Positions 1-64,000 of a stretch of DNA of 64,000 nt are shown one piece after another. Position 1 is the first letter of the stretch; every line of letters begins with the position of its first letter. The position numbers and the translations under genes are program-made. The DNA is from Rhodothermales bacterium (GTDB lineage: Bacteria; Bacteroidota; Rhodothermia; Rhodothermales; VXPQ01): NCBI GenBank assembly GCA_951812335.1, contig OX638293.1, positions 1,782,731 to 1,846,730 on the forward strand, given 5' to 3'. The notes under the pieces were generated by a model, which made no database searches, had not been told where the DNA came from, and saw only the letters and a program-made list of their open reading frames with translations.

Positions 1-773
1 CCTAAATAGACCGGGAGCAGGAGCACCGGCAGGCGGCCCAATACGGTATTCAGCAAAGCGGAGGGCGCAGCGTACAGGGGAAACCGCCGGTAGCGCCGGG
101 CCACGGATCGAAGTTCGCCCATCGAAGGGCGCCGGACGCCAGGCGTTCTGGTGCGGCGCAGAAGCGCTGCCGCGAAATACGCCGCTCCCAACGCCTGTCC
201 GGCTATGAACCCCCCGATTAGTCCGCCTGCGCCGAAGGCCGTTCCTGCGCCAAAGCCGATGCGGCTGGAAATTACGGCTATCTTGTTGGTTGCTTCCGCA
301 CCGGTAATCGTACGAAACGCCCGTTTACGCGTGAGCCATGCTTCGGCGAGCTTGCCGAACCGTATCAGCAGCAATACGGGCGCAACCAGCCACAACCAGG
401 GGGCTATCTCTTCAGGGGCGCGGAGCAGGGAGGAAATTTCCCGGCTCCATATCGATGCCACGGCTACAATGACTGTGACGCCAATCGTGAGGATTCCCAC
501 CAACCACAGGACGGTGCGTGCCCTCTTGTCGCTTTCGGGCAGCATGACGGCGTCGTCGTAGCGTAAGGCAGCAAGCCCCGTGAGGATACTCACGATCGTT
601 ACGAAATAATCGGAGATCCCGAAGGCCTGGGTTGTGAATAAGCGGGTGATTACCGGAAGGGCCAAGTACGAGATGACGAACGTGACCGCCGTACCGGAAA
701 GAAGGGTCATTACCGGCCCGCGGAATCCCTCCCGCGCATAAAGCTGTCCGATCCAGGCCCGTAGGTTCTTCAT
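1..773 (-). CDS. Oligosaccharide flippase family membrane protein (3' end outside window)
   Basis: The reading frame is open from ATG at 773 to the window edge, giving the first 257 residues. The N-terminus has a hydrophobic stretch (residues about 18-36) followed by ITRLFTTQAFGISDYFV, the pattern found after the first helix of Wzx/RfbX-type polysaccharide flippases, in which an RLF/RLY-T-x-x-FG motif is typical. More hydrophobic helices follow, separated by arginine-rich loops. Proteins of this family move lipid-linked sugar units across the inner membrane. The start codon overlaps the stop of the upstream membrane-protein gene by 4 bp (ATGA), so the two are probably translated together in one surface-polysaccharide operon. 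The family call is from motif recognition; the C-terminal half is not visible. Confidence 0.75.
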   Translation of the reverse strand, partial: MKNLRAWIGQLYAREGFRGPVMTLLSGTAVTFVISYLALPVITRLFTTQAFGISDYFVTIVSILTGLAALRYDDAVMLPESDKRARTVLWLVGILTIGVTVIVAVASIWSREISSLLRAPEEIAPWLWLVAPVLLLIRFGKLAEAWLTRKRAFRTITGAEATNKIAVISSRIGFGAGTAFGAGGLIGGFIAGQALGAAYFAAALLRRTRTPGVRRPSMGELRSVARRYRRFPLYAAPSALLNTVLGRLPVLLLPVYL

Positions 774-2518
774 ATCGTTGCATTCGAATCTGTGGGGGAC
801 GGAGAGCGTACTCCGCGGGATTTCCCGGAACGGCCTGATTCGTCCGGATGGTCGGGCTGTTTGGACGTATCCGGCTTGTTGCTTTCTCTGTGGTCCAAAC
901 GCTCATATACAAACAGATTTTCCGCGGTAAATACCTGCCGGAATGCATAGAGCGGCTCGGGTATCGGTGTGCTCCGGAGCACATGGCCAAATCCGTACTG
1001 TTGCCCGAGTTCGACAAGCTGGCGCTCGGTTAGCGACTCGAAGGCGGTATCCATTTTGTAGAGCAAGTCTGGCGCACCGCGTTTCGGCTGGCCGACCGGC
1101 GCCAGATCAGTCAGGCGTTCGAACCATGTAATCATGTGCCGGTCCGTGAACGGGATCGCCTTGTGGTTCACCACGATGGCTCGCTGAGCCTCCGGCCGGA
1201 AGCTGGACAAGGAGGGAGGTGTTGCAAATATGGCGTCGTGCGGTGTGTGCGTCCGTGCCCATTTCTGCACGGCGCCTATTGGGGCCGAGGCCCTCTGCCA
1301 GGGGCCTATGTGGTTGTGCAAGTATCCGTTTTCGGGCAGGGTGAGCGCCATGGCAACAACCCAGGCTGTGGCGACTGTGATTGCTCCAATGCGTCCGTGA
1401 GGCAAAAACCCCTGCAGCATCCGACGGATTCCATGGGGTAGCAAGGCGCTTACTGCGCTTCCTGCAGCAACGATCAGCAACACCTTTGCCAGCACGGTAG
1501 CCTTGAACAGTTGCAATTTCGTAATCGCCAGCACGGGAATGATTTCCGTGAAAACCCATCCCGTTATGCAGAATCCGGCTATTGCAACGAGAATGCGCAG
1601 AAGAAATTTCGTGTGATGAAGCTGTTGCCGGACCGGTTGCCATGCAAGGGCCGCGAGGCCGGCGCCGGCGATCAAGGCAAATCTCAACATTCTTATGGGA
1701 TGAAACGATCCGGGCAGATAGTGATGCGGATTCCGGAATTCCGCCATAATGTAGAATAGCGAGGGGTCTGTTTCCTGCGGCGTTGTGGCAAGAACCTGCT
1801 GATGGAAAATCGGCCCCAGTGTCGGCAGGGCGCAAACCGCAAAGACGAGGGAAAATGCGGCAAGGCTTCGCAAAAGGCGTTTTCGCTCCCCCAACCGGGT
1901 GATGCACAGGAGGACGGCAAGCTGAAGTCCTACAAGGGCGTGCATCCAGCAGGCAACACCGAGTAGTGCCGCCGCTGCAAGCGGGCGGGATTTCAGAAAA
2001 AGATATATAGCAAGGCCCCCGATCGCCCAGCCGGCCATACTGGGGACGAGCATGCCATGCACCATATCGTTGCCGCCCAGCGTCCATACCGGGGTGACCA
2101 CAAGCGCCACGAACACGGCTCCCGAAGCAACGAGGCGATCTGCGGTAAGGCGCCAGGCGATTTTCCATACAGCCCATGCAATGCACAGCCAGCAGACTGC
2201 ATACAGTAACAATACGGCGAGCCAGACGGGCATGATTGCGGAAAAGGCCTGCACAAGCCATACGAAGTAAGTGCGTACGCTGAATTCGGTGGCTTGAATG
2301 CGTACGAGCCAGTCTTCGGCAAACAATGCCGGATCCAACCGGTGAAGCAGGTACGGAATGAATTCGTCCTGATCGCTGTGGGCATAATCGTATCCGAAGC
2401 GCAAATAATAACAGAGCAAGGCGCCGGCCAGCACAAAGAGCGGGGGGCGGGATTCCACTCTTTGCCGACCGCGATCGTCCGTATGATGCCGATCTGTCCG
2501 AAAAGTCGGGATATGCAT
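770..2518 (-). CDS. Multi-pass membrane protein, DUF6798-like, possible GT-C glycosyltransferase
   Basis: This 582-residue protein has about ten hydrophobic helices between residues 28 and 400 and a soluble C-terminal part. Acidic and aromatic residues in the first external loop (HSDQDEF) are arranged as in GT-C membrane glycosyltransferases. The C-terminal segment with HDAIFATPPSLSSFR and NHKAIPFTDRHMITWFERL matches the pattern I associate with DUF6798. A role in polysaccharide or glycan assembly at the inner membrane is inferred from this and from the flippase gene that overlaps its 3' end. The N-terminal 25 residues are polar and the true start could lie further in. The last 30 residues are low-complexity and polar. 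Confidence 0.6.
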   Translation of the reverse strand: MHIPTFRTDRHHTDDRGRQRVESRPPLFVLAGALLCYYLRFGYDYAHSDQDEFIPYLLHRLDPALFAEDWLVRIQATEFSVRTYFVWLVQAFSAIMPVWLAVLLLYAVCWLCIAWAVWKIAWRLTADRLVASGAVFVALVVTPVWTLGGNDMVHGMLVPSMAGWAIGGLAIYLFLKSRPLAAAALLGVACWMHALVGLQLAVLLCITRLGERKRLLRSLAAFSLVFAVCALPTLGPIFHQQVLATTPQETDPSLFYIMAEFRNPHHYLPGSFHPIRMLRFALIAGAGLAALAWQPVRQQLHHTKFLLRILVAIAGFCITGWVFTEIIPVLAITKLQLFKATVLAKVLLIVAAGSAVSALLPHGIRRMLQGFLPHGRIGAITVATAWVVAMALTLPENGYLHNHIGPWQRASAPIGAVQKWARTHTPHDAIFATPPSLSSFRPEAQRAIVVNHKAIPFTDRHMITWFERLTDLAPVGQPKRGAPDLLYKMDTAFESLTERQLVELGQQYGFGHVLRSTPIPEPLYAFRQVFTAENLFVYERLDHRESNKPDTSKQPDHPDESGRSGKSRGVRSPSPTDSNATI

Positions 2519-2534
2519 CGGTTTTACGATGACG

Positions 2535-3512
2535 TTACCCCCTCATTTCCCGGAGTGTACAGAGCCATTGCAGCATGGGCTTCTTGCAGAATCCGATGCG
2601 GTAGTATGGCGTGAGCCTGGCCCCGAAGCGTCGCTTGAATTCGGCGATGGTCGGTGTGTTGGCTCCCATCAGATCAAATTCTTCGATACCGGAAGCATGC
2701 AGCCTCGGAAGCATTTTGCCGACGAGTACCGTCATGGCCGGCCCCGGGACACTACCGACTACCCAGTAATAGCCCCTTCGGTTCGAGTGGAGCGCTACGA
2801 TGCCGGCTTGTATGTCTCCGCCGTCGCGACGCCGGACGGCAAAGGAAGAGGCCACCCCGGCACTTTCGATGTTTCGCACAAGCGTTTCGAGCGAATCCTT
2901 ATCCAGCGGGATTTTGCGGCGTTGCCGGACGTAGCTTGCCGCAGCCAACAGGGCCGTGGCGCTGCCGACCCCGTTTCCTTCGAGCAGGTCGTAGTCGTTC
3001 TTTCCATTACGAAAGGTACGGGCGGCGCCTTTCGACCAGGTTTCCGGACCGTCAGCGGTACTCAGCCGGTATGTGTATAGAGGATGCGTTGTCCATCCCC
3101 TCCACTGTGCGGAGCGTATATCGGTGTATTCCGGGTCCAGGTGCACATGAATGCGATCGTATCCGACTTCCAGTTCGGCAAGCAGGGATTCCAGCGGAGT
3201 GGTCCGGGAATGAATATCGGCCGGATTCAGGGCATCGCGCAGAATCAGCGCCGAAAACGGCGTGAAGGGGGGCACGATGACTTCACGCCAGGGGCCGCGT
3301 CGTTTCCATGTAACTGCCGCGCCTGCCAGATCTTGCCCGTTGTCCGAAACGATATGGATACCGAGATGTAACCCTGCCCCGGAAGCTACGGCGCGTACAT
3401 AGTCGAGACGGGAAAACGGCGTGTTCGAGGCGGAAACGTTCTGCAGCGCCTTCCAGCGTTCCGCTTCGTTATCCTGCACAGGTGCGGCGTGATCCGGGCA
3501 GACGCGGTTCAT
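2535..3512 (-). CDS. FemAB-like GNAT acyltransferase family protein
   Basis: The protein has 325 residues and no signal peptide. It shows a two-lobed GNAT/FemAB pattern: an N-terminal lobe with FSRLDYVRAV and VIVPPFTPFSALIL, and a C-terminal lobe with a long run RRRDGGDIQAGIVALHSNRRGYYWVVGS. It closes with FDLMGANTPTIAEFKRRFG, the motif that ends many FemAB-type aminoacyl or acyl transferases acting on peptidoglycan precursors or polysaccharides. It lies 17 bp upstream of the membrane-protein gene on the same strand and probably belongs to the same surface-polysaccharide cluster. The substrate cannot be told from sequence. Confidence 0.65.
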   Translation of the reverse strand: MNRVCPDHAAPVQDNEAERWKALQNVSASNTPFSRLDYVRAVASGAGLHLGIHIVSDNGQDLAGAAVTWKRRGPWREVIVPPFTPFSALILRDALNPADIHSRTTPLESLLAELEVGYDRIHVHLDPEYTDIRSAQWRGWTTHPLYTYRLSTADGPETWSKGAARTFRNGKNDYDLLEGNGVGSATALLAAASYVRQRRKIPLDKDSLETLVRNIESAGVASSFAVRRRDGGDIQAGIVALHSNRRGYYWVVGSVPGPAMTVLVGKMLPRLHASGIEEFDLMGANTPTIAEFKRRFGARLTPYYRIGFCKKPMLQWLCTLREMRG

Positions 3513-3623
3513 GGAATACGATGAGGGTTATGTGTTTCCCACAGGGCGCCGCCGTGCACGACATTTCCTGTCCGCTGCCTGCCTGGCGTCGTCGCAGAAA
3601 CGTCTCGACCGCTCGGATCCGAT

Positions 3624-5048
3624 TTACAAAATATACTGGCTTAGGTCTCGGTTTTCGATCACCGAGTTCAATGTTTCGTTCACCATCTCTTCGTCGATGA
3701 CGATCTCGGCCCGGCGATCGTTGGGAGTATCGAACAGGATGTCTTCGAGCAAAGTGGTCAGGATGGTGTGCAGCCGGCGCGCCCCTATGTTTTCCACCTC
3801 GGCGTTCACTTGCGCCGCAACGGCTGCGATACGTCGTACTGCGCCGTCCGTGAACTCGATGTGCACGTTTTCCGAAGCAAGGAGTGCTGCGTATTGCTTC
3901 AGGAGTGCGTTTTTCGGCTCGGTGAGAATCCGGTAGAAATCTTCTTCCCCCAAACTTTGCAATTCGACCCGGATCGGGAAACGTCCCTGCATTTCCGGGA
4001 TAAGGTCGCTGGGTTTAGAGACATGAAATGCACCGCCTGCGATGAAGAGGATATGGTCCGTTTTTACCATACCGTGCTTCGTTGTTACGTTCGATCCCTC
4101 CACCATAGGGAGCAGGTCTCGCTGCACGCCTTCCCGGGAAACGTCCGGGCCACCGCTTTTTGCGCTGCGCCCCGCCACTTTATCGATTTCATCGATGAAG
4201 ACAATGCCGGAGTTCTCGACGCGCTCGAGGGCCTCTTTCTTCACCTTGTCCATGTCGATCAGTTTCTGCGCTTCCTCCTTCGAGAGGAGCGTACGGGCTT
4301 CGGCGATTTTTACCCGGCGCTTTTTCCGTTGCCGGTTTCCTGCTTCACCGAAAATATCCTGGAGGTTCATCCCCATTTCCTCCATACCCATAGGACCGAA
4401 GACCTGCAGCATCGGTGCGTTGTCTGCCGATACTTCCACCTCGATTTCCCGGTCCTCCAATTCGCCCGCGTCAAGCTTTTTACGGAATTTTTCACGCGTT
4501 CGGTTTATCGAGTCGTCCTCGCTTTCGACAGCATTTTCTCCATTTCTTTCAGGCCGCTGTACGGAAAAACCGGCTCCGGCGGCAGTCGCCCCTGGCTTCT
4601 GTATTGCCGGGACAAGAAGATCCAGGATGCGCTCCCGGGCCAGTTCCTGCGCGCGTTCCTTCAGAACCTCCGTTTGTTCCTCCCGAACCATATTGATAGC
4701 GATATCGACCAGATCCCGGATCATGCTGTCTACATCACGCCCTACGTAGCCGACTTCCGTAAATTTTGTGGCTTCCACCTTGATAAAGGGAGCGCCTGCA
4801 AGCCTCGCAAGACGACGTGCGATCTCGGTTTTTCCGACGCCTGTCGGGCCGATCATCAGGATGTTGTTCGGGATGATCTCGTCGCGCATGTCCTCCGATG
4901 CATTCCTTCTCCTCCACCGATTTCTCAGTGCGATCGCCACGTTTTTCTTGGCGTCGTTCTGCCCGACGATATATTTGTCGAGTTCCGCCACGATTTCGCG
5001 TGGGGTCATTTCATCGGGTTTGCAGATCGTTGTCGTCATGCCGTACAT
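3624..5048 (-). CDS. hslU: ATP-dependent protease ATPase subunit HslU (ClpY)
   Basis: HslU is the AAA+ unfoldase ring of the HslUV protease; it unfolds substrates with ATP and feeds them to HslV in the cytoplasm. The N-terminus [16 protein letters not shown] is the family hallmark. Walker A GPTGVGKT is at residues 67-74 and Walker B IVFIDEID at 282-289, with the family I-domain insertion between them. The C-terminus DLSQYIL fits the tail that docks into HslV. At 474 residues it is slightly longer than the E. coli protein (443). Met1 (5048) or Met4 (5039) may be the start; neither has a strong Shine-Dalgarno sequence. It is 51 bp downstream of the NYN gene and presumably co-transcribed with hslV. 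Confidence 0.97.
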
Positions 5049-5099
5049 AATCGGGGGTTCGGGTTCCGCGCACTATGCTCGCCGCCATTGTTCGAGCCG

Positions 5100-6239
5100 T
5101 TACGCGCTGGCGCCGATATCCCGGTCGTATTCGTCGTAATCGAACGTATTCTCTTCGTATTCCCCGGATTCCTCATCCTTGTCGACATTCACTCGGATAC
5201 CATTGTCGGTATCTTCGGACGTATCGTCTTCGCCGTAGTACCAGGAAGAAGATGCGCTGGCCGGGTCCTGAAGGTCTGCGCTTCTTTGTCTTCCGGACAG
5301 GATACGGGCGACGGTCGGATGCCGCTCGTCGAGGATGAGCACGGTATAGTCGTGCGGGAAGCCGCTGCGTTTTTCAAGCCGCACGGCCTGTTGTTCTTCA
5401 AGGTCGCTGATGAGATTTTTCGGGTCGTACCGGCGTTCGTCCACGAGATCGGAGAGTTTACGAAGCAACGGCGTCAGGTATACCTCTTCATATTGTCCGA
5501 AGTGATCGTCGATGATTTCCAGCGTGCGAACGAGAATTGGATCGTCGATTTCTTTTAGAGATTCTGCAGGGGCAAGCGGGGTTGTGCGGGGCCTGCGTTC
5601 GACCGGTGCAGCCGGAGCTATACGGGGCCTGCGTTGGATCGGGGACATGTTCGCCCGAGGCGCTGCTGTCGGAAACGGTGCATTTAAGAACTCTCGAGCC
5701 GAAGCGCTCAGTAGTTCCCGGGCCGAAAGGAACCAGTCGCTTCCTCCGGAAAAGCCATGCTCCGAGGAAGCGGTGTCCGCAAGGCTCGCAATCAGGATGT
5801 CTCGTTCGTATTTCCTGAAAACCTGTACGAGCGGAAGATACATGCGCAGCCCGCTGAGCAGTACTAGACGGGCAACGTCAGGGCGGCTGTGGAGTAATTC
5901 CATGGCGTCTACGCCAATCTGCAGTTCGATCGTACTTTCCCGGTTTGCGTTCGGTGCATAGCGGGTTTCGATGCCCTTCATATAGAGCATGTTTTTAGCC
6001 TGATCTCCGGCACTGTGCAGGGATGCGAAATCACCGTATGCCCGCGTTTCTGCAATGGGGCCTTTTTCTTCCGGAACGTTATTCCGGAGCGCATCGATCA
6101 TTTCCGAAATCACTTTCACGGATGCATTTTCATTTCGAGTGAGTCGGGCCAGGCTCCGGTGCAGATCGTCATAGTCGACGAAAAGTGCGGTGCTTCCCTT
6201 GTCCTGAGCGGTTTTGCTTGTTTTTGGCGTATAGGTCAT
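5100..6239 (-). CDS. NYN domain-containing protein, putative RNase with C-terminal winged-helix-like part
   Basis: The 379-residue protein begins with an acidic LFVDYDDLHRSL motif (residues 19-30) and continues with IGVDAMELLHSRPDVARLVLLSG, including the spaced aspartates expected for the NYN/LabA (DUF88) PIN-like fold, where such residues bind metal and cut RNA. A proline/arginine-rich linker (about residues 195-235) contains two similar RRPR repeats. After it comes a helical segment (about 240-315, ILVRTLEIIDDHFGQYEEVY) that resembles a winged helix. The tail is strongly acidic. It sits between hslV and hslU in the same direction (77 and 51 bp gaps), an unusual place that suggests shared expression. 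The RNase role is inferred from the family, not shown. Confidence 0.7.
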   Translation of the reverse strand: MTYTPKTSKTAQDKGSTALFVDYDDLHRSLARLTRNENASVKVISEMIDALRNNVPEEKGPIAETRAYGDFASLHSAGDQAKNMLYMKGIETRYAPNANRESTIELQIGVDAMELLHSRPDVARLVLLSGLRMYLPLVQVFRKYERDILIASLADTASSEHGFSGGSDWFLSARELLSASAREFLNAPFPTAAPRANMSPIQRRPRIAPAAPVERRPRTTPLAPAESLKEIDDPILVRTLEIIDDHFGQYEEVYLTPLLRKLSDLVDERRYDPKNLISDLEEQQAVRLEKRSGFPHDYTVLILDERHPTVARILSGRQRSADLQDPASASSSWYYGEDDTSEDTDNGIRVNVDKDEESGEYEENTFDYDEYDRDIGASA

Positions 6240-6316
6240 GGCAGGAATACTTTTTTGTTATATAGATATTGGGGAAATTTCGTGTTGTATCCGGGCGAGG
6301 TTAGCCCATTCGCCGT

Positions 6317-6895
6317 TTAGTCGGCGTCTATTGCGTCTATTTCCAGAACAGACAGATGGTCGTTCGTGTAAATACAAATGCCTGCGGCGATGCGAAGCGC
6401 TTCTTCAACAATGTTTCGGGCTTCGAGATGGTTGGCGTGGAGCAGGGTGGCGCGGGTAGCGGCAAGCGCATAAGCCCCGCCTGACCCTATAGCGACAATC
6501 TCGTCGTCCGGTTCGATGACGTCTCCCGTGCCACTTACCAGCAATAGCCGTTCGGGAGCACCGACGGCAAGCAACGCCTCGAGCCGGCGCAAGTAGCGGT
6601 CTGTTCGCCAGTCTTTTGCAAGTTCGACGGCCGAGCGAGTTACGTTTCCTCCATAATGTTGCAGTTTTTCTTCGAAGCGTTCGAATAACGTGAAAGCATC
6701 GGCGGTAGCGCCTGCAAACCCTGCAAGTATTTTGCCGTCGTAGAGCGTGCGTACCTTCTGTGCCCGGTGCTTTACGACGACACTGTTCATGGTGGCCTGT
6801 CCGTCGGAACCGAGTACTACTTTTCCGCGGTGCCGCAATCCCAGAACAGTCGTTCCATGCATATCGGGGTATACGGAAACATTCGCAGGCGTCAT
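6317..6895 (-). CDS. hslV: ATP-dependent protease peptidase subunit HslV (ClpQ)
   Basis: HslV is the N-terminal-nucleophile threonine peptidase that partners HslU. The motif [20 protein letters not shown] marks the start of the mature protein; the first threonine after HG would be the catalytic nucleophile once the propeptide is removed. [24 protein letters not shown] and the [11 protein letters not shown] segment are also typical. I chose ATG at 6895, giving a 14-residue propeptide. ATG at 6862 would give MHG only, which is the usual propeptide length. A GTG at 6952 would add 19 residues that look like read-through from the repeat element immediately upstream. It is the first gene of an hslV-NYN-hslU run. 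Confidence 0.95.
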
Positions 6896-6954
6896 CCAGA
6901 TCGTTCTTCGTTCGCTCCTTGAAATAATGTTCTTCTCATTCCTGATAAACACGA

Positions 6955-7208
6955 GGATACTCTGATCAAAACCACTTCGTTCAGCGCTTCACGTTCGCAA
7001 CGCCCCGAATTCGCATATTTCCCGCTGATTCCGATGATAAAATCATGATATCCTGTACTTGCGAACGTGAAGCGCCCTTCGGGAGGCAGAGAGGGGCACG
7101 CTGGCCGTGTCATTCCTCATTATGTGGGGCCTGCCACATTGCTTCGTCATTCCTTGCCAGCGCCCCCCTTTCAGCCTCTGAATCTTTGCGGATTTAATCA
7201 GAGTATCC
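6955..7208. repeat. MITE-like non-coding element with 12-bp terminal inverted repeats
   Basis: The ends are GGATACTCTGAT (6955-6966) and ATCAGAGTATCC (7197-7208), perfect inverted repeats 254 bp apart. Inside is a second perfect 17-bp inverted repeat: 6984-7000 against 7059-7075. No credible gene lies inside. The right 74 bp (7135-7208) resemble 24628-24701, and the left end (ACCACTTCG) resembles 55743 onward. This is the longest copy of the dispersed family described under findings. It fills most of the gap between dacB and hslV, so it also forms the upstream region of hslV. Confidence 0.7.
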
Positions 7209-7315
7209 ACGAGTCTGTATTCCATATAGACGTGAATATCCCTGAAAGGTTCTGAAAAAAGGTTCTGAAAAAGCTGTTCCGAGGTTGGAGCGGCATACCT
7301 GTATTACGTACATGA

Positions 7316-8854
7316 TTACTCGAATCCCGCAAGCAATTCCACGATCGCATCCTGCGTTCTGCGGATGTCGTTGGATCCCGAAGTATGGTGATTGGACATA
7401 ATGGAAAAGGCGAGCATGCGTCCGTCATTGGCCCGAACATACCCGCTCAAACTGCTCGCAAAGGTTAATGTACCTGTCTTGCCGCGCATATTTCCTGCAG
7501 CGAATCCTTGTCGCATACGGTGTTTCAATGATCCGTTTTCCCCTGCGACGGGGAGCGAATCGTAAAACGCATCGCGCACCCTTGTGTCCGGGTGCGTCCA
7601 CATGAAGGACAGGAGTGTAGTGGTCATCTCCGGCGCAACAAGGTTCAAGCGTGACAAACCCGATCCATCCACCAACCGGATAACGCTCGTGTCGACGTCG
7701 GCCCGGGCGAACGTGCCCATCGCCGTTTCGATGCCCATGGCTGCCGATCCCGGGTCGAGATCGCTGTCTTCTTGAGGAAGCGCCACCCCGAGCATTTTCA
7801 TCAACAGGTCGGCGTAAAGGTTCTGGCTTGGTTTATTGATGAGAGAAGCCACTTCCGGGAGCGGCGCCGAACGATGGATCGCCACCCGGCGATATGGTGG
7901 CGTTTCGTAAGCAGGTTTGATGGACAAGGCGTCTACGTCCACGGGATCGCCTGCCACGGCGATTCCTGCTTCAAGCAGCGCTTCTCGCAGCACATACACC
8001 GTGTATCCGGTCGGGTTTTCGATCGTAATTTCCTCAATTTCATTGGCCCCTGCGGGTACGTGTGTAGTAACCTCGATCGTGTTCGTGCCGCGTTGTCGGC
8101 GGTACCCTTCTCTCAGGGCCGTGCCCGGTTCTGTAGTGAGCGTCCGATTAATAACCTGTACGTAGTCTGTGTTCAGCGGCTCCCAGGTCAGTTTGGCAGG
8201 CATGCCGGGTGTACGCCCGTCTACGTACAAGTGAATGACATTGTCATGGAAAGCCAGTCCCCCAAGCTGTGCGGAGTAATACCAGGTTTCGTCGTCCCAT
8301 GACCAGTTTACTCCCAGCGGGACGTCGTCGATCACGTCGTCGTCGCCTATGAGATCGCCTGTAATGCGGCGTATGCCGGCGGCGCGCAACGAATCCGCCC
8401 AATCGCGGAAGATACCGAGGGCGTCGATGTCTTCGTCCCAGCCCCCCGAATCGCTCAGGTAATGTCCGCCCAGTGTGGGGTCGGCCCCGCCTCGCACGAT
8501 TACATTGCCGTCGAGCACCCCTTCTTCGTCAACGGTTCCGTCGATATATAGCCTGGTTTCGAAGCGATAGTCCGGGCCGAGCAGATCCAAGGCGGCAGCC
8601 GTGGTATACAGTTTGGCGTTCGAAGCAGGTACAAAAGATTTGGCGGCGTTACGAGTGTAGAGAACGCGCCCGCTTTCGATATCCACAATATGTACGCCCC
8701 AGAACCCGTTCTTAAACGGCTCTGCATCAAGCAGGCGATCGATGGGGTTGCGGAGGCGGCGAACGCCCTCGCTTTCCTGCTGGGCATGCGCTGCCGTGAC
8801 GTAGCTCGCTGCAGAGCACAGAAGCAGTAGGATGACCAAACGTTTTACGCCCAT
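7316..8854 (-). CDS. dacB: D-alanyl-D-alanine carboxypeptidase/endopeptidase, PBP4 family
   Basis: This class C penicillin-binding protein trims peptidoglycan in the periplasm. It has 512 residues with an N-terminal signal peptide (hydrophobic residues 5-22, likely cut near AHAQ). All three active-site motifs are present: SxxK as SNAK at residues 78-81, SxN as SQN at 343-345 and KTG at 459-461. The DGSGLSRLN segment (396-404) is typical of the PBP4/DacB family, as is the large insertion between the first two motifs. It follows mreC on the same strand after 45 bp and may be expressed with the cell-shape genes. Confidence 0.93.
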   Translation of the reverse strand: MGVKRLVILLLLCSAASYVTAAHAQQESEGVRRLRNPIDRLLDAEPFKNGFWGVHIVDIESGRVLYTRNAAKSFVPASNAKLYTTAAALDLLGPDYRFETRLYIDGTVDEEGVLDGNVIVRGGADPTLGGHYLSDSGGWDEDIDALGIFRDWADSLRAAGIRRITGDLIGDDDVIDDVPLGVNWSWDDETWYYSAQLGGLAFHDNVIHLYVDGRTPGMPAKLTWEPLNTDYVQVINRTLTTEPGTALREGYRRQRGTNTIEVTTHVPAGANEIEEITIENPTGYTVYVLREALLEAGIAVAGDPVDVDALSIKPAYETPPYRRVAIHRSAPLPEVASLINKPSQNLYADLLMKMLGVALPQEDSDLDPGSAAMGIETAMGTFARADVDTSVIRLVDGSGLSRLNLVAPEMTTTLLSFMWTHPDTRVRDAFYDSLPVAGENGSLKHRMRQGFAAGNMRGKTGTLTFASSLSGYVRANDGRMLAFSIMSNHHTSGSNDIRRTQDAIVELLAGFE

Positions 8855-8899
8855 ATCGCTATCGGGCAGGCTGACGATGGAATGGTACGGTGTGGGGGA

Positions 8900-9727
8900 T
8901 TAGCGGATGTCCTGTTGTTCGAATTCGATGCGTTCCGGGTCCGGCCGATCTCGAACCACAAAGACATGCTCTGCCGTAGATACGGATGCGGCGGGGCGGA
9001 CGAATATAGCAAGCTCATCCCGTCCGGGCCTGACCGAGATCGAATCTATAGAGCCGACAGGAAGGCCCGCGGGGAAGATGCTGCCGTACCCTGCAGTGAC
9101 GACGGATTGGCCCGTTTCGACGGGTTCCGTCTTGACGATAAAATCAAGATGCAATCGATCTGCTCGCACCCCGTCCCAGCGAACGATTCCGTAGGCTTGC
9201 AACGGCTGAATTTTTGCAGGAATATATGCTTCCGTATTGACGTAGGGCATCACCTTCGAATAATGTTTGCTCACCAGTATGGTATACCCGATAATGCCGC
9301 GTTCGTTTATGACGGCCATGTGGGTCGTCACGCTGTCCACCTCGCCTACATCGAGCGTAAGGTAGTTCCATTGTCCGGTTATATCCTTGTTGATAATTCG
9401 TGCGGGAAGCAGGTTGGAGGTGGCTTCATTGCGATATCCGATAAGATGACGGAGTCGCTCGTTTTCGATCAGTGCTTCGCGAGAGCGCGCAATCTGACCG
9501 GAGAGTCGGATATTTTCTTCGCGCAAGGCGCTGTTTTCGGAGATCGCATTGAAATTCCGGACCACCCGGGCGTAGCGAGCTTCCAGCCACGCCGTGGTTT
9601 CAAGAGCCCCGGCCTGCATGCTGCGTACGATACCCCGGTTGGAGGTCAGTATGGTTAGCCCGGCAACGACAAGGAGCGTGCCGAGAAATACCCCATCCCG
9701 GATATGCGCCAGAAGACGGGTATTCAT
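8900..9727 (-). CDS. mreC: Rod shape-determining protein MreC
   Basis: MreC links the cytoplasmic MreB filaments to the periplasmic wall-synthesis machinery. The 275-residue protein has one N-terminal transmembrane segment (residues about 12-29), a short coiled coil (about 55-92, LREENIRLSGQIARSREAL) and the beta-rich periplasmic domain with INKDITGQWNYLTLDVG and VINERGIIGYTI. The start codon overlaps the mreB stop by 4 bp, so the pair is translationally coupled. The genes that usually follow (mreD, PBP2, rodA) are not here; a PBP4 gene comes next. Confidence 0.95.
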   Translation of the reverse strand: MNTRLLAHIRDGVFLGTLLVVAGLTILTSNRGIVRSMQAGALETTAWLEARYARVVRNFNAISENSALREENIRLSGQIARSREALIENERLRHLIGYRNEATSNLLPARIINKDITGQWNYLTLDVGEVDSVTTHMAVINERGIIGYTILVSKHYSKVMPYVNTEAYIPAKIQPLQAYGIVRWDGVRADRLHLDFIVKTEPVETGQSVVTAGYGSIFPAGLPVGSIDSISVRPGRDELAIFVRPAASVSTAEHVFVVRDRPDPERIEFEQQDIR

Positions 9728-10734
9728 GAAAGGACATTCTGGTAATCCTTCAGGTTTTCAAGCACTTTTCCAGTACCCTGCGCTACTGCATACAATGGAT
9801 TTTCCGAGAGATGCACGGGCAGTTCCACACGGCTTCGGATCAAACTGTCGAGGCCTTTCAGCATAGCGCCTCCACCCGTCAGCATAATACCGCGTTCCAA
9901 TACGTCGGCGCCGAGTTCCGGCGGCGTGCGTTCAAGGCAACGCAGGATGGCCGTAGCGATTATTTCGATCCGATCGATCAATGCTTCGCGGATTTCTTCC
10001 GAAGAAATGTTACGCACCTTGGGGATACCGCTTACCAGATCCCGTCCTCGTACTCCGATCTCCAGTTCCGGATCTAGTTCCTGAGCACTCCCCACCTCGC
10101 ATTTCATACGTTCGGCGGTTCGTTGGCCAATAAGCAGGTTGTGATTCCGTTTGAAATACTGCACGATGGCGTTGTCGAGTTCATTGCCCCCGATGCGTAT
10201 GGACTCGTTAATCGCGATACCTGAAAGCGTAATGACCGCAATTTCCGTGGTGCCGCCGCCGATGTCCACGATCATATTGCCGACTGGCTCGTTCACGTCC
10301 AGCCCGATTCCAATGGCAGCAGCCATCGGTTCGTCAATGAGGTACACCTTTCGTGCGCCCGCGTGCTCGGCCGAGTCGCGCACTGCCCGCTTTTCCACCT
10401 CGGTGATGCCGCTGGGTACGCAGACAACCATGTTTTGAATGGACGAGAGCCAGCCCGTTCGCACCTTGCGAATCAGCCCCCTGATAAGCTGCTCGGCAAT
10501 CTCAAAATCGGCGATGACGCCATCCTTGAGAGGGCGGATGGTTTCTATTTGCTTATGAGTACGCTCATGCATTCTTTGCGCATCGTACCCGATCGCCATA
10601 GTTTTCCCTGTCCTCCGGTTCACGGCAACGATGCTGGGCTCGTTGAGCACAATGCCTTGTTCCTTGATGTATATGAGCGTGTTCGCCGTGCCGAGATCAA
10701 TGGCAACATCCGAAGAAAAATTCAAAAATCCCAT
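9724..10734 (-). CDS. mreB: Rod shape-determining actin homologue MreB
   Basis: MreB forms membrane-associated filaments that organise elongation of the cell wall. The 336-residue sequence is full length. The phosphate-1 loop is DLGTANTLIY (residues 12-21) and the phosphate-2 loop DIGGGTTEIAVI follows near residue 157. Other conserved segments include EPMAAAIGIG, RIGGNELDNAI and LTGGGAMLKGLD (adenosine motif). It is directly upstream of mreC with a 4-bp overlap and lies 115 bp downstream of purH. Confidence 0.98.
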   Translation of the reverse strand: MGFLNFSSDVAIDLGTANTLIYIKEQGIVLNEPSIVAVNRRTGKTMAIGYDAQRMHERTHKQIETIRPLKDGVIADFEIAEQLIRGLIRKVRTGWLSSIQNMVVCVPSGITEVEKRAVRDSAEHAGARKVYLIDEPMAAAIGIGLDVNEPVGNMIVDIGGGTTEIAVITLSGIAINESIRIGGNELDNAIVQYFKRNHNLLIGQRTAERMKCEVGSAQELDPELEIGVRGRDLVSGIPKVRNISSEEIREALIDRIEIIATAILRCLERTPPELGADVLERGIMLTGGGAMLKGLDSLIRSRVELPVHLSENPLYAVAQGTGKVLENLKDYQNVLS

Positions 10735-10849
10735 TGCGTTTCCAGAAGAACGGTTCGGAAGAACCGTCAGTATTCCTAATGTGCTTGCACATCGTAAACG
10801 AGCGCGCCGGGGAATAGATTCTCCCAGCCTGCCGGTTTACACAAGGCGA

Positions 10850-12457
10850 CTAATGGCGAAAATGGCGTACTCCCGTACATACCATCGCCATGCCGTTTTC
10901 ATTCGCTGTAGCGATTACTTCGTCGTCTCGCCGGGAGCCGCCTGGCTGAATGACGGCTCGGACCCCGCTTTTGGCCGCTATGACCAGTCCGTCGGCGAAT
11001 GGAAAGAAAGCATCCGATGCTATCACCGCATTTTTGAAATCGAATTCCGATTTCCCCCCCTTCATTATAGCGATTTCCGAAGCGTCGATGCGGCTCATTT
11101 GCCCGGCGCCGATACCGAGCGTACGACGGTTGCAGGCATAGACGATCGCATTACTCTTGACATGCTTGACAACCCTCCAGGCAAAATCGAGATCTTGCCA
11201 TTCGCGCCGGTCAGGAGCCCGTTCGGTTACTACCTGCAGGCGGTTTCTCATAACTTCCGGAGAGGGGAGGGGAGCGTTTGCCGTTTGCACGAGCAGATTG
11301 CCGGAGACGCTGCGTATGTCGAGCGCTGGCGTTTCGCTTCCGGCGGCGCCCGAACGGATCAGGCGCCGATTTTTTTTCTGCTCCAGTAATGCCGTAACGC
11401 CCGGTTCGAATTCCGGCGCGATAATTATTTCCGTGAAAATGCGATCGATAGCTTCTGCGGTGGCCCGATCAAGCGAGCGGTTGACGATCACAATGCCGCC
11501 GAACGGCGATTGTCGGTCGGTGGCGAAAGCTCTGGCCCAGGCGTTTTCCAATGTGTCGGCTACGGCTACGCCGCACGGATTGGTATGCTTCAGGATCGCG
11601 CAAGCTGGCGTGTCTGTGTCGAATTCGCCGATGAGGTGCAACGCCGCGTCGAGGTCTATGAGATTGTTGAAAGACAACTCTTTACCATGGACTTGCGTCC
11701 AGGTATCCTCGACTTCGCCATATACTGCCGCCTTCTGATGAGGATTTTCGCCATATCGGAGCGAGCGTTTTTTCGGCAGACCGGTACGTAGCCTTGCGGG
11801 CAGAGCGGATACATTGCTATCGTTGTCCGACTTGTTCTGTCGTCCGAACCAGGCCTCGATGGCCTGGTCGTAAACCCCGGTGCGCCGGAATGCTTCCTGA
11901 GCGAGCGCCCGACGTGTGGTCATGGTAAGCCCACCGCTTTGTTCAAGCAGTTCGCAGGCCACCGCCTCATATTGTGTCGGCGAGGTAACAATCCCGGTGT
12001 AAAAATAATTTTTTGCGGCGGCGCGAATCATTGTTGGGCCGCCAATATCGATATTCTCTATGGCCTCAGCCTCTGTAACCTCCTTCGATGTGACTTCTTC
12101 GAAGGGATACAGATTAACCACGACGAGTTCGATCGGTGTAATGGAGAGCGTGTGCAGCGCGTTCATGTCTTCCGCATCGTTCCGCCGGGCCAGCAGGCCC
12201 CCGTGTATAGCGGGATGTAGCGTTTTGACGCGCCCGTCGAGTATTTCAGGATATCCCGTCACGTCGGAGACATCGGTGACCGGCAACCCGGCTTCCCGCA
12301 GGCTGCGGCATGTACCGCCCGTGGAAATCAGGTGAATGTCCTGTTCGCGCAGGCGTTGCGCAAAAGGGATGAGGCCGGTTTTGTCGAATACGGAGAGCAG
12401 GGCCTGGCGCACGGGAAAAATATCGTCGGGAGCAGGCAGGTCCTTTACGCGAATCAT
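10850..12457 (-). CDS. purH: Bifunctional AICAR formyltransferase / IMP cyclohydrolase PurH
   Basis: PurH catalyses the last two steps of de novo purine synthesis, from AICAR to IMP. The N-terminal IMP cyclohydrolase domain (residues about 14-150) shows [16 protein letters not shown] and [19 protein letters not shown]. The C-terminal transformylase domain shows [23 protein letters not shown] and the [10 protein letters not shown] segment, and ends in HFRH. The length of 535 residues is normal. Its ATG overlaps the stop of purN by 4 bp, so the two purine genes are coupled. Confidence 0.98.
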
Positions 12458-13152
12458 CGGGTTGGAGGGGTCGGTGAGTTTCCGGAAAAAAATCGATCGG
12501 CTTGCGGAATGTCGGTTTGCGATGCGGCAATATGCACCCGGCGGCCTTCGAATGTCACTCGGCCCTGCGCAAATAACCGTAATGCTTCGGGAAGGAGACG
12601 GTGTTCCACAGCAAGCACTCGTGCAGCGATATCGTCCGGAGAATCTTCGGGCAGAACAGGCACGGCTTCCTGCAGGACGACAGGACCGGTATCGTAGACT
12701 TCCTCTACGAGATGTACAGATGCCCCCGTCCAGTGGACGCCGTATTCTATGACCGCCTCATGTACCCGGCGTCCGTACATACCCGGGCCGCCAAAAGCCG
12801 GCAAGAGAGACGGATGCACGTTGACGATGCGTCTCTTGAACTCTTCAATGACACTTGCAGGAATTTTCTTCAGGAATCCGGCCAGTGCGATGAAGTCGGC
12901 GCCGTGCGTACGCAATTTTTCGAGCAGTATCCGACTGTAGTCCTCTTCGGTCGGGAAATCTCGCGGATGGAGGATCACCGCAGGAATGTCTCGCTCGGCA
13001 GCCAGATCGAGTGCGCCCGCATTGCGCCGATCCGATACGCAGCAGACCACCTTGAAGTCAGGGTCCGGCTTGTCTGTCTGGTCCAGAATGGCTTGAAAAT
13101 TTGAGCCGCGCCCGGAAACGAAGACAGCTATGCTGAGACGGGATCGCGTCAT
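12454..13152 (-). CDS. purN: Phosphoribosylglycinamide formyltransferase PurN
   Basis: PurN transfers a formyl group from 10-formyl-tetrahydrofolate to GAR in purine synthesis. The motif AVFVSGRGSNFQAIL opens the protein and NVHPSLLPAFGG (active-site Asn and His) lies near residue 110. It is followed by VHLVEEVYDTGPVVLQE with the conserved catalytic Asp. I chose ATG at 13152 (232 residues); a GTG at 13167 would add five residues. The C-terminal tail after VTFEGRRVHI is longer than usual and unconserved. The 3' end overlaps purH. Confidence 0.95.
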   Translation of the reverse strand: MTRSRLSIAVFVSGRGSNFQAILDQTDKPDPDFKVVCCVSDRRNAGALDLAAERDIPAVILHPRDFPTEEDYSRILLEKLRTHGADFIALAGFLKKIPASVIEEFKRRIVNVHPSLLPAFGGPGMYGRRVHEAVIEYGVHWTGASVHLVEEVYDTGPVVLQEAVPVLPEDSPDDIAARVLAVEHRLLPEALRLFAQGRVTFEGRRVHIAASQTDIPQADRFFSGNSPTPPTR

Positions 13153-13173
13153 GAAGCCTGTAGGCACATGGCT

Positions 13174-14118
13174 TTACAATGGGGCAGAAACAACGGGTTC
13201 GACGAGACCGAGCCGCGCCATGTCGGAAGTTACCTGCAGACGGGCGCGTCCGCCAAGGGGAAGCGAATTTTTCATCGGAAAATGACCATAGACGAGTCCC
13301 TCGGCGACAGGGAATTTTGCGTCGGCGAAATATTCGCGAAAAATCTCGCCGGGCGAAGGCGATGCGCAGGCCTTGTCGGTTTCAGGTTGCCACCGGGTGA
13401 AGCCTCCCAGAACAAGCCCTCCCAGTTTGTCGAAAGCGCCCGCAAGACGTAACTGGGCAAGCATGGCGTCGATGCGATAAGGAGATTCACTCACATCTTC
13501 AACGAATAGGATAGCATGTTCGAACGAGGGAAGATAAGGCGTGCCCAGCAGCCGGACAATCGTGGAGAGGTTCCCGCCAAGCAGGGGGCCTTCGGCGGTT
13601 CCTGGACGGAGCGGTCGAAGAATTTCCCCGGACGGACCGATCAGGGAATCACAGGTTTCTCCCCGGGCAACCCCCCAGAACAGCGCTTCCGAGGCTGGGT
13701 CGAGATCGGGCCAGTCGACGGCGATCATGGGTCCTGAAATGCCCGGCAGATCGGCATAACGCCACAGCGCGAGATGTAGTGCCGTTATGTCGCTGTATCC
13801 AACAATAAGCTTGGGATTTGCACTGGCCGCTTCGTAATCGAGGTGCGGCAACAAGCGCAGGCAGCCATACCCGCCTCGTACGGCGATGAGCATCCTTACG
13901 TCGTCTCGTCGGAGAAAACCATTCAATTCGCCGAGACGCTCGGCGTCCGTTCCCGAGAGGTAACCGTCTTTTGCAAACGAAGATCGCCCCGGTTCCACTC
14001 GGTAGCCTCGGCGTTCGAGTTGCACGATGCCCGCCCGGAATCGGGCCATGTCCGGCGGGGCGCTTGCCGGTGCGACGACACCGATCGTATCGCCCGGTTC
14101 GATGGGAAAGGGTTTCAC
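13174..14118 (-). CDS. LD-carboxypeptidase, peptidase family S66 (LdcA/MccF-like)
   Basis: Family S66 serine peptidases cleave the L,D bond of murein tetrapeptides during wall recycling. The 314-residue protein shows GDTIGVVAPASAP at the N-terminus and RGGYGCLRLLPHLD. The motif LIVGYSDITALHLALW should contain the catalytic serine. LLGGNLSTIVRLLGT, the LFVEDVSESPYRIDAML segment and VYGHFPMKNSLPLGGRARL with the expected catalytic histidine follow. It starts with GTG (14118) and ends 21 bp upstream of purN on the same strand. No signal peptide is seen, as expected for a cytoplasmic recycling enzyme. Confidence 0.88.
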   Translation of the reverse strand: MKPFPIEPGDTIGVVAPASAPPDMARFRAGIVQLERRGYRVEPGRSSFAKDGYLSGTDAERLGELNGFLRRDDVRMLIAVRGGYGCLRLLPHLDYEAASANPKLIVGYSDITALHLALWRYADLPGISGPMIAVDWPDLDPASEALFWGVARGETCDSLIGPSGEILRPLRPGTAEGPLLGGNLSTIVRLLGTPYLPSFEHAILFVEDVSESPYRIDAMLAQLRLAGAFDKLGGLVLGGFTRWQPETDKACASPSPGEIFREYFADAKFPVAEGLVYGHFPMKNSLPLGGRARLQVTSDMARLGLVEPVVSAPL

Positions 14119-14193
14119 GCTGCGAATCGAGGCATCCTGACAGGAAACGCAGAGCCAGAAGTCTGCATCATGCGTTCCGGTTTGTTTCGGACA

Positions 14194-14240
14194 GTTAAGA
14201 ATACTCTGAACTTCGCGGACTTAACCAGAGTATTCCTAAC
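14194..14240. repeat. Short palindromic copy of the dispersed element
   Basis: A 15-bp inverted repeat with one mismatch, arms 14194-14208 and 14226-14240, core GAATACTCTG and CAGAGTATTC, and a 17-nt loop. The loop text (CTTCGCGGACTTAAC) matches the inner part of the right end of the other copies. It lies upstream of the LD-carboxypeptidase gene. Confidence 0.6.
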
Positions 14241-14273
14241 ATACGAAGAAAATGTTGTGCATTGTTTCGGATT

Positions 14274-14504
14274 TCATTCTCGTTTTCCCGTTTTATTCGT
14301 AAACGGAAACGAAGCGGCATCGGTGGAGACGCCATACCATTCACCGAGGGGCTCGCTACTTGTCCAGTTGGTCTTGCTGGCCCAATCGTCCCCGCTCGTC
14401 CTGTCGTAGAGCGCGACCAGCGCCGCTCTGTCGATCTGAGCGTTCTGAGCGTACGCCGTCCCGGATGCGGCCAGCGAAGCAACCGCGACAAGAGGAACCG
14501 CCAC
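14274..14504 (-). pseudogene. Truncated N-terminus of a secreted LRR protein
   Basis: The 76-residue frame encodes a signal peptide (MAVPLVAVASLAASGTAYAQ) and then DRAALVALYDRTSGDDWASK and WYGVSTDAA. This is the same domain that introduces each LRR block of the large protein encoded at 15070-21504 on the opposite strand. The homology stops before any LRR, and the last ten residues are unrelated. The start is GTG; an IS3 remnant overlaps the 5' end. It is best read as the stump of a paralogous LRR protein, although a very small secreted protein cannot be excluded. Confidence 0.6.
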
Positions 14505-14841
14505 TTGGAGAAGGATTTTTTATCGAAGGCGCTCGGTCCCGACCGTTAGCCGAGCGCCGCGCCATGATAGCGCGCACGCATCGCTTGCCCGTAGTTCGCC
14601 AGTGCAAACTTCTCGAACCGGGCCGTTCTACGGCTTACTACCGTCTCCGGGCAAGGGGCACAAGATTTACCCCTACCTGCTCGCGAGCACGGAGGTGACC
14701 GGGCCCGGTCAGGTCTATACGGCGGACATTACGTACATCCCTATGGCGAAAGGCTTTCTCTATCTCGCAGCCGTGATCGACTGGCACAGCCGCAAGGTAC
14801 TCGCCCACCGGCTCTCGAACGCACTCGGCGCAGCTGTATGC
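14493..14841 (+). pseudogene. Degenerate IS3-family transposase (orfA tail plus internally deleted orfB)
   Basis: The end of an orfA-like frame (EKDFLSKALGPDR, stop near 14549) is followed in another frame by ERRAMIARTHRLPVVRQCKL and STAYYR, the start of an IS3-type orfB. After a shift and a loss of roughly 90 codons, a third segment (14656-14841) gives HKIYPYLL, VYTADITYIPMAKGFLYLAA and DWHSRKVLAHRLSNAL. This is the beginning of the DDE integrase core with its first catalytic Asp. The rest of the core is missing. The element is dead; it marks an old insertion next to the LRR genes. Confidence 0.75.
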
Positions 14842-15069
14842 TTAAAAACGCCTGAAAAACTGTCCGGTTTTTTCGGACCATTTCTGTGCGCAGGGTGGAG
14901 GTGTGAAGGCGGGTTCCGGGGGCTTTTGAGCAGTTTTTATTCTTATGAATAATAAGCGAAGAACTTTTTTGTCCTTGTGTTCCACCGATTTCTTAGATAG
15001 GATTTCCGCTCTTGTGACGCAAGGACATAAAAAAACAACCATAAGTATACATACCTCCTGGAGAAGTAA

Positions 15070-18000
15070 ATGAGAACTATATCCTGGATCGTCGCGGGCA
15101 TGGCGGCTATAACGGTCTCGCTCTTGGCGCTGAGCGCGTGCGACGACGGGGCGCTGACGGGCCTGGACGATGTCGATCCGTCTGCGGGGGCTAATGCGCG
15201 TGTCGCCCCCGGGGACAGTACGGCCCGTGCAGGCGGCGTTCCCGGAGAGGCTGCGTCTTCCCTGGATCGGTATGCGCTTTTGGGTCGGATCTTGAGCGCC
15301 GACGGCAATCCGGATAGCGTGCGCGTACATGTCAAATCCTGGCATACGGATTATAACGAGACCGGTTACGCTACGCTCGGCATACCTGCGAAGGGTACGA
15401 TATACCATTGGGGGGCCGCGCATTCGGAGGGGGTAGATATCCATGGAGAGGGAGGCGTTCCCGCGCTTGGACGGGATGCTTTGTACGCCCTCTCTTTCGA
15501 TAGTCCTGCGAGAGGCGATGCGTTGCTGGTCCTTTTGCCCTCCGCTGTCGATGTCGATACGTATTTCACATGGGATAACGGCGATATCGCTATTACGTCC
15601 CAGGCCATCGGGGCCAGGACGCATATCCTTGAGGATATATCGAGCTATAACGATATTGGTTGGAGAAAAGCTGTTTGCGCGGGCGGGCGGTTCGGACGAA
15701 TCGTTTTCGAGGGAGATAGCCTGGATGTGTCTACCGTGTTGCACCGTCGTTTTTATGGCGCCATATCCGGCGAAGCGGAAGGGGAGATCCCGAAAGACGT
15801 TTCGGGCTGCGGAACGTCCTCGGATGCTTTCGATGTGCAATTGCTGGGATTCGCGGACGACGATGCGTACCAGATGATCGATTGGCGTCCGATCGTTTCG
15901 GAGTCGATATCCGAATCGGAATCGGTATTGGTTTCTAAATCTAAATCCGAATCGGTATCGGAATCGGTTTTTGTATCGGAATCGGTATCTGCGAAGAGTT
16001 CGACGGCGAGTACGACCGCGAGCGGCAGCGGCAACGGATTGAACCGGTCAAAACCGGCGGTCGATGTGGGCGCCGACCAGACGGTGGCGGAGGGGGCGAT
16101 GATGATGGCAACGTCGGACGCTCAGAGCGACAGAGCGGCGCTGGTCGCGCTCTACGACTCGACCGACGGGGCCAATTGGGACGACAATACCAACTGGAAC
16201 GGTAGCGCCGCCATCGGTACGTGGTACGGCGTCACGACCGACGCCGCCGGACGGGTGGTTTCTCTGGATCTCGGTTTCAACTCCCTTTCGGGCTCGATCC
16301 CTGCGGAGTTGGGCGACTTGACCAACCTCGAAAACCTGTATCTCAGTGGCAACGATCTTTCAGGCTCGATCCCTGCGGAGTTGGGCGACTTGACCAATCT
16401 CGAAATACTGGATATCTACGGCAACGATCTTTCGGGCTCGATCCCTGCGGCGTTGGGCGACCTCGCCAACCTCGAGATACTCTATCTCCATGACAACTAC
16501 CTTTCGGGCTCGATCCCTGCGGCGTTGGGCGACCTCGCCAACCTCGAGAACCTGAATCTCCGGGGCAACACCCTTTCGGGCTCGATCCCTGCGGAGTTGG
16601 GCGACCTCGCCAACCTCGAGGTACTATATCTCTGGAGCAACTCCCTTTCGGGCTCGATCCCTGCGGCGCTGGGCGACTTGACCAACCTCGAAATACTGGA
16701 TCTCTACGACAACGACCTGACTGGTTCGATCCCTGCGCAGTTGGGCGACTTGACCAACCTCGATACCCTGCGTCTGTGGGGCAACTCCCTTTCGGGTTCG
16801 ATCCCTGCGGAGTTGGGCGACCTCGCCAACCTCGAGATACTCTATCTCCAAAACAACTCCCTTTCGGGTTCGATCCCTGCGGAGTTGGGCGACTTGACCA
16901 ACCTCGAGAACCTGAATCTCCGCAGCAACTCCCTTTCGGGTTCGATCCCTGCGGAGTTGGGCGACTTGACCGGCCTCGAGGTACTGGCTCTCTACGACAA
17001 CGACCTGACTGGCTCGATCCCTGCGGAGTTGGGCAACTTGACCAACCTCAAACAACTGTGGCTCCACGACAACTCCCTGACGGGATCGATTCCGACAGAG
17101 TTGGGCGACTTGACCAACCTTGAATGGCTGTGGCTCCAAAACAACTCCCTGACGGGCTTGATCCCTGCGGCGTTTGTCAACTTGAGCAATCTATCGAACT
17201 TTTCTGTCGACAACGGGCTGTGCGTCCCGGGAGATACCGCGTTCCAGCAATGGCTTGGCGATCTTACTGTATTCTCAGGCGACAGCGACAACATCTGCAA
17301 CGATCCGCCTGTGGCCAACGCAGGCCTCGACCAGACGGTTGCGGAGGGGGCGACGGTGACGCTCTCCGGTTCGGGTACGGACAGTAATGGCAATGCGCTG
17401 ATCAACCCGACCTACGCCTGGGGCGCGTCGGCGGGGATCACGCTCATGCCGGATAGTACGGTGGCGGCGCCGACGTTCACGGCGCCGACGCAGCTTGTGT
17501 CGGACTCGGTGCTGACGTTCACGCTGACGGTGAACGACGGGACGCAAGACTCCGCGAAGGACACGGTCCTGGTGACAGTGTATCAGAAGGACAGAGCGGC
17601 GCTGGTCGCGCTCTACGACTCGACCGACGGGGCCAATTGGAAGCACAATGACAACTGGAACGGTAACGCCGCCATCGATACGTGGTACGGCGTCAGGACC
17701 GACGACGCCGGACGGGTGGTTTCTCTGAATCTCTTCCGCAACGACCTTTCGGGCTCGATTCCTGCGGCGTTGGGCGACCTCGCCAACCTCGAACACCTGA
17801 ATCTCGCTAGCAACGACCTTTCGGGCTCGATCCCGGCGGCGTTGGGCGACTTGACCAACCTCGAGAGCTTGAATCTCTTCCGCAACGACCTTTCGGGTTC
17901 GATCCCGGCGGAGTTGGGCGACCTGGCCAACCTCACGAGCCTGTCGATCGGTGAGAACTCCTTTTCGGGCTCTATCCCTGCAGCGTTGGGCGACCTCGCC

Positions 18001-21000
18001 AACCTCGAATGGCTGAATCTCGCTAGCAACTCCCTTTCGGGTTCGATCCCTGCGGCGTTGGGCGACCTCGCCAACCTCACGGGCCTGTCGATCGGTGAGA
18101 ACTCCCTTTCGGGTTCGATCCCTGCGGAGTTGGGCGACCTCGCCAACCTCATGAGGCTGTGGATCGGTGAGAACGACCTTTCGGGCTCGATCCCGTCGGA
18201 GTTTGTCAACCTGGACAATCTCATTTCCTTGAAAGTCGACGACGAACTGTGCGTGCCGGGAGATACCGCATTCCAGCAATGGCTTGGCGATCTCGATGAG
18301 TTCGAGGGCGACAGCGACAACATTTGCAACGATGCGCCGACGGCCGATGCAGGCCCCGACCAGACGGTGGACGAGGGGGATACGGTGACGCTGGACGGGA
18401 GTGGCAGCTCCGACCCGGAGGGCGCGGCGCTGACCTATACCTGGGTCTCCCTCGATAATATCGCGCTGTCGAGTACCGCGGAGCCGCACGAGCGGACGTT
18501 CACGGCGCCGACGCAGCTTCTGTCGAACGCGGTGCTCGAATTCACGCTGACGGTGAACGACGGGACGCAAGACTCTGCGGCGGACACGGTCGTGGTGACG
18601 GTGACGGGTACGAACGATGCGCCGACGGCCAACGCAGGCGCCGACCAGACGGTGGACGAGGGAGATACGGTGACGCTATCCGGTTCGGGTACGGACCCGG
18701 AGGACGCGTCGCTGACCTATACTTGGGTCTCCCTCGATAATATCGCGCTGTCGAGTACCACGGAGCCGCACGAGCGGAGGTTCACGGCGCCGACGCAGCT
18801 GCTGTCGGACTCGGTGCTGGAGTTCGAGCTGACGGTGAACGACGGGACGCAAGACTCTGCGCCGGACACGGTCGTGGTGACGGTCAATGCGGGGCCGAAC
18901 GATGCGCCGATGGCCGATGCAGGCTCCGACCAGACGGTGGACGAGGGAGATACGGTGACGCTATCCGGTTCGGGTACGGACCCGGAGGGCGCGTCGCTGA
19001 CCTATACTTGGGTCTCCCTCGATAATATCGCGCTGTCGAGTACCACGGAGCCGCACGAGCGGAGGTTCACGGCGCCGACGCAGCTGCTGTCGGACTCGGT
19101 GCTGGAGTTCGAGCTGACGGTGAACGACGGGACGCAAGACTCTGCGCCGGACACGGTCGTGGTGACGGTCAATGCGGGGCCGAACGATGCGCCGACGGCC
19201 AACGCGGGCCCCGACCAGACGGTGGACGAGGGAGATACGGTGACGCTATCCGGTTCGGGTACGGACCCGGAGGGCGCGACGCTGACCTATACTTGGGTCT
19301 CCCTCGATAATATCGCGCTGTCGAGTACCACGGAGCCGCACGAGCGGAGGTTCACGGCGCCGACGCAGCTTGTGTCGGACTCGGTGCTGGAGTTCGAGCT
19401 GACGGTGAACGACGGGACGCAAGACTCTGCGCCGGACACGGTCGTGGTGACGGTCAATGCGGGGCCGAACGATGCGCCGACGGCCGATGCGGGCGCCGAC
19501 CAGACGGTGGCGGAGGGAGATACGGTGACGCTATCCGGTTCGGGTACGGACCCGGAGGGCGCGACGCTGACCTATACTTGGGTCTCCCTCGATAATATCG
19601 CGTTGTCGAGTACCACGGAGCCGCACGAGCGGAGGTTCACGGCGCCGACGCAGCTTGTGTCGGACTCGGTGCTGGAGTTCGAGCTGACGGTGAACGACGG
19701 GACGCAAGACTCTGCGCCGGACACGGTCGTGGTGACGGTCAATGCGGGGCCGAACGATGCGCCGACGGCCGATGCGGGCGCCGACCAGACGGTGGCGGAG
19801 GGAGATACGGTGACGCTATCCGGTTCGGGTACGGACCCGGAGGGCGCGACGCTGACCTATACTTGGGTCTCCCTCGATAATATCGCGTTGTCGAGTACCA
19901 CGGAGCCGCACGAGCGGAGGTTCACGGCGCCGACGCAGCTTGTGTCGGACTCGGTGCTGGAGTTCGAGCTGACGGTGAACGACGGGACGCAAGACTCTGC
20001 GCCGGACACGGTCGTGGTGACGGTCAATGCGGGGCCGAACGATGCGCCGACGGCCGATGCAGGCCCCGACCAGACGGTGGACGAGGGAGATACGGTGACG
20101 CTATCCGGTTCGGGTACGGACCCGGAGGACGCGTCGCTGACCTATACTTGGGTCTCCCTCGATAATATCGCGCTGTCGAGTACCACGGAGCCGCACGAGC
20201 GGAGGTTCACGGCGCCGACGCAGCTGCTGTCGGACTCGGTGCTGGAGTTCGAGCTGACGGTGAACGACGGGACGCAAGACTCTGCGCCGGACACGGTCGT
20301 GGTGACGGTGACATCGGGCGTTCAGAACGACAGAGCGGCGCTGGTCGCGCTCTACAACGCGACCGGCGGGGCCAATTGGAGTAACAATAACAACTGGAAC
20401 AGTAGCGCCGCCATCGGTACGTGGTCCTTCGTCACGACCGATGGCGCCGGACGGGTGACTTTGCTGAATCTCAGATCCAACTCCCTTTCGGGTTCGATTC
20501 CGGCGGCGTTGGGCGACTTGACCAACCTCGAATTCCTGGGTCTCAACGACAACTCCCTTTCGGGATCGATCCCTGCGGCGTTGGGCGACTTGACCAACCT
20601 CGAAAAACTGTATCTCAACGAAAATTCCCTTTCGGGATCGATCCCGGCGGCGTTGGGCGACTTGACCAATCTCGAGAGATTGGCTCTCGACAACAACGAC
20701 CTGACGGGTTCGATCCCGGCGGCGTTGGGCGATTTGACTAAACTCGAGACCCTGGTTCTCAATAGCAACTCCCTGACGGGATCGATTCCGGCGGCGTTGG
20801 GCGACTTGACCAACCTCGAACACCTGGATCTCGAGCGCAACTCCCTGACGGGATCGATCCCGGCGGCGTTGGGCGACTTGACCAACATTGAAAGGCTGTA
20901 TCTTGGTAGCAACTCCCTGACGGGTTCGATCCCGGCATGGTTGGGCGATTTGACCAACCTTGAAAGGCTGTATCTTGATGGCAACTCCCTTTCGGGATCG

Positions 21001-21504
21001 ATCCCGGCGGCGTTGGGCGACTTGACCAACCTCGAGAGCCTGAGTCTCTACAGAAACTCCCTTTCGGGTTCGATTCCGGCGGCGTTGGGCGACTTGACCA
21101 ACCTCGAATACCTGGGTCTCAACGACAACTCCCTTTCGGGTTCGATCCCGGCGGCGTTGGGCGACTTGACCAACCTCGAGAGACTACATCTTTGGGACAA
21201 CTCCCTTTCGGGTTCGATCCCGGCGGCGCTGGGCGACTTGACCAACCTCAAATTACTGTATCTTTATAACAACTCTTTGACGGGCTCGATCCCGGCGGAG
21301 TTAGGCGACTTGACCAACCTTGAAGTACTGGGGCTCCGCAACAACTCCCTGACGGGCTCGATCCCGGCGGCGTTTGTCAACCTGGACGATCTCCGTATAT
21401 TGCGTGTCGACGACGAGCTGTGCGTGCCGGGAGATACCGCATTCCAGCAATGGCTTGGCGATCTCGATGAATTCGAGGGCGACAGCGACAACATATGCAA
21501 CTGA
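15070..21504 (+). CDS. Giant LRR and PKD-repeat surface lipoprotein, 3' end truncated by frameshift
   Basis: This is a 2144-residue exported protein. A lipoprotein signal ends in LLALSAC with Cys23 or so as the acylation site. Domain order: a unique N-terminal region (about 25-275); a Ser-Glu-Ser linker (about 276-307); a DRAALVALYD cap and LRR block 1 (about 354-714); one PKD-like domain (about 747-837); cap and LRR block 2 (841-1057); seven tandem PKD-like domains (about 1088-1752); cap and LRR block 3 (1754-2117). The LRRs are of the LSGSIPAxLGDLTNLExLxLxxN type with 24-residue units. Such proteins usually mediate surface binding. A good Shine-Dalgarno (GGAG, 15060-15063) precedes ATG 15070. 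A one-base insertion at 21502 creates the stop; homology continues beyond it. Confidence 0.85.
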   Translation: MRTISWIVAGMAAITVSLLALSACDDGALTGLDDVDPSAGANARVAPGDSTARAGGVPGEAASSLDRYALLGRILSADGNPDSVRVHVKSWHTDYNETGYATLGIPAKGTIYHWGAAHSEGVDIHGEGGVPALGRDALYALSFDSPARGDALLVLLPSAVDVDTYFTWDNGDIAITSQAIGARTHILEDISSYNDIGWRKAVCAGGRFGRIVFEGDSLDVSTVLHRRFYGAISGEAEGEIPKDVSGCGTSSDAFDVQLLGFADDDAYQMIDWRPIVSESISESESVLVSKSKSESVSESVFVSESVSAKSSTASTTASGSGNGLNRSKPAVDVGADQTVAEGAMMMATSDAQSDRAALVALYDSTDGANWDDNTNWNGSAAIGTWYGVTTDAAGRVVSLDLGFNSLSGSIPAELGDLTNLENLYLSGNDLSGSIPAELGDLTNLEILDIYGNDLSGSIPAALGDLANLEILYLHDNYLSGSIPAALGDLANLENLNLRGNTLSGSIPAELGDLANLEVLYLWSNSLSGSIPAALGDLTNLEILDLYDNDLTGSIPAQLGDLTNLDTLRLWGNSLSGSIPAELGDLANLEILYLQNNSLSGSIPAELGDLTNLENLNLRSNSLSGSIPAELGDLTGLEVLALYDNDLTGSIPAELGNLTNLKQLWLHDNSLTGSIPTELGDLTNLEWLWLQNNSLTGLIPAAFVNLSNLSNFSVDNGLCVPGDTAFQQWLGDLTVFSGDSDNICNDPPVANAGLDQTVAEGATVTLSGSGTDSNGNALINPTYAWGASAGITLMPDSTVAAPTFTAPTQLVSDSVLTFTLTVNDGTQDSAKDTVLVTVYQKDRAALVALYDSTDGANWKHNDNWNGNAAIDTWYGVRTDDAGRVVSLNLFRNDLSGSIPAALGDLANLEHLNLASNDLSGSIPAALGDLTNLESLNLFRNDLSGSIPAELGDLANLTSLSIGENSFSGSIPAALGDLANLEWLNLASNSLSGSIPAALGDLANLTGLSIGENSLSGSIPAELGDLANLMRLWIGENDLSGSIPSEFVNLDNLISLKVDDELCVPGDTAFQQWLGDLDEFEGDSDNICNDAPTADAGPDQTVDEGDTVTLDGSGSSDPEGAALTYTWVSLDNIALSSTAEPHERTFTAPTQLLSNAVLEFTLTVNDGTQDSAADTVVVTVTGTNDAPTANAGADQTVDEGDTVTLSGSGTDPEDASLTYTWVSLDNIALSSTTEPHERRFTAPTQLLSDSVLEFELTVNDGTQDSAPDTVVVTVNAGPNDAPMADAGSDQTVDEGDTVTLSGSGTDPEGASLTYTWVSLDNIALSSTTEPHERRFTAPTQLLSDSVLEFELTVNDGTQDSAPDTVVVTVNAGPNDAPTANAGPDQTVDEGDTVTLSGSGTDPEGATLTYTWVSLDNIALSSTTEPHERRFTAPTQLVSDSVLEFELTVNDGTQDSAPDTVVVTVNAGPNDAPTADAGADQTVAEGDTVTLSGSGTDPEGATLTYTWVSLDNIALSSTTEPHERRFTAPTQLVSDSVLEFELTVNDGTQDSAPDTVVVTVNAGPNDAPTADAGADQTVAEGDTVTLSGSGTDPEGATLTYTWVSLDNIALSSTTEPHERRFTAPTQLVSDSVLEFELTVNDGTQDSAPDTVVVTVNAGPNDAPTADAGPDQTVDEGDTVTLSGSGTDPEDASLTYTWVSLDNIALSSTTEPHERRFTAPTQLLSDSVLEFELTVNDGTQDSAPDTVVVTVTSGVQNDRAALVALYNATGGANWSNNNNWNSSAAIGTWSFVTTDGAGRVTLLNLRSNSLSGSIPAALGDLTNLEFLGLNDNSLSGSIPAALGDLTNLEKLYLNENSLSGSIPAALGDLTNLERLALDNNDLTGSIPAALGDLTKLETLVLNSNSLTGSIPAALGDLTNLEHLDLERNSLTGSIPAALGDLTNIERLYLGSNSLTGSIPAWLGDLTNLERLYLDGNSLSGSIPAALGDLTNLESLSLYRNSLSGSIPAALGDLTNLEYLGLNDNSLSGSIPAALGDLTNLERLHLWDNSLSGSIPAALGDLTNLKLLYLYNNSLTGSIPAELGDLTNLEVLGLRNNSLTGSIPAAFVNLDDLRILRVDDELCVPGDTAFQQWLGDLDEFEGDSDNICN
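15895..15990 (+). repeat. Ser-Glu-Ser low-complexity linker coding repeat
   Basis: Imperfect tandem TCGGAATCGGTA-type units encode a run of SES and SKS triplets within the giant LRR lipoprotein. The protein stretch is flexible and charged and separates the N-terminal region from the first LRR block. Confidence 0.7.
16250..17210 (+). repeat. LRR block 1, 72-bp tandem units
   Basis: About thirteen 72-bp units encode 24-residue leucine-rich repeats with the core LSGSIPAELGDLTNLE. The block is capped by DRAALVALYD upstream and a Cys-containing CVPGDTAFQQWLGDL segment downstream. Confidence 0.85.
17725..18240 (+). repeat. LRR block 2, 72-bp tandem units
   Basis: About seven 72-bp units of the same LRR type as block 1, again between a DRAALVALYD cap and a CVPGDTAFQQWLGDL segment. 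Some units differ in the variable half (LTSLSIGENSFSGS), indicating different surface residues. Confidence 0.85.
18331..20325 (+). repeat. Seven tandem 285-bp PKD-like domain units
   Basis: Units begin at 18331, 18616, 18901, 19186, 19471, 19756 and 20041, exactly 285 bp apart. Each encodes 95 residues with the pattern DAPTADAGPDQTVDEGDTVT, LTYTWVSLDNIALSS and LTVNDGTQDSA. Units 2-7 are nearly identical in DNA sequence, so the expansion is recent or kept uniform by recombination. This PKD/Ig-like fold commonly acts as a stalk in secreted proteins. Confidence 0.9.
20460..21420 (+). repeat. LRR block 3, 72-bp tandem units
   Basis: About thirteen 72-bp LRR units close the protein. The framework LSGSIPAALGDLTNLE is almost invariant in DNA while the variable positions change. 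Confidence 0.85.
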
Positions 21505-21742
21505 TGCGCCGACGGCCGATGCGGGCCCCGACCGGACGGTGGACCAGGAGGATACGGTGACGCCCTCCGGTTCGAGTAGGGACCCGGAGGGCGCTTCGTT
21601 AACCTTACGCCTGGACGGCGCCGGCGAGTATCACGTTGTCGAGCTCCACGGCGCAGGCGCCGACGTTCACGGCGCCGCAGGTCCAGTCGGACTCGGTGCT
21701 GGAGTTCACGCTGACGGTGAACGCCTTCTCGGCGGCCTGCTT
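21503..21742 (+). pseudogene. Decayed continuation of the giant LRR/PKD gene
   Basis: If the extra T at 21502 is ignored, the frame continues as DAPTADAGPDRTVDQEDTVT, a further PKD-like domain. The frame shifts again near 21600, where PYAWTAPASITLSSSTA and APTFTAPQ with SDSVLEFTLTVN are recovered in the third frame. Homology ends near 21742. This is the eroded former C-terminus of the large lipoprotein. Confidence 0.75.
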
Positions 21743-22101
21743 ATTCCAGGATTGGATACCGGATGCACCTCTAAACGCTCGGCGGGTTCGGCCAGCATGC
21801 TATCGCCTCGCATGGCGGCAAGGCCCCAGCCATTTCAGCATGCCTCGATCAGAGTATCCTTAACGTTTAAGGTCCATTATTCAGGGCGTGGAAGTGTTCC
21901 GGTAAATTCCGTATCCTTACTTCCTACCCCGAACCCCTGATTATCCGGTTCCGGATTGCCGGAACGATTTTGCACATTCCCGGTTACCCGCCTGAAGTTC
22001 GGGAAAGCTTCTCAAAAAGGATTTTCACGTCGGCTTTTACTTTTGCGCTCTGTGCAAGGCCAAGTGTTCCGATCCGAAAATCCGGTTACAAGGGCATATT
22101 T
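21743..22101. other. Intergenic region with a partial copy of the dispersed element
   Basis: No gene is supported. The only recognisable part is ATCAGAGTATCC at 21848-21859, the right tip of the dispersed palindromic family, with CATTTCAGC a little upstream as in longer copies. Short frames here lack start signals. Confidence 0.4.
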
Positions 22102-23919
22102 ATGGACAAGACCGTCATGAAGAACCGTATTTCGTATACCGGCGCATTACGCACGCATTCATTATTGCGGCGCTTTGCGACCTGTATTCTCCTCGGCGTT
22201 CTCGCGTTTCTTCCCGCACAAGCCGCAAGAGGTCAGCAGCCATGTGCAGTGGTGTCGCCAACTTCCTTGTCGTTGAGTGAAACCGATGTGTTCGGCGAAT
22301 ATGAAACCTTTCTCACGAAGAGACTGCCGGAGGGCGAGAGCGTGTATGTGGTTCCCATCGTCTCGAACGCCGATTCGAATGTCAGGGTGAGCATTTCACC
22401 GGAATTGGTGCAGTTCGAAGGCCCAATTCAGGAAGTTGTTATGAAGAAGTTCCGGGTAGCCGTTCTTCCGGATGCCGACAGTATTGGCGGTACGCTTGAG
22501 ATCTCTCATGTGGTGGTCGGAACGGATTGCGATATAGAAGGCGGAACCGTTACCGTGACCGTTTCCGACACCGGCGCCCCGCTTCGGGCTGTAAATGTTA
22601 GCGAAACAAGCCTCATCACAGTGGAAACCGATGGTGTGAACGCCGGTTTGTCCGACGACTATACGCTGAGTCTCTCCACGATTCCTTCGGCCAGGGTGTC
22701 GATCGTTGTGACGCCCAGCGATACGCTCGCCGTGGAAGTTGCACCAAAGGTATTGGAATTTACCCAGGACAATTGGTTTGAACCGCAGACGGTTACCGTT
22801 AACCCCCTGAACGATGGCGACGGGAATGACGAGAAGGTTACGATCGGTCATTCGGCAAGCGGAGGAGGCTACGACGATGTAGTTATCGCCGATGTTGAGG
22901 TGCAGGTCTTCGATCTGGATCCGTTCGTTCCCGTTCCGGGGGCGACCATTTCGTTGGAGGACGTGAACTTGCATGAGGGCACATCGAGTTATTATACCAT
23001 ACGCCTCGACAAGGAGCCTTCGGAGAAAGTGTACATCGTTGTACAGAGCGCGACCCCGGCCGCCATTACCGTTTCGCCTGCGGTTTTGGAGTTTTTACCG
23101 GGATCCCTCACCATCGACAATGTGTTGCAAAACTGGCAGACGCCGCATACCGTCACCGTAGAGGCCGTGCAGGATGACAACGCCATCTCCGAAAAGGTGG
23201 TGATCGATCACATTGCGATCGGGGGCGACTACACCGATGTTCCTGTCAGCAGCGTCAATGCGACGATATGGGACGATGAAGCGCGCCGTGTGATATTATC
23301 GGACTCGACGCTTCTTGTGGACGAAGGGGAAAGCGTCGCCTACACAGTAGACCTGGACGCATTTCCTTTGAATACGGTAACCGTCACTCCGACGAGCAGT
23401 GTCCCGGATAAACTTTCGGTGTCGCCGGAGAAGTTGCGGTTCACTACGTCCGTTTGGCATCTTCCGCAGACGGTTACGTTGACGGCGCTGCGGGATGCCG
23501 ATACGGATACCGATGCGGCTACGATCACCCATCAAGCAGCGGGCGGAGGCTATGACATGGTGGCCATTCCCGATGTTACGGTGGTTATTAACGATACCGG
23601 CACGGTGACGGGCGTGGAAGATGCGGATACTACGGCGCCGACAGATTTTGTGCTGGAAGGAAATTATCCGAATCCCTTCAATCCGGCCACGGAAATCGAG
23701 TATGCTTTGCCGCAACAGGTCCATGTGACCCTGACGGTATATGACGCATCGGGTCGCGAGGTGCGGCGTCTGGTCGATACGTCGCAGGCGCCAGGGCGCT
23801 ATCGGGTGCGCTGGGACGGGAAAGATACGCGCGGTCACTCGGTGCGCAGCGGCGTGTATTTTTACCGCTTGTCGACGGATTTTTGGCGCAAAACGCAAAG
23901 CATGGTGCTATTGAAATAA
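22102..23919 (+). CDS. Secreted protein with Calx-beta-like repeats and a C-terminal sorting (FlgD-like/T9SS) domain
   Basis: The protein has about 605 residues. After an N-terminal signal peptide (ATCILLGVLAFLPAQAARGQ) come four or more beta-rich repeats of about 100 residues. Each has a YTLSLSTIPSARVSIVVTPS-type strand, a V-x-P-x-x-LEFT motif and a WxxPQTVTV motif, as in Calx-beta-related domains. The last 80 residues begin with GNYPNPFNPATEIEYALP and end RLSTDFWRKTQSMVLLK, the C-terminal domain that targets proteins to the type IX secretion or related outer-surface route. ATG 22102 is preceded by AAGGG (about 22090-22094); longer frames upstream lack a signal peptide. No enzyme domain is visible. 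Confidence 0.8.
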   Translation: MDKTVMKNRISYTGALRTHSLLRRFATCILLGVLAFLPAQAARGQQPCAVVSPTSLSLSETDVFGEYETFLTKRLPEGESVYVVPIVSNADSNVRVSISPELVQFEGPIQEVVMKKFRVAVLPDADSIGGTLEISHVVVGTDCDIEGGTVTVTVSDTGAPLRAVNVSETSLITVETDGVNAGLSDDYTLSLSTIPSARVSIVVTPSDTLAVEVAPKVLEFTQDNWFEPQTVTVNPLNDGDGNDEKVTIGHSASGGGYDDVVIADVEVQVFDLDPFVPVPGATISLEDVNLHEGTSSYYTIRLDKEPSEKVYIVVQSATPAAITVSPAVLEFLPGSLTIDNVLQNWQTPHTVTVEAVQDDNAISEKVVIDHIAIGGDYTDVPVSSVNATIWDDEARRVILSDSTLLVDEGESVAYTVDLDAFPLNTVTVTPTSSVPDKLSVSPEKLRFTTSVWHLPQTVTLTALRDADTDTDAATITHQAAGGGYDMVAIPDVTVVINDTGTVTGVEDADTTAPTDFVLEGNYPNPFNPATEIEYALPQQVHVTLTVYDASGREVRRLVDTSQAPGRYRVRWDGKDTRGHSVRSGVYFYRLSTDFWRKTQSMVLLK

Positions 23920-23928
23920 GTGCCGGCC

Positions 23929-24609
23929 ATGCGTCCGCTTGTCGCCGTACGTCCGCCCGAATATTGGCCCCGCCCGCTTTTTGTGGCGCTCATGGATGCC
24001 GCCGACAGGGTGGTGTTGGCAGATACATTGTCGTATAGTCGCCAGTCGCGTCAGAACCGGACGCTGGTGCGCACTCCTTCGGGAGGGCAGTGGTTGAGCG
24101 TGCCGCTGGCGGGAGGGAGGCAAGGCCGATCCATCCGGGAAATCGAGATTAAGGGACCGTTTCGCTGGATACGCAAACACTGGCGGGCGTTCGCCTACAA
24201 CTACCGGGCCACGCCGTTTTTTGAGTTTTACGAGCCGGAACTGGTTCCGTTTTTCGAGCGGGAATGGGATTGCCTTGGCGCGCTTACGTGCGCTTCCGTG
24301 GACAAGGTTGCCGAATTGTTCGGGATCGACACACCGCTTGTTCGCGCCTCGGAAGTAGAGGGCGCCCCGTCCACGGTCCGCGAAATTCATGCGTCGACAG
24401 GCGGCGCTTTTCTTTCGGCGGCGGATACGGCGGAAGCAGATCGGCGCTTGACCGAGGTCGGCGCCGTGGTGCATCTCGGAGAACTCAGGTACCGGCAGAA
24501 TTTCGAAGGATTCTTTCCGGAGATGTCTGCGCTCGATCTGCTGTTCAACTATGGTCCCGAAGCCTTGCCGATGATTCGGCGCAAGGCGTATACGGATGCG
24601 GGGCGTTGA
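23929..24609 (+). CDS. WbqC family protein
   Basis: The 226-residue cytoplasmic protein has the WbqC-like pattern. A proline-rich start (RPPEYWPRPLFVALMDAADR) is followed by LADTLSYSRQSRQNRTLVRT and QWLSVPL, and it closes with LRYRQNFEGFFPEMSALDLL followed by FNYGPEA. Family members are found in O-antigen and exopolysaccharide clusters, but the reaction is unknown. ATG 23929 is preferred over the GTG at 23920, which abuts the previous stop. It follows the sorting-domain protein gene by 9 bp and may be co-transcribed with it. Confidence 0.8.
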   Translation: MRPLVAVRPPEYWPRPLFVALMDAADRVVLADTLSYSRQSRQNRTLVRTPSGGQWLSVPLAGGRQGRSIREIEIKGPFRWIRKHWRAFAYNYRATPFFEFYEPELVPFFEREWDCLGALTCASVDKVAELFGIDTPLVRASEVEGAPSTVREIHASTGGAFLSAADTAEADRRLTEVGAVVHLGELRYRQNFEGFFPEMSALDLLFNYGPEALPMIRRKAYTDAGR

Positions 24610-24627
24610 ATATCGGGCTTTGCCTGC

Positions 24628-24701
24628 CACGCCGCTTCGTCACATTCCTTGCCAGCGCACCCCTTTCAGCCCTTGATCTTTGCAGACTTGATCAGAGTAT
24701 C
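24628..24701. repeat. Right-end copy of the dispersed element
   Basis: This stretch aligns with 7135-7208: GCTTCGTCA, TTCCTTGCCAGCGC, CCCTTTCAGCC and the terminal ATCAGAGTATCC (24690-24701) are shared. No matching left end is seen upstream, so only the right part is present. It lies between the WbqC-like and SGNH genes. Confidence 0.6.
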
Positions 24702-24820
24702 CTATACTGCTATCCCGATGAACGATCCGTTTGCCATGACATGATATGACATTTCATTTCAGACCGTGCTTTCCGGTATTTCTTTCGCATCCCCGCGGCA
24801 AGACGTTTCTGCGGGGTACG

Positions 24821-25825
24821 ATGCGCTGTTTCGGGATGTTTTTCCTTGCCGGGGCTATGCTGTACCCGGCAGCGCGCGCCTCCGCTCAGCCGCTTATGGA
24901 CGGCGAGACATGGTTTGCCGCGCAGAACCATGTGGCGATTGTCGGGGGCGCCTCCGCCGAGCGCATGCAGCATTTCGGGTATTTCGAGGCGCTGCTTACC
25001 GCGCAATATCCTGACAGCGTCCTGACGTTTCGAAATCTCGCATGGAGCGGCGACGAGGTGACGTTACGTCCCCGCCCGCTCAATTTCGGTTCGCTGGAGG
25101 TGCATCTTGCGCACCAGCAGCCGGATGTGGTGCTGATGTTTTTTGGAGCGAACGAATCGTTTGCCGGTCCCGAGGGGCTGGATGCGTATCGGGACGCCTT
25201 GCGGAACCTGGTTATCGATATCCGGTCGCAGCGGTTCAATGCCGTCGCCCCGCCGAGGGTCATGCTGGTTTCCCCGGCCGCGCAGGAAGAAGCGCCGGGA
25301 GTTTCTGTAGATATTGCGCAGAGAAACCGCGATCTGGCACTGTATGCCGAGGCCATGCGGGAAGTAGCGGAGGAACTGGATGTGGGCTTTACGGATCTTT
25401 TCGCTCCGACCCGCGCCATTATACGGGAATCGGATCGCCCCCTGACCTTCAACGGTATGCATTTCAATGCCTATGGCCACGTTGTCATGGCCGGATTGCT
25501 GCTTCGAGGATTCGGGATCACGGAAATGTCCGATACCGAGTTGCGGGAAGCTTCCGCGAAAGCGATAGAAGCGACCCCGGACGATAGCGGCTTCGAGCAC
25601 TTGCGGGCAATGATTGCCTATAAGAACAAGCAGTTTTTCTACAGGTACCGCCCTGTCAACGGCGAATATGTGTACGGGCGTCGACGACGACCTTTCGGGG
25701 TGGTGAATTTCCCTTCCGAAATGGATACGCTGGATGCGATGGTTGTTCGCGAAGAGGGTGAGATTCAAGCATTTGCCCGGACCGTTGTCAGTCCCGAGAT
25801 TTTTCCGCCCGCCGAAGGCCGATAA
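24821..25825 (+). CDS. SGNH/GDSL hydrolase family exported protein
   Basis: The exported protein has about 334 residues with a signal peptide (MRCFGMFFLAGAMLYPAARA). The SGNH fold is indicated by a first block VAIVGGASAERMQHFGYFEA, a third block VLMFFGANESF with the oxyanion-hole Asn, and a last block LTFNGMHFNAYGH with the catalytic-type His. The first block lacks a plain GDS motif; whether the serine of GGAS acts as nucleophile is uncertain, as in related proteins of Planctomycetes-type clusters. Starting at 24746 would add 25 residues before the signal peptide. The 3' end is 10 bp from the dehydrogenase gene. Confidence 0.72.
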   Translation: MRCFGMFFLAGAMLYPAARASAQPLMDGETWFAAQNHVAIVGGASAERMQHFGYFEALLTAQYPDSVLTFRNLAWSGDEVTLRPRPLNFGSLEVHLAHQQPDVVLMFFGANESFAGPEGLDAYRDALRNLVIDIRSQRFNAVAPPRVMLVSPAAQEEAPGVSVDIAQRNRDLALYAEAMREVAEELDVGFTDLFAPTRAIIRESDRPLTFNGMHFNAYGHVVMAGLLLRGFGITEMSDTELREASAKAIEATPDDSGFEHLRAMIAYKNKQFFYRYRPVNGEYVYGRRRRPFGVVNFPSEMDTLDAMVVREEGEIQAFARTVVSPEIFPPAEGR

Positions 25826-25835
25826 GGAGTTATTC

Positions 25836-28800
25836 ATGATCCAGCGAAATAATCTCGTGTCTTTCCGTTTCTTGTCGCGCCGCTCGGCGTTCGCGTTTTT
25901 TTTCCTGTTTTGCTGCCTTTCATCCGGCAGTGTGTTTTTGTCCGGCGCACATGCCCAGGGGCGCTCGGCCCTGGACCGCTCCGTGGAAGCCATTGAGCCC
26001 AATCGGGGCGGGGTCATGGATATGGCCACCCTGGATACGGAGGTGGCCCGGCAGCATCTGAAGATGGCGGAAGGCTATACCGTCAATCTATTCGCCTCGG
26101 AGCAGGATTTTCCTATCGGGAATCCTGTCGCGATGACCTTCGATGCGCGCGGTCGGCTCTGGGTCATTACCATGCCCGCCTATCCGCACCAGGAGCCGGG
26201 GGTCGATCCCGACGACCAACTTATCATTCTTGAAGATATCGACGGGGACGGGCGCGCGGACAAACATACTGTTTTCGCCGACGGGTTGTACCAGCCTGTG
26301 GGCTTCGAGCTGGGGGATGGCGGCGCGTATGTGTCGCAGCCTCCCAATCTTATTTTTCTGCGCGATACGGACGAGGACGATGTGGCCGACGAGCGGCGCG
26401 TGTTGCTGCACGGTTTCGGTACGGAGGACAGCCATCACGCCATCCACAGTTTCGTATGGGGTCCTGGCGGAGCGCTTTATTTTCAGGAGGGCACCTTCCA
26501 TCATTCGCAGGTGGAAACGCCCTATGGGCCCGTGCGCATGCAGTATTCCGGGGTGTTCCGGTACGAGCCCCGGAGTCACCGCCTCGAACGCTACGTGAGC
26601 TACCGGTTCGCCAATCCCTGGGGGCACGAATTCGATCGCTGGGGGCAGAACTTTATTTCGGACGCCTCCAACGGAAACAACTATTTCGGGCTTCCGCTGA
26701 CCGGGTATCTGCCGTATCCGGAAAAACATCCCCGCATGAAGGTATTCACGACGATCGTACGTCCCACCGCCGGATCGGAATTCGTGAGCAGCCGCCATTT
26801 CCCCGAGGAGGCCCAGGGCGATTTTCTGTACAACAACGTCATTGGATTTCACGGGATCAAGCAGCACCGCGTCCATCCGGAAGGGTCCGGGTTTGCAGGC
26901 GAGGAAATCGAGCCGCTGCTTACGTCCACCGACATCAATTTCCGCCCGGTCGATATGCAATTCGGCCCGGATGGGGCCTTGTATATCGTGGACTGGTTCA
27001 ATCCGCTGGTCGGGCACATGCAGTACTCCCTTCGGGACGCCCGCCGCGACAAGACGCACGGCAGAATCTGGCGGATTACGCACGAGGGCAGCCCGCTGTT
27101 GACGCCGCCGGATATCGCGGGGCGTCCGATCGGCGAATTACTGGATCTGCTGAAGACGTACGAAGATCAGGTGCGCTATCGCGTCCGCCGGGAATTGCGT
27201 TTGCACGATGCGGACGAGGTAAAGGAAGCGCTCGGGATATGGATCGACGGTATGGACCCGGAGGGCGAGCACTACGAGCACTATCTGCTGGAGGCGCTGT
27301 GGGTGCATCAGACGCACCATCTGATCGACGCCGGCTTGCTGGAGCAACTGCTCGATGCGGACGATCACCGCGCCCGTGCGGCCGCCACCCGCGTGCTGCG
27401 CCACTGGCGCCGGGATATTGCGGATCCGCTTGCGCTGCTTGCCCGTCAGGTTCGGGATCCGCATCCGCTGGTGCGGCTGGAAGCCGTCGTGGCGCTGAGT
27501 TACATGGATTCGGCGGAGGCGGCGTTTCGTGCGCTGGAAGCTCTCGACTACGAGATGGATTATTACCTCGACTACGGCCTCAACGAGACCATCCGGGCCT
27601 TGAAGCCGAGGTGGCAGCCGGTGCTCGCACAAACAGAGCCCTCCCTGTCTACGGAAGGGATTGTATACTTGTTGCGCCGGGCCGATCCTTCCGTTATGCA
27701 GCGGCCCGTATTTGCCCGGGACGTGTACGAATCCGTATTGCGCGGGGAGGGATTCGAGGAGGCGCACCGTGCGCAGGCGGTGGCGCGGCTTGCAGAGGAT
27801 GTCTTTGTGCAGTCCGATGCTTCGTCCGATGCTATGCCGGTTGAGGATGATGGCGCACGCGCAGAGGCCATTATAGATGCGCTTTCGGAGGAGGACATTT
27901 CCGAAGAGGCCGCGGAGGCATTGAGTGCGCTTTTGCTGAGGGAGCCGGTTGAGGCGTTTGACGATCCGACCGGTTTCGGGATTGGTCTTGCCCTGGAGTT
28001 TATGGCGATAGAAGGAAGCACCGAAGTTGCCCGGGAAACGGGAAATGCCGCGCGGATGCTTCTTGACAGCCCTGAACAGGTGTTAGCCGAGGTGGAGGAC
28101 CTGATCGCCAATCCGGTTGAACGGGATCCGGACATGGAAGAATATGCCGGATTCATGATATCCGCCTTGCGGGGCGGGCTCCGCATTCCTTCGGAGGATG
28201 TACGCCTGCAACTGCACGAGGCGATGTTGCGGCGCATGGATGACTGGGAGGACGCCGCGTGGCGGGATACGGCCGTGGAGGTACTGGCGGGATTGGGGGT
28301 GGCGCCTGCCGAAACCTTCGCATTTTTCGCCGGGCATCTGGAGGCCGGACGGATTGATCCCGTGCTGGCGGCGGCGGCAGATGCTGTCCCGGCAGAGGTA
28401 TGGGGCGCCCACGATTACGCCATCATTGCACAACGACTCATCGAGGAGGCCCGCGAAATACCCGTCGAAGACCGGCACAGCGCCTGGTTCCGGGACCTGG
28501 TTTCCCTTGCGGAGAAAGCTGCTGCCCGTCTGGACGACTCCTCGGCATTCGCGGAAGCGCTTCGGGTGTTGCAGACCCGTATCGTCGAGATCGCGACGGT
28601 TGAGGCGCAAATGATATATGACGTGACGGCGTTTCGGGTAGCGCCCGGGCAGCAGGTGGAAATCGTCTTGCGGAATGCGGATGTACTCCCGCACAACCTT
28701 GTAATCGTACGCCCCGGGGCCGGAGAGATGGTGGGCAGGGCGGCGGACGCCATGGCGACGGACCCGGATGCCTTCGAGAAAGAGTTTATTCCCGACTCGC

Positions 28801-28964
28801 CTGCCGTGATGTATGCCACCGGGATGCTCCAGGAGGGCGAATCGGCCCGGCTTCGGTTTACAGCCCCCGAGCAGGAAGGAAATTATCCCTACATCTGTAC
28901 GTTTCCCGCCCACTGGATTACGATGAAAGGCGTGATGGAGGTGGTGGCCTACGAAGAAGAGTAG
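25836..28964 (+). CDS. TIGR02604-type putative membrane-bound dehydrogenase with HEAT-like repeats and C-terminal cupredoxin domain
   Basis: The exported protein has 1042 residues with a signal peptide ending SGAHAQ. The N-terminal 400 residues form a beta-propeller of the type found in PVC-type dehydrogenases (MAEGYTVNLFASEQDFPIGN, MTFDARGRLWVITMPAYPHQ, MQFGPDGALYIVDWFNPLVG). HEAT-like helical repeats follow (about 440-880). The last 110 residues are an azurin-like domain with PHNLVIVRPG and CTFPAHWITM, which supply His, Cys, His and Met as type-1 copper ligands. AAGGAG (25824-25829) sets ATG 25836. With the cytochrome c protein encoded next it probably forms a periplasmic electron-transfer pair; the substrate is unknown. 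Confidence 0.8.
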   Translation: MIQRNNLVSFRFLSRRSAFAFFFLFCCLSSGSVFLSGAHAQGRSALDRSVEAIEPNRGGVMDMATLDTEVARQHLKMAEGYTVNLFASEQDFPIGNPVAMTFDARGRLWVITMPAYPHQEPGVDPDDQLIILEDIDGDGRADKHTVFADGLYQPVGFELGDGGAYVSQPPNLIFLRDTDEDDVADERRVLLHGFGTEDSHHAIHSFVWGPGGALYFQEGTFHHSQVETPYGPVRMQYSGVFRYEPRSHRLERYVSYRFANPWGHEFDRWGQNFISDASNGNNYFGLPLTGYLPYPEKHPRMKVFTTIVRPTAGSEFVSSRHFPEEAQGDFLYNNVIGFHGIKQHRVHPEGSGFAGEEIEPLLTSTDINFRPVDMQFGPDGALYIVDWFNPLVGHMQYSLRDARRDKTHGRIWRITHEGSPLLTPPDIAGRPIGELLDLLKTYEDQVRYRVRRELRLHDADEVKEALGIWIDGMDPEGEHYEHYLLEALWVHQTHHLIDAGLLEQLLDADDHRARAAATRVLRHWRRDIADPLALLARQVRDPHPLVRLEAVVALSYMDSAEAAFRALEALDYEMDYYLDYGLNETIRALKPRWQPVLAQTEPSLSTEGIVYLLRRADPSVMQRPVFARDVYESVLRGEGFEEAHRAQAVARLAEDVFVQSDASSDAMPVEDDGARAEAIIDALSEEDISEEAAEALSALLLREPVEAFDDPTGFGIGLALEFMAIEGSTEVARETGNAARMLLDSPEQVLAEVEDLIANPVERDPDMEEYAGFMISALRGGLRIPSEDVRLQLHEAMLRRMDDWEDAAWRDTAVEVLAGLGVAPAETFAFFAGHLEAGRIDPVLAAAADAVPAEVWGAHDYAIIAQRLIEEAREIPVEDRHSAWFRDLVSLAEKAAARLDDSSAFAEALRVLQTRIVEIATVEAQMIYDVTAFRVAPGQQVEIVLRNADVLPHNLVIVRPGAGEMVGRAADAMATDPDAFEKEFIPDSPAVMYATGMLQEGESARLRFTAPEQEGNYPYICTFPAHWITMKGVMEVVAYEEE

Positions 28965-28985
28965 CGCAGTTGCCGGCGCTTCTTC

Positions 28986-31775
28986 ATGCACGTCCCTCGG
29001 CCCGTTCCAAACAATTCATTGTCTCCCATGCGGTTTTGTCGTTTTGTTCACAAGTCAGGTGTATTGTATACAGCGCTTCTTGCGCTTTCCGTGTGGGTAT
29101 TGGCCGGCTTTATGGCGGGAGATGTCGAAAGCGATGGGGAGCGCCCTGCCGCAAACGACGATCATGCCGCCATCCTGCGCAGTCTTGATGCGGAGACCCT
29201 TGAAGCGGGGCGGGATATCTATATGCGGGCGTGCGCTGCCTGTCATGGGGTAGATGGGGGAGCGCTTTTGCCTTTCGCCCGGTCGTTCGATGCGGATACG
29301 TTGCGGTACGGCAACGACCCCTACGCCATGTGGCAGACCGTTACCTACGGGAAGGGGCAGATGGCGGCCCAGAGCTGGTTGACGCCGGAAGAGAGGTATT
29401 ATGTTGTCCAGTACATTCGCGAGGAACTCGTCAAGCCGAAAAACCCCGGGCAGTATTTCGAGATCACGGAGGAGTATCTCGCAGGGTTGCCCGCCGGAGA
29501 AGAAGCCGGCCGGGATGTGGTCGAAGCCGCCGCGGAAGGGCTTCAGGAAGCCGGGATGCGTTGGGCCGTCGAGCACCCGGGAGATTACGGGAATGTCATG
29601 TATTCCCAGCTGGACGGCAGGACCAGCGATGCGCTTACCGTTGCGCTGGACGAAGATGTCTATCTGAGCTACAACGTGCTGCGTATGCGCCTCGCTGCTG
29701 CCTGGCAAGGCGCGCTGGACCTTTCCGAAACGAAGTTCGAGCAATATCGGGGCGAGGGCAAGCCAATCGTTTCCGGACAGGAGCTGGAGGGGCTCGCTGT
29801 GTGGCGCTGGGCATATCCCGGCGAATACGCCGCGCTCGATGCGGAAACCTCGCCGCGCGCGCCCCTCCCGGCGGAGGTAATGACGTTCCGTGGACATTAC
29901 CGGTACGGGAAAGAAGTGGTATTGTCGTACTCGATCCTGGGGCGCGACGTGCTGGAGTGGCCCACGGCAACGCGCGACGGAGACGACCTTGTGCTCGTGC
30001 ACACGTTGCAGATTGGCCCTGCGGAGCAGGAGCACCGTCTGGCGGTCGGGCATGAAGTGGTGGCGGAGGTAACCGGAGACGTCGAAGGGATGACATCGTC
30101 CGGGGAGGGCGGAGAGGTCTTTCTGCATATTCCCGCCAGTGACATTGCGCGTACGGTGCAGGTCCGCCGGCGCGCGGGTGCGCAGGGCCTTGGCGCTATC
30201 GAGCAAGTATCCGCCGGGGATATCCCCGATCTTGCGGCCATGACGGAAGGCGGTCCTTCCCAATGGCCGGAAACGATCGTAACCGGGGGCGAACTGGACG
30301 TACCCCGCGCTCATTACGATCCGATGTATTACGGAGACGAGGATCGGGACACCCCGGAGAAACTGGTCGATCTGCCGGAAGATTATCCCTATACGGTGGA
30401 CAAGATCGGGTTGCCGTTCGTCAATCCGTGGAACAGCTGGATACGCCCCACCGCGCTTGCGTTTTTCCCGGACGGGCGCATGGTGCTGACCACCTATCTC
30501 GGCGATGTGTGGGTAGCCGATGGACTGGACGATGCCCTGGACGAGGTCACGTGGCGGCGCATCGCTACGGGGTTGTACGAGCCGATGGGGGTCGAGGTGG
30601 TCAACGGCGCTATCTATGTCTCGGCTCGCGACCGGATTGTGCGGCTACGCGACCTGAACGGGGATATGGAGACCGACTACTACGAAACGTTCTATGCGGA
30701 CAAGGACGTATCGGACTTTTTCCATTCGTTTGCCTTCGGGCTCCAGGCCGATGCGGAAGGCAATCTTTATTACGCCAAGTCCGGGCAGTATACGAACAAC
30801 GCCACGCCAGGCGATCTGGTCCGGGTCGCTCCGGACGGGACAGGCGGTACGATCGCTACCGGATTCCGTACGCCGAACGGACTTACCGTGGCGCCGGACG
30901 GGCGCGTATTCGTCACCGACAACCAGGGAAACTGGACGCCCGCCAACGAAATCAATCTCGTGGAGCCCGGCAAGTTTTACGGGTACGTAAACAACATCGC
31001 CGAACGCGGATGGTCTCCCGACGGCCTGGATGTAGCCATTCCCGAGGGAGAGTGGTCGGCGGTTATCGATACCGCCGCCGTACCGGATTCCTTCACCGAG
31101 CCGGTGATATGGCTCCCCCAGGAATTCGACAATTCTCCGGGCGGGGGCATATGGACGGACGCAGGCTGGGGGCCGCTGGGAGATCGGATGCTCAACACCA
31201 GCTTCGGTAAGGGCTGGGCGTATTATTTGATGTTCGACGAGGTGGATGGCGTGACGCAGGCTGCTGCTGCGGCGCTGCCTTTCCAGTTCGACGCCGGTAC
31301 GCAGCGCGTGCGAGTCAACCCCGCGGACGGGCAGATTTACCTGACGGGCCTGACAGGCTGGGACGACGGATTCGCCACGCGGTATGCGCATCTCGACCGT
31401 ATCCGGTACAGGGGGGGCGAGGGGCAATACGTAACCGAAACCCGTGTAACATCCGACGGCGTCGAGTTCACCTTCAATTTCCCGGTGGATGCAGCCGCTG
31501 CTTCAGATACTTCCCGCTACGACGTAAGCCGATGGGATTACAAGTGGCAGCGCCGGTACGGCTCCTACGACTGGTCCGTGGAGAATCCCGAAGAGCAAGG
31601 GCGTGACGCCGTGCCTGTGGAGGCGGTGCAGGCGGATGGCCGGCGCGTACGCCTTGTCCTGCCGGACATGCAGCCGGCGGACCAGATGCTGGTGCGCATG
31701 CAGGTTCCGTCCGCCAGGGGCGGTATCCTGAAAGAAGCCGTTTACCTTACCGTACACAAGGTGCCCGGGAACTGA
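28986..31775 (+). CDS. Cytochrome c domain protein with glucose/sorbosone dehydrogenase-like propeller
   Basis: The exported protein has 929 residues. After a membrane or signal segment (about 26-44) comes a cytochrome c domain with heme motif CAACH at residues 83-87 and a candidate axial Met in GKGQMAAQ. A central beta-rich domain (about 170-430) of unknown type follows; it is reminiscent of DUF6797, which occurs in such proteins. A beta-propeller (about 460-800) shows ALAFFPDGRMVLTTYLGDVW, RTPNGLTVAPDGRVFVTDNQ and NPADGQIYLTGL. It lies 21 bp after the dehydrogenase-like gene. An oxidase accepting electrons from the cupredoxin partner is a reasonable inference. Met at 29028 is an alternative start. 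Confidence 0.78.
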   Translation: MHVPRPVPNNSLSPMRFCRFVHKSGVLYTALLALSVWVLAGFMAGDVESDGERPAANDDHAAILRSLDAETLEAGRDIYMRACAACHGVDGGALLPFARSFDADTLRYGNDPYAMWQTVTYGKGQMAAQSWLTPEERYYVVQYIREELVKPKNPGQYFEITEEYLAGLPAGEEAGRDVVEAAAEGLQEAGMRWAVEHPGDYGNVMYSQLDGRTSDALTVALDEDVYLSYNVLRMRLAAAWQGALDLSETKFEQYRGEGKPIVSGQELEGLAVWRWAYPGEYAALDAETSPRAPLPAEVMTFRGHYRYGKEVVLSYSILGRDVLEWPTATRDGDDLVLVHTLQIGPAEQEHRLAVGHEVVAEVTGDVEGMTSSGEGGEVFLHIPASDIARTVQVRRRAGAQGLGAIEQVSAGDIPDLAAMTEGGPSQWPETIVTGGELDVPRAHYDPMYYGDEDRDTPEKLVDLPEDYPYTVDKIGLPFVNPWNSWIRPTALAFFPDGRMVLTTYLGDVWVADGLDDALDEVTWRRIATGLYEPMGVEVVNGAIYVSARDRIVRLRDLNGDMETDYYETFYADKDVSDFFHSFAFGLQADAEGNLYYAKSGQYTNNATPGDLVRVAPDGTGGTIATGFRTPNGLTVAPDGRVFVTDNQGNWTPANEINLVEPGKFYGYVNNIAERGWSPDGLDVAIPEGEWSAVIDTAAVPDSFTEPVIWLPQEFDNSPGGGIWTDAGWGPLGDRMLNTSFGKGWAYYLMFDEVDGVTQAAAAALPFQFDAGTQRVRVNPADGQIYLTGLTGWDDGFATRYAHLDRIRYRGGEGQYVTETRVTSDGVEFTFNFPVDAAAASDTSRYDVSRWDYKWQRRYGSYDWSVENPEEQGRDAVPVEAVQADGRRVRLVLPDMQPADQMLVRMQVPSARGGILKEAVYLTVHKVPGN

Positions 31776-31799
31776 GCAGGAGGCTCGTTTTAAGCGCCT

Positions 31800-32357
31800 A
31801 TGTCCTTTTTTTCCTCCAATCGGGAACGGCGTCTTTGGGGCTGGACGCTCGTTGTTCTGGGGGCGGTCTACCTGTCTTTCGGCGTGGCGCAAAAGCTGGC
31901 TGCGCTATTGCCGAGCAGCGACTGGAACGCAGTTTTTTTCCTTCTCGGCTGCTTCCTGGTGTTGGGGGCCGTCGTTTCGCAAGGGCTGAAGATGCGCCCA
32001 AGCGGGGCCGAAATCAGCGTTGCGCTGGGCGTGGCGGCCGCCTATCTCATGGTGTTCGTTCGGATGACGGCCGTGACCGAGCGCTCCCACCTCGTCGAAT
32101 ACAGCGTGGTGGCTGTTCTGATCTATGAAGCGCTGCTGGAAAGAGCGAGCCAGGGGCGCCGCGTTCCCGCGCCCGCCCTGTTGGCCCTGGTTGTGACCTC
32201 CCTGATCGGGGTAATCGACGAAGGTATCCAGGTGTTTCTTCCGAACCGCGTGTTCGATCCTGTCGACATGTTGTTCAACTTCGTGGCGGCCGTGCTGGCG
32301 ATCGGCGCGAGTCTGGCGCTGGGCTGGGCGCGCAGGCGGGCAAGGCGGTCCGGATAA
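31800..32357 (+). CDS. VanZ-like family membrane protein
   Basis: The 185-residue protein has about five transmembrane helices. The motif ERSHLVEYSVVAVLIYEALL followed by SLIGVIDEGIQVFLPNRVFD and PVDMLFNFVAAVLA is the VanZ-like signature, with conserved H-x-x-EY, DE-x-x-Q and D-x-x-N positions. The function of chromosomal VanZ-like proteins is unclear; some alter glycopeptide sensitivity or surface glycan properties. It follows the cytochrome gene by 24 bp on the same strand, an odd partner that may be only co-transcribed. Confidence 0.8.
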   Translation: MSFFSSNRERRLWGWTLVVLGAVYLSFGVAQKLAALLPSSDWNAVFFLLGCFLVLGAVVSQGLKMRPSGAEISVALGVAAAYLMVFVRMTAVTERSHLVEYSVVAVLIYEALLERASQGRRVPAPALLALVVTSLIGVIDEGIQVFLPNRVFDPVDMLFNFVAAVLAIGASLALGWARRRARRSG

Positions 32358-32597
32358 GGGGATAGATATGATTTTCTCGCTTAACGAAGAGCGCCTCGAT
32401 CACCTGACTCCAGGGAATGTCTGGCAGTATATGTACCGGGCAAATACCATCGCCATGCGCTTGCTTTGGTTCGAAGGCCCTTGCTTTAGCCCGTATTGCG
32501 TTCGTTCGCCTCCTTGCGTAGTATGGTAGTATCCTATAGGGTAAACCATTCCGCAGACAGGTCGCATAAACGTATCACCGAACAGCATCTTTCCGTC

Positions 32598-33653
32598 ATG
32601 ACTCCACGATTTTTTTGGCTTTTTGTCCTGTGCGCGTCGCTTACTGCAACGGCTCCGGCATTCGTGGCCGCGCAATCGCAGGACGACACGCCCTGGGTGG
32701 TGTACGAAGGCGCCGAGGGACCCGGCCAGGGCAAGCACATCGTTCTTGTAACCGGAGACGAAGAATACCGCTCCGAAGAGGCGCTTACCCAGTTGGCCCG
32801 CATCCTGGCGTTCCGGCACGGTTTCAAAACGACGACGCTTTACGCCATAGACCCGGAAAGCGGGGAGATCGACCCGGAATACCTGCACGATATTCCCGGA
32901 TTGCACCTGCTCGAGGAAGCGGATATGATGATTCTCTTCACGCGCTTTCGCGATCTCCCGGAAGAGCAGATGCGGCATATCGAGGCTTTCACCAATTCGG
33001 GCAAGCCGATCGTCGGCCTGCGGACGTCCACGCACGCCTTTCTTTTCGAGGATAGAAATCATCCGTTCATACGATACGACACGAGGAGCGAGGTCCCCGG
33101 ATGGGAAGGGGGATGGGGCAGGCAGGTGCTCGGAGAGACCTGGATCAGTCACCATGGACGCCATGCCGTGGAGGGGACGCGCGGCGTAATCAACTATCTC
33201 TACGAAGACGATCCGATTCTGAACGGGATCGGAGACAACGTATACGGGGATACGGATGTGTACGGACTCACGGTATTGCCGGAGGGCACGGAGGTGCTGC
33301 TCTACGGGTTGACCCTGAAGGGACTGGACCCCTATGCTCCGCCCGAATACGAAACGTCCATCGTGCCCATCGCCTGGCGGCGTCACTGGACGGGCGAAAC
33401 GGGAAACGTCTCGCGCGTTTTCGCCACGACGCTGGGCGCCTCCGTGGATCTGCAAAGCGAGGGGGTCCGGCGCCTCCTGGTCAATGCGGCATTCTGGGGG
33501 CTTGGCATGGAAGACATGACGCCGGAAGAGGCCGATGTAGGCTATATCGGCCGGTATCGGCCCACGTTCTACGGTTTCGGAAGCCACGTAACCGGCATCT
33601 ACCCGGCAGACCTGAATATGACCGCCGAAGAAGCTTCCCAGTGGGTCCAATAG
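32598..33653 (+). CDS. ThuA domain-containing exported protein
   Basis: The exported protein has 351 residues with a signal peptide (FFWLFVLCASLTATAPAFVA). The ThuA (trehalose-utilisation, glutamine amidotransferase-like) fold is indicated by HIVLVTGDEEYRSEEALTQL, LLEEADMMILFTRFRDLPEE, FTNSGKPIVGLRTSTHAFLF and ISHHGRHA. The usual amidotransferase Cys is replaced here by Arg-Thr (GLRTSTHAF). Such proteins lie beside sugar oxidoreductases and isomerases and are thought to act on modified sugars. ATG 32598 is preferred because it opens a signal peptide; earlier starts (32496, 32523) would add a polar extension. It is followed after 13 bp by the metallohydrolase gene. Confidence 0.85.
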   Translation: MTPRFFWLFVLCASLTATAPAFVAAQSQDDTPWVVYEGAEGPGQGKHIVLVTGDEEYRSEEALTQLARILAFRHGFKTTTLYAIDPESGEIDPEYLHDIPGLHLLEEADMMILFTRFRDLPEEQMRHIEAFTNSGKPIVGLRTSTHAFLFEDRNHPFIRYDTRSEVPGWEGGWGRQVLGETWISHHGRHAVEGTRGVINYLYEDDPILNGIGDNVYGDTDVYGLTVLPEGTEVLLYGLTLKGLDPYAPPEYETSIVPIAWRRHWTGETGNVSRVFATTLGASVDLQSEGVRRLLVNAAFWGLGMEDMTPEEADVGYIGRYRPTFYGFGSHVTGIYPADLNMTAEEASQWVQ

Positions 33654-33666
33654 CTCCGTATCCATA

Positions 33667-36303
33667 ATGCAGCCAATGGTACAGCGCATGAATGTTTCGT
33701 CGTCGTTTCGAAAAGGCAGAGCGGCCTGCGTATGCATCATTGCCTGCGCTGCGCTATGGAGTTTCGCCTGGCCTGCGCCGGCGTCGGCGCAATCCGCGGG
33801 CGTCTTTCCTGTGACGAGTTATTTCGGAGGATATCCGGGGGCTCGCGCAGGCGGCGGGTACATGGAAAACTTCTATCTTCCGCCTGCTCCCTCTTCCACG
33901 CCCTGGTATCCGAGCTGGCATCCGGACGGAGAACATATTGCCGTAGCCATGCAGGGGGCGGTCTGGAGCGTGGAAATTTCCACCGGCATAGCCACCCAGC
34001 TGGTGTCCGGCCCGAAGTACTATTCGTCCCCGAACTATTCGCCGGACGGGCGCTGGCTGGTCTACACCGCCGACGAGCATGGCGGGGAAATAGGCCTTGA
34101 AATACTGGACACGGAGACAGGGGAAACGCAGCCGCTCGGCGAGAGGAGCCTGCACCTTTTCGCGGATCCGCGCTTCAGCCCGGACGGAACCCGCATCGCA
34201 TACGTTTCGACAGAGCCGGCGGGGTATTTCAATGTGTACGTCCGGTCGATTTCGGAAGGGCAGTGGACCGGGGAGCCTGTTCCCGTCACGCGGGATAACG
34301 ATTTCGGGCGGGACCGGCTTTATTTCGGGCCGCAGGACATTCACACCAGCCCGGCATGGCTTCCCTCCGGCGACGAGTTGCTGCTGGTGTCGAACCGCGA
34401 CGTAGCGCTGGGCAGCGGGAACGTGTTTCGGGTACCGGCCCGCGAGGACGGGTTTACGGATCGCGTGGTCGTGCTCCGGGAGCAAACATTGTATCGCACG
34501 CAACCCGACGTGTCGATCGACGGGAGGCGGTTCGTGTTTTCGTCCACGCGGGGCGCTGCGGATCAGTTCAACAACCTCTATGTGCAGCCGACCGTTGGGG
34601 GCGAGCCCTACAAGCTCACGTTTTTCAGCCACGACGCGTTTCATCCCCGCTGGTCTCCGGACGGGGAGTGGATCGCCTACATCGACAACCGGGACGGGCT
34701 GCCCCAGTTGAAGCTGCTCGAAACCTACGGCGGGAAGATCGTCGATGTGGAGATTGCTGAGCGTCGCTGGAAGCACCCTGTGGGCACGCTGTCCGTCACG
34801 ACCACAGGTCCGGACGGAGTTCCCGCGGGGAGCCGGATACATCTCATCGCTTCCGACGGCAAATTTTATGCCCCCACCGACGCCTATGCGCGCATTGCGC
34901 CCCGCGCCGAGCAGTGGGCGTTTCATCATTCCGGATCGTTCGATCTGGAACTCCCCGAGGGGCAAGCGATCGTCCGGGCGGTCAAGGGCTTCGAATATGC
35001 GCCGGTAACGGATACGCTGCGGATCGTGGCCGGGGAGACGCTCCGGCATACGATGATGCTCGATCCCATCATCGATATGGCGGAGAAAGGCTGGTACAGT
35101 GCTTCCACGCACGTGCATATGAACTATGGGGGCAACCTGCACAACACCCTCGGAAACCTGATGATGATGTCCGAGGCAGAGGATCAGGATCTGGTGCTCG
35201 AACAGGTGGCGAACAAGGATAATCGCATCCTGGATCAGCAGTTCTTCGTGCCGGGCGGGGGAGCGCACCCCTTGTCGACGCCCGACCGGGTGCTGGTGGT
35301 CGGACAGGAATACCGGCCGCCTTTCTACGGGCATGTGTTCATGTTCGGGATGCGGGATCATCTCATTTCCCCGTATGTGACCGGCTACGAAGGCACGGCC
35401 ATCGAGAGCCTGTATCCCTCGAACACGGACATGTTCAGAAAGGCGAAGGAGCAGGGCGCCTGGACCGGGTATGTGCATCCGTTTTTTCGCGGCGACCCGT
35501 TGGAAGAGAATCTCGGTCGGGCGAGGGGTTTCATGGTGGACGCCGCGCTGGGGACTGTGGACGCCCTGGAGTGGTCTACGGCCCTGGACGGCTATCCTCC
35601 GCTGTACGCCGTATGGAACAACGGGATACGAACCGCGCTCGTTGGCGGGGAGGATTCTATCGGTAACTTGCAGCAAACTCCTCTGGTGGGATCGGTCCGA
35701 ACGTATGTCAAGCCAGCGGATGGTGCGCTGGGTATGAGGAGTTGGTTCGAGGGGATGGCTGCCGGACGCGCCTTCGCAACGAGCGGGCCCCTCGTCGATT
35801 TTACCGTGGACGGGCGGATACCGGGCGAAACCGTCGATATTGGCGGGGGAGAGGGCGTGACGGTGCGTTTCGAGGTTACTTCGATTACGCCGCTGGAAAA
35901 AGCCGAACTCGTATTCAACGGGGAAGTCGTGCAGGAACTCCTTTTTGAAGGCGACCGCACGTCCATGATCTTCGAGGACACGTTCCATCCGGAACGATCG
36001 GGGTGGTATCATCTGCGGGTAAACGGCGTACCCGAAGAACGATTCCCGCTCGATATTCCGTATGCCTTCGCCTTAACGAATCCGGTCTGGGTTATTGCGG
36101 ACGGCGTTCCGGTGCGCTCGGTGCAGGCCGCCGATTACGGTATTGCCTGGATCGACAAACTGCATGCTATGGCCAAAGAATGGCCCGGCTGGCGCTCCCA
36201 ACGGGAAAAAGATCACGTGTATGCACAGTTCGAAGAGGCGCGAGAGGTGTACCGGCGGCTGCGCACCGAGGCAGAAGACATAGCGCGTCGCCGCACCCGA
36301 TAA
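33667..36303 (+). CDS. TolB-like propeller plus CehA/McbA family metallohydrolase domain protein
   Basis: The exported protein has 878 residues; a signal peptide ends SFAWPAPASAQ. Residues about 75-370 form a beta-propeller of WD40-like/TolB units (WYPSWHPDGEHIAVAM, YSSPNYSPDGRWLVYTA, FHPRWSPDGEWIAYID). The C-terminal half has the PHP-like CehA/McbA hydrolase pattern: STHVHMNYGGNLHN, GYVHPFF, AVWNNGIRTALVGGEDS and SGPLVDFTVDG, whose His and Asp residues would bind metal. Family members cleave esters, amides or phosphates outside the cytoplasm. It sits between the ThuA-like protein and a sugar isomerase and likely works on the same extracellular substrate. Confidence 0.8.
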   Translation: MQPMVQRMNVSSSFRKGRAACVCIIACAALWSFAWPAPASAQSAGVFPVTSYFGGYPGARAGGGYMENFYLPPAPSSTPWYPSWHPDGEHIAVAMQGAVWSVEISTGIATQLVSGPKYYSSPNYSPDGRWLVYTADEHGGEIGLEILDTETGETQPLGERSLHLFADPRFSPDGTRIAYVSTEPAGYFNVYVRSISEGQWTGEPVPVTRDNDFGRDRLYFGPQDIHTSPAWLPSGDELLLVSNRDVALGSGNVFRVPAREDGFTDRVVVLREQTLYRTQPDVSIDGRRFVFSSTRGAADQFNNLYVQPTVGGEPYKLTFFSHDAFHPRWSPDGEWIAYIDNRDGLPQLKLLETYGGKIVDVEIAERRWKHPVGTLSVTTTGPDGVPAGSRIHLIASDGKFYAPTDAYARIAPRAEQWAFHHSGSFDLELPEGQAIVRAVKGFEYAPVTDTLRIVAGETLRHTMMLDPIIDMAEKGWYSASTHVHMNYGGNLHNTLGNLMMMSEAEDQDLVLEQVANKDNRILDQQFFVPGGGAHPLSTPDRVLVVGQEYRPPFYGHVFMFGMRDHLISPYVTGYEGTAIESLYPSNTDMFRKAKEQGAWTGYVHPFFRGDPLEENLGRARGFMVDAALGTVDALEWSTALDGYPPLYAVWNNGIRTALVGGEDSIGNLQQTPLVGSVRTYVKPADGALGMRSWFEGMAAGRAFATSGPLVDFTVDGRIPGETVDIGGGEGVTVRFEVTSITPLEKAELVFNGEVVQELLFEGDRTSMIFEDTFHPERSGWYHLRVNGVPEERFPLDIPYAFALTNPVWVIADGVPVRSVQAADYGIAWIDKLHAMAKEWPGWRSQREKDHVYAQFEEAREVYRRLRTEAEDIARRRTR

Positions 36304-36321
36304 CCTTTTTTGGGGATTCGC

Positions 36322-36463
36322 CTTATTCTACGCAAAAAATGCGTTGATTATTTTTCCGTAACGCCTTGCGGCGCGGCCTAATTATGGCTTCCGTACCCAA
36401 CTCGTCTTATTCTCCGCAAAAAATGCGGCGATTACTTCTTCATAACGCCCTGTGGCCCGGCCT
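36322..36463 (+). repeat. Tandem duplication of a gene start
   Basis: A 58-bp segment at 36322-36379 is repeated at 36406-36463 (84 bp apart, about 48 of 58 bases identical by eye). The second copy contains the ATG CGG CGA start-like codons of the isomerase gene; the first has the same ATG followed by CGT TGA, a stop. It looks like an old duplicated translation start. Confidence 0.6.
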
Positions 36464-37451
36464 GGTGGGTAAGGGGCCGGGTGCTGCCGAACCCGCCATT
36501 GGGCTGGAACGGATGCTCCGGCTTACGGCGGATGCCTGTATCGATGGGGAAGAGCCCGTTCGTTTCGATGGGGTAGACCTTTTCCTGTACCGCCCGCACA
36601 TCGACATCGATGCTCCGGGGGACGACATCCGGCGTCTTGCGGACCGGATCGCATCGCTGGGTCTTGGCGTGGGGTCCGTGGTAGCGCCCGTGTACCCCGA
36701 CATGTTGGGCGGCAGCGCGATGGGCGATCGCGACGATCGCCGGCGCTTTGTGGAAGCCGTGCGGACTGCGTGCCGGTATGCCTCCGTGTTGAATGCGCAC
36801 GGCGTTCGATCCTGCGGGGTCGTCCGGATCGACTCGGCGGCAGGACCTGTCGAGTGGGCGGAGCATCCCGTGGAAAACACGGGAAAGATTGCGGACACGT
36901 TTCGTGAGTCGGCGCTCGTAGCGGAAGATCACGGGGAACGTATTGCCGCAGAGGGGGAGATTTGCTGGGCGGCCATGCATTCCTGGACAGAGATGCTGCG
37001 TCTCCTGCAAGAGGTCGGGCGCCCCGATTCGTTCGGATTTCAGGCCGATCTGGCTCACACTTATTTGTATTTGCTCGGATACAATGCGCCCGAAGCGGCT
37101 TTGCTGCAGGATGGGTACACGGAAGAAGAATTCAAAGAGGCCTACCGGATCATGATCGGTGCCCTGGCGCCCTGGCTGTTCGATTTTCACGTGGCGCAGA
37201 CCGACGGGTCCGTGTTCGGAAGCGGCTCGCACGACAAGACAGGAAGACATTGCCCGGTCGATTCCCCCGACGGCAAGCTGGACATGGTATGGTGCAGTCG
37301 GCAGTGGCTACTCGACGATGAGGGCGAACTGCGGGAGGGCATCCGGCACATCTGCTGGGACGGGTGCATGTTTCCCAATGCCGTACTGGAGGATCAGGAA
37401 ACGTGGAACCGGGTGCTCGGAGCGATGGAGGCGGTTAGGATGGGGTTGTAG
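36384..37451 (+). CDS. Sugar phosphate isomerase/epimerase family TIM-barrel protein
   Basis: The cytoplasmic protein has about 355 residues and a xylose-isomerase-like TIM-barrel pattern: [53 protein letters not shown] and [20 protein letters not shown], with acidic and His residues that would bind a divalent metal. The last segment ([15 protein letters not shown]) is typical of sugar isomerases linked to oxidoreductase clusters. ATG 36384 or ATG 36423 may be used; a TTG at 36366 is less likely. It ends the run of catabolic genes that begins at the SGNH gene. Confidence 0.75.
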
Positions 37452-37468
37452 GGGGGTGCCGGGCGTGG

Positions 37469-38071
37469 TCATGCTCCGAACACCTTCTGCATCTCCAGCG
37501 CAAAGCCCGGCAGGACTTCAGGGTCTTCGAGACGATCCGTGCCACTGAATCGGGTGGTTGTCCCATCCGCCTTGTGAATGAAGATCGTGCAGGCTTCCGG
37601 ATCTACGATCCACACCCGGAGCGCTCCCGCATTGAAGTAATCGCTTGTTTTGTCGCGCATTTCTTGCGGGCTGTTCGAGGGAGACAGCACTTCGATCGCA
37701 ATGTCCGGCGCGCCTCGCACGCGGCCAAGGAATGCATTCTCCGTATCGAACGGTTGGAGTAGAACGGCTACGTCAGGGATGCGAACGGTATCCGGGTCTT
37801 CGCCGACGAGGCAGTCGACCTCCACGCCCACTTCGCCGTGCCCGAATTTTTCCATCCATTCGTCGAGATAGCGGTACAATTTGCCTTGTACGCACGAATG
37901 GATCCAGGACACCCCCGGATCGCGTACGACCAGTGCGCCCCGCACCAATTCATAGGCGCAACCGCTTCCTTGGTCGGAGAGCGTAACGTATTCCTCCGCC
38001 GTCATGACTTGGGGGGCGTCGCCGCCAATTCGAGGGCGGTCGGTTGCCTTCCCGGTGTTGGTTGCGGGCAT
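37469..38071 (-). CDS. Uma2 family endonuclease (DUF820)
   Basis: The 200-residue protein has the Uma2 pattern: MTAEEYVTLSDQGSGCAYEL with VRGALVV, a central VEVDCLVGEDPDTVRIPDVA and PDIAIEVLSPSNSPQEMRDK, ending YFNAGALRVWIVDPEACTIF. The Asp of RIPDVA, the Glu of AIEVLSPS and the Lys of DKTSDY fit a PD-(D/E)xK nuclease centre. These proteins are common, often in multiple copies, and their target is unknown. It converges with the sugar isomerase gene (17 bp between stops) and stands at the left edge of the defence island, in the opposite orientation. Confidence 0.88.
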   Translation of the reverse strand: MPATNTGKATDRPRIGGDAPQVMTAEEYVTLSDQGSGCAYELVRGALVVRDPGVSWIHSCVQGKLYRYLDEWMEKFGHGEVGVEVDCLVGEDPDTVRIPDVAVLLQPFDTENAFLGRVRGAPDIAIEVLSPSNSPQEMRDKTSDYFNAGALRVWIVDPEACTIFIHKADGTTTRFSGTDRLEDPEVLPGFALEMQKVFGA

Positions 38072-38303
38072 GGGAAGCCTCCTGCGACATCAGGAAAAGG
38101 GATACAACTGCATAAGCCTCTTCTTTTGCGGTGTTCCTGGCGCCCCCCGGCCATTGGCATGGACTCAGCCCGTATCAAAGGGCAAATGTTGCGATTTGAC
38201 GCAATCCGTATGCCCATCCAGATATGGAAACCTGACCTGCAAATCTGCCGGGTTCTTCGTATCATCGAAACGGTTCCCCAACGCAGGAATGTCCTGAAAC
38301 GAA

Positions 38304-39860
38304 ATGGCCAAAAAAAATGACAGTGGCGCGACCGTCGGCTACGAGGCGGAACTCTGGCAAATGGCCAATACGCTTCGCGGCTCCATGGATGCCGCCGAGT
38401 ACAAGCATGTCGTCCTCGGGCTCATCTTCCTGAAGTATATCTCCGACGCGTTCGAAGAACGCCACACCGCGATTCTTGAGGAATGGGGTAAAGAGGCCGC
38501 CGAGGACCGGGACGAATACCTTGCGGAGAACATCTTCTGGGTTCCGCCCGAAGCGCGGTGGGCAAATCTCAAGGTTCAGGCAAGGCAGCCCGTTATCGGG
38601 CAACTCGTGGACGACGCCATGTCGGGAATCGAGCGCGACAACCCGGCGCTCAAGGATGTGCTACCCAAGGACTACGCCCGTCAAGCACTCGACAAGCAGC
38701 GGCTCGGCCAACTCATCGACCTGATCAGCAATATCCGGGTGGGCGATGCCGAATCCCGTTCCAGGGACGTACTGGGCCGTATTTACGAGTACTTCCTGTC
38801 GCAATTCGCCAGCGCCGAGGGCAAGAAGGGCGGCGAGTTTTACACGCCGCGCTGCGTGGTCGAACTGCTCGTCGAAATGATAGAGCCGTACCGGGGCCGC
38901 GTGTACGACCCGTGCTGCGGTTCGTCCGGCATGTTCGTGCAATCGATCGAGTTTATCAACGCCCATGCCAGCGGTAACGGCAACGGCGGCAAAGCATACG
39001 GCGACATCAGCATCTACGGTCAGGAGTCCAACCATACGACCTGGCGGCTCGCCAAAATGAATCTTGCCATTCGGGGCATCGAGGGCCAGATCGCGCACGG
39101 CGACACGTTCCACAACGACCGCCATCCGGACCTCAAAGCCGATTATATCCTCGCCAATCCCCCGTTCAATGTCTCCAATTGGGGCGGCGAGCGGCTTGTC
39201 GACGACCAGCGTTGGAAATACGGCGTTCCGCCCAAGGGCAACGCCAACTTCGCCTGGGTGCAGCACATGGTTTATCATCTTGCGCCAGAAGGCATGGCCG
39301 GTTTCGTGCTGGCGAACGGTTCCATGTCGTCGGGCCAGTCCGGGGAAGGTCAGATCCGGGAGAAACTTGTCGAGGAGGATCTGGTGGATTGCATGGTGGC
39401 GTTACCGGGGCAACTTTTCTATTCGACGCAGATACCGGCCTGCCTGTGGTTTCTTTCGCGCGACCGGGACGGCGGCGGCAACCGGAAATTCCGGGACCGT
39501 CGCGGCGAAATCCTCTTCATAGACGCCCGCAAGCTGGGGCGCATGATAGACCGTACCCACCGGGAGCTTACCAAAGAGGACATCGACCGCATTGCGGAAA
39601 CCTATCATGCCTGGCGCGAGGGACGGGACTACGAAGACACACCCGGTTTCTGCAAGAGCGCCGCGCTGGAGGATGTACGCAAACACGGCCATGTGCTGAC
39701 GCCGGGCCGGTATGTGGGCGTGGAACCGCAGCCGGAGGATACCGAGCCGTTCGACGAGAAGATGCAGCGGCTTGTGGCGGAACTGTGCGAGCAGCAGGCG
39801 GAAGGCACGCGGCTGGACACCGCGATTGCAGAGAACCTGAAATCGCTGGGGTTCGGGTAG
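38304..39860 (+). CDS. hsdM: Type I restriction-modification methyltransferase subunit HsdM
   Basis: HsdM is the N6-adenine methyltransferase subunit that, with HsdS, protects the host sites and also forms part of the restriction complex. It has 518 residues of normal layout: helical N-terminus ([20 protein letters not shown]), [18 protein letters not shown]-binding motif [11 protein letters not shown] at residues 202-212, and the catalytic NPPF at 285-288. ATG 38304 opens the protein with MAKKN. The usual direct hsdM-hsdS junction is broken by a HEPN gene starting 19 bp downstream. Confidence 0.96.
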
Positions 39861-39879
39861 GATTGCTCTGACGCTTGTC

Positions 39880-40302
39880 ATGAACATCGACACGGCCTAT
39901 CTGAGACGCTGCATCGACACGCTGGAATCCATGTCCGATGCGCTCAATCGCAGTAGCCCGGAGGAAACCGTCTACGACATGTACAGCAATATCTGTATCG
40001 AAAAATTCGAGCTGGTGCTGGAGCAAAGCGGCAAGCTGCTGAAAAAACGCCTTCGTCCGTGGTTCGCCAGTAACCGACAGGCTGATCGTCTTACCTTCAG
40101 GAATACTTTCCGTTATGCCGCCAAGCATGGCTTAATTTCCGCCGACGCCTGCGAGCGTTGGCTGGAATATCGAGACAACCGAAACCACACGGAAAACAAT
40201 TCCGGTCAGGCATTCGCGGAATCCACCTTGAGGCTTCTCCCTGCCTTGGTAGAGGACGCCAGAGCGTTGGTCACCGTCGTTGAGGAATTGAACAATGACT
40301 GA
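39880..40302 (+). CDS. HEPN-type nucleotidyltransferase substrate-binding protein (HI0074 family), putative toxin
   Basis: The 140-residue all-helical protein is of the HI0074/HEPN type that pairs with MNT nucleotidyltransferases. The RX4H motif is visible as RDNRNH at residues 98-103, inside the family segment WLEYRDNRNHTENN. In known HEPN/MNT (type VII) pairs the HEPN protein is an RNase toxin that MntA silences by adding AMP. Here no separate MNT gene exists: the gene overlaps by 8 bp an hsdS whose N-terminus is a MNT domain. The toxin role is inferred from family and context. Confidence 0.82.
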   Translation: MNIDTAYLRRCIDTLESMSDALNRSSPEETVYDMYSNICIEKFELVLEQSGKLLKKRLRPWFASNRQADRLTFRNTFRYAAKHGLISADACERWLEYRDNRNHTENNSGQAFAESTLRLLPALVEDARALVTVVEELNND

Positions 40303-41959
40303 CCCAAGCGCCGGACAACTACCCGCCGCAGGTCGAGCAGACCGGCTGCATCTATCGCCCAGGCATCGAGAGACACTGGAGGCTCTGCTGCGCGAACATC
40401 TGCCCGGAATCGAGGTCTGGGCTTACGGAAGCCGCGTGAACGGCGAGAGTCATGACGGCAGCGACCTAGACCTTGTACTGCGGGCGCCGGGCCTGCAAGA
40501 GGTTCCGATTGGCCCGCTAATCGATTTCACGGAAGCGCTTCATGATTCCACGCTCCCCTTCCTTGTGGAAGCACGCGATTGGACGCGGCTGCCGGAGCGG
40601 TTTCACAAGGAGATTGAGCGGGGGTATGTGGTAATTCAGAATTCAGCCAGTGAAGATGATGCGGATGCATTGAGCGATTGGTGCGAGGTAACGCTTGGCG
40701 AAATTGCTGAAATCGTGGGCGGTAGTACCCCCTCGACCAAGGACCTGGACAACTTTAATGGAGAAATCCCTTGGCTGACTCCAAAAGATCTTTCCGGAAT
40801 TCATGACCGATATATTTCACGAGGCTCACGGAATCTGTCTCAAAAGGGACTTGATAGTTGTTCCGCGAAGTTAGTTCCGGCCAATACCGTGCTATTATCG
40901 ACGAGGGCCCCGATTGGATACGTTGCTATCGCAGCGAATCCCATCAGCACAAATCAGGGCTTTCGCAATCTTGTGACCAGCGAGGATACGTGCTCTGAAT
41001 TCATTTACTATTGGCTGAAGAACAACACCGAAACATTAGAACGCTATGCTTCAGGCTCGACTTTTCGAGAAATTTCAGGATCATCCCTAAAGAAAATCCG
41101 TCTTCGCCTTCCTCCTTTCTCTCAACAACGCGCCATCGCCCACATCCTGGGCACGCTCGACGACAAGATCGAACTGAACCGGCGGATGAACGAAACGCTG
41201 GAAGCAATGGCACGGGCATTGTTCAAGTCGTGGTTTGTCGATTTCGATCCCGTTCGGGCAAAAATGCAAGGTCGCTGGCGCCCCGGCGAATCGTTGCCCG
41301 GCCTTCCGGCGCATCTCTACGATCTTTTTCCGGATCGGCTGGTGGATTCGGAATTGGGAGACATGCCGGAGGGGTGGGAGGTGAAAGAACTGAATGAGTG
41401 CATGCATCTTACTATGGGCCAATCGCCCCCGGGAAATACCTATAACGATAATGGGAAAGGGTTACCCTTTTTCCAGGGGCGAACAGATTTCGGATTTCGA
41501 TATCCAACAAATCGCAAGTACTGCACTGCACCAACCAGGATCGCGGAATGCGACGACACGCTTGTAAGCGTTAGAGCACCGGTAGGCGATATCAACATGG
41601 CCTGGGAGAAGTGCTGCGCTGGGCGAGGAGTTGCGGTTCTCCGTCACAGGTCGGGAGCGCGCTCCTTTACCTACTATTCGGCATGGGCGATACAGCAGGA
41701 GTTGAGGCAGTACGAACACAGCGGGACGGTTTTTGGCGCAATCAACAAGAAACAATTCGAGGGCCTGAGCATCGTCGAACCGACTCCAGAGATACTCACC
41801 CGTTTTGAAAGCCAAGTTGGCCCCATAGATGACTGTATCAGGAAGAACGTTTACGAGAACAGAACCCTTGTAAATATCCGTGATTTGCTCCTTCCCAATC
41901 TCATGTCCGGCGAAGTCCGCCTCCGCGAGGCCCCAAAAACAATAGAGGCTGTGGCATGA
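40295..41959 (+). CDS. hsdS: MNT nucleotidyltransferase domain fused to type I specificity subunit HsdS
   Basis: In this 554-residue fusion, residues 20-115 are a MNT domain with an intact GSX10DXD motif (Gly45-Ser46 to Asp57 and Asp59) and the usual LPERFHKEIERGYVVI close. Residues from about 130 are a full HsdS: target-recognition domain 1 (VTLGEIAEIVGGSTPST and PWLTPKDLS), central conserved helices (LGTLDDKIELNRRMNETLEA), domain 2 starting at GWEVKELNECMHLTMGQSPP and the distal repeat (LLLPNLMSGEVRL). HsdS chooses the DNA sequence and holds HsdM and HsdR. The fusion joins the antitoxin-type enzyme to the specificity subunit. The coding is continuous with no frameshift, so it is not a chance read-through. 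The stop overlaps the next gene's ATG. Confidence 0.93.
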   Translation: MTDPSAGQLPAAGRADRLHLSPRHRETLEALLREHLPGIEVWAYGSRVNGESHDGSDLDLVLRAPGLQEVPIGPLIDFTEALHDSTLPFLVEARDWTRLPERFHKEIERGYVVIQNSASEDDADALSDWCEVTLGEIAEIVGGSTPSTKDLDNFNGEIPWLTPKDLSGIHDRYISRGSRNLSQKGLDSCSAKLVPANTVLLSTRAPIGYVAIAANPISTNQGFRNLVTSEDTCSEFIYYWLKNNTETLERYASGSTFREISGSSLKKIRLRLPPFSQQRAIAHILGTLDDKIELNRRMNETLEAMARALFKSWFVDFDPVRAKMQGRWRPGESLPGLPAHLYDLFPDRLVDSELGDMPEGWEVKELNECMHLTMGQSPPGNTYNDNGKGLPFFQGRTDFGFRYPTNRKYCTAPTRIAECDDTLVSVRAPVGDINMAWEKCCAGRGVAVLRHRSGARSFTYYSAWAIQQELRQYEHSGTVFGAINKKQFEGLSIVEPTPEILTRFESQVGPIDDCIRKNVYENRTLVNIRDLLLPNLMSGEVRLREAPKTIEAVA

Positions 41960-42783
41960 GTTCCTTAACGGACACCGAGAAGCGTTATTTCGAAAAGCTG
42001 TTCGATATGGGTGGAGGCTATGTCCTCGATTTCACCAACGACTCGTTTGGTGAGTTCTTCGGACGGCACAATGTCGATATCCACGGGCATAAATATCATT
42101 TCAAATCGTCCAAGGCTAAGAAGCTCCGTGCTTTCTGGAAAGTTGAATCCGATGAGTTGGTGGGAAGCGTGCTCTCGGAAATGCTGAATTCCTACGAGGC
42201 TTACTGTGAATTAAATGGCGAGGACATTGACAATTCCATCCTAGAGAAAGCGCGAGGCATCGTTGGGCGTTTGACCGGACAATCCGTTGCCCCCACGTCT
42301 CCCCAGGCGGAAGACGAGTTTCTGAACCGTGAGTTTATCATTCCGCATATCCAAAAGTTGCCAATTGATCCGCAGGTCGTGTCGATCATCGAGGCAAGGC
42401 TAAATGAGGCCCGCACAGTACTCGGGGCCGGTGCACATTTGTCAGTCATTTTTCTCTGCGGTAGTGTCTTGGAGGCGGTCCTGCTTGGAGCGGCTAATGC
42501 GGACCCAAGAAGATTCAACCAAGCGAAAGCAACACCGAAGTCGCGGGATGGTTCGCCGAAACACTTCCACGAATGGACCTTGGCCCAGTTGATCGATGTT
42601 GCTTGCGAAGTCGGTGTTCTGAAACTTGACGTTAAGAAATTTAGCCATGGCCTGCGTGACTTTCGGAATTATATTCACCCTTATGAGCAGATGGCTTCGG
42701 GCTTCACGCCGGATGAACACACTGCCAAAGTCTGCTTTCAAATCCTGAAGGCAGCCCTTGCCGGTGTGGCGGGAGAGAGATAA
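41956..42783 (+). CDS. Unnamed protein with C-terminal HEPN-like motif, defence-associated
   Basis: I do not recognise a named family. The N-terminal 85 residues (GGGYVLDFTNDSFGEFF, FKSSKAKKLRAFWKVESDEL) resemble, from memory, an N-terminal module of several abortive-infection-type proteins. The C-terminal half (about 140-270) is helical with LSVIFLCGSVLEAVLL and ends near LRDFRNYIHPYEQ. There R234 and H241 fit an RX6H HEPN pattern, as in DUF4145-like RNases. Its ATG overlaps the stop of hsdS by 4 bp, so it is translated together with the specificity subunit. A role as effector or regulator in the restriction locus is inference. Confidence 0.5.
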   Translation: MSSLTDTEKRYFEKLFDMGGGYVLDFTNDSFGEFFGRHNVDIHGHKYHFKSSKAKKLRAFWKVESDELVGSVLSEMLNSYEAYCELNGEDIDNSILEKARGIVGRLTGQSVAPTSPQAEDEFLNREFIIPHIQKLPIDPQVVSIIEARLNEARTVLGAGAHLSVIFLCGSVLEAVLLGAANADPRRFNQAKATPKSRDGSPKHFHEWTLAQLIDVACEVGVLKLDVKKFSHGLRDFRNYIHPYEQMASGFTPDEHTAKVCFQILKAALAGVAGER

Positions 42784-42844
42784 AAGATAAAAAGGTGTGA
42801 CACGTAGGATGGCAAATACCGAGGAATCCTCGGTAGTTCAAATA

Positions 42845-43314
42845 AAGATGAAGCCCCGATCATTGTCTGGAATCCTGGCCGCATTTTTACGACCTCTTTC
42901 CCAACAGGCTGGTGGAGTCGAAAGTGGGGGAATACCGGAGGGGAGGAGAGTGAAATCGCTGGAAGAGATGGTGATGAGAGGTGGTTCGGGTTGATTGGAC
43001 AGATTTTGGTGGAATACCCATACCCACTGGGCCGAGACACAGATTTTAGAGAGCACGCGATCCAGAACACGGCGGGAACCTCGGGGCGACAACGTGTTCA
43101 AGTCAATGCATTGACACCGTATTTGCTTCCTTGCCCTACAGTGGGGTTTTGGGCCAAGTTCAGTTCACTAGTCAGCCCTATGTTCGGAAACATTGAGGCA
43201 ACCCGCAAAGAGTTTCGAACTCTTGCTTCCTTACGCGATGCGCTGCTGCCGAAACTCATCTTTGGCGAACTACGCATCAAGGCCGAGAAACAGCTTATCG
43301 AGAGGGCTGTCTAA
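42845..43314 (+). pseudogene. Second hsdS remnant (second half, frameshifted)
   Basis: Starting near 42848 the text follows the middle of the intact hsdS, but in pieces from different frames: LSGILAAF, then PHFYDLFPNRLVESKVGE, then PEGRRVKSLEEM. The last 100 codons are open (NTAGTSGRQRVQVNALTPYL, then a stretch ending [20 protein letters not shown]), which is the distal target-recognition domain and conserved C-terminus of an HsdS. The intervening part of the domain is deleted. Its stop (TAA) overlaps the ATG of the next gene (TAATG). This is a dead second specificity gene, from a duplication or replacement. Confidence 0.78.
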
Positions 43315-43763
43315 TGGCCAAGACCGACCTGACTCAAGCCGAGGCCGATGCCCTGATAACTATGGAGAAGCATCGCGTCAATGAGGAACTCAGTAGCTTC
43401 CCGGTCAATGGGGAAGCGATCGTCCTGCCGCTTCAATCGGTCGATCAGCGCGAGCAGTTTCTGCTCGACCTAAGCCGAGGCCGTATCGATCTGCGCAAGG
43501 TCAAAATGCAAAGCAGGGGGCGTCAGGTCGTCGTGCTATTGCGGCTTGATCTGGGCGGTGCACCGCACCGTAACCCGGATGACGAAGAAATTCCCGCTCC
43601 GCATCTGCACATCTACCGAGAAGGCTACGGGGACAAATGGGCCGTGCCAGTGCCGCCAGACCGCTTCGGCAATCTTGCTGACATCTGGCAAACGTTCTCA
43701 GACTTCATGGGATACTGCAACATCACACAGCCGCCCCGTATCCAGCGAGGGCTGTTTACATGA
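43314..43763 (+). CDS. DUF6978-like protein
   Basis: The 149-residue protein has no signal peptide. It starts [20 protein letters not shown] and carries [20 protein letters not shown], then [20 protein letters not shown], and a helical end [15 protein letters not shown]. This matches what I know as DUF6978. The histidines in PHLHIY could be functional, as in small nucleases or RNA-binding toxins, but no activity is established. Its stop overlaps the ATG of the DUF1828 gene by 4 bp, and the two look like one two-gene unit carried in the restriction locus. Confidence 0.7.
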
Positions 43764-44524
43764 TTCAGGATATCCAGCAGTTGCTTGACGACTACTATGC
43801 TTGGCTCAAAAGCAAGGCCGCTTTACGACAAATCGACCAGTGGGTGGAAATCACGACACCTTACCTTGATCGACACAACGACTACGTGCAAATCTATGCA
43901 AGGCAAGCGAATGGTAGATTTGTCCTCACCGATGACGGCTATACGATCAACGACTTAGAGCAGAGCGGATGCAATCTCGAAAGCCCAAAGCGGCAGGAGT
44001 TGTTGCGAATAACTCTCAACGGCTTCGGCGTTCAGATGGACGGAAAGATGCTCCAAGTTCATGCGTCGCCAAACGACTTCGCGCTAAGAAAGCATAATCT
44101 GGTGCAGGCGATGCTTGCTGTGAACGACATGTTTTATCTGGCCGTATCCACGGTGGCGAGCTTGTTCGAGGAGGATGTGGCCGCATGGCTTGACGTTAAC
44201 GAGATTCGTTATACGCCGAGGGTCAAGTTCACCGGAAAAACGGGGTACGATCACCTGTTCAATTTCGTGATTCCCAAGTCGCGACTGCAACCGGAACGAA
44301 TTGTCCGAACAATCAACAAGCCGAATCGAGACACGGCGCAGTCGGTTGTGCTCTCCTGGATCGATACTAGGGATGTGCGCTCCCCGGAATCGCGTGCTTA
44401 TGCGCTGCTAAACGACTCGGAGCGCTCCGTATCTCCTGCTGTCGAGGATGCTTTGCGGAGCTACGAGGTTTGTCCCGTACCGTGGAGCCAGCGAGCGGAC
44501 GTGATGGAGGAACTGGCAGCGTGA
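43760..44524 (+). CDS. DUF1828/DUF1829 domain protein
   Basis: The 254-residue protein has an N-terminal DUF1828 pattern ([20 protein letters not shown] and [17 protein letters not shown], residues about 30-70) and a C-terminal DUF1829 pattern ([18 protein letters not shown], residues about 155-172, then [14 protein letters not shown]). Both are families of unknown function found together on mobile and defence-rich DNA. The close coupling with the upstream DUF6978-like gene (ATGA overlap) suggests a toxin-antitoxin or other two-component module. I cannot say which half is active. Confidence 0.72.
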
Positions 44525-44634
44525 ACGCTACTGGCGTTGCCGAATTTGTCGTTAATGAAATCGCCCTCGCCTGGATATCGAGAGAATCGACCCACATCAG
44601 GCCCCTTCCTCCCCCCGAAACCTTTCAATTAACC

Positions 44635-44652
44635 GCAAGGTAACCACCTTGC
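44635..44652. other. Perfect 7-bp palindrome, possible small hairpin
   Basis: GCAAGGT (44635-44641) and ACCTTGC (44646-44652) flank a 4-base loop. Related text (AAAGGTTGCAATCA) follows. It lies between the DUF1828 gene and the ATPase gene. There is no T-run, so an operator or junction scar is as likely as a terminator. Confidence 0.3.
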
Positions 44653-44684
44653 AATCAACCGAACCTAAAGGTTGCAATCAGCCG

Positions 44685-44813
44685 ATGTCCATGCCAGACT
44701 TCAATCTCCTGCACGTCCAGCGCCCACTCGCGGAGGCGCTGGAAGGCCCCCCTGTCGTGTTGAGTTACGACCCGCGCCAGTGCGGCAAAAACCCTGTTCC
44801 AGATTGGAGCTAA
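44685..44813 (+). pseudogene. Fragment of an AAA_14/DUF4143-type ATPase N-terminus
   Basis: A 42-codon frame begins MSMPDFNLLHVQRPLAEALE and reads PPVVLSYDPRQCGKNP before a stop. In DUF4143-type ATPases this position reads GPRQCGKTT, the P-loop. Here the P-loop is altered and the rest of the protein is missing. This is a small leftover of a gene that once stood at this site, ending 6 bp upstream of the intact ATPase gene. The remaining sequence back to 44525 holds no gene. Confidence 0.5.
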
Positions 44814-44819
44814 CAAATT

Positions 44820-45911
44820 ATGGCTGGTCTAGACCGCCTTTCCGTTCGCGGCTTCAAATCTATCCGTGCGCTCGAAGACTTCGAACCGAAGAACTTGAAC
44901 GTCCTTATCGGCCCGAACGGCGCCGGAAAATCCAATTTCATCAGCCTGTTCCACATGCTGGCGCACATAGTAGAGGAACGCTTGCAGTCCTTTGTTACCT
45001 CACAGGATGGGCCAGACACCCTTCTATTCGGCGGCAGAAAGCAAACCAAACGCATTGATGTTAATCTCAAATTCGGCCGAAACGCCTATCAATTCTCTCT
45101 TGTGCCTGCCGGAAAAAACCTTGCCTTTGATCAAGAATTGACCCACTTTTTTGGCGATTGGAAGGATTCCATACATTACCTCGGAATGGGACACATGGAA
45201 TCGAACCTTAAAAACGCTATCGAAAAAAAGAAAGACAGCTTTGCGCCCTATGTACGATCCGCCATGAAAGAATGGCGTGTATACCACTTTCATGACACCA
45301 GTGTAGAAGCGCGGGTGCGGCAAGCATCGGCAGTGCGTGACAATCTTTCGCTAAAACCGGACGCAGGCAATCTTGCCGCCTTTCTGCGCCGCTTGCGTGA
45401 ACTTTCCCCAGATAATTATAGACATATCGTCGAGACGGTGCGATTTGCGGCACCGTTCTTTGGAGATTTCGTCTATCGAGAGGATGAGAGCGAAAACATA
45501 GAACTCGAATGGTTCGAAACGAACGACCCCGATACGGTGCGCGGGCCGCGCCAACTTTCGGACGGTACACTACGCTTTATCTGCTTGGCAACGCTTCTTC
45601 TTCAACCAGTACACCGTCAACCGGATTTGATCCTGATTGACGAACCGGAATTGGGCCTGCACCCCTACGCGATTACTTTGTTGGCCGGAATGCTTCAGCA
45701 GGTCAGCGATTCAAAGCAGATCATTGTCTCGACCCAATCGGCGGATCTCATAAGCCAAATTGACCCTGAAGATGTCGTGGTGGTGGACCGGAAGGACGGT
45801 GCCTCTACCTTCACCAGATTGAACGAGGAGGACCTGAAGGACTGGCTGGAAGACTATGGATTGGGCGATTTGTGGAAAATGAATATATTCGGCGGCAGGC
45901 CCGGACAATGA
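44820..45911 (+). CDS. AAA (ABC/SMC-type) ATPase, AAA_21-like, defence-associated
   Basis: This is a 363-residue cytoplasmic ATPase with split ABC-type halves. It shows LSVRGFKSIRALEDFEPKNL and Walker A GPNGAGKS (residues 31-38) at the N-terminus. An insertion of about 150 residues without obvious coiled coil follows, then the ABC signature-like QLSDGTLRF (245-253), Walker B LILIDEPE (270-277) and an H-loop-type motif VSTQSADLI. This architecture is shared with OLD-like and PARIS-like ATPases that sense phage. Its stop overlaps the ATG of the DUF4276 gene, so the two form a unit. Confidence 0.85.
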   Translation: MAGLDRLSVRGFKSIRALEDFEPKNLNVLIGPNGAGKSNFISLFHMLAHIVEERLQSFVTSQDGPDTLLFGGRKQTKRIDVNLKFGRNAYQFSLVPAGKNLAFDQELTHFFGDWKDSIHYLGMGHMESNLKNAIEKKKDSFAPYVRSAMKEWRVYHFHDTSVEARVRQASAVRDNLSLKPDAGNLAAFLRRLRELSPDNYRHIVETVRFAAPFFGDFVYREDESENIELEWFETNDPDTVRGPRQLSDGTLRFICLATLLLQPVHRQPDLILIDEPELGLHPYAITLLAGMLQQVSDSKQIIVSTQSADLISQIDPEDVVVVDRKDGASTFTRLNEEDLKDWLEDYGLGDLWKMNIFGGRPGQ

Positions 45912-46588
45912 ACAATATCCATATCGTTGTCGTGTGTGAAGGTGAGACAGAAGAAACCTTCGTGAAAAGAATCCTTGCCCCGGACCTTGGGAACAAGGGC
46001 GTGTTCGTCATGCCCACGTTGGTTGATTCACGGGGCGGCAACCTAAAAGGGCAGCGGGTGCTGCGCTACCTTCGCAATACCCTTCGAACACGACAGAATG
46101 CCTACGTGACGACCTTCTTCGATTTGTACAGATTACCCCCAGACTTTCCGGGCCAGGTAAAAGTCGCTGTGCATACCAATCCGCTGGATCGGGCCACGAA
46201 AATCGAAACAGGATTCCATACGGAAGTCATCGAGAAGGTGCATTGCCACCCGGAGCAGTTTTTTCCTCATATTCAGCCTTATGAATTCGAAGCATTGCTG
46301 TTTTCAGATACGGCACAGTTCCCCAGAGAAGAGCCCGCCTGGCAACGACATGTCCACAAACTGGAAATCGCCCGACAATCGGCTGATAGCCCTGAGCACA
46401 TAAACGATGGCCCTGAAACACACCCTTCGGCTCTGCTGGAGCGAATACTTCCCCTCTATAACAAAGTGCGCCACGGAACAGCCTTGTCCAGCAAAATAGG
46501 CCTTGACCGCATCCGCGCCGAATGCAAGCACTTCGATGCCTGGCTGACCCGCATGGAAACCCTGCCCCCTTTCCAGCCGGAAGCCTGA
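45908..46588 (+). CDS. DUF4276 family protein, TOPRIM-like
   Basis: The 226-residue protein begins [20 protein letters not shown]. The EGETE cluster (residues 11-15) after a buried beta strand is like the first acidic motif of TOPRIM nucleases. The segment [15 protein letters not shown] (about residues 118-132) is the DUF4276 hallmark. The pairing of an ABC-type ATPase with a TOPRIM-like partner recalls OLD/PARIS-type defence modules, in which the ATPase holds the nuclease until triggered. ATG 45908 overlaps the ATPase stop; the frame open further upstream is not needed. Nuclease activity is inference. Confidence 0.8.
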
Positions 46589-46592
46589 CCCC

Positions 46593-49733
<3,141 letters not shown>

Positions 49734-49766
49734 GGGGGAATGGGCGAGTTCCTTTCCTGAGCTCGC

Positions 49767-49892
49767 CTACGGTCTGGCAGCGCGCCGATAGACTTCTTCT
49801 TGCTCGGGGCAGCGCCACAGACGCTCCACGTACACGTTGTCTTGCCAGCGGCCCTTGCCGGCCATGGAGATGCCTACGCCGCGCACCCTGAA
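49767..49892 (-). pseudogene. IS3-family transposase C-terminal fragment
   Basis: On the minus strand the frame reads GVGISMAGKGRWQDNVYVER, then LWR, then a divergent end and stop. GISMxGKGRWxDNVxVERLWR is the segment with the last catalytic Glu of the IS3-type DDE integrase. Only about 40 codons remain. It lies 33 bp past the hsdR stop and marks the right border of the island. It covers a different part of the protein than the remnant at 14493. Confidence 0.75.
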
Positions 49893-49896
49893 TATG

Positions 49897-49968
49897 CCTT
49901 TTTGAGTAAAAAATATACAAAAAAGGTATAGAAATAGTGCTGAAAAGGTATATAAATTACTCAAAAGG
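49897..49968. promoter_or_regulatory. AT-rich dyad with direct repeats, possible promoter/operator or junction
   Basis: A near-perfect inverted repeat joins CCTTTTTGAGTAA (49897-49909) and TTACTCAAAAGG (49957-49968). Between them AAAAGGTATA occurs twice (49921-49930, 49943-49952). The block is much more AT-rich than its surroundings. No gene lies between here and 50116. Confidence 0.3.
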
Positions 49969-50115
49969 GGCGAAAACGGGGTTATTGGGGCCCGGCGAGT
50001 TCGGCCTGAAATAGTTTAGTGTTTTTCCTTCCTTTCCCACTTTTCCGCGCCTTCCTTATCTTGCTTCCGCCACATTTTTCCTGATCCTGTGCCCTGAAAT
50101 CGCTCCCAACCCGCT

Positions 50116-50970
50116 ATGCACCGCATCGGCTTCAATCTGCTCCCCTGGTCCGCCACCGTATCGGAAGCACTTTACCCGCACATTGAACGGATCCGGGACA
50201 TTGGATACGATGGGATAGAGTATTCGATGGGGGCGCAGGACGCCGCCGCCTACCGCAGCCTCGGGGCCTTCCTGGCCGATCTGGATATGGCGTGCTCGTC
50301 GTGCCTTGCCCTGGCGCCGGAGCACAACCCGGCCAGTTCCGACGCCGCCGTCCGGCAACAAGGCCTGGAGAAAATCCAGTGGGCTATCGATCGGACCGTA
50401 GATACCGGCGCAAACGTGATCTGCGGACCGTTCCACTCCGCCTTCGCCTGGTTTACCCAAGCGGCGCCTACGCCGGACGAGGCCAAATGGAGCGCCGAAG
50501 TGCTGCGGAAAGCAGGCGAATACGCCGAGCAGGCCGGCGTCATGCTGGCGCTGGAGGCGCTGAACCGCTTCGAATGTTACTTGTGCAACACGATGCAGCA
50601 ACTGGTCGAACTGACCGAAATGGTGGATCATCCGTTCGTGCAGGTCATGTTCGACACCCATCATTCGAACATCGAGGAAAAATCCTTCGCCGGGGCTATC
50701 CGTACGGCTGCGCCTCATCTGGTCCATGTGCATATCAGCGAGAACGACCGGGGCACGCCGGGCGACGGGATCGTAGCCTGGAAGGAGGTCTTCGAAACAT
50801 TGGCGGAAGTGGGCTACGAGGGATGGCTTACCATCGAGTCGTTCACCCGGGCCGATCCGGATTTTGCGAATGCGATCAACGTGTGGCGGAGTTTCTCCGA
50901 GCCTTGGGACATTGCGGAACAGGGGTACGCCTTCATCAAGCGGCAACTACGCGAAACGGCCGCCGGTTAA
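50116..50970 (+). CDS. Sugar epimerase, D-tagatose/D-psicose 3-epimerase-like TIM barrel
   Basis: The 284-residue cytoplasmic TIM-barrel protein has the ketose 3-epimerase pattern: ALEALNRFECYLCNTMQQLV (first metal Glu), VQVMFDTHHSNIEEKSFAGA (Asp and His), HVHISENDRGTPGDGIVAW and WLTIESFTRADPDF (last Glu). Such enzymes interconvert free ketoses at C3 with Mn or Co. It opens the sugar gene run after the island and is followed 59 bp later by another TIM-barrel gene. The exact sugar is not known; the kinase and epimerase downstream suggest pentoses. Confidence 0.8.
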   Translation: MHRIGFNLLPWSATVSEALYPHIERIRDIGYDGIEYSMGAQDAAAYRSLGAFLADLDMACSSCLALAPEHNPASSDAAVRQQGLEKIQWAIDRTVDTGANVICGPFHSAFAWFTQAAPTPDEAKWSAEVLRKAGEYAEQAGVMLALEALNRFECYLCNTMQQLVELTEMVDHPFVQVMFDTHHSNIEEKSFAGAIRTAAPHLVHVHISENDRGTPGDGIVAWKEVFETLAEVGYEGWLTIESFTRADPDFANAINVWRSFSEPWDIAEQGYAFIKRQLRETAAG

Positions 50971-51029
50971 ATCGCCCCCGAATTCCCGGCTTCATTTTTC
51001 ACAGACCTGTCCATACTCTTTTCCGACAC

Positions 51030-51869
51030 ATGTCCGGCACATTCATTCCTCCTTTTCGTTTCGGCGCCGAGGTGTACACCTGGTTCATGAAGGAGAACGG
51101 CAAGGCGCACGCGAATCGCCTCGATCATATGATCCGCGTGTCTGCAGAGGCGGGCTTTACGGGTATCGAACCGGTGCATTCCTGGATGGGCGACTTGTCC
51201 GATCCCGCGCGGCTCGAGGACGAACTGCGCCGGGCGGGCATCGATCTTGCCGCCTTGGCGCTCGTGCTCGAATGGAACGGTCCCGAAGAAACCGAAGAGG
51301 AGCGCCGGCAGGCCGACGAAACGATCCGGCTATTGCAACGCTTCCCCGGAGCGTTGCTGTGCACCGTCCAGATTCCCACAGGCCGCCACGAACTCGAAGC
51401 CCGCCGACAGCATCTTGCATCCATCGTCAACGCGGTGTCGCGCCGCGCCGCCGATGCGGGGATTATAGCTACATTCCATCCCAATTCTCCGCATACGTCC
51501 ATTAGCCGTACGGAAGAGGATTACCGGATTATTCTGGAAAGCCTGAATGCGTCCGTCACCGGGTGGACGCCCGATGTCGGGCACATCGCCAACGGGGGGA
51601 TGGACCCGCTTGCAAAGATGCAGGAGTATGCGAGCCTTATCAACCACGTCCATTACAAGGACTGGGACGGCAATCCGGAATTCGTCGTCATGGGGGCCGG
51701 AAAGATCGACTTTGCGGGCATTACGAACTGGCTTGTCCGCCAGGGGTACGAAGGGTGGATCGTCTGCGAGGACGAAGGGGTCGAGGCGGTGGACGATCCC
51801 GATGGCGTGACCCGTCACGACTGGAGATGGATACGGGACACGTTGCTGCCCGCACTCTCCGATTCGTAA
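51030..51869 (+). CDS. Sugar phosphate isomerase/epimerase TIM-barrel protein, IolE-like
   Basis: The 279-residue protein starts at ATG 51030 with FRFGAEVYTWFMKENG. Barrel motifs GFTGIEPVHSWMGDLSDPAR, IATFHPNSPHTS, VTGWTPDVGHIANGGMDP and INHVHYKDWDGNPEFVVMG, with WIVCEDEGVE at the end, give the Glu, Asp, His and Glu metal ligands of the xylose-isomerase-like family. The pattern is nearest to inosose dehydratase/IolE-like enzymes, but the substrate is open. An open frame extends upstream of 51030 over the previous gene, which is an overlap shadow and not coding. Confidence 0.75.
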   Translation: MSGTFIPPFRFGAEVYTWFMKENGKAHANRLDHMIRVSAEAGFTGIEPVHSWMGDLSDPARLEDELRRAGIDLAALALVLEWNGPEETEEERRQADETIRLLQRFPGALLCTVQIPTGRHELEARRQHLASIVNAVSRRAADAGIIATFHPNSPHTSISRTEEDYRIILESLNASVTGWTPDVGHIANGGMDPLAKMQEYASLINHVHYKDWDGNPEFVVMGAGKIDFAGITNWLVRQGYEGWIVCEDEGVEAVDDPDGVTRHDWRWIRDTLLPALSDS

Positions 51870-51905
51870 CCGATTCCCAAATTCGTCATAAGCGCAAGAC
51901 CAGCC

Positions 51906-52709
51906 ATGCCTATCGTCCGGACCAATGGAATCGACATGTATTACGCGGAAGCCGGCGACGGCCCGCCGCTTCTTATGATCATGGGCATTACCGCCCCGGG
52001 CTCCGTATGGGAGGTCCACAAGGAGGCCTGGAAGGCGCATTTCCGGTGCATCATGCCGGACAATCGCGGCGTAGGGCGCTCCTCGAAACCCGGCGGAAAC
52101 TACACGAGCGCGCAGATGGCGGACGACATGGCGGGCTTGCTCGATGCGCTGGAACTCGACCGGGTGCACGTCGTCGGCGTGTCCATGGGCAGCATCATTG
52201 CGCAGCAGTTGGCTATCCGCTGCCCCGACCGGGTGCGTTCTCTCGTGCTTATGTGCCCCTGGGCGCGATGCGACCGGTACGCCGCCAGCATTTTCCGGCA
52301 CATGATGACCATCAAGGCGCGCCTTCGGCCCGAAGAATTCACGGAGTACATTCAACTCCTCATTTTTTCGAAAGGCACCTGGGACGATATCGAAGGGTAT
52401 GCCGAACTGATTAATGAGCGTACGCATGCTTCCGCGGGAGAGGACCCGCAACCTTTGCACGGGCTGGAGGGGCAGGGGCATGCCTGCATCGAACATAATG
52501 TGCTGGAGGCGCTTCCGCAGATTACGGCGCCGACCCTCGTAGTGGGCGGAGAGCAGGATATTTTCGTGCCGCCCTGGATGGTGGAAGAAGTGGCGGCGGG
52601 GATTCCGAATGCGGAGTTGCATATGTATCCGGGGGCGGGCCATGCGTTTCACTGGGAGCGCATCGAGGATTTCAATCCCCGGGTGGCCGACTGGCTTCTG
52701 GCGCACTAA
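51906..52709 (+). CDS. Alpha/beta hydrolase
   Basis: The 267-residue protein has the alpha/beta-hydrolase fold: GDGPPLLMIMGITAPGSVWE (oxyanion region), MPDNRGVGRSSKPGG, the nucleophile elbow GVSMGS near residue 95, TLVVGGEQDIFVPPW with the acid Asp, and GAGHAFHWE with the catalytic His. No signal peptide is present. It may act as an esterase or lactonase in the same sugar pathway: it lies 36 bp after the isomerase gene and 25 bp before the kinase gene. Substrate unknown. Confidence 0.85.
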   Translation: MPIVRTNGIDMYYAEAGDGPPLLMIMGITAPGSVWEVHKEAWKAHFRCIMPDNRGVGRSSKPGGNYTSAQMADDMAGLLDALELDRVHVVGVSMGSIIAQQLAIRCPDRVRSLVLMCPWARCDRYAASIFRHMMTIKARLRPEEFTEYIQLLIFSKGTWDDIEGYAELINERTHASAGEDPQPLHGLEGQGHACIEHNVLEALPQITAPTLVVGGEQDIFVPPWMVEEVAAGIPNAELHMYPGAGHAFHWERIEDFNPRVADWLLAH

Positions 52710-52734
52710 CGAAGGAGTCACGCACAAAAGCCGC

Positions 52735-54447
52735 ATGGCTTCCGCATACGCCATAGGACTGGACTTCGGCACCGATTCGGTGCGCGCGCTGGTCGTGGAT
52801 GTCGCCACGGGGCGTGAGGCGGGTACGGGCGTTTTCGAATACCCTTCCGGCGAGGACGGTGTGTTGCTGGACCGGGATCGGCCGGATCTTGCCCGGCAGC
52901 ACCCCGGAGATTACGTACTGGGTGTGGAGCGGAGTATCGCTGCCGCGATGGAGGAAGCTGCGCGCGAAGACGATGGGTTCGACGTCCGCCGCGTGACAGG
53001 GATCGGCGTCGATACGACTGGCTCCACCCCGATCCCGGTGGACAAGGAGGGCGTTCCGCTGGGCCTCTCCGATCGGTTTCGGGACAACCCGGACGCGCAG
53101 GCCTGGCTCTGGAAAGATCACACGGGGCATGCCGAAGCCCGGGAAATCACGGATCGCGCCCGCGCGCTGCGCCCGGAATACCTTGCAAAATGCGGGGGAA
53201 CGTACAGTTCGGAGTGGTTCTGGTCGAAGATATGGCATTGTCTGCGGACTGCCCCAGAGGTGTTCGAGGCGGCGTATACCTGGGTGGAGCATGCGGACTG
53301 GGTTCCGGCGATGCTTTCCGGCACGGAGCGGCCCGACCGGCTGAAGCGGTCGATCTGCGCAGCGGGGCACAAGGCCATGTTTCATACGGATTGGGGCGGG
53401 TATCCCGACGAAGAATTTCTGGGGTCGCTGGACGAGGCGCTCCTGCGTGTCCGCGGAACGCTGCCCGACCGGGCGTTCGACGTGTCGCAGGCGGCAGGCG
53501 CATTGACCGACGAATGGGCCGGGCGGCTGGGGCTGCCCGCCGGCATTCCTGTGGCTGTCGGCGCATTCGATGCGCATCTGGGCGCAGTAGGATCGGGGAT
53601 TGCTCCCGGCACGCTCGTCAAGATCATCGGTACCTCCACGTGCGATCTGATGGTGGCGCCGCTGGAAGAGAATCCTGGGGACATTCCCGGATTGTGCGGC
53701 ATTGTGCCGGAATCCGTCCTTCCCGGACACTACGGGATGGAGGCCGGGCAGTCTGCCGTAGGAGATATTTTCAACTGGTTCGTGCGTCGGGTGCGACCGG
53801 ATGGGCAAGGGCACGAGGCGCTCACGGAGGAGGCCGGGCGGCTGCGCCCCGGCGAAAGCGGGCTCCTTGCGCTCGACTGGCTCAACGGGAACCGGACTAT
53901 TCTTGTAGACCAGCGCCTGACCGGGCTGATCGTGGGATTGACCCTCCACAGTACTCCGGGGGAAATATACCGGGCCCTTATCGAAGCAACGGCCTTCGGC
54001 GCCCGCAGAATCATGGAGCGCTTCGAGGAGTACGGAGTACCTGTCGAGCGCATTGTCAACTGCGGCGGCATATCGGACAAAAACGAATTGGTCATGCAAA
54101 TCTATGCAGATGCGATGGGGCGTCCGATCATGATTTCGCAGAGCGCCCGAACCTGTGCCTTGGGCGCAGCCGTGAGCGCGTCCGTAGTCGCAGGAAAAGC
54201 TGCGGGGGGGCACGACGGGTTCCCGGCAGCCATACGCGCCATGACGGGCGTACGTGCACGGGTGTTCGAGCCCGATCCGGAACGGTGCAGGACCTATGAT
54301 CGATTGTACGCGCTCTACCGTCGGCTGCACGACGCCTTTGGCGTGGAGGCCGCACAGGGAGACGATGCGCCGGACAGGGCGCCGGGAGATCACCTGTTCG
54401 ATGTGATGAAAACGCTGCTTACGCTACGCGACGAGGTGCGGGGATGA
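52735..54447 (+). CDS. araB: Ribulokinase-like FGGY carbohydrate kinase
   Basis: The 570-residue protein has the FGGY kinase layout: AIGLDFGTDSVRALVVDVAT (phosphate-1), GIGVDTTGSTPIPVD, WKDHTGHAEAREI, SSEWFWSKIWHCL and the C-terminal SARTCALGAAVSASVVAG (near the FGGY signature). The length and the EWFWSKI and HTGHAEA motifs are those of ribulokinase AraB, which phosphorylates L-ribulose. ATG 52735 gives the canonical N-terminus; AAGGAG lies 17 nt upstream, farther than usual. The stop overlaps the start of the AraD-like gene by 4 bp, confirming an L-ribulose route. No araA is in the window. Confidence 0.9.
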   Translation: MASAYAIGLDFGTDSVRALVVDVATGREAGTGVFEYPSGEDGVLLDRDRPDLARQHPGDYVLGVERSIAAAMEEAAREDDGFDVRRVTGIGVDTTGSTPIPVDKEGVPLGLSDRFRDNPDAQAWLWKDHTGHAEAREITDRARALRPEYLAKCGGTYSSEWFWSKIWHCLRTAPEVFEAAYTWVEHADWVPAMLSGTERPDRLKRSICAAGHKAMFHTDWGGYPDEEFLGSLDEALLRVRGTLPDRAFDVSQAAGALTDEWAGRLGLPAGIPVAVGAFDAHLGAVGSGIAPGTLVKIIGTSTCDLMVAPLEENPGDIPGLCGIVPESVLPGHYGMEAGQSAVGDIFNWFVRRVRPDGQGHEALTEEAGRLRPGESGLLALDWLNGNRTILVDQRLTGLIVGLTLHSTPGEIYRALIEATAFGARRIMERFEEYGVPVERIVNCGGISDKNELVMQIYADAMGRPIMISQSARTCALGAAVSASVVAGKAAGGHDGFPAAIRAMTGVRARVFEPDPERCRTYDRLYALYRRLHDAFGVEAAQGDDAPDRAPGDHLFDVMKTLLTLRDEVRG

Positions 54448-55154
54448 GTGCAGCGTATGCCGATCTGAGGGAACAGGCGTGGCGGGCCAATTTCGATATC
54501 GAGGGGCTGGTGGAAAGAACCTGGGGAAACGCCAGCGCCGCGGATGCCCAGATGGGCGTCATGGCGATCAAACCCAGCGGGGTTCCGTACGACCGGCTTG
54601 CTGCGGACGACATGGTGGTGCTGTCGCTGGAGACGGGGGAGGTCGTGGAAGGCCGGCTTCGTCCCTCCTCGGACACGCCGACCCATCTGGAGTTGTACCG
54701 GGCCTGGCCGAACACAGGGGCTATCGTACATACGCATTCCAGGTACGCCGTGAGTTGGGCGCAAGCCGAGCAGCCCATCGATTGCCTCGGAACGACCCAT
54801 GCCGATCATTTTCGGGGAAGCATTCCGGTGACGCGCCGGATGCGCGAAGACGAGATCGCGGAAGAGTACGAGCGAAACACAGGTCTTGTCATTGTCGAGC
54901 GTTTCGAGCAGGGGGGGATAGATCCTGTGGAGATGCCTGCCGTGCTGGTGTCTTGCCATGGACCGTTTGCCTGGGGCGGGAATGCTGCCGAAGCGGTAGA
55001 AAACGCTATCGTGCTCGAGACCGTGGCGTGCATGGCGTGGCGGACCCGGCTCCTTCGGCCGGGGGTCGGTCCGATCGACGATGCGCTCCGCGACAAGCAT
55101 TTTCTGCGCAAGCACGGCTCCGGGGCCTACTATGGGCAGTCCCGGAAAAGATGA
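54444..55154 (+). CDS. araD: L-ribulose-5-phosphate 4-epimerase AraD
   Basis: The 236-residue class II aldolase-fold protein converts L-ribulose-5-phosphate to D-xylulose-5-phosphate. It shows ERTWGNASA, MAIKPSGVPYDRL, PSSDTPTHLELYRAWPNTG and the zinc-binding HTHSRYAVSWAQ (with CLGTTHADHF after it), then VSCHGPFAWG and the end KHGSGAYYGQ. These are the AraD features. It is coupled to the kinase gene by a 4-bp overlap. A palindromic element lies 28 bp past the stop and could end transcription. Confidence 0.93.
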   Translation: MSAAYADLREQAWRANFDIEGLVERTWGNASAADAQMGVMAIKPSGVPYDRLAADDMVVLSLETGEVVEGRLRPSSDTPTHLELYRAWPNTGAIVHTHSRYAVSWAQAEQPIDCLGTTHADHFRGSIPVTRRMREDEIAEEYERNTGLVIVERFEQGGIDPVEMPAVLVSCHGPFAWGGNAAEAVENAIVLETVACMAWRTRLLRPGVGPIDDALRDKHFLRKHGSGAYYGQSRKR

Positions 55155-55182
55155 ACCGCGCCCTTGGATTGGCGTATTTAAA

Positions 55183-55218
55183 GGATACTCTGAGCTTTGC
55201 GACGTAATCGGAGTATCC
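55183..55218. repeat. Short palindromic copy of the dispersed element, possible terminator
   Basis: GGATACTC (55183-55190) pairs with GAGTATCC (55211-55218); inner bases extend the stem to eleven pairs with one wobble. The loop contains CTTTGCG and GTAATC as in the other copies. It lies between araD and the NfeD gene and could act as a terminator in the transcript, although no T-run follows. Confidence 0.6.
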
Positions 55219-55280
55219 ATGGTGAGCGGTGAACGTGCTGCCGACATTGTCGTCTTCGATGCAAATCAAAGGGTGAATCT

Positions 55281-55721
55281 ATGGTTTGGTGGGGCTGGTT
55301 GGTCATTGGATTTGGTCTGATGATCGTAGAATTGATGGGCGTCGAGGCAGCGTTCTATCTGGTTATTATCGGCTTTGCGGCCATATTGACAGGATTGGTC
55401 GGGTTGGCCGGATTGACCCTGCCCATCTGGGGGCAATGGGTGCTTTTTTCCGTGCTGGCTATTTTTTCCATGCTGTTTTTCCGGCAAAGCCTGTACACCC
55501 GCTTGCGCGGCAAGACGCCTAAATCCGGCAATCCCCTTGTTGGCGAGACCGTTAGTCTCTCCGAGGACGTAGGGCCAGGTGCGCGTTGCCGGGTGGAATT
55601 GCGGGGATCGACATGGAGCGCCAGAAACGTCGGCTGCGAACCGCTTCCGGCCGGCGGACAAGCCGAGGTAATCGCTGTCGACAACACCTTGCTGGAAATC
55701 GAAGCTCCGGCGGACGCGTAA
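55281..55721 (+). CDS. NfeD family membrane protein
   Basis: The 146-residue protein has transmembrane segments in residues 3-22 and 25-72 (with LVIIGFAAILTGLVGLAGLT) and a C-terminal OB-fold domain (GETVSLSEDVGPGARCRVEL, then RSTWSAR-like text and AEVIAVDNTLLEIE). NfeD proteins work with SPFH (stomatin-like) partners in membrane organisation. The SPFH gene is 157 bp downstream, with a repeat element between them, so the pair is conserved here. Confidence 0.88.
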   Translation: MVWWGWLVIGFGLMIVELMGVEAAFYLVIIGFAAILTGLVGLAGLTLPIWGQWVLFSVLAIFSMLFFRQSLYTRLRGKTPKSGNPLVGETVSLSEDVGPGARCRVELRGSTWSARNVGCEPLPAGGQAEVIAVDNTLLEIEAPADA

Positions 55722-55742
55722 GGCCGCCGTATCCATTTTAAA

Positions 55743-55859
55743 GGATGACCTGGCCAGAACCACTTCGCTCAGCACGTTAACTTTCGCGCGGACAGGACAT
55801 CATGATTCCATCGTTGAACACTGCGGATTCGGGGTGTCGCGGACTTAATCAGAGTATCC
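55743..55859. repeat. 117-bp copy of the dispersed element
   Basis: The left end GGATGACCTGGCCAGAACCA then CTTCGCTCAGC resembles 6955-6985, and the right end CGGACTTAATC then AGAGTATCC (ending 55859) is the common right tip. The left terminal repeat is degenerate and the copy is less than half the length of the 6955 element. It lies between the NfeD and SPFH genes. Confidence 0.55.
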
Positions 55860-55878
55860 TTATCAACAGGTAAAAAAT

Positions 55879-56817
55879 ATGCTGGACATTGGCTTGATCG
55901 TTGGCGGCGTCATCGCTTTGGCGGCCATCGTGGTTATCGTCAAAACGGCGGTGATCGTGCCGCAGCAAAGCGCCTATGTGGTCGAGAATCTGGGGCGTTA
56001 TTCCCGCACGCTGGATCCCGGCTTCAATATTCTTATCCCCTTCGTCGAGCGGGTAGCGTACAAGCACAGCCTGAAGGAGCATGCAATGGACATCTCCGAA
56101 CAGGTGTGCATTACCAGCGATAACGTGCAGGTGGGTATAGACGGGGTGCTCTACATGCAGGTCATGAACGCCGAGCGCGCCTCCTACGGAATAGGGAATT
56201 ACGTATTCGCTATTTCCCAACTGGCCCAGACCACATTGCGCAGCGAAATCGGGAAAATCGAACTCGACAAGACCTTCGAGGAGCGCGCGGCCATCAATCT
56301 GAATGTCGTCAAGGAACTCGACCTCGCTTCCGAACCCTGGGGCGTGAAGGTGCTTCGCTACGAAATCAAGAATATCAACCCGCCCGACGATGTGCTCTCC
56401 GCCATGGAGAAGCAGATGCGTGCCGAGCGCGAAAAGAGGGCTGTCGTTCTGGAATCGGAAGGGGATCGGGATGCGCAGGTCAATCAGGCGGAAGGCGAAA
56501 AGAAGCGGGTCATTCTTGAATCCGAAGCGGCCATGCAGCAGCAAATCAATGAAGCGCAAGGCGAAGCGGAAGCTATCCTGAGGGTGGCCGAGGCTACCGC
56601 CGAGGGTTTGAAAAAGGTTGCCGAGGCCTTGCTCGCCGAGGGAGGCGACAAGGCGCTGCAACTTCGTATTGCAGAAAATTACCTGGAACGTTTCGGTGCG
56701 CTGGCTAAAGCCGGAAATACGTTGATTCTTCCCGCCAACATGGCGGATATGGCGTCCATGATTAGCGCCGCCACGAAGATTTTTCACGAAACGGACGGAA
56801 AGGCGAAAGATCATTGA
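55879..56817 (+). CDS. SPFH domain (stomatin/paraslipin-like) protein, QmcA-like
   Basis: The 312-residue protein has one N-terminal membrane segment (residues 3-28) followed by the SPFH domain: VPQQSAYVVENLGRYSRTLD, PGFNILIPFVERVAYK, QVCITSDNVQVGIDGVLYMQ and RSEIGKIELDKTFEER. The C-terminal half is a charged helix (MEKQMRAEREKRAVVLESEG and EAEAILRVAEA) that mediates oligomerisation. Such proteins form ring-like scaffolds in the membrane and may control proteases. It is the partner of the upstream NfeD gene. Confidence 0.93.
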   Translation: MLDIGLIVGGVIALAAIVVIVKTAVIVPQQSAYVVENLGRYSRTLDPGFNILIPFVERVAYKHSLKEHAMDISEQVCITSDNVQVGIDGVLYMQVMNAERASYGIGNYVFAISQLAQTTLRSEIGKIELDKTFEERAAINLNVVKELDLASEPWGVKVLRYEIKNINPPDDVLSAMEKQMRAEREKRAVVLESEGDRDAQVNQAEGEKKRVILESEAAMQQQINEAQGEAEAILRVAEATAEGLKKVAEALLAEGGDKALQLRIAENYLERFGALAKAGNTLILPANMADMASMISAATKIFHETDGKAKDH

Positions 56818-57001
56818 AGGGGATGGCCCGGGTAGACCGGGCAGGACTTCAGGACGCTGTCCTGATGCGGTCATGTCGTAGAATCCATCCGCTATGTGCG
56901 ACGATTCCTTCGAATTTGATTTCCATACTCGGGAAGATGAAGCTTCGTCGGTAGATCGTCCATGGATACGGACCTATCTCCGCTCCGATAAGGATACGGC
57001 C

Positions 57002-58330
57002 ATGCGCCCTTCCTTTTCCCGTCAGGCTGGACATTCTCTTCAGATTTTCGGTGCGGGCGTAGGCGCTGTGCAAGCGGATGCTCTGCTGGATGGCGCGGAC
57101 TGGATGGCGGAGCTTTCCCGTCCCCTTTCCGGGTACGACCAGATCGCTGTGACCGGCATGGGGAAAGCTTCCATAGCAATGGCTGCGGCACTGCAGACGC
57201 ATCTCGACGGCCGCAAAACATTTGGATGGGTATCCGCTCCTTACGGGTATGCGGGGAAAGGGTGGTTCGGCAGACCGCCGGTCTCGGACGATCTGAAAAT
57301 GAAAAACATTAATAACATTGGCGTTATCGAGGCGGGCCATCCCTTGCCCGATAAGGAGAGCGAGATGGCCGGGAGATTCGCACTGGTCGGAGCGGAATGT
57401 CTTGGCCCCGACGATTTGCTGATCGTCCTCGCTTCGGGAGGCGGCTCTTCGCTGTGCGTTGCTTTCCCGCCGGGCATTTCGCTGGAGGACGCCCGGGAGG
57501 CATTTTACTGGCTGCTTGTCGCCGGGGCGGATATTCACGCCATAAACAAGGTGCGCCGGCGCATCTCGCATATTGGAGGGGGCGGCCTGGCTCGAGCGGC
57601 AGCCCCCGCCGAGGTGCTGACGCTGTGTCTTTCCGATGTGCCTGGCGACGATACGCAGAATATGTACGTTATCGGAGGCGGTCCAACCCTGCCCGATCCG
57701 TATACGGCGCAAGAGGCGCTGGACATCTTGAAACAGTACGGCGACAAGGTTCCCGCCAGTGTCTGGCAATATGTCGAGGAAAGCGCCGGGCGTCCCGAAC
57801 CGTCTCCGTCGAACTCCGGACGGGTACATGCCGTGCTACTGGGAAGCGTACGCACAGCGCTGGAGGCCGCTGCCGCCGAAGCAAAGCGGTTAGGTTATCG
57901 TGTCGAGGTTGTTTCCCGCGAGATGTCCGGGGAGGCTCGCGAGGTCGGGGACGCCATGGCCCGTCGCGCGCTGGCGCAGGAACCCGGATGGTGCCTGTTA
58001 TGGGGCGGCGAAACATCCGTAACGGTCCGGGGGGATGGTCTGGGTGGGCGGAACCAGGAACTTGCGCTTGCTGCCGCCATCCGTATGGCGGGGGAAGAGA
58101 AAGACGTAAGCCTTATGAGCGCAGGTACCGATGGGATAGATGGCCCTACGGATGCCGCCGGTGCGATAGCTACTCCGGATACGGCGGTCGAGGCGCGTCA
58201 GCGAGATATGGACCCGGAGGCATTTCTGAAGCGGAACGATGCCTACGGATTCTGGCACCGGATGCCGGGATTTCTACAGACAGGCCCAACCCATACGAAC
58301 GTGATGGACATACAGATTGTCCTCACATGA
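57002..58330 (+). CDS. Glycerate kinase type 2 (DUF4147/MOFRL)
   Basis: The 442-residue cytoplasmic protein belongs to the GckA/TtuD class, which makes 2-phosphoglycerate from D-glycerate. It shows VTGMGKASIAMAAAL, IEAGHPLPDKESEMAG, LASGGGSSLCVAFPPG, INKVRRRISHIGGGGLARAA and SDVPGDDTQ in the N-terminal domain. The C-terminal MOFRL domain has GGETSVTVRGDGLGGRNQEL and SAGTDGIDGPTDAAGA. I chose ATG 57002 with AAGGAT upstream; a longer frame from 56894 adds 36 polar residues without family similarity. Confidence 0.92.
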   Translation: MRPSFSRQAGHSLQIFGAGVGAVQADALLDGADWMAELSRPLSGYDQIAVTGMGKASIAMAAALQTHLDGRKTFGWVSAPYGYAGKGWFGRPPVSDDLKMKNINNIGVIEAGHPLPDKESEMAGRFALVGAECLGPDDLLIVLASGGGSSLCVAFPPGISLEDAREAFYWLLVAGADIHAINKVRRRISHIGGGGLARAAAPAEVLTLCLSDVPGDDTQNMYVIGGGPTLPDPYTAQEALDILKQYGDKVPASVWQYVEESAGRPEPSPSNSGRVHAVLLGSVRTALEAAAAEAKRLGYRVEVVSREMSGEAREVGDAMARRALAQEPGWCLLWGGETSVTVRGDGLGGRNQELALAAAIRMAGEEKDVSLMSAGTDGIDGPTDAAGAIATPDTAVEARQRDMDPEAFLKRNDAYGFWHRMPGFLQTGPTHTNVMDIQIVLT

Positions 58331-58405
58331 CCGGGAGGAAAGAAAGAGGGGAAGCGCCCTGCGGCGCAGGCCGTGCGGCGGCGGCACGGAAAGACATGGC
58401 GTAAG

Positions 58406-58480
58406 CGGTCCGGACGGGACTCGAACCCGCGACCTCCTGCGTGACAGGCAGGCGTTCTAACCAAACTGAACTACCGGACC
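58406..58480 (-). tRNA. tRNA-Asp (GTC)
   Basis: The minus strand folds as a full cloverleaf: acceptor GGTCCGG with CCGGACC, D-arm TAGTTCAGTTTGGTTAGA, anticodon arm CCTGC-CTGTCAC-GCAGG with anticodon GTC, and T-loop GGTTCGAGTCCC. The discriminator is G. CCA is not encoded. Confidence 0.95.
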
Positions 58481-58851
58481 AATACGGTACGCTCGCTGTA
58501 CCCTGAGAATGTGCAACGGTTCCGCCTTTACGGGAATTGCACAGAGGCGCCGGGGTCGTAGCGTCTGTTTTGGAGCGAGATGCTTTTTGAGCCTGGCTAT
58601 GTCCTGTTTTTTGCCCGATTGCTGCTCAACTTGATGCGAGTGGACATATGGCCGAACCGGCGCCGCCCCCCGGATGAAGGACGGCGCCAGGACCGGCACT
58701 ACGCAACACATCTTGCGAGATGCAATCTATAGACACGCACGGTAGCGTTGCATAACCTCGTAACGAAAAAAATGATGCTACGCAGCGTTTGTATAGCGGC
58801 GCTTTTGCCCGAAACCGTTGCGATGGGAGGGACGTACAAGGCGCTTTTTCC
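58481..58851. other. Intergenic region between two tRNA genes
   Basis: No gene is supported in this 371-bp stretch. The only structure noticed is a GGCGCCG...CGGCGCC pair near 58653-58690 without a T-run. Confidence 0.5.
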
Positions 58852-58924
<73 letters not shown>

Positions 58925-59101
58925 CTGTTCACTTCTCAATGCGCCGCCCCAGACACGTCAGTGCAAGGGCACTGACGCCCGGATGCCTTCCGCTTATTTC
59001 GTTTTCATTGCATCGGCGCCGCTAATTCCCGAACTTGATAGCGAGCCTCCTGTACAGCCTGCCGGATTCGGCCAATACTATCCCCGAAGCGGAAGAAAAT
59101 C

Positions 59102-60346
59102 ATGCACGCTGGACCGATTCACACACTATTTGGAATAGCTTTGCTTATACCGCTTTTTGCAGGCGACGCCATAGGGCAAACCGTGAAAGTCGGCGGGCTG
59201 GCCTACGTGGATTATTTTTACCGGCTCGGCGATGACGAAGACAATTCTTTTTGGCAGCGGCCCCAGGATAATCTGTGGAATGGCGGTAAGCGCGATGACA
59301 CCATAAATAATGCCCACCAAGGCTTCACCTACCGGAGGATGTACCTGACGACCGACGCGACGATATCCGAGAACTTCAGGACCCGCTTTCGCCTGGAGGC
59401 CAACGATAAACATGCCGGGAGCAAGGGGCCGATCCCTTTCGTGAAAGACCTGTGGGTCGATTGGAACTACACCGGTAGCCATTCTGCCAGGATAGGTGTC
59501 ATGCCGCCCCCCGTGTTTCAGCTATCGGAGGATGTTTGGGGATTTCGCAGTCTGGAAAAGACCATCCTCGATGTGCAGGGAGTCAACTCGTCACGCGATT
59601 TCGGGATTCGGTTCGATGGTCCTATTCCCATACGAAACGGCCTTGTTCGCTATGCGGTGATGCTGGCCAACGGGGATCCGCCGCTGTACAGTAATTTGTT
59701 GGCGCTTGGTGGCAGGAGCGAAATTCTGGTAGAACACGACAAAAACAAGACGGGATATGCCCAAATCTCGATCGCTCCATCTGACAAAATGATCTTCTCG
59801 GTGGGTGCGGAGTACGGGAAGCACTCGTATCCGTCCGACTTGCGTGAGCCGCCCTTTTCTTATCGCCCGTACCGCGATTTCAGGGCATCCGTGTTTGGGG
59901 GATACGGCGGAGGTGTTACCCGATTCGGTGTAGAAGCCTTCCTGCATGAATCGAGGTGGGAGAGTACTACAGTAGTATTCTACGATAAGTTGGGTAGTGA
60001 AGAAGAAGGCGATACCGATACGCGCTATACGCGGCAGTTCGGTATCAGTGTGTTCGGATCGATCAAGGTCAATTCCCTGGTGGAGTTCGTGGGTCGGTTA
60101 GACCTGACGGAGAATAATGGTAATCTTTCCTTAAGCGATTCTGTGCTTTATGAAACATTTGTACTGGCAGGAGTGGCCTTCGCGCCCAATGAACATGTTC
60201 GCATCATCCCAAATCTGTGGTGGTTCGGATCGAATTATCGTTTTGAGCGGTACTATTACTGGGAAGATGGTACCTACGATAGGCTGGCCCTCGACCAAAA
60301 ACGAAAAAACAGAATGGGGCGCGTCACGATCGAGGTATCATTTTAG
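59102..60346 (+). CDS. Outer-membrane porin, phosphate-selective porin O/P-like
   Basis: The 414-residue protein has a signal peptide (LFGIALLIPLFAGDAIGQ). The mature part alternates polar and hydrophobic residues in strands of a beta-barrel, for example FTYRRMYLTTDATISENFRT, RFRLEAND, KDLWVDWNYTGSHSARIGVM and VQGVNSSRDFGIRFDG. It ends in an aromatic terminal strand, RVTIEVSF, with C-terminal Phe as required for barrel insertion. The RRMY and DLWVDW patterns fit OprO/OprP-type porins. The solute is unknown. It follows tRNA-Phe by 177 bp. Confidence 0.75.
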   Translation: MHAGPIHTLFGIALLIPLFAGDAIGQTVKVGGLAYVDYFYRLGDDEDNSFWQRPQDNLWNGGKRDDTINNAHQGFTYRRMYLTTDATISENFRTRFRLEANDKHAGSKGPIPFVKDLWVDWNYTGSHSARIGVMPPPVFQLSEDVWGFRSLEKTILDVQGVNSSRDFGIRFDGPIPIRNGLVRYAVMLANGDPPLYSNLLALGGRSEILVEHDKNKTGYAQISIAPSDKMIFSVGAEYGKHSYPSDLREPPFSYRPYRDFRASVFGGYGGGVTRFGVEAFLHESRWESTTVVFYDKLGSEEEGDTDTRYTRQFGISVFGSIKVNSLVEFVGRLDLTENNGNLSLSDSVLYETFVLAGVAFAPNEHVRIIPNLWWFGSNYRFERYYYWEDGTYDRLALDQKRKNRMGRVTIEVSF

Positions 60347-60441
60347 CCCGGTCGATCTGCACGGACGAACTCTTTTTAGGCGACCGGCTTGTTTCAGTCC
60401 GGGGCGCAACGCCCGGAAATCCGTTTTCAGGAAGTTTTTAT

Positions 60442-60474
60442 AAAAAAAGGCCCACCCCTATACCTCGGATAGGG
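60442..60474 (-). terminator. Possible terminator downstream of nadK
   Basis: On the minus strand CCCTAT and ATAGGG (60456-60474) form a 6-bp stem with a 7-nt loop, then seven bases later a run of seven T (60448-60442). The spacing is long and the stem short, so support is weak. Confidence 0.3.
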
Positions 60475-60550
60475 ATACGTACGATCCAACGGGCCGGCTC
60501 CCTCGTTGCCTCGGTGTCCTGGCTCCAGGAATACGCCTCTGAAAACCTTG

Positions 60551-61438
60551 TTAATCTTGTCCCCGGGCGCCCCACATCAGTTTGGAACGGAGCGTCTGGA
60601 AGTAGTGTTGTTCGGGTAGTTTGACAAGGCGCACCCGGTGGTTTGCCCTGGTGAAGCGAAATACTGCAGGATGTTCGTCGTGGTCGAAGGGTTGGCTGTT
60701 GCCGTCGAAGCCCAGCACATACGGCGTGTCGTTGCCCAATACTTCGGCTTCGATGACCGAATCGGCGGACAGTACGATGGGGCGTACCGTGAGGGTGTGC
60801 GGCGCAAGCGGGGAGAGAATGAACACCTCGCTTCCGGGGACGACAATCGGGCCGCCTGCGGACATCGAGTATGCGGTCGATCCGGTCGGGGTGGCGACGA
60901 TCAGCCCATCGGCCCAGTAGTCGTTCAGATGTACGCCGTCCACGGTCACGCGGATGGATATGAGTCCCGCCGATCCGCTTCGCTCCAGCGCGAATTCGTT
61001 GAGCGCCCAGTATTCCCGGTCGCCACCCGGGCTTGTCACCCGCGCTGTCAAAGGGAGGCGTTCCTCGATCCGGTAGACACCTTGTTCCAGCGATCGAATC
61101 GTGTCCCGAACCTGCGTTACCTCGATATCGGCCAGAAACCCCAGCCGTCCGATATTTATTCCGAGAATGGGCGTCCCGTATGTTCCCGCTTCCTGGGCAC
61201 TGGTCAAAAGGGTGCCGTCGCCGCCGAACGACAGAACGATGTCCGATTCCTGCGCCAGATCGCCGGTAGCGCCGGATTCGCATAGCGCGGCATCCAGCAA
61301 TGCTCTCTCCCTCAGGCCGTTGGCAAGGTCGCTATTCAACTTGAAGGAGAGATCCTCGCGTTCCAGCCAGGCGACCAGCTCTGCAACCGGCTCCCAGAGG
61401 CGATTTTTTTGGGTGTTGCCTGTAATGCCGTACGTCAT
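60551..61438 (-). CDS. nadK: NAD kinase
   Basis: NadK phosphorylates NAD to NADP. The 295-residue protein shows the family's GGDGT motif in IVLSFGGDGTLLTSAQEAGT, then GINIGRLGFLADIE, NEFALERS, DGLIVATPTGSTAYSMSAGG and VLSADSVIEAEV. The length is normal. The start ATG 61438 is divergent from the YifB gene at 61628; the 189 bp between them must hold both promoters. The codons after LPEQHYF are C-terminal and variable. Confidence 0.97.
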   Translation of the reverse strand: MTYGITGNTQKNRLWEPVAELVAWLEREDLSFKLNSDLANGLRERALLDAALCESGATGDLAQESDIVLSFGGDGTLLTSAQEAGTYGTPILGINIGRLGFLADIEVTQVRDTIRSLEQGVYRIEERLPLTARVTSPGGDREYWALNEFALERSGSAGLISIRVTVDGVHLNDYWADGLIVATPTGSTAYSMSAGGPIVVPGSEVFILSPLAPHTLTVRPIVLSADSVIEAEVLGNDTPYVLGFDGNSQPFDHDEHPAVFRFTRANHRVRLVKLPEQHYFQTLRSKLMWGARGQD

Positions 61439-61627
61439 CGATCTGTTTTCTTACGGATGGAGTCGTAGCGGGTTGCAGGGAGGCGTTCGTGGAGCACAGA
61501 GGCCCACGCGTCGGTTATGAGATTACCCAAAAGTACGGAATATGCGGTTTGCAGGTTATGCCTGCCCGTTTTTCGTGTCTATAGGCGGGTTCGTCGTATT
61601 TCGCCTATCAAATCATGACACGCTTCC

Positions 61628-63166
61628 ATGCTTTCGCACGTTCGGAGCGCCGCTACGTGTGGCATAGATGCTCTTCCCGTCGAGATCGAAACAAGCATTT
61701 CGACGGGATTGCCGAGTTATGCCGTAGTAGGCTTGCCGGACGGGGCGGTTCGGGAGAGCCGTGATCGTATATATGCTGCTTTCCAGAACACGGGCATCCC
61801 GTTGCCTCACGGAAAGATCACTATTAACCTTGCTCCGGCCGATTTCAGGAAGGAAGGGGCAGCGTTCGATCTTCCGATCGCGCTGGGATTAATGGCGGCT
61901 CATATGCAGGACGCAAAGCGCGAAACGCTTGCAATGACATGCGTCCTTGGAGAACTGGCGCTGAACGGCGATGTGCGCCCGATTCGGGGGGTGTTGCCTA
62001 TGGTGATGCGGGCCAGGAGGGAAGGCATTAAATCGGTGATTGTGCCTTCCGGAAACGCCAGAGAAGCCTCCCTGGTCAACGACCTGGAGGTTCTTCCTTT
62101 GGCCAATATCCGCGAAGGGCATGCTTTCCTCAGGCAAGCGTCCGGCGGGCCGGTTCCGTTCAGGGAGGATACCTGTCGGCTTGTTCAGGATTCCCGGCGG
62201 GACGACTGCGACTTTTCGGACGTTCGGGGGCAGGCGGACGTGAAACGGGCGCTTGAAGTAGCTGCCGCGGGCGGGCACAACGCGATGATGGTGGGACCTC
62301 CCGGCGCAGGAAAGACCATGCTGGCCCGCAGGATTGCGACCATACTTCCCCCCCTGAGTCGGGAAGAAGCCCTGGAAACGACGCAGATTCATTCGGTCGG
62401 CGGGATATTGCACGAACGGGGCGTGGTGACGATGCGTCCGTTTCGTGCTCCCCATCATACTATTTCGGATGCCGGATTGTGTGGCGGAGGCAGCAATCCC
62501 ATGCCGGGAGAAATTTCGCTGGCGCACAACGGCGTACTGTTCCTGGACGAGTTACCGGAATTCAAGCGGCAGGCCCTCGAGGTGCTGCGGCAGCCGCTGG
62601 AAGAAGGACAAATCACGATCAGCCGGGCGCGTATTACGGTGGCGTACCCTGCCCGGTTTATGCTTATCGCCAGCATGAATCCATGCCCATGCGGTATGCA
62701 GCATAGTCTGAACGGGAACTGCGTATGCACTCCGGCACAGGTTCAGCGGTATCTCGGGAAAATCAGCGGCCCTCTTATGGATCGTATCGACCTGCATCTC
62801 GAAGTGCTGCCCGTACCGTTCGATACATTATCTCAACGGGGAGAGGCGGAATCGTCGGAGGCGGTCCGGCGTCGCGTACTGGCCGCGCGGGATATACAAC
62901 GCAAGCGATTCCAAGGCTTGCCGCACAATGCCTATTGCAATGCCCAGATGTCGATGCGGCTCGTCCGGAAATATTGTTCGCTGGACGCCACGGGGGAAAA
63001 TCTTCTGAAAACGGTTATTCAACGACTGGGCCTTAGCGCCCGGGCGTATGGTCGCATACTCAAGGTGGCTCGCACCATTGCAGATATGGCGGCATCCCAG
63101 GCGATTCGGCCTGAACATCTTGCAGAGGCGATCCAGTACCGGGTGCTTGACCGGCGATCCTATTGA
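61628..63166 (+). CDS. YifB/ComM family Mg-chelatase-like AAA ATPase
   Basis: The 512-residue protein has the N-terminal ChlI-like domain (IETSISTGLPSYAVVGLPDG and AVRESRDRIYAAF, then NLAPADFRKEGAAFDLPIAL), the AAA core with Walker A VGPPGAGKTMLARR near residue 222 and Walker B LFLDELPEF. SLAHNGVLF, NPCPCG and the C-terminal domain LSARAYGRILKVARTIADM are also present. ComM homologues act as hexameric helicases that extend strand exchange during natural transformation. Presence suggests this organism may take up DNA, but ComM alone does not prove competence. Confidence 0.93.
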   Translation: MLSHVRSAATCGIDALPVEIETSISTGLPSYAVVGLPDGAVRESRDRIYAAFQNTGIPLPHGKITINLAPADFRKEGAAFDLPIALGLMAAHMQDAKRETLAMTCVLGELALNGDVRPIRGVLPMVMRARREGIKSVIVPSGNAREASLVNDLEVLPLANIREGHAFLRQASGGPVPFREDTCRLVQDSRRDDCDFSDVRGQADVKRALEVAAAGGHNAMMVGPPGAGKTMLARRIATILPPLSREEALETTQIHSVGGILHERGVVTMRPFRAPHHTISDAGLCGGGSNPMPGEISLAHNGVLFLDELPEFKRQALEVLRQPLEEGQITISRARITVAYPARFMLIASMNPCPCGMQHSLNGNCVCTPAQVQRYLGKISGPLMDRIDLHLEVLPVPFDTLSQRGEAESSEAVRRRVLAARDIQRKRFQGLPHNAYCNAQMSMRLVRKYCSLDATGENLLKTVIQRLGLSARAYGRILKVARTIADMAASQAIRPEHLAEAIQYRVLDRRSY

Positions 63167-63195
63167 GAAAGAGTTGTTAGGGAAGCCCTTTGCAC

Positions 63196-64000
63196 TTAAA
63201 AGAATTGTTTCACACTGATGCCGATATTGTAGTCGGGTTTATCGAGCCTGCGGGAATAACCGATCTTCAGGATGCCGAAAATGCCGTTCAGCGCAACGGT
63301 TATTTCATGGTGCATGCCCTTCGAGGAAAGATGCAGGTTGGGTCGTTCGACGCGAGGGGAGGACGATATCCAGGTCCGGGCATGGGCTCCGCCGACGATA
63401 ATGCCATAGCCTCGCTGCGCCAGCCCCTGCAGCCCCAGCATTTCGAAGGGCGTTGTCTGAAAGTTGTGTTCCCAGAAGAATCCGGCATACCGGTCTCCTT
63501 CGTACGGGCGCCCGACCAGCGTACGCAGTGTGCCGAAGACCATGCCGTTCCCAAAGGCGCCGTCTATGATTCCAAACCGCTGAACGGGCAGATTTCCGCG
63601 GTGGGCGCCCGCCGTCAAATGGACAGACATAACGTTCGGCAGAAGTCTGCGCGAGAAAAAGGTCGGAAAGGTCCATCGGATATTTGTGGCGACGCGCAGG
63701 TAGTCCTCATAGATATTTTCATCGTCGCCCGTTTCTATTTCCAGTTCGGCGTATCGTCCCCCGCCCAACAGCATGGTCATCAGGTCTGCCGGGTCGCCAT
63801 AACGAACGGTCACGGAGGCAGATCGTAGTTCCTTATTCGAGACCGGTGGATTCGGGCGCGGCTTGCCCGATTTGGCGAGAAGATCGTAGGCGGTGACCGC
63901 TTCGACCGACTCGGGGATTTCGCGTTGGACGGCAAGCGTGAATCGCAAGCGGTTCCGATCGTAGCCCCCGGAGATACCCACTCGCCGGTTATGAAGATAG
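63196..64000 (-). CDS. Outer-membrane beta-barrel protein, DUF5686-like (5' end outside window)
   Basis: The frame remains open to the window edge, so the GTG at 63981 is probably internal. About 268 C-terminal residues are visible: beta-strands with RVGISGGYDRNRLRFTLAVQ, VTVRYGDPADLMTMLLGG, RYAGFFWEHNFQTTPFEMLG, EITVALNGIFGILKIGYSRR and the terminal GISVKQFF with C-terminal Phe. The last 100 residues resemble the end of DUF5686 proteins, in which an outer-membrane barrel follows a carboxypeptidase-like regulatory domain. Function is unknown. Confidence 0.65.
   Translation of the reverse strand, partial: YLHNRRVGISGGYDRNRLRFTLAVQREIPESVEAVTAYDLLAKSGKPRPNPPVSNKELRSASVTVRYGDPADLMTMLLGGGRYAELEIETGDDENIYEDYLRVATNIRWTFPTFFSRRLLPNVMSVHLTAGAHRGNLPVQRFGIIDGAFGNGMVFGTLRTLVGRPYEGDRYAGFFWEHNFQTTPFEMLGLQGLAQRGYGIIVGGAHARTWISSSPRVERPNLHLSSKGMHHEITVALNGIFGILKIGYSRRLDKPDYNIGISVKQFF

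Follow-up and report, generated by a model that had tools for sequence, protein, structure and literature searches.

The gene pair described here lies in a 64,000-nucleotide stretch of DNA (the window). It is best read as a two-gene ABC-ATPase/TOPRIM defence unit that corresponds to the candidate system HEC-01 and has a type I restriction-modification (RM) operon as its carrier, where, as cargo, it would act as an ATPase-gated nuclease in an abortive-type defence. We give this reading a probability of about two in three. The coordinates of the pair and of the surrounding operon are listed in Table 1.

Table 1. Features of the type I RM operon and of the embedded HEC-01 pair in the window.
Feature	Position	Strand	Evidence or remark
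HsdM, type I methyltransferase	38304..39860	+	ORF, NPPF motif read from sequence; homologues adjoin HsdS/HsdR in relatives
HEPN/NTase-substrate-binding-like protein	39880..40302	+	PF08780 7.2e-11
HsdS with N-terminal MNT-type nucleotidyltransferase domain	40295..41959	+	Methylase_S 1e-44; NTP_transf_2 8e-5
DUF6978, PDC-M24A	43314..43763	+	PADLOC 7.4e-58
DUF1828/DUF1829, PDC-M24B	43760..44524	+	PADLOC 2.3e-104
PDC-S01 ATPase gene 5' remnant (first ~35 codons and a short tail without similarity)	44685..44813	+	
ABC/OLD-type ATPase, HEC-01A	44820..45911	+	363 aa, intact ORF; PADLOC and Pfam
ATGA stop/start overlap	45908..45911	+	ATPase stop / DUF4276 start
DUF4276 protein, HEC-01B, predicted TOPRIM nuclease	45908..46588	+	226 aa, intact ORF; Pfam PF14103, PADLOC, AF2
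HsdR, type I restriction subunit	46593..49733	+	Pfam HSDR_N, SWI2_SNF2, T1RH-like_C

The ATPase showed a Walker A motif GPNGAGKSN (residues 31–39), a signature motif LSDGTLR (residues 246–252) and a Walker B motif LILIDEPELGLHP, which includes E275, and an STQS sequence replaces the H-loop. The Walker A, signature and Walker B motifs had been named in a preceding reading of the letters alone (the sequence-only reading); all are present, and they are invariant or nearly so in relatives, residues G31, N33, G36, K37, S247, G249, R252, D274, E275 and H281 being invariant in a set of 33 pairs. The overlap of the ATPase stop with the start of the next gene, noted in the same reading, was found as an ATGA, and translational coupling of the two genes is likely from it. 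The ATG at 45908 was chosen as the DUF4276 start over an upstream GTG at 45872, since relatives show the same kind of overlap.

Comparison with Pfam gave E-values of 1.4e-27 for the ATPase (AAA_21) and 1.6e-48 for its partner (PF14103, DUF4276), and comparison with PADLOC gave 1.7e-139 against HEC-01A, covering residues 3–361 of 363, and 1.6e-68 against HEC-01B, covering residues 4–219. With these values, the matches of the two proteins are not due to chance. HEC-01 is a PADLOC candidate (Hma-embedded candidate 1) of which both families were matched full length by two genes side by side, and by gene content the pair belongs to it, the difference being that the host of the window pair is a type I RM operon. 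A search of published papers found no anti-phage test of HEC-01, and a literature search for DUF4276 gave zero matches; HEC-01 appears solely as a detection (PMC12724379), and anti-phage tests are mentioned for HEC-06 (PMC12988326) and for HEC-05/HEC-06 (PMC11411939).

Among 30 DUF4276 relatives, E11, G12, E15, D72 and E126 were invariant, T14, E128 and Y74 showed hardly any variation, and position 13 was free (Q, P, D or K); K186 was near-invariant among the relatives. The glutamate after strand 1, E11, was present in every aligned member of the family, and D72 was invariant in one alignment (A1) and conserved at no less than 90% in another (A10). The sequence EGETEE, at residues 11–16 of the window protein, had been likened to the acidic cluster of TOPRIM nucleases. 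The comparison held for E11, invariant and aligned to a catalytic glutamate (see below), but not for E13, which is not conserved; as judged from the alignments, E11 has its conserved partner in E15, and the TOPRIM motif is non-canonical. Likewise, the motif after strand 3 is DxY, its tyrosine being Y74, as against the canonical TOPRIM DxD.

An AlphaFold (AF2) model of the DUF4276 protein, for which the window protein and four natural relatives were used as input, had a pLDDT of 89.7 and a pTM of 0.88. The modelled chain runs strand-helix-strand-helix-strand and continues into a helical domain, with E11 after strand 1 and D72 at the end of strand 3, which is the TOPRIM arrangement. In VIA-align, the best match to the model was the BpOLD TOPRIM (Z 8.5, rmsd 4.7, 181 residues), followed by the XccOLD TOPRIM (Z 8.1, rmsd 4.5, 175 residues) and PARIS AriB 8ux9_A (Z 8.0, rmsd 4.4, 177 residues), values of Z 8–8.5 being slightly above the noise level quoted for that tool, by a modest margin; retron Eco8 and GajA ranked close after AriB. 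The alignments with OLD and AriB TOPRIM domains span 173–181 residues, and unrelated Rossmann-type folds reached Z of at most 7.5 across about 90–135 residues. Asparaginases and lumazine synthases, which also appeared in the VIA-align output, were set aside as common Rossmann-type matches, shorter and lower-scoring. No significant match of the DUF4276 fold was obtained with Foldseek against PDB and BFVD, the best viral (BFVD) model match being an RloB-like protein, not significant alone, and no DUF4276 relative was found by sequence search of the PDB.

The alignments start with residue 4 on 393 and residue 2 on 17, respectively, a register that matches E11 with E400 of BpOLD and E26 of AriB; each of these is a catalytic TOPRIM glutamate (PMC6755086, PMC12409363). 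The active site of BpOLD, a class 2 OLD protein, also comprises E404, D455, D457, T506, E508 and K562, and single ligand changes in it are tolerated and do not abolish activity (PMC6755086). DUF4276 residues E15, D72, E126, E128 and K186 follow in the same order as the BpOLD ligands and lysine, with which they are presumed to pair, VIA-align reporting aligned ranges only and not residue pairs. The only departure is Y74 in the place of the second DxD aspartate; since BpOLD stays active after single ligand changes, catalysis is compatible with it.

Profile comparison pointed in the same direction. Alignment of DUF4276 with OLD TOPRIM domains from the same phylum paired the xxVEGxTE motifs with a probability of 61 and a score of 36.1, and the best score of 100 column-shuffled OLD profiles in hhalign against DUF4276 was 14.7, apart from one shuffle scoring 133 over 12 end columns, which was inspected and judged to be an edge artefact. 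OLD-like_TOPRIM was weakly matched by 8 of 34 DUF4276 members (best E 0.0014); single members matched RloB or OLD-like_TOPRIM_1, and no other family was as frequent. The VIA-align results, the active-site register and the profile evidence together support a predicted TOPRIM-like fold for DUF4276, as the sequence-only reading had proposed.

The model of the ATPase was of middling confidence (pLDDT 66), and its head aligned with SMC, RecN, AriA (Z 17.1) and TsOLD (Z 16.6), of which TsOLD was the best PDB match of the ATPase by sequence. A gene for this ATPase lies directly upstream, on the same strand and with overlapping ends, for nearly every surveyed DUF4276 gene. The distance matrices of the two proteins were correlated with an r of 0.88 (33 pairs; permutation maximum 0.36), and by this measure of sequence divergence the ATPase and the DUF4276 protein co-evolve.

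The layout had also been compared with PARIS and OLD systems, and this parallel stood as a resemblance of the models to AriA, AriB and OLD, but not as membership. PARIS likewise consists of separate ABC ATPase and TOPRIM genes, with E11 aligned to AriB E26; however, AriB is a DUF4435 (PF14491) protein and the match of the window ATPase to AriA is much poorer than that to HEC-01A. The window DUF4276 protein, searched against families up to E 10, matched DUF4276 only and not DUF4435, and PARIS was rejected for want of a DUF4435 partner. HEC-01 is already catalogued as a candidate, and its DUF4276 effector family differs from that of PARIS. OLD and Gabija GajA share the OLD-type ABC head, and the window TOPRIM is predicted to be class 2-like with a helical domain, but the window pair consists of two ORFs in contrast to a fused protein and has DxY instead of DxD. 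Membership in OLD or Gabija was rejected, the pair being not fused and its neighbours being DUF1828/1829 and HsdR, with no GajB helicase; a GajA family search of the phylum gave no match, but as it gave none in its control genomes either, it carries no weight. AbiL (AbiLi/AbiLii) and RloA/RloB resemble the pair as an ATPase with a small TOPRIM-like partner, Rlo genes being R-linked. The window ATPase, however, matched AbiLi weakly (1.2e-22), with no AbiLii match, and the RloB profile was not matched by the window DUF4276 protein. AbiL was thus rejected, with HEC-01B as the only PADLOC match of the DUF4276 protein and no AbiLii. The pair probably works like PARIS, OLD/Gabija and AbiL, though it is not a member of them.

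In the window, the HEC-01 pair lies between HsdS and HsdR, and the operon also carries a second embedded candidate, PDC-M24. That the pair is cargo of this operon, alongside PDC-M24 and in a slot with variable contents, was not mentioned in the sequence-only reading. Upstream of the slot (39880–41959), a HEPN-type protein with the RX4H motif RDNRNH precedes an MNT domain (GS...SDLDL) that is N-terminally fused to HsdS, and from these motifs a HEPN-MNT toxin-antitoxin pair seems to have merged into the specificity subunit; the arrangement was also seen in a locus of the same genus (L115) and, diverged, in L119. A 275-aa protein encoded at 41956–42783, with no Pfam or PADLOC match, also stands directly after HsdS in the type I operons of L115, L116 and L128. 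Between its gene and that of DUF6978, an apparent HsdS 3' remnant (42888–43314) hints at past HsdS recombination.

Relatives that share this HsdR differ in what lies between it and HsdS: the slot is empty in L119 and holds an OLD-like protein in L121, PDC-S06 in L122 and an ATPase sized like PDC-S06 in L125. In the same-genus L115 it contains PDC-M02B and PDC-S01, with HsdS and HsdR intact, and the slot ATPase there, encoded by an intact gene, matched PADLOC PDC-S01 at 1.6e-154. DNA comparison of the window (44613–44790) with L115 (6823–6997) gave 77.5% identity over 178 bp (E 4e-33). The match spans the upstream region and the first ~35 codons of PDC-S01, and the DNA before it is conserved across the DUF1828 gene. 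Since the similarity to L115 breaks at 44790 and resumes at 46606, inside HsdR, a stump of PDC-S01 has been kept with HEC-01 in its place. This is direct evidence that HEC-01 occupies the former place of PDC-S01 and that cargo was exchanged in the RM slot.

The survey of ATPase-DUF4276 neighbourhoods that had been suggested showed type I, type III, BREX and Hma-like operons to be recurrent hosts, and neither a non-TOPRIM fold nor a pair lying mostly away from defence genes was found. Related pairs were located between Mod and Res in type III operons (L054, L056, L077). In L074 the pair follows Res-Mod and precedes Mrr, in L076 it belongs to an SNF2-helicase/methylase, Hma-like locus, and in the BREX loci L040, L046 and L047 it is flanked by a PglX-like gene and PglZ. 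One pair adjoins HsdR (L031), another lies in a type I locus (L052), and a diverged form is found downstream of HsdR (L128–L133). DUF4276 occurs in about one fifth of the sampled genomes of the phylum and within 2.1 kb of the HsdR family of the window in 7 of about 150 places, where about 0.2 would be expected by a rough estimate. Many copies in the surveyed phylum, mostly from one bacterial family, were without a recognised RM neighbour; RM linkage of the pair is common, not universal. Copies also occur on plasmids and in phage-like contigs, one pair being alone on a small Acinetobacter plasmid; no match was found in phage GenBank records. In a Mu-like phage/prophage contig (L082, 4898–6660), a HEC-01 pair adjoins a repressor, with a transposase nearby. 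The ATPase and DUF4276 genes of L055 (7322–8902, reverse complement) are separated by a type III-like methyltransferase gene, and the DUF4276 protein is without the EGxTE start.

That the pair shares an operon with HsdS and HsdR and stands between them, and that pairs occur inside type III and BREX operons, would fit an accessory role in the type I RM machinery, helping or regulating restriction and not acting alone. We consider this unlikely, as the hosts of the pair are unrelated to one another (type I, type III, BREX, Hma-like), as it also occurs by itself on the Acinetobacter plasmid and in a prophage, and as the same-genus relative has other genes in the slot while HsdS and HsdR are intact. 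The AAA_21 family is described as a putative AbiEii toxin, and pairs occur on plasmids and near TA genes, so that a toxin-antitoxin-like addiction module was also considered, which would stabilise a mobile element or the RM locus and protect against phage only incidentally. It is improbable, given that the anti-phage system PARIS has the layout seen here, an ABC ATPase and a partner predicted to be TOPRIM, that no small labile antitoxin is present and that the operons in which the pair is repeatedly embedded are defence operons.

That DUF4276 lacks nuclease activity and serves as a Rossmann-like binding or regulatory protein appears very unlikely, although DxY replaces DxD and Foldseek gave no significant match. 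Against it stand the invariant E11, E15 and D72 and the near-invariant E126, E128 and K186 (E126 itself invariant among the 30 relatives), in the order of class 2 OLD E400, E404, D455, E508 and K562, and the tolerance of class 2 OLD to single ligand changes (PMC6755086).

For the preferred reading, an ATPase-gated TOPRIM defence unit, we infer nuclease activity, ATPase gating, a phage trigger and an abortive outcome. PARIS is triggered by an Ocr-like anti-restriction protein. Its ATPase AriA recognises an anti-restriction protein of the phage, and tRNA is cut by AriB (PMC12409363, PMC12839542); by analogy with AriA/AriB the ATPase would hold the DUF4276 protein and then activate it on a phage signal. 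The ATPase would assemble via its SMC/OLD-type heads and keep the DUF4276 protein inactive until a phage-derived trigger was sensed in an ATP-dependent manner, whereupon the partner would be released or activated. As a putative two-metal TOPRIM nuclease with E11/E15, D72, E126/E128 and K186, the activated protein would cut nucleic acid (tRNA or DNA) and halt the infection, probably at a cost to the cell. A more speculative and rather doubtful extension is that HEC-01 might be a general restriction guard, sensing phage inhibition of host restriction and firing a suicidal nuclease; just as tentatively, its recurrent settling in type I, type III, BREX and Hma operons might be due to this sensing role. 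The guard idea shares its logic with the argument that OLD-ATPase/nuclease modules are back-up effectors inside BREX systems (PMC12839542).

DUF4276 has so far been annotated merely as a domain of unknown function. The active site predicted here names the exact residues to test, and DUF4276 would represent a separate effector family for ATPase-gated TOPRIM systems. At the RM slot, where PDC-S01 is truncated, one catalogued defence candidate clearly stands in the former place of another within a restriction operon.
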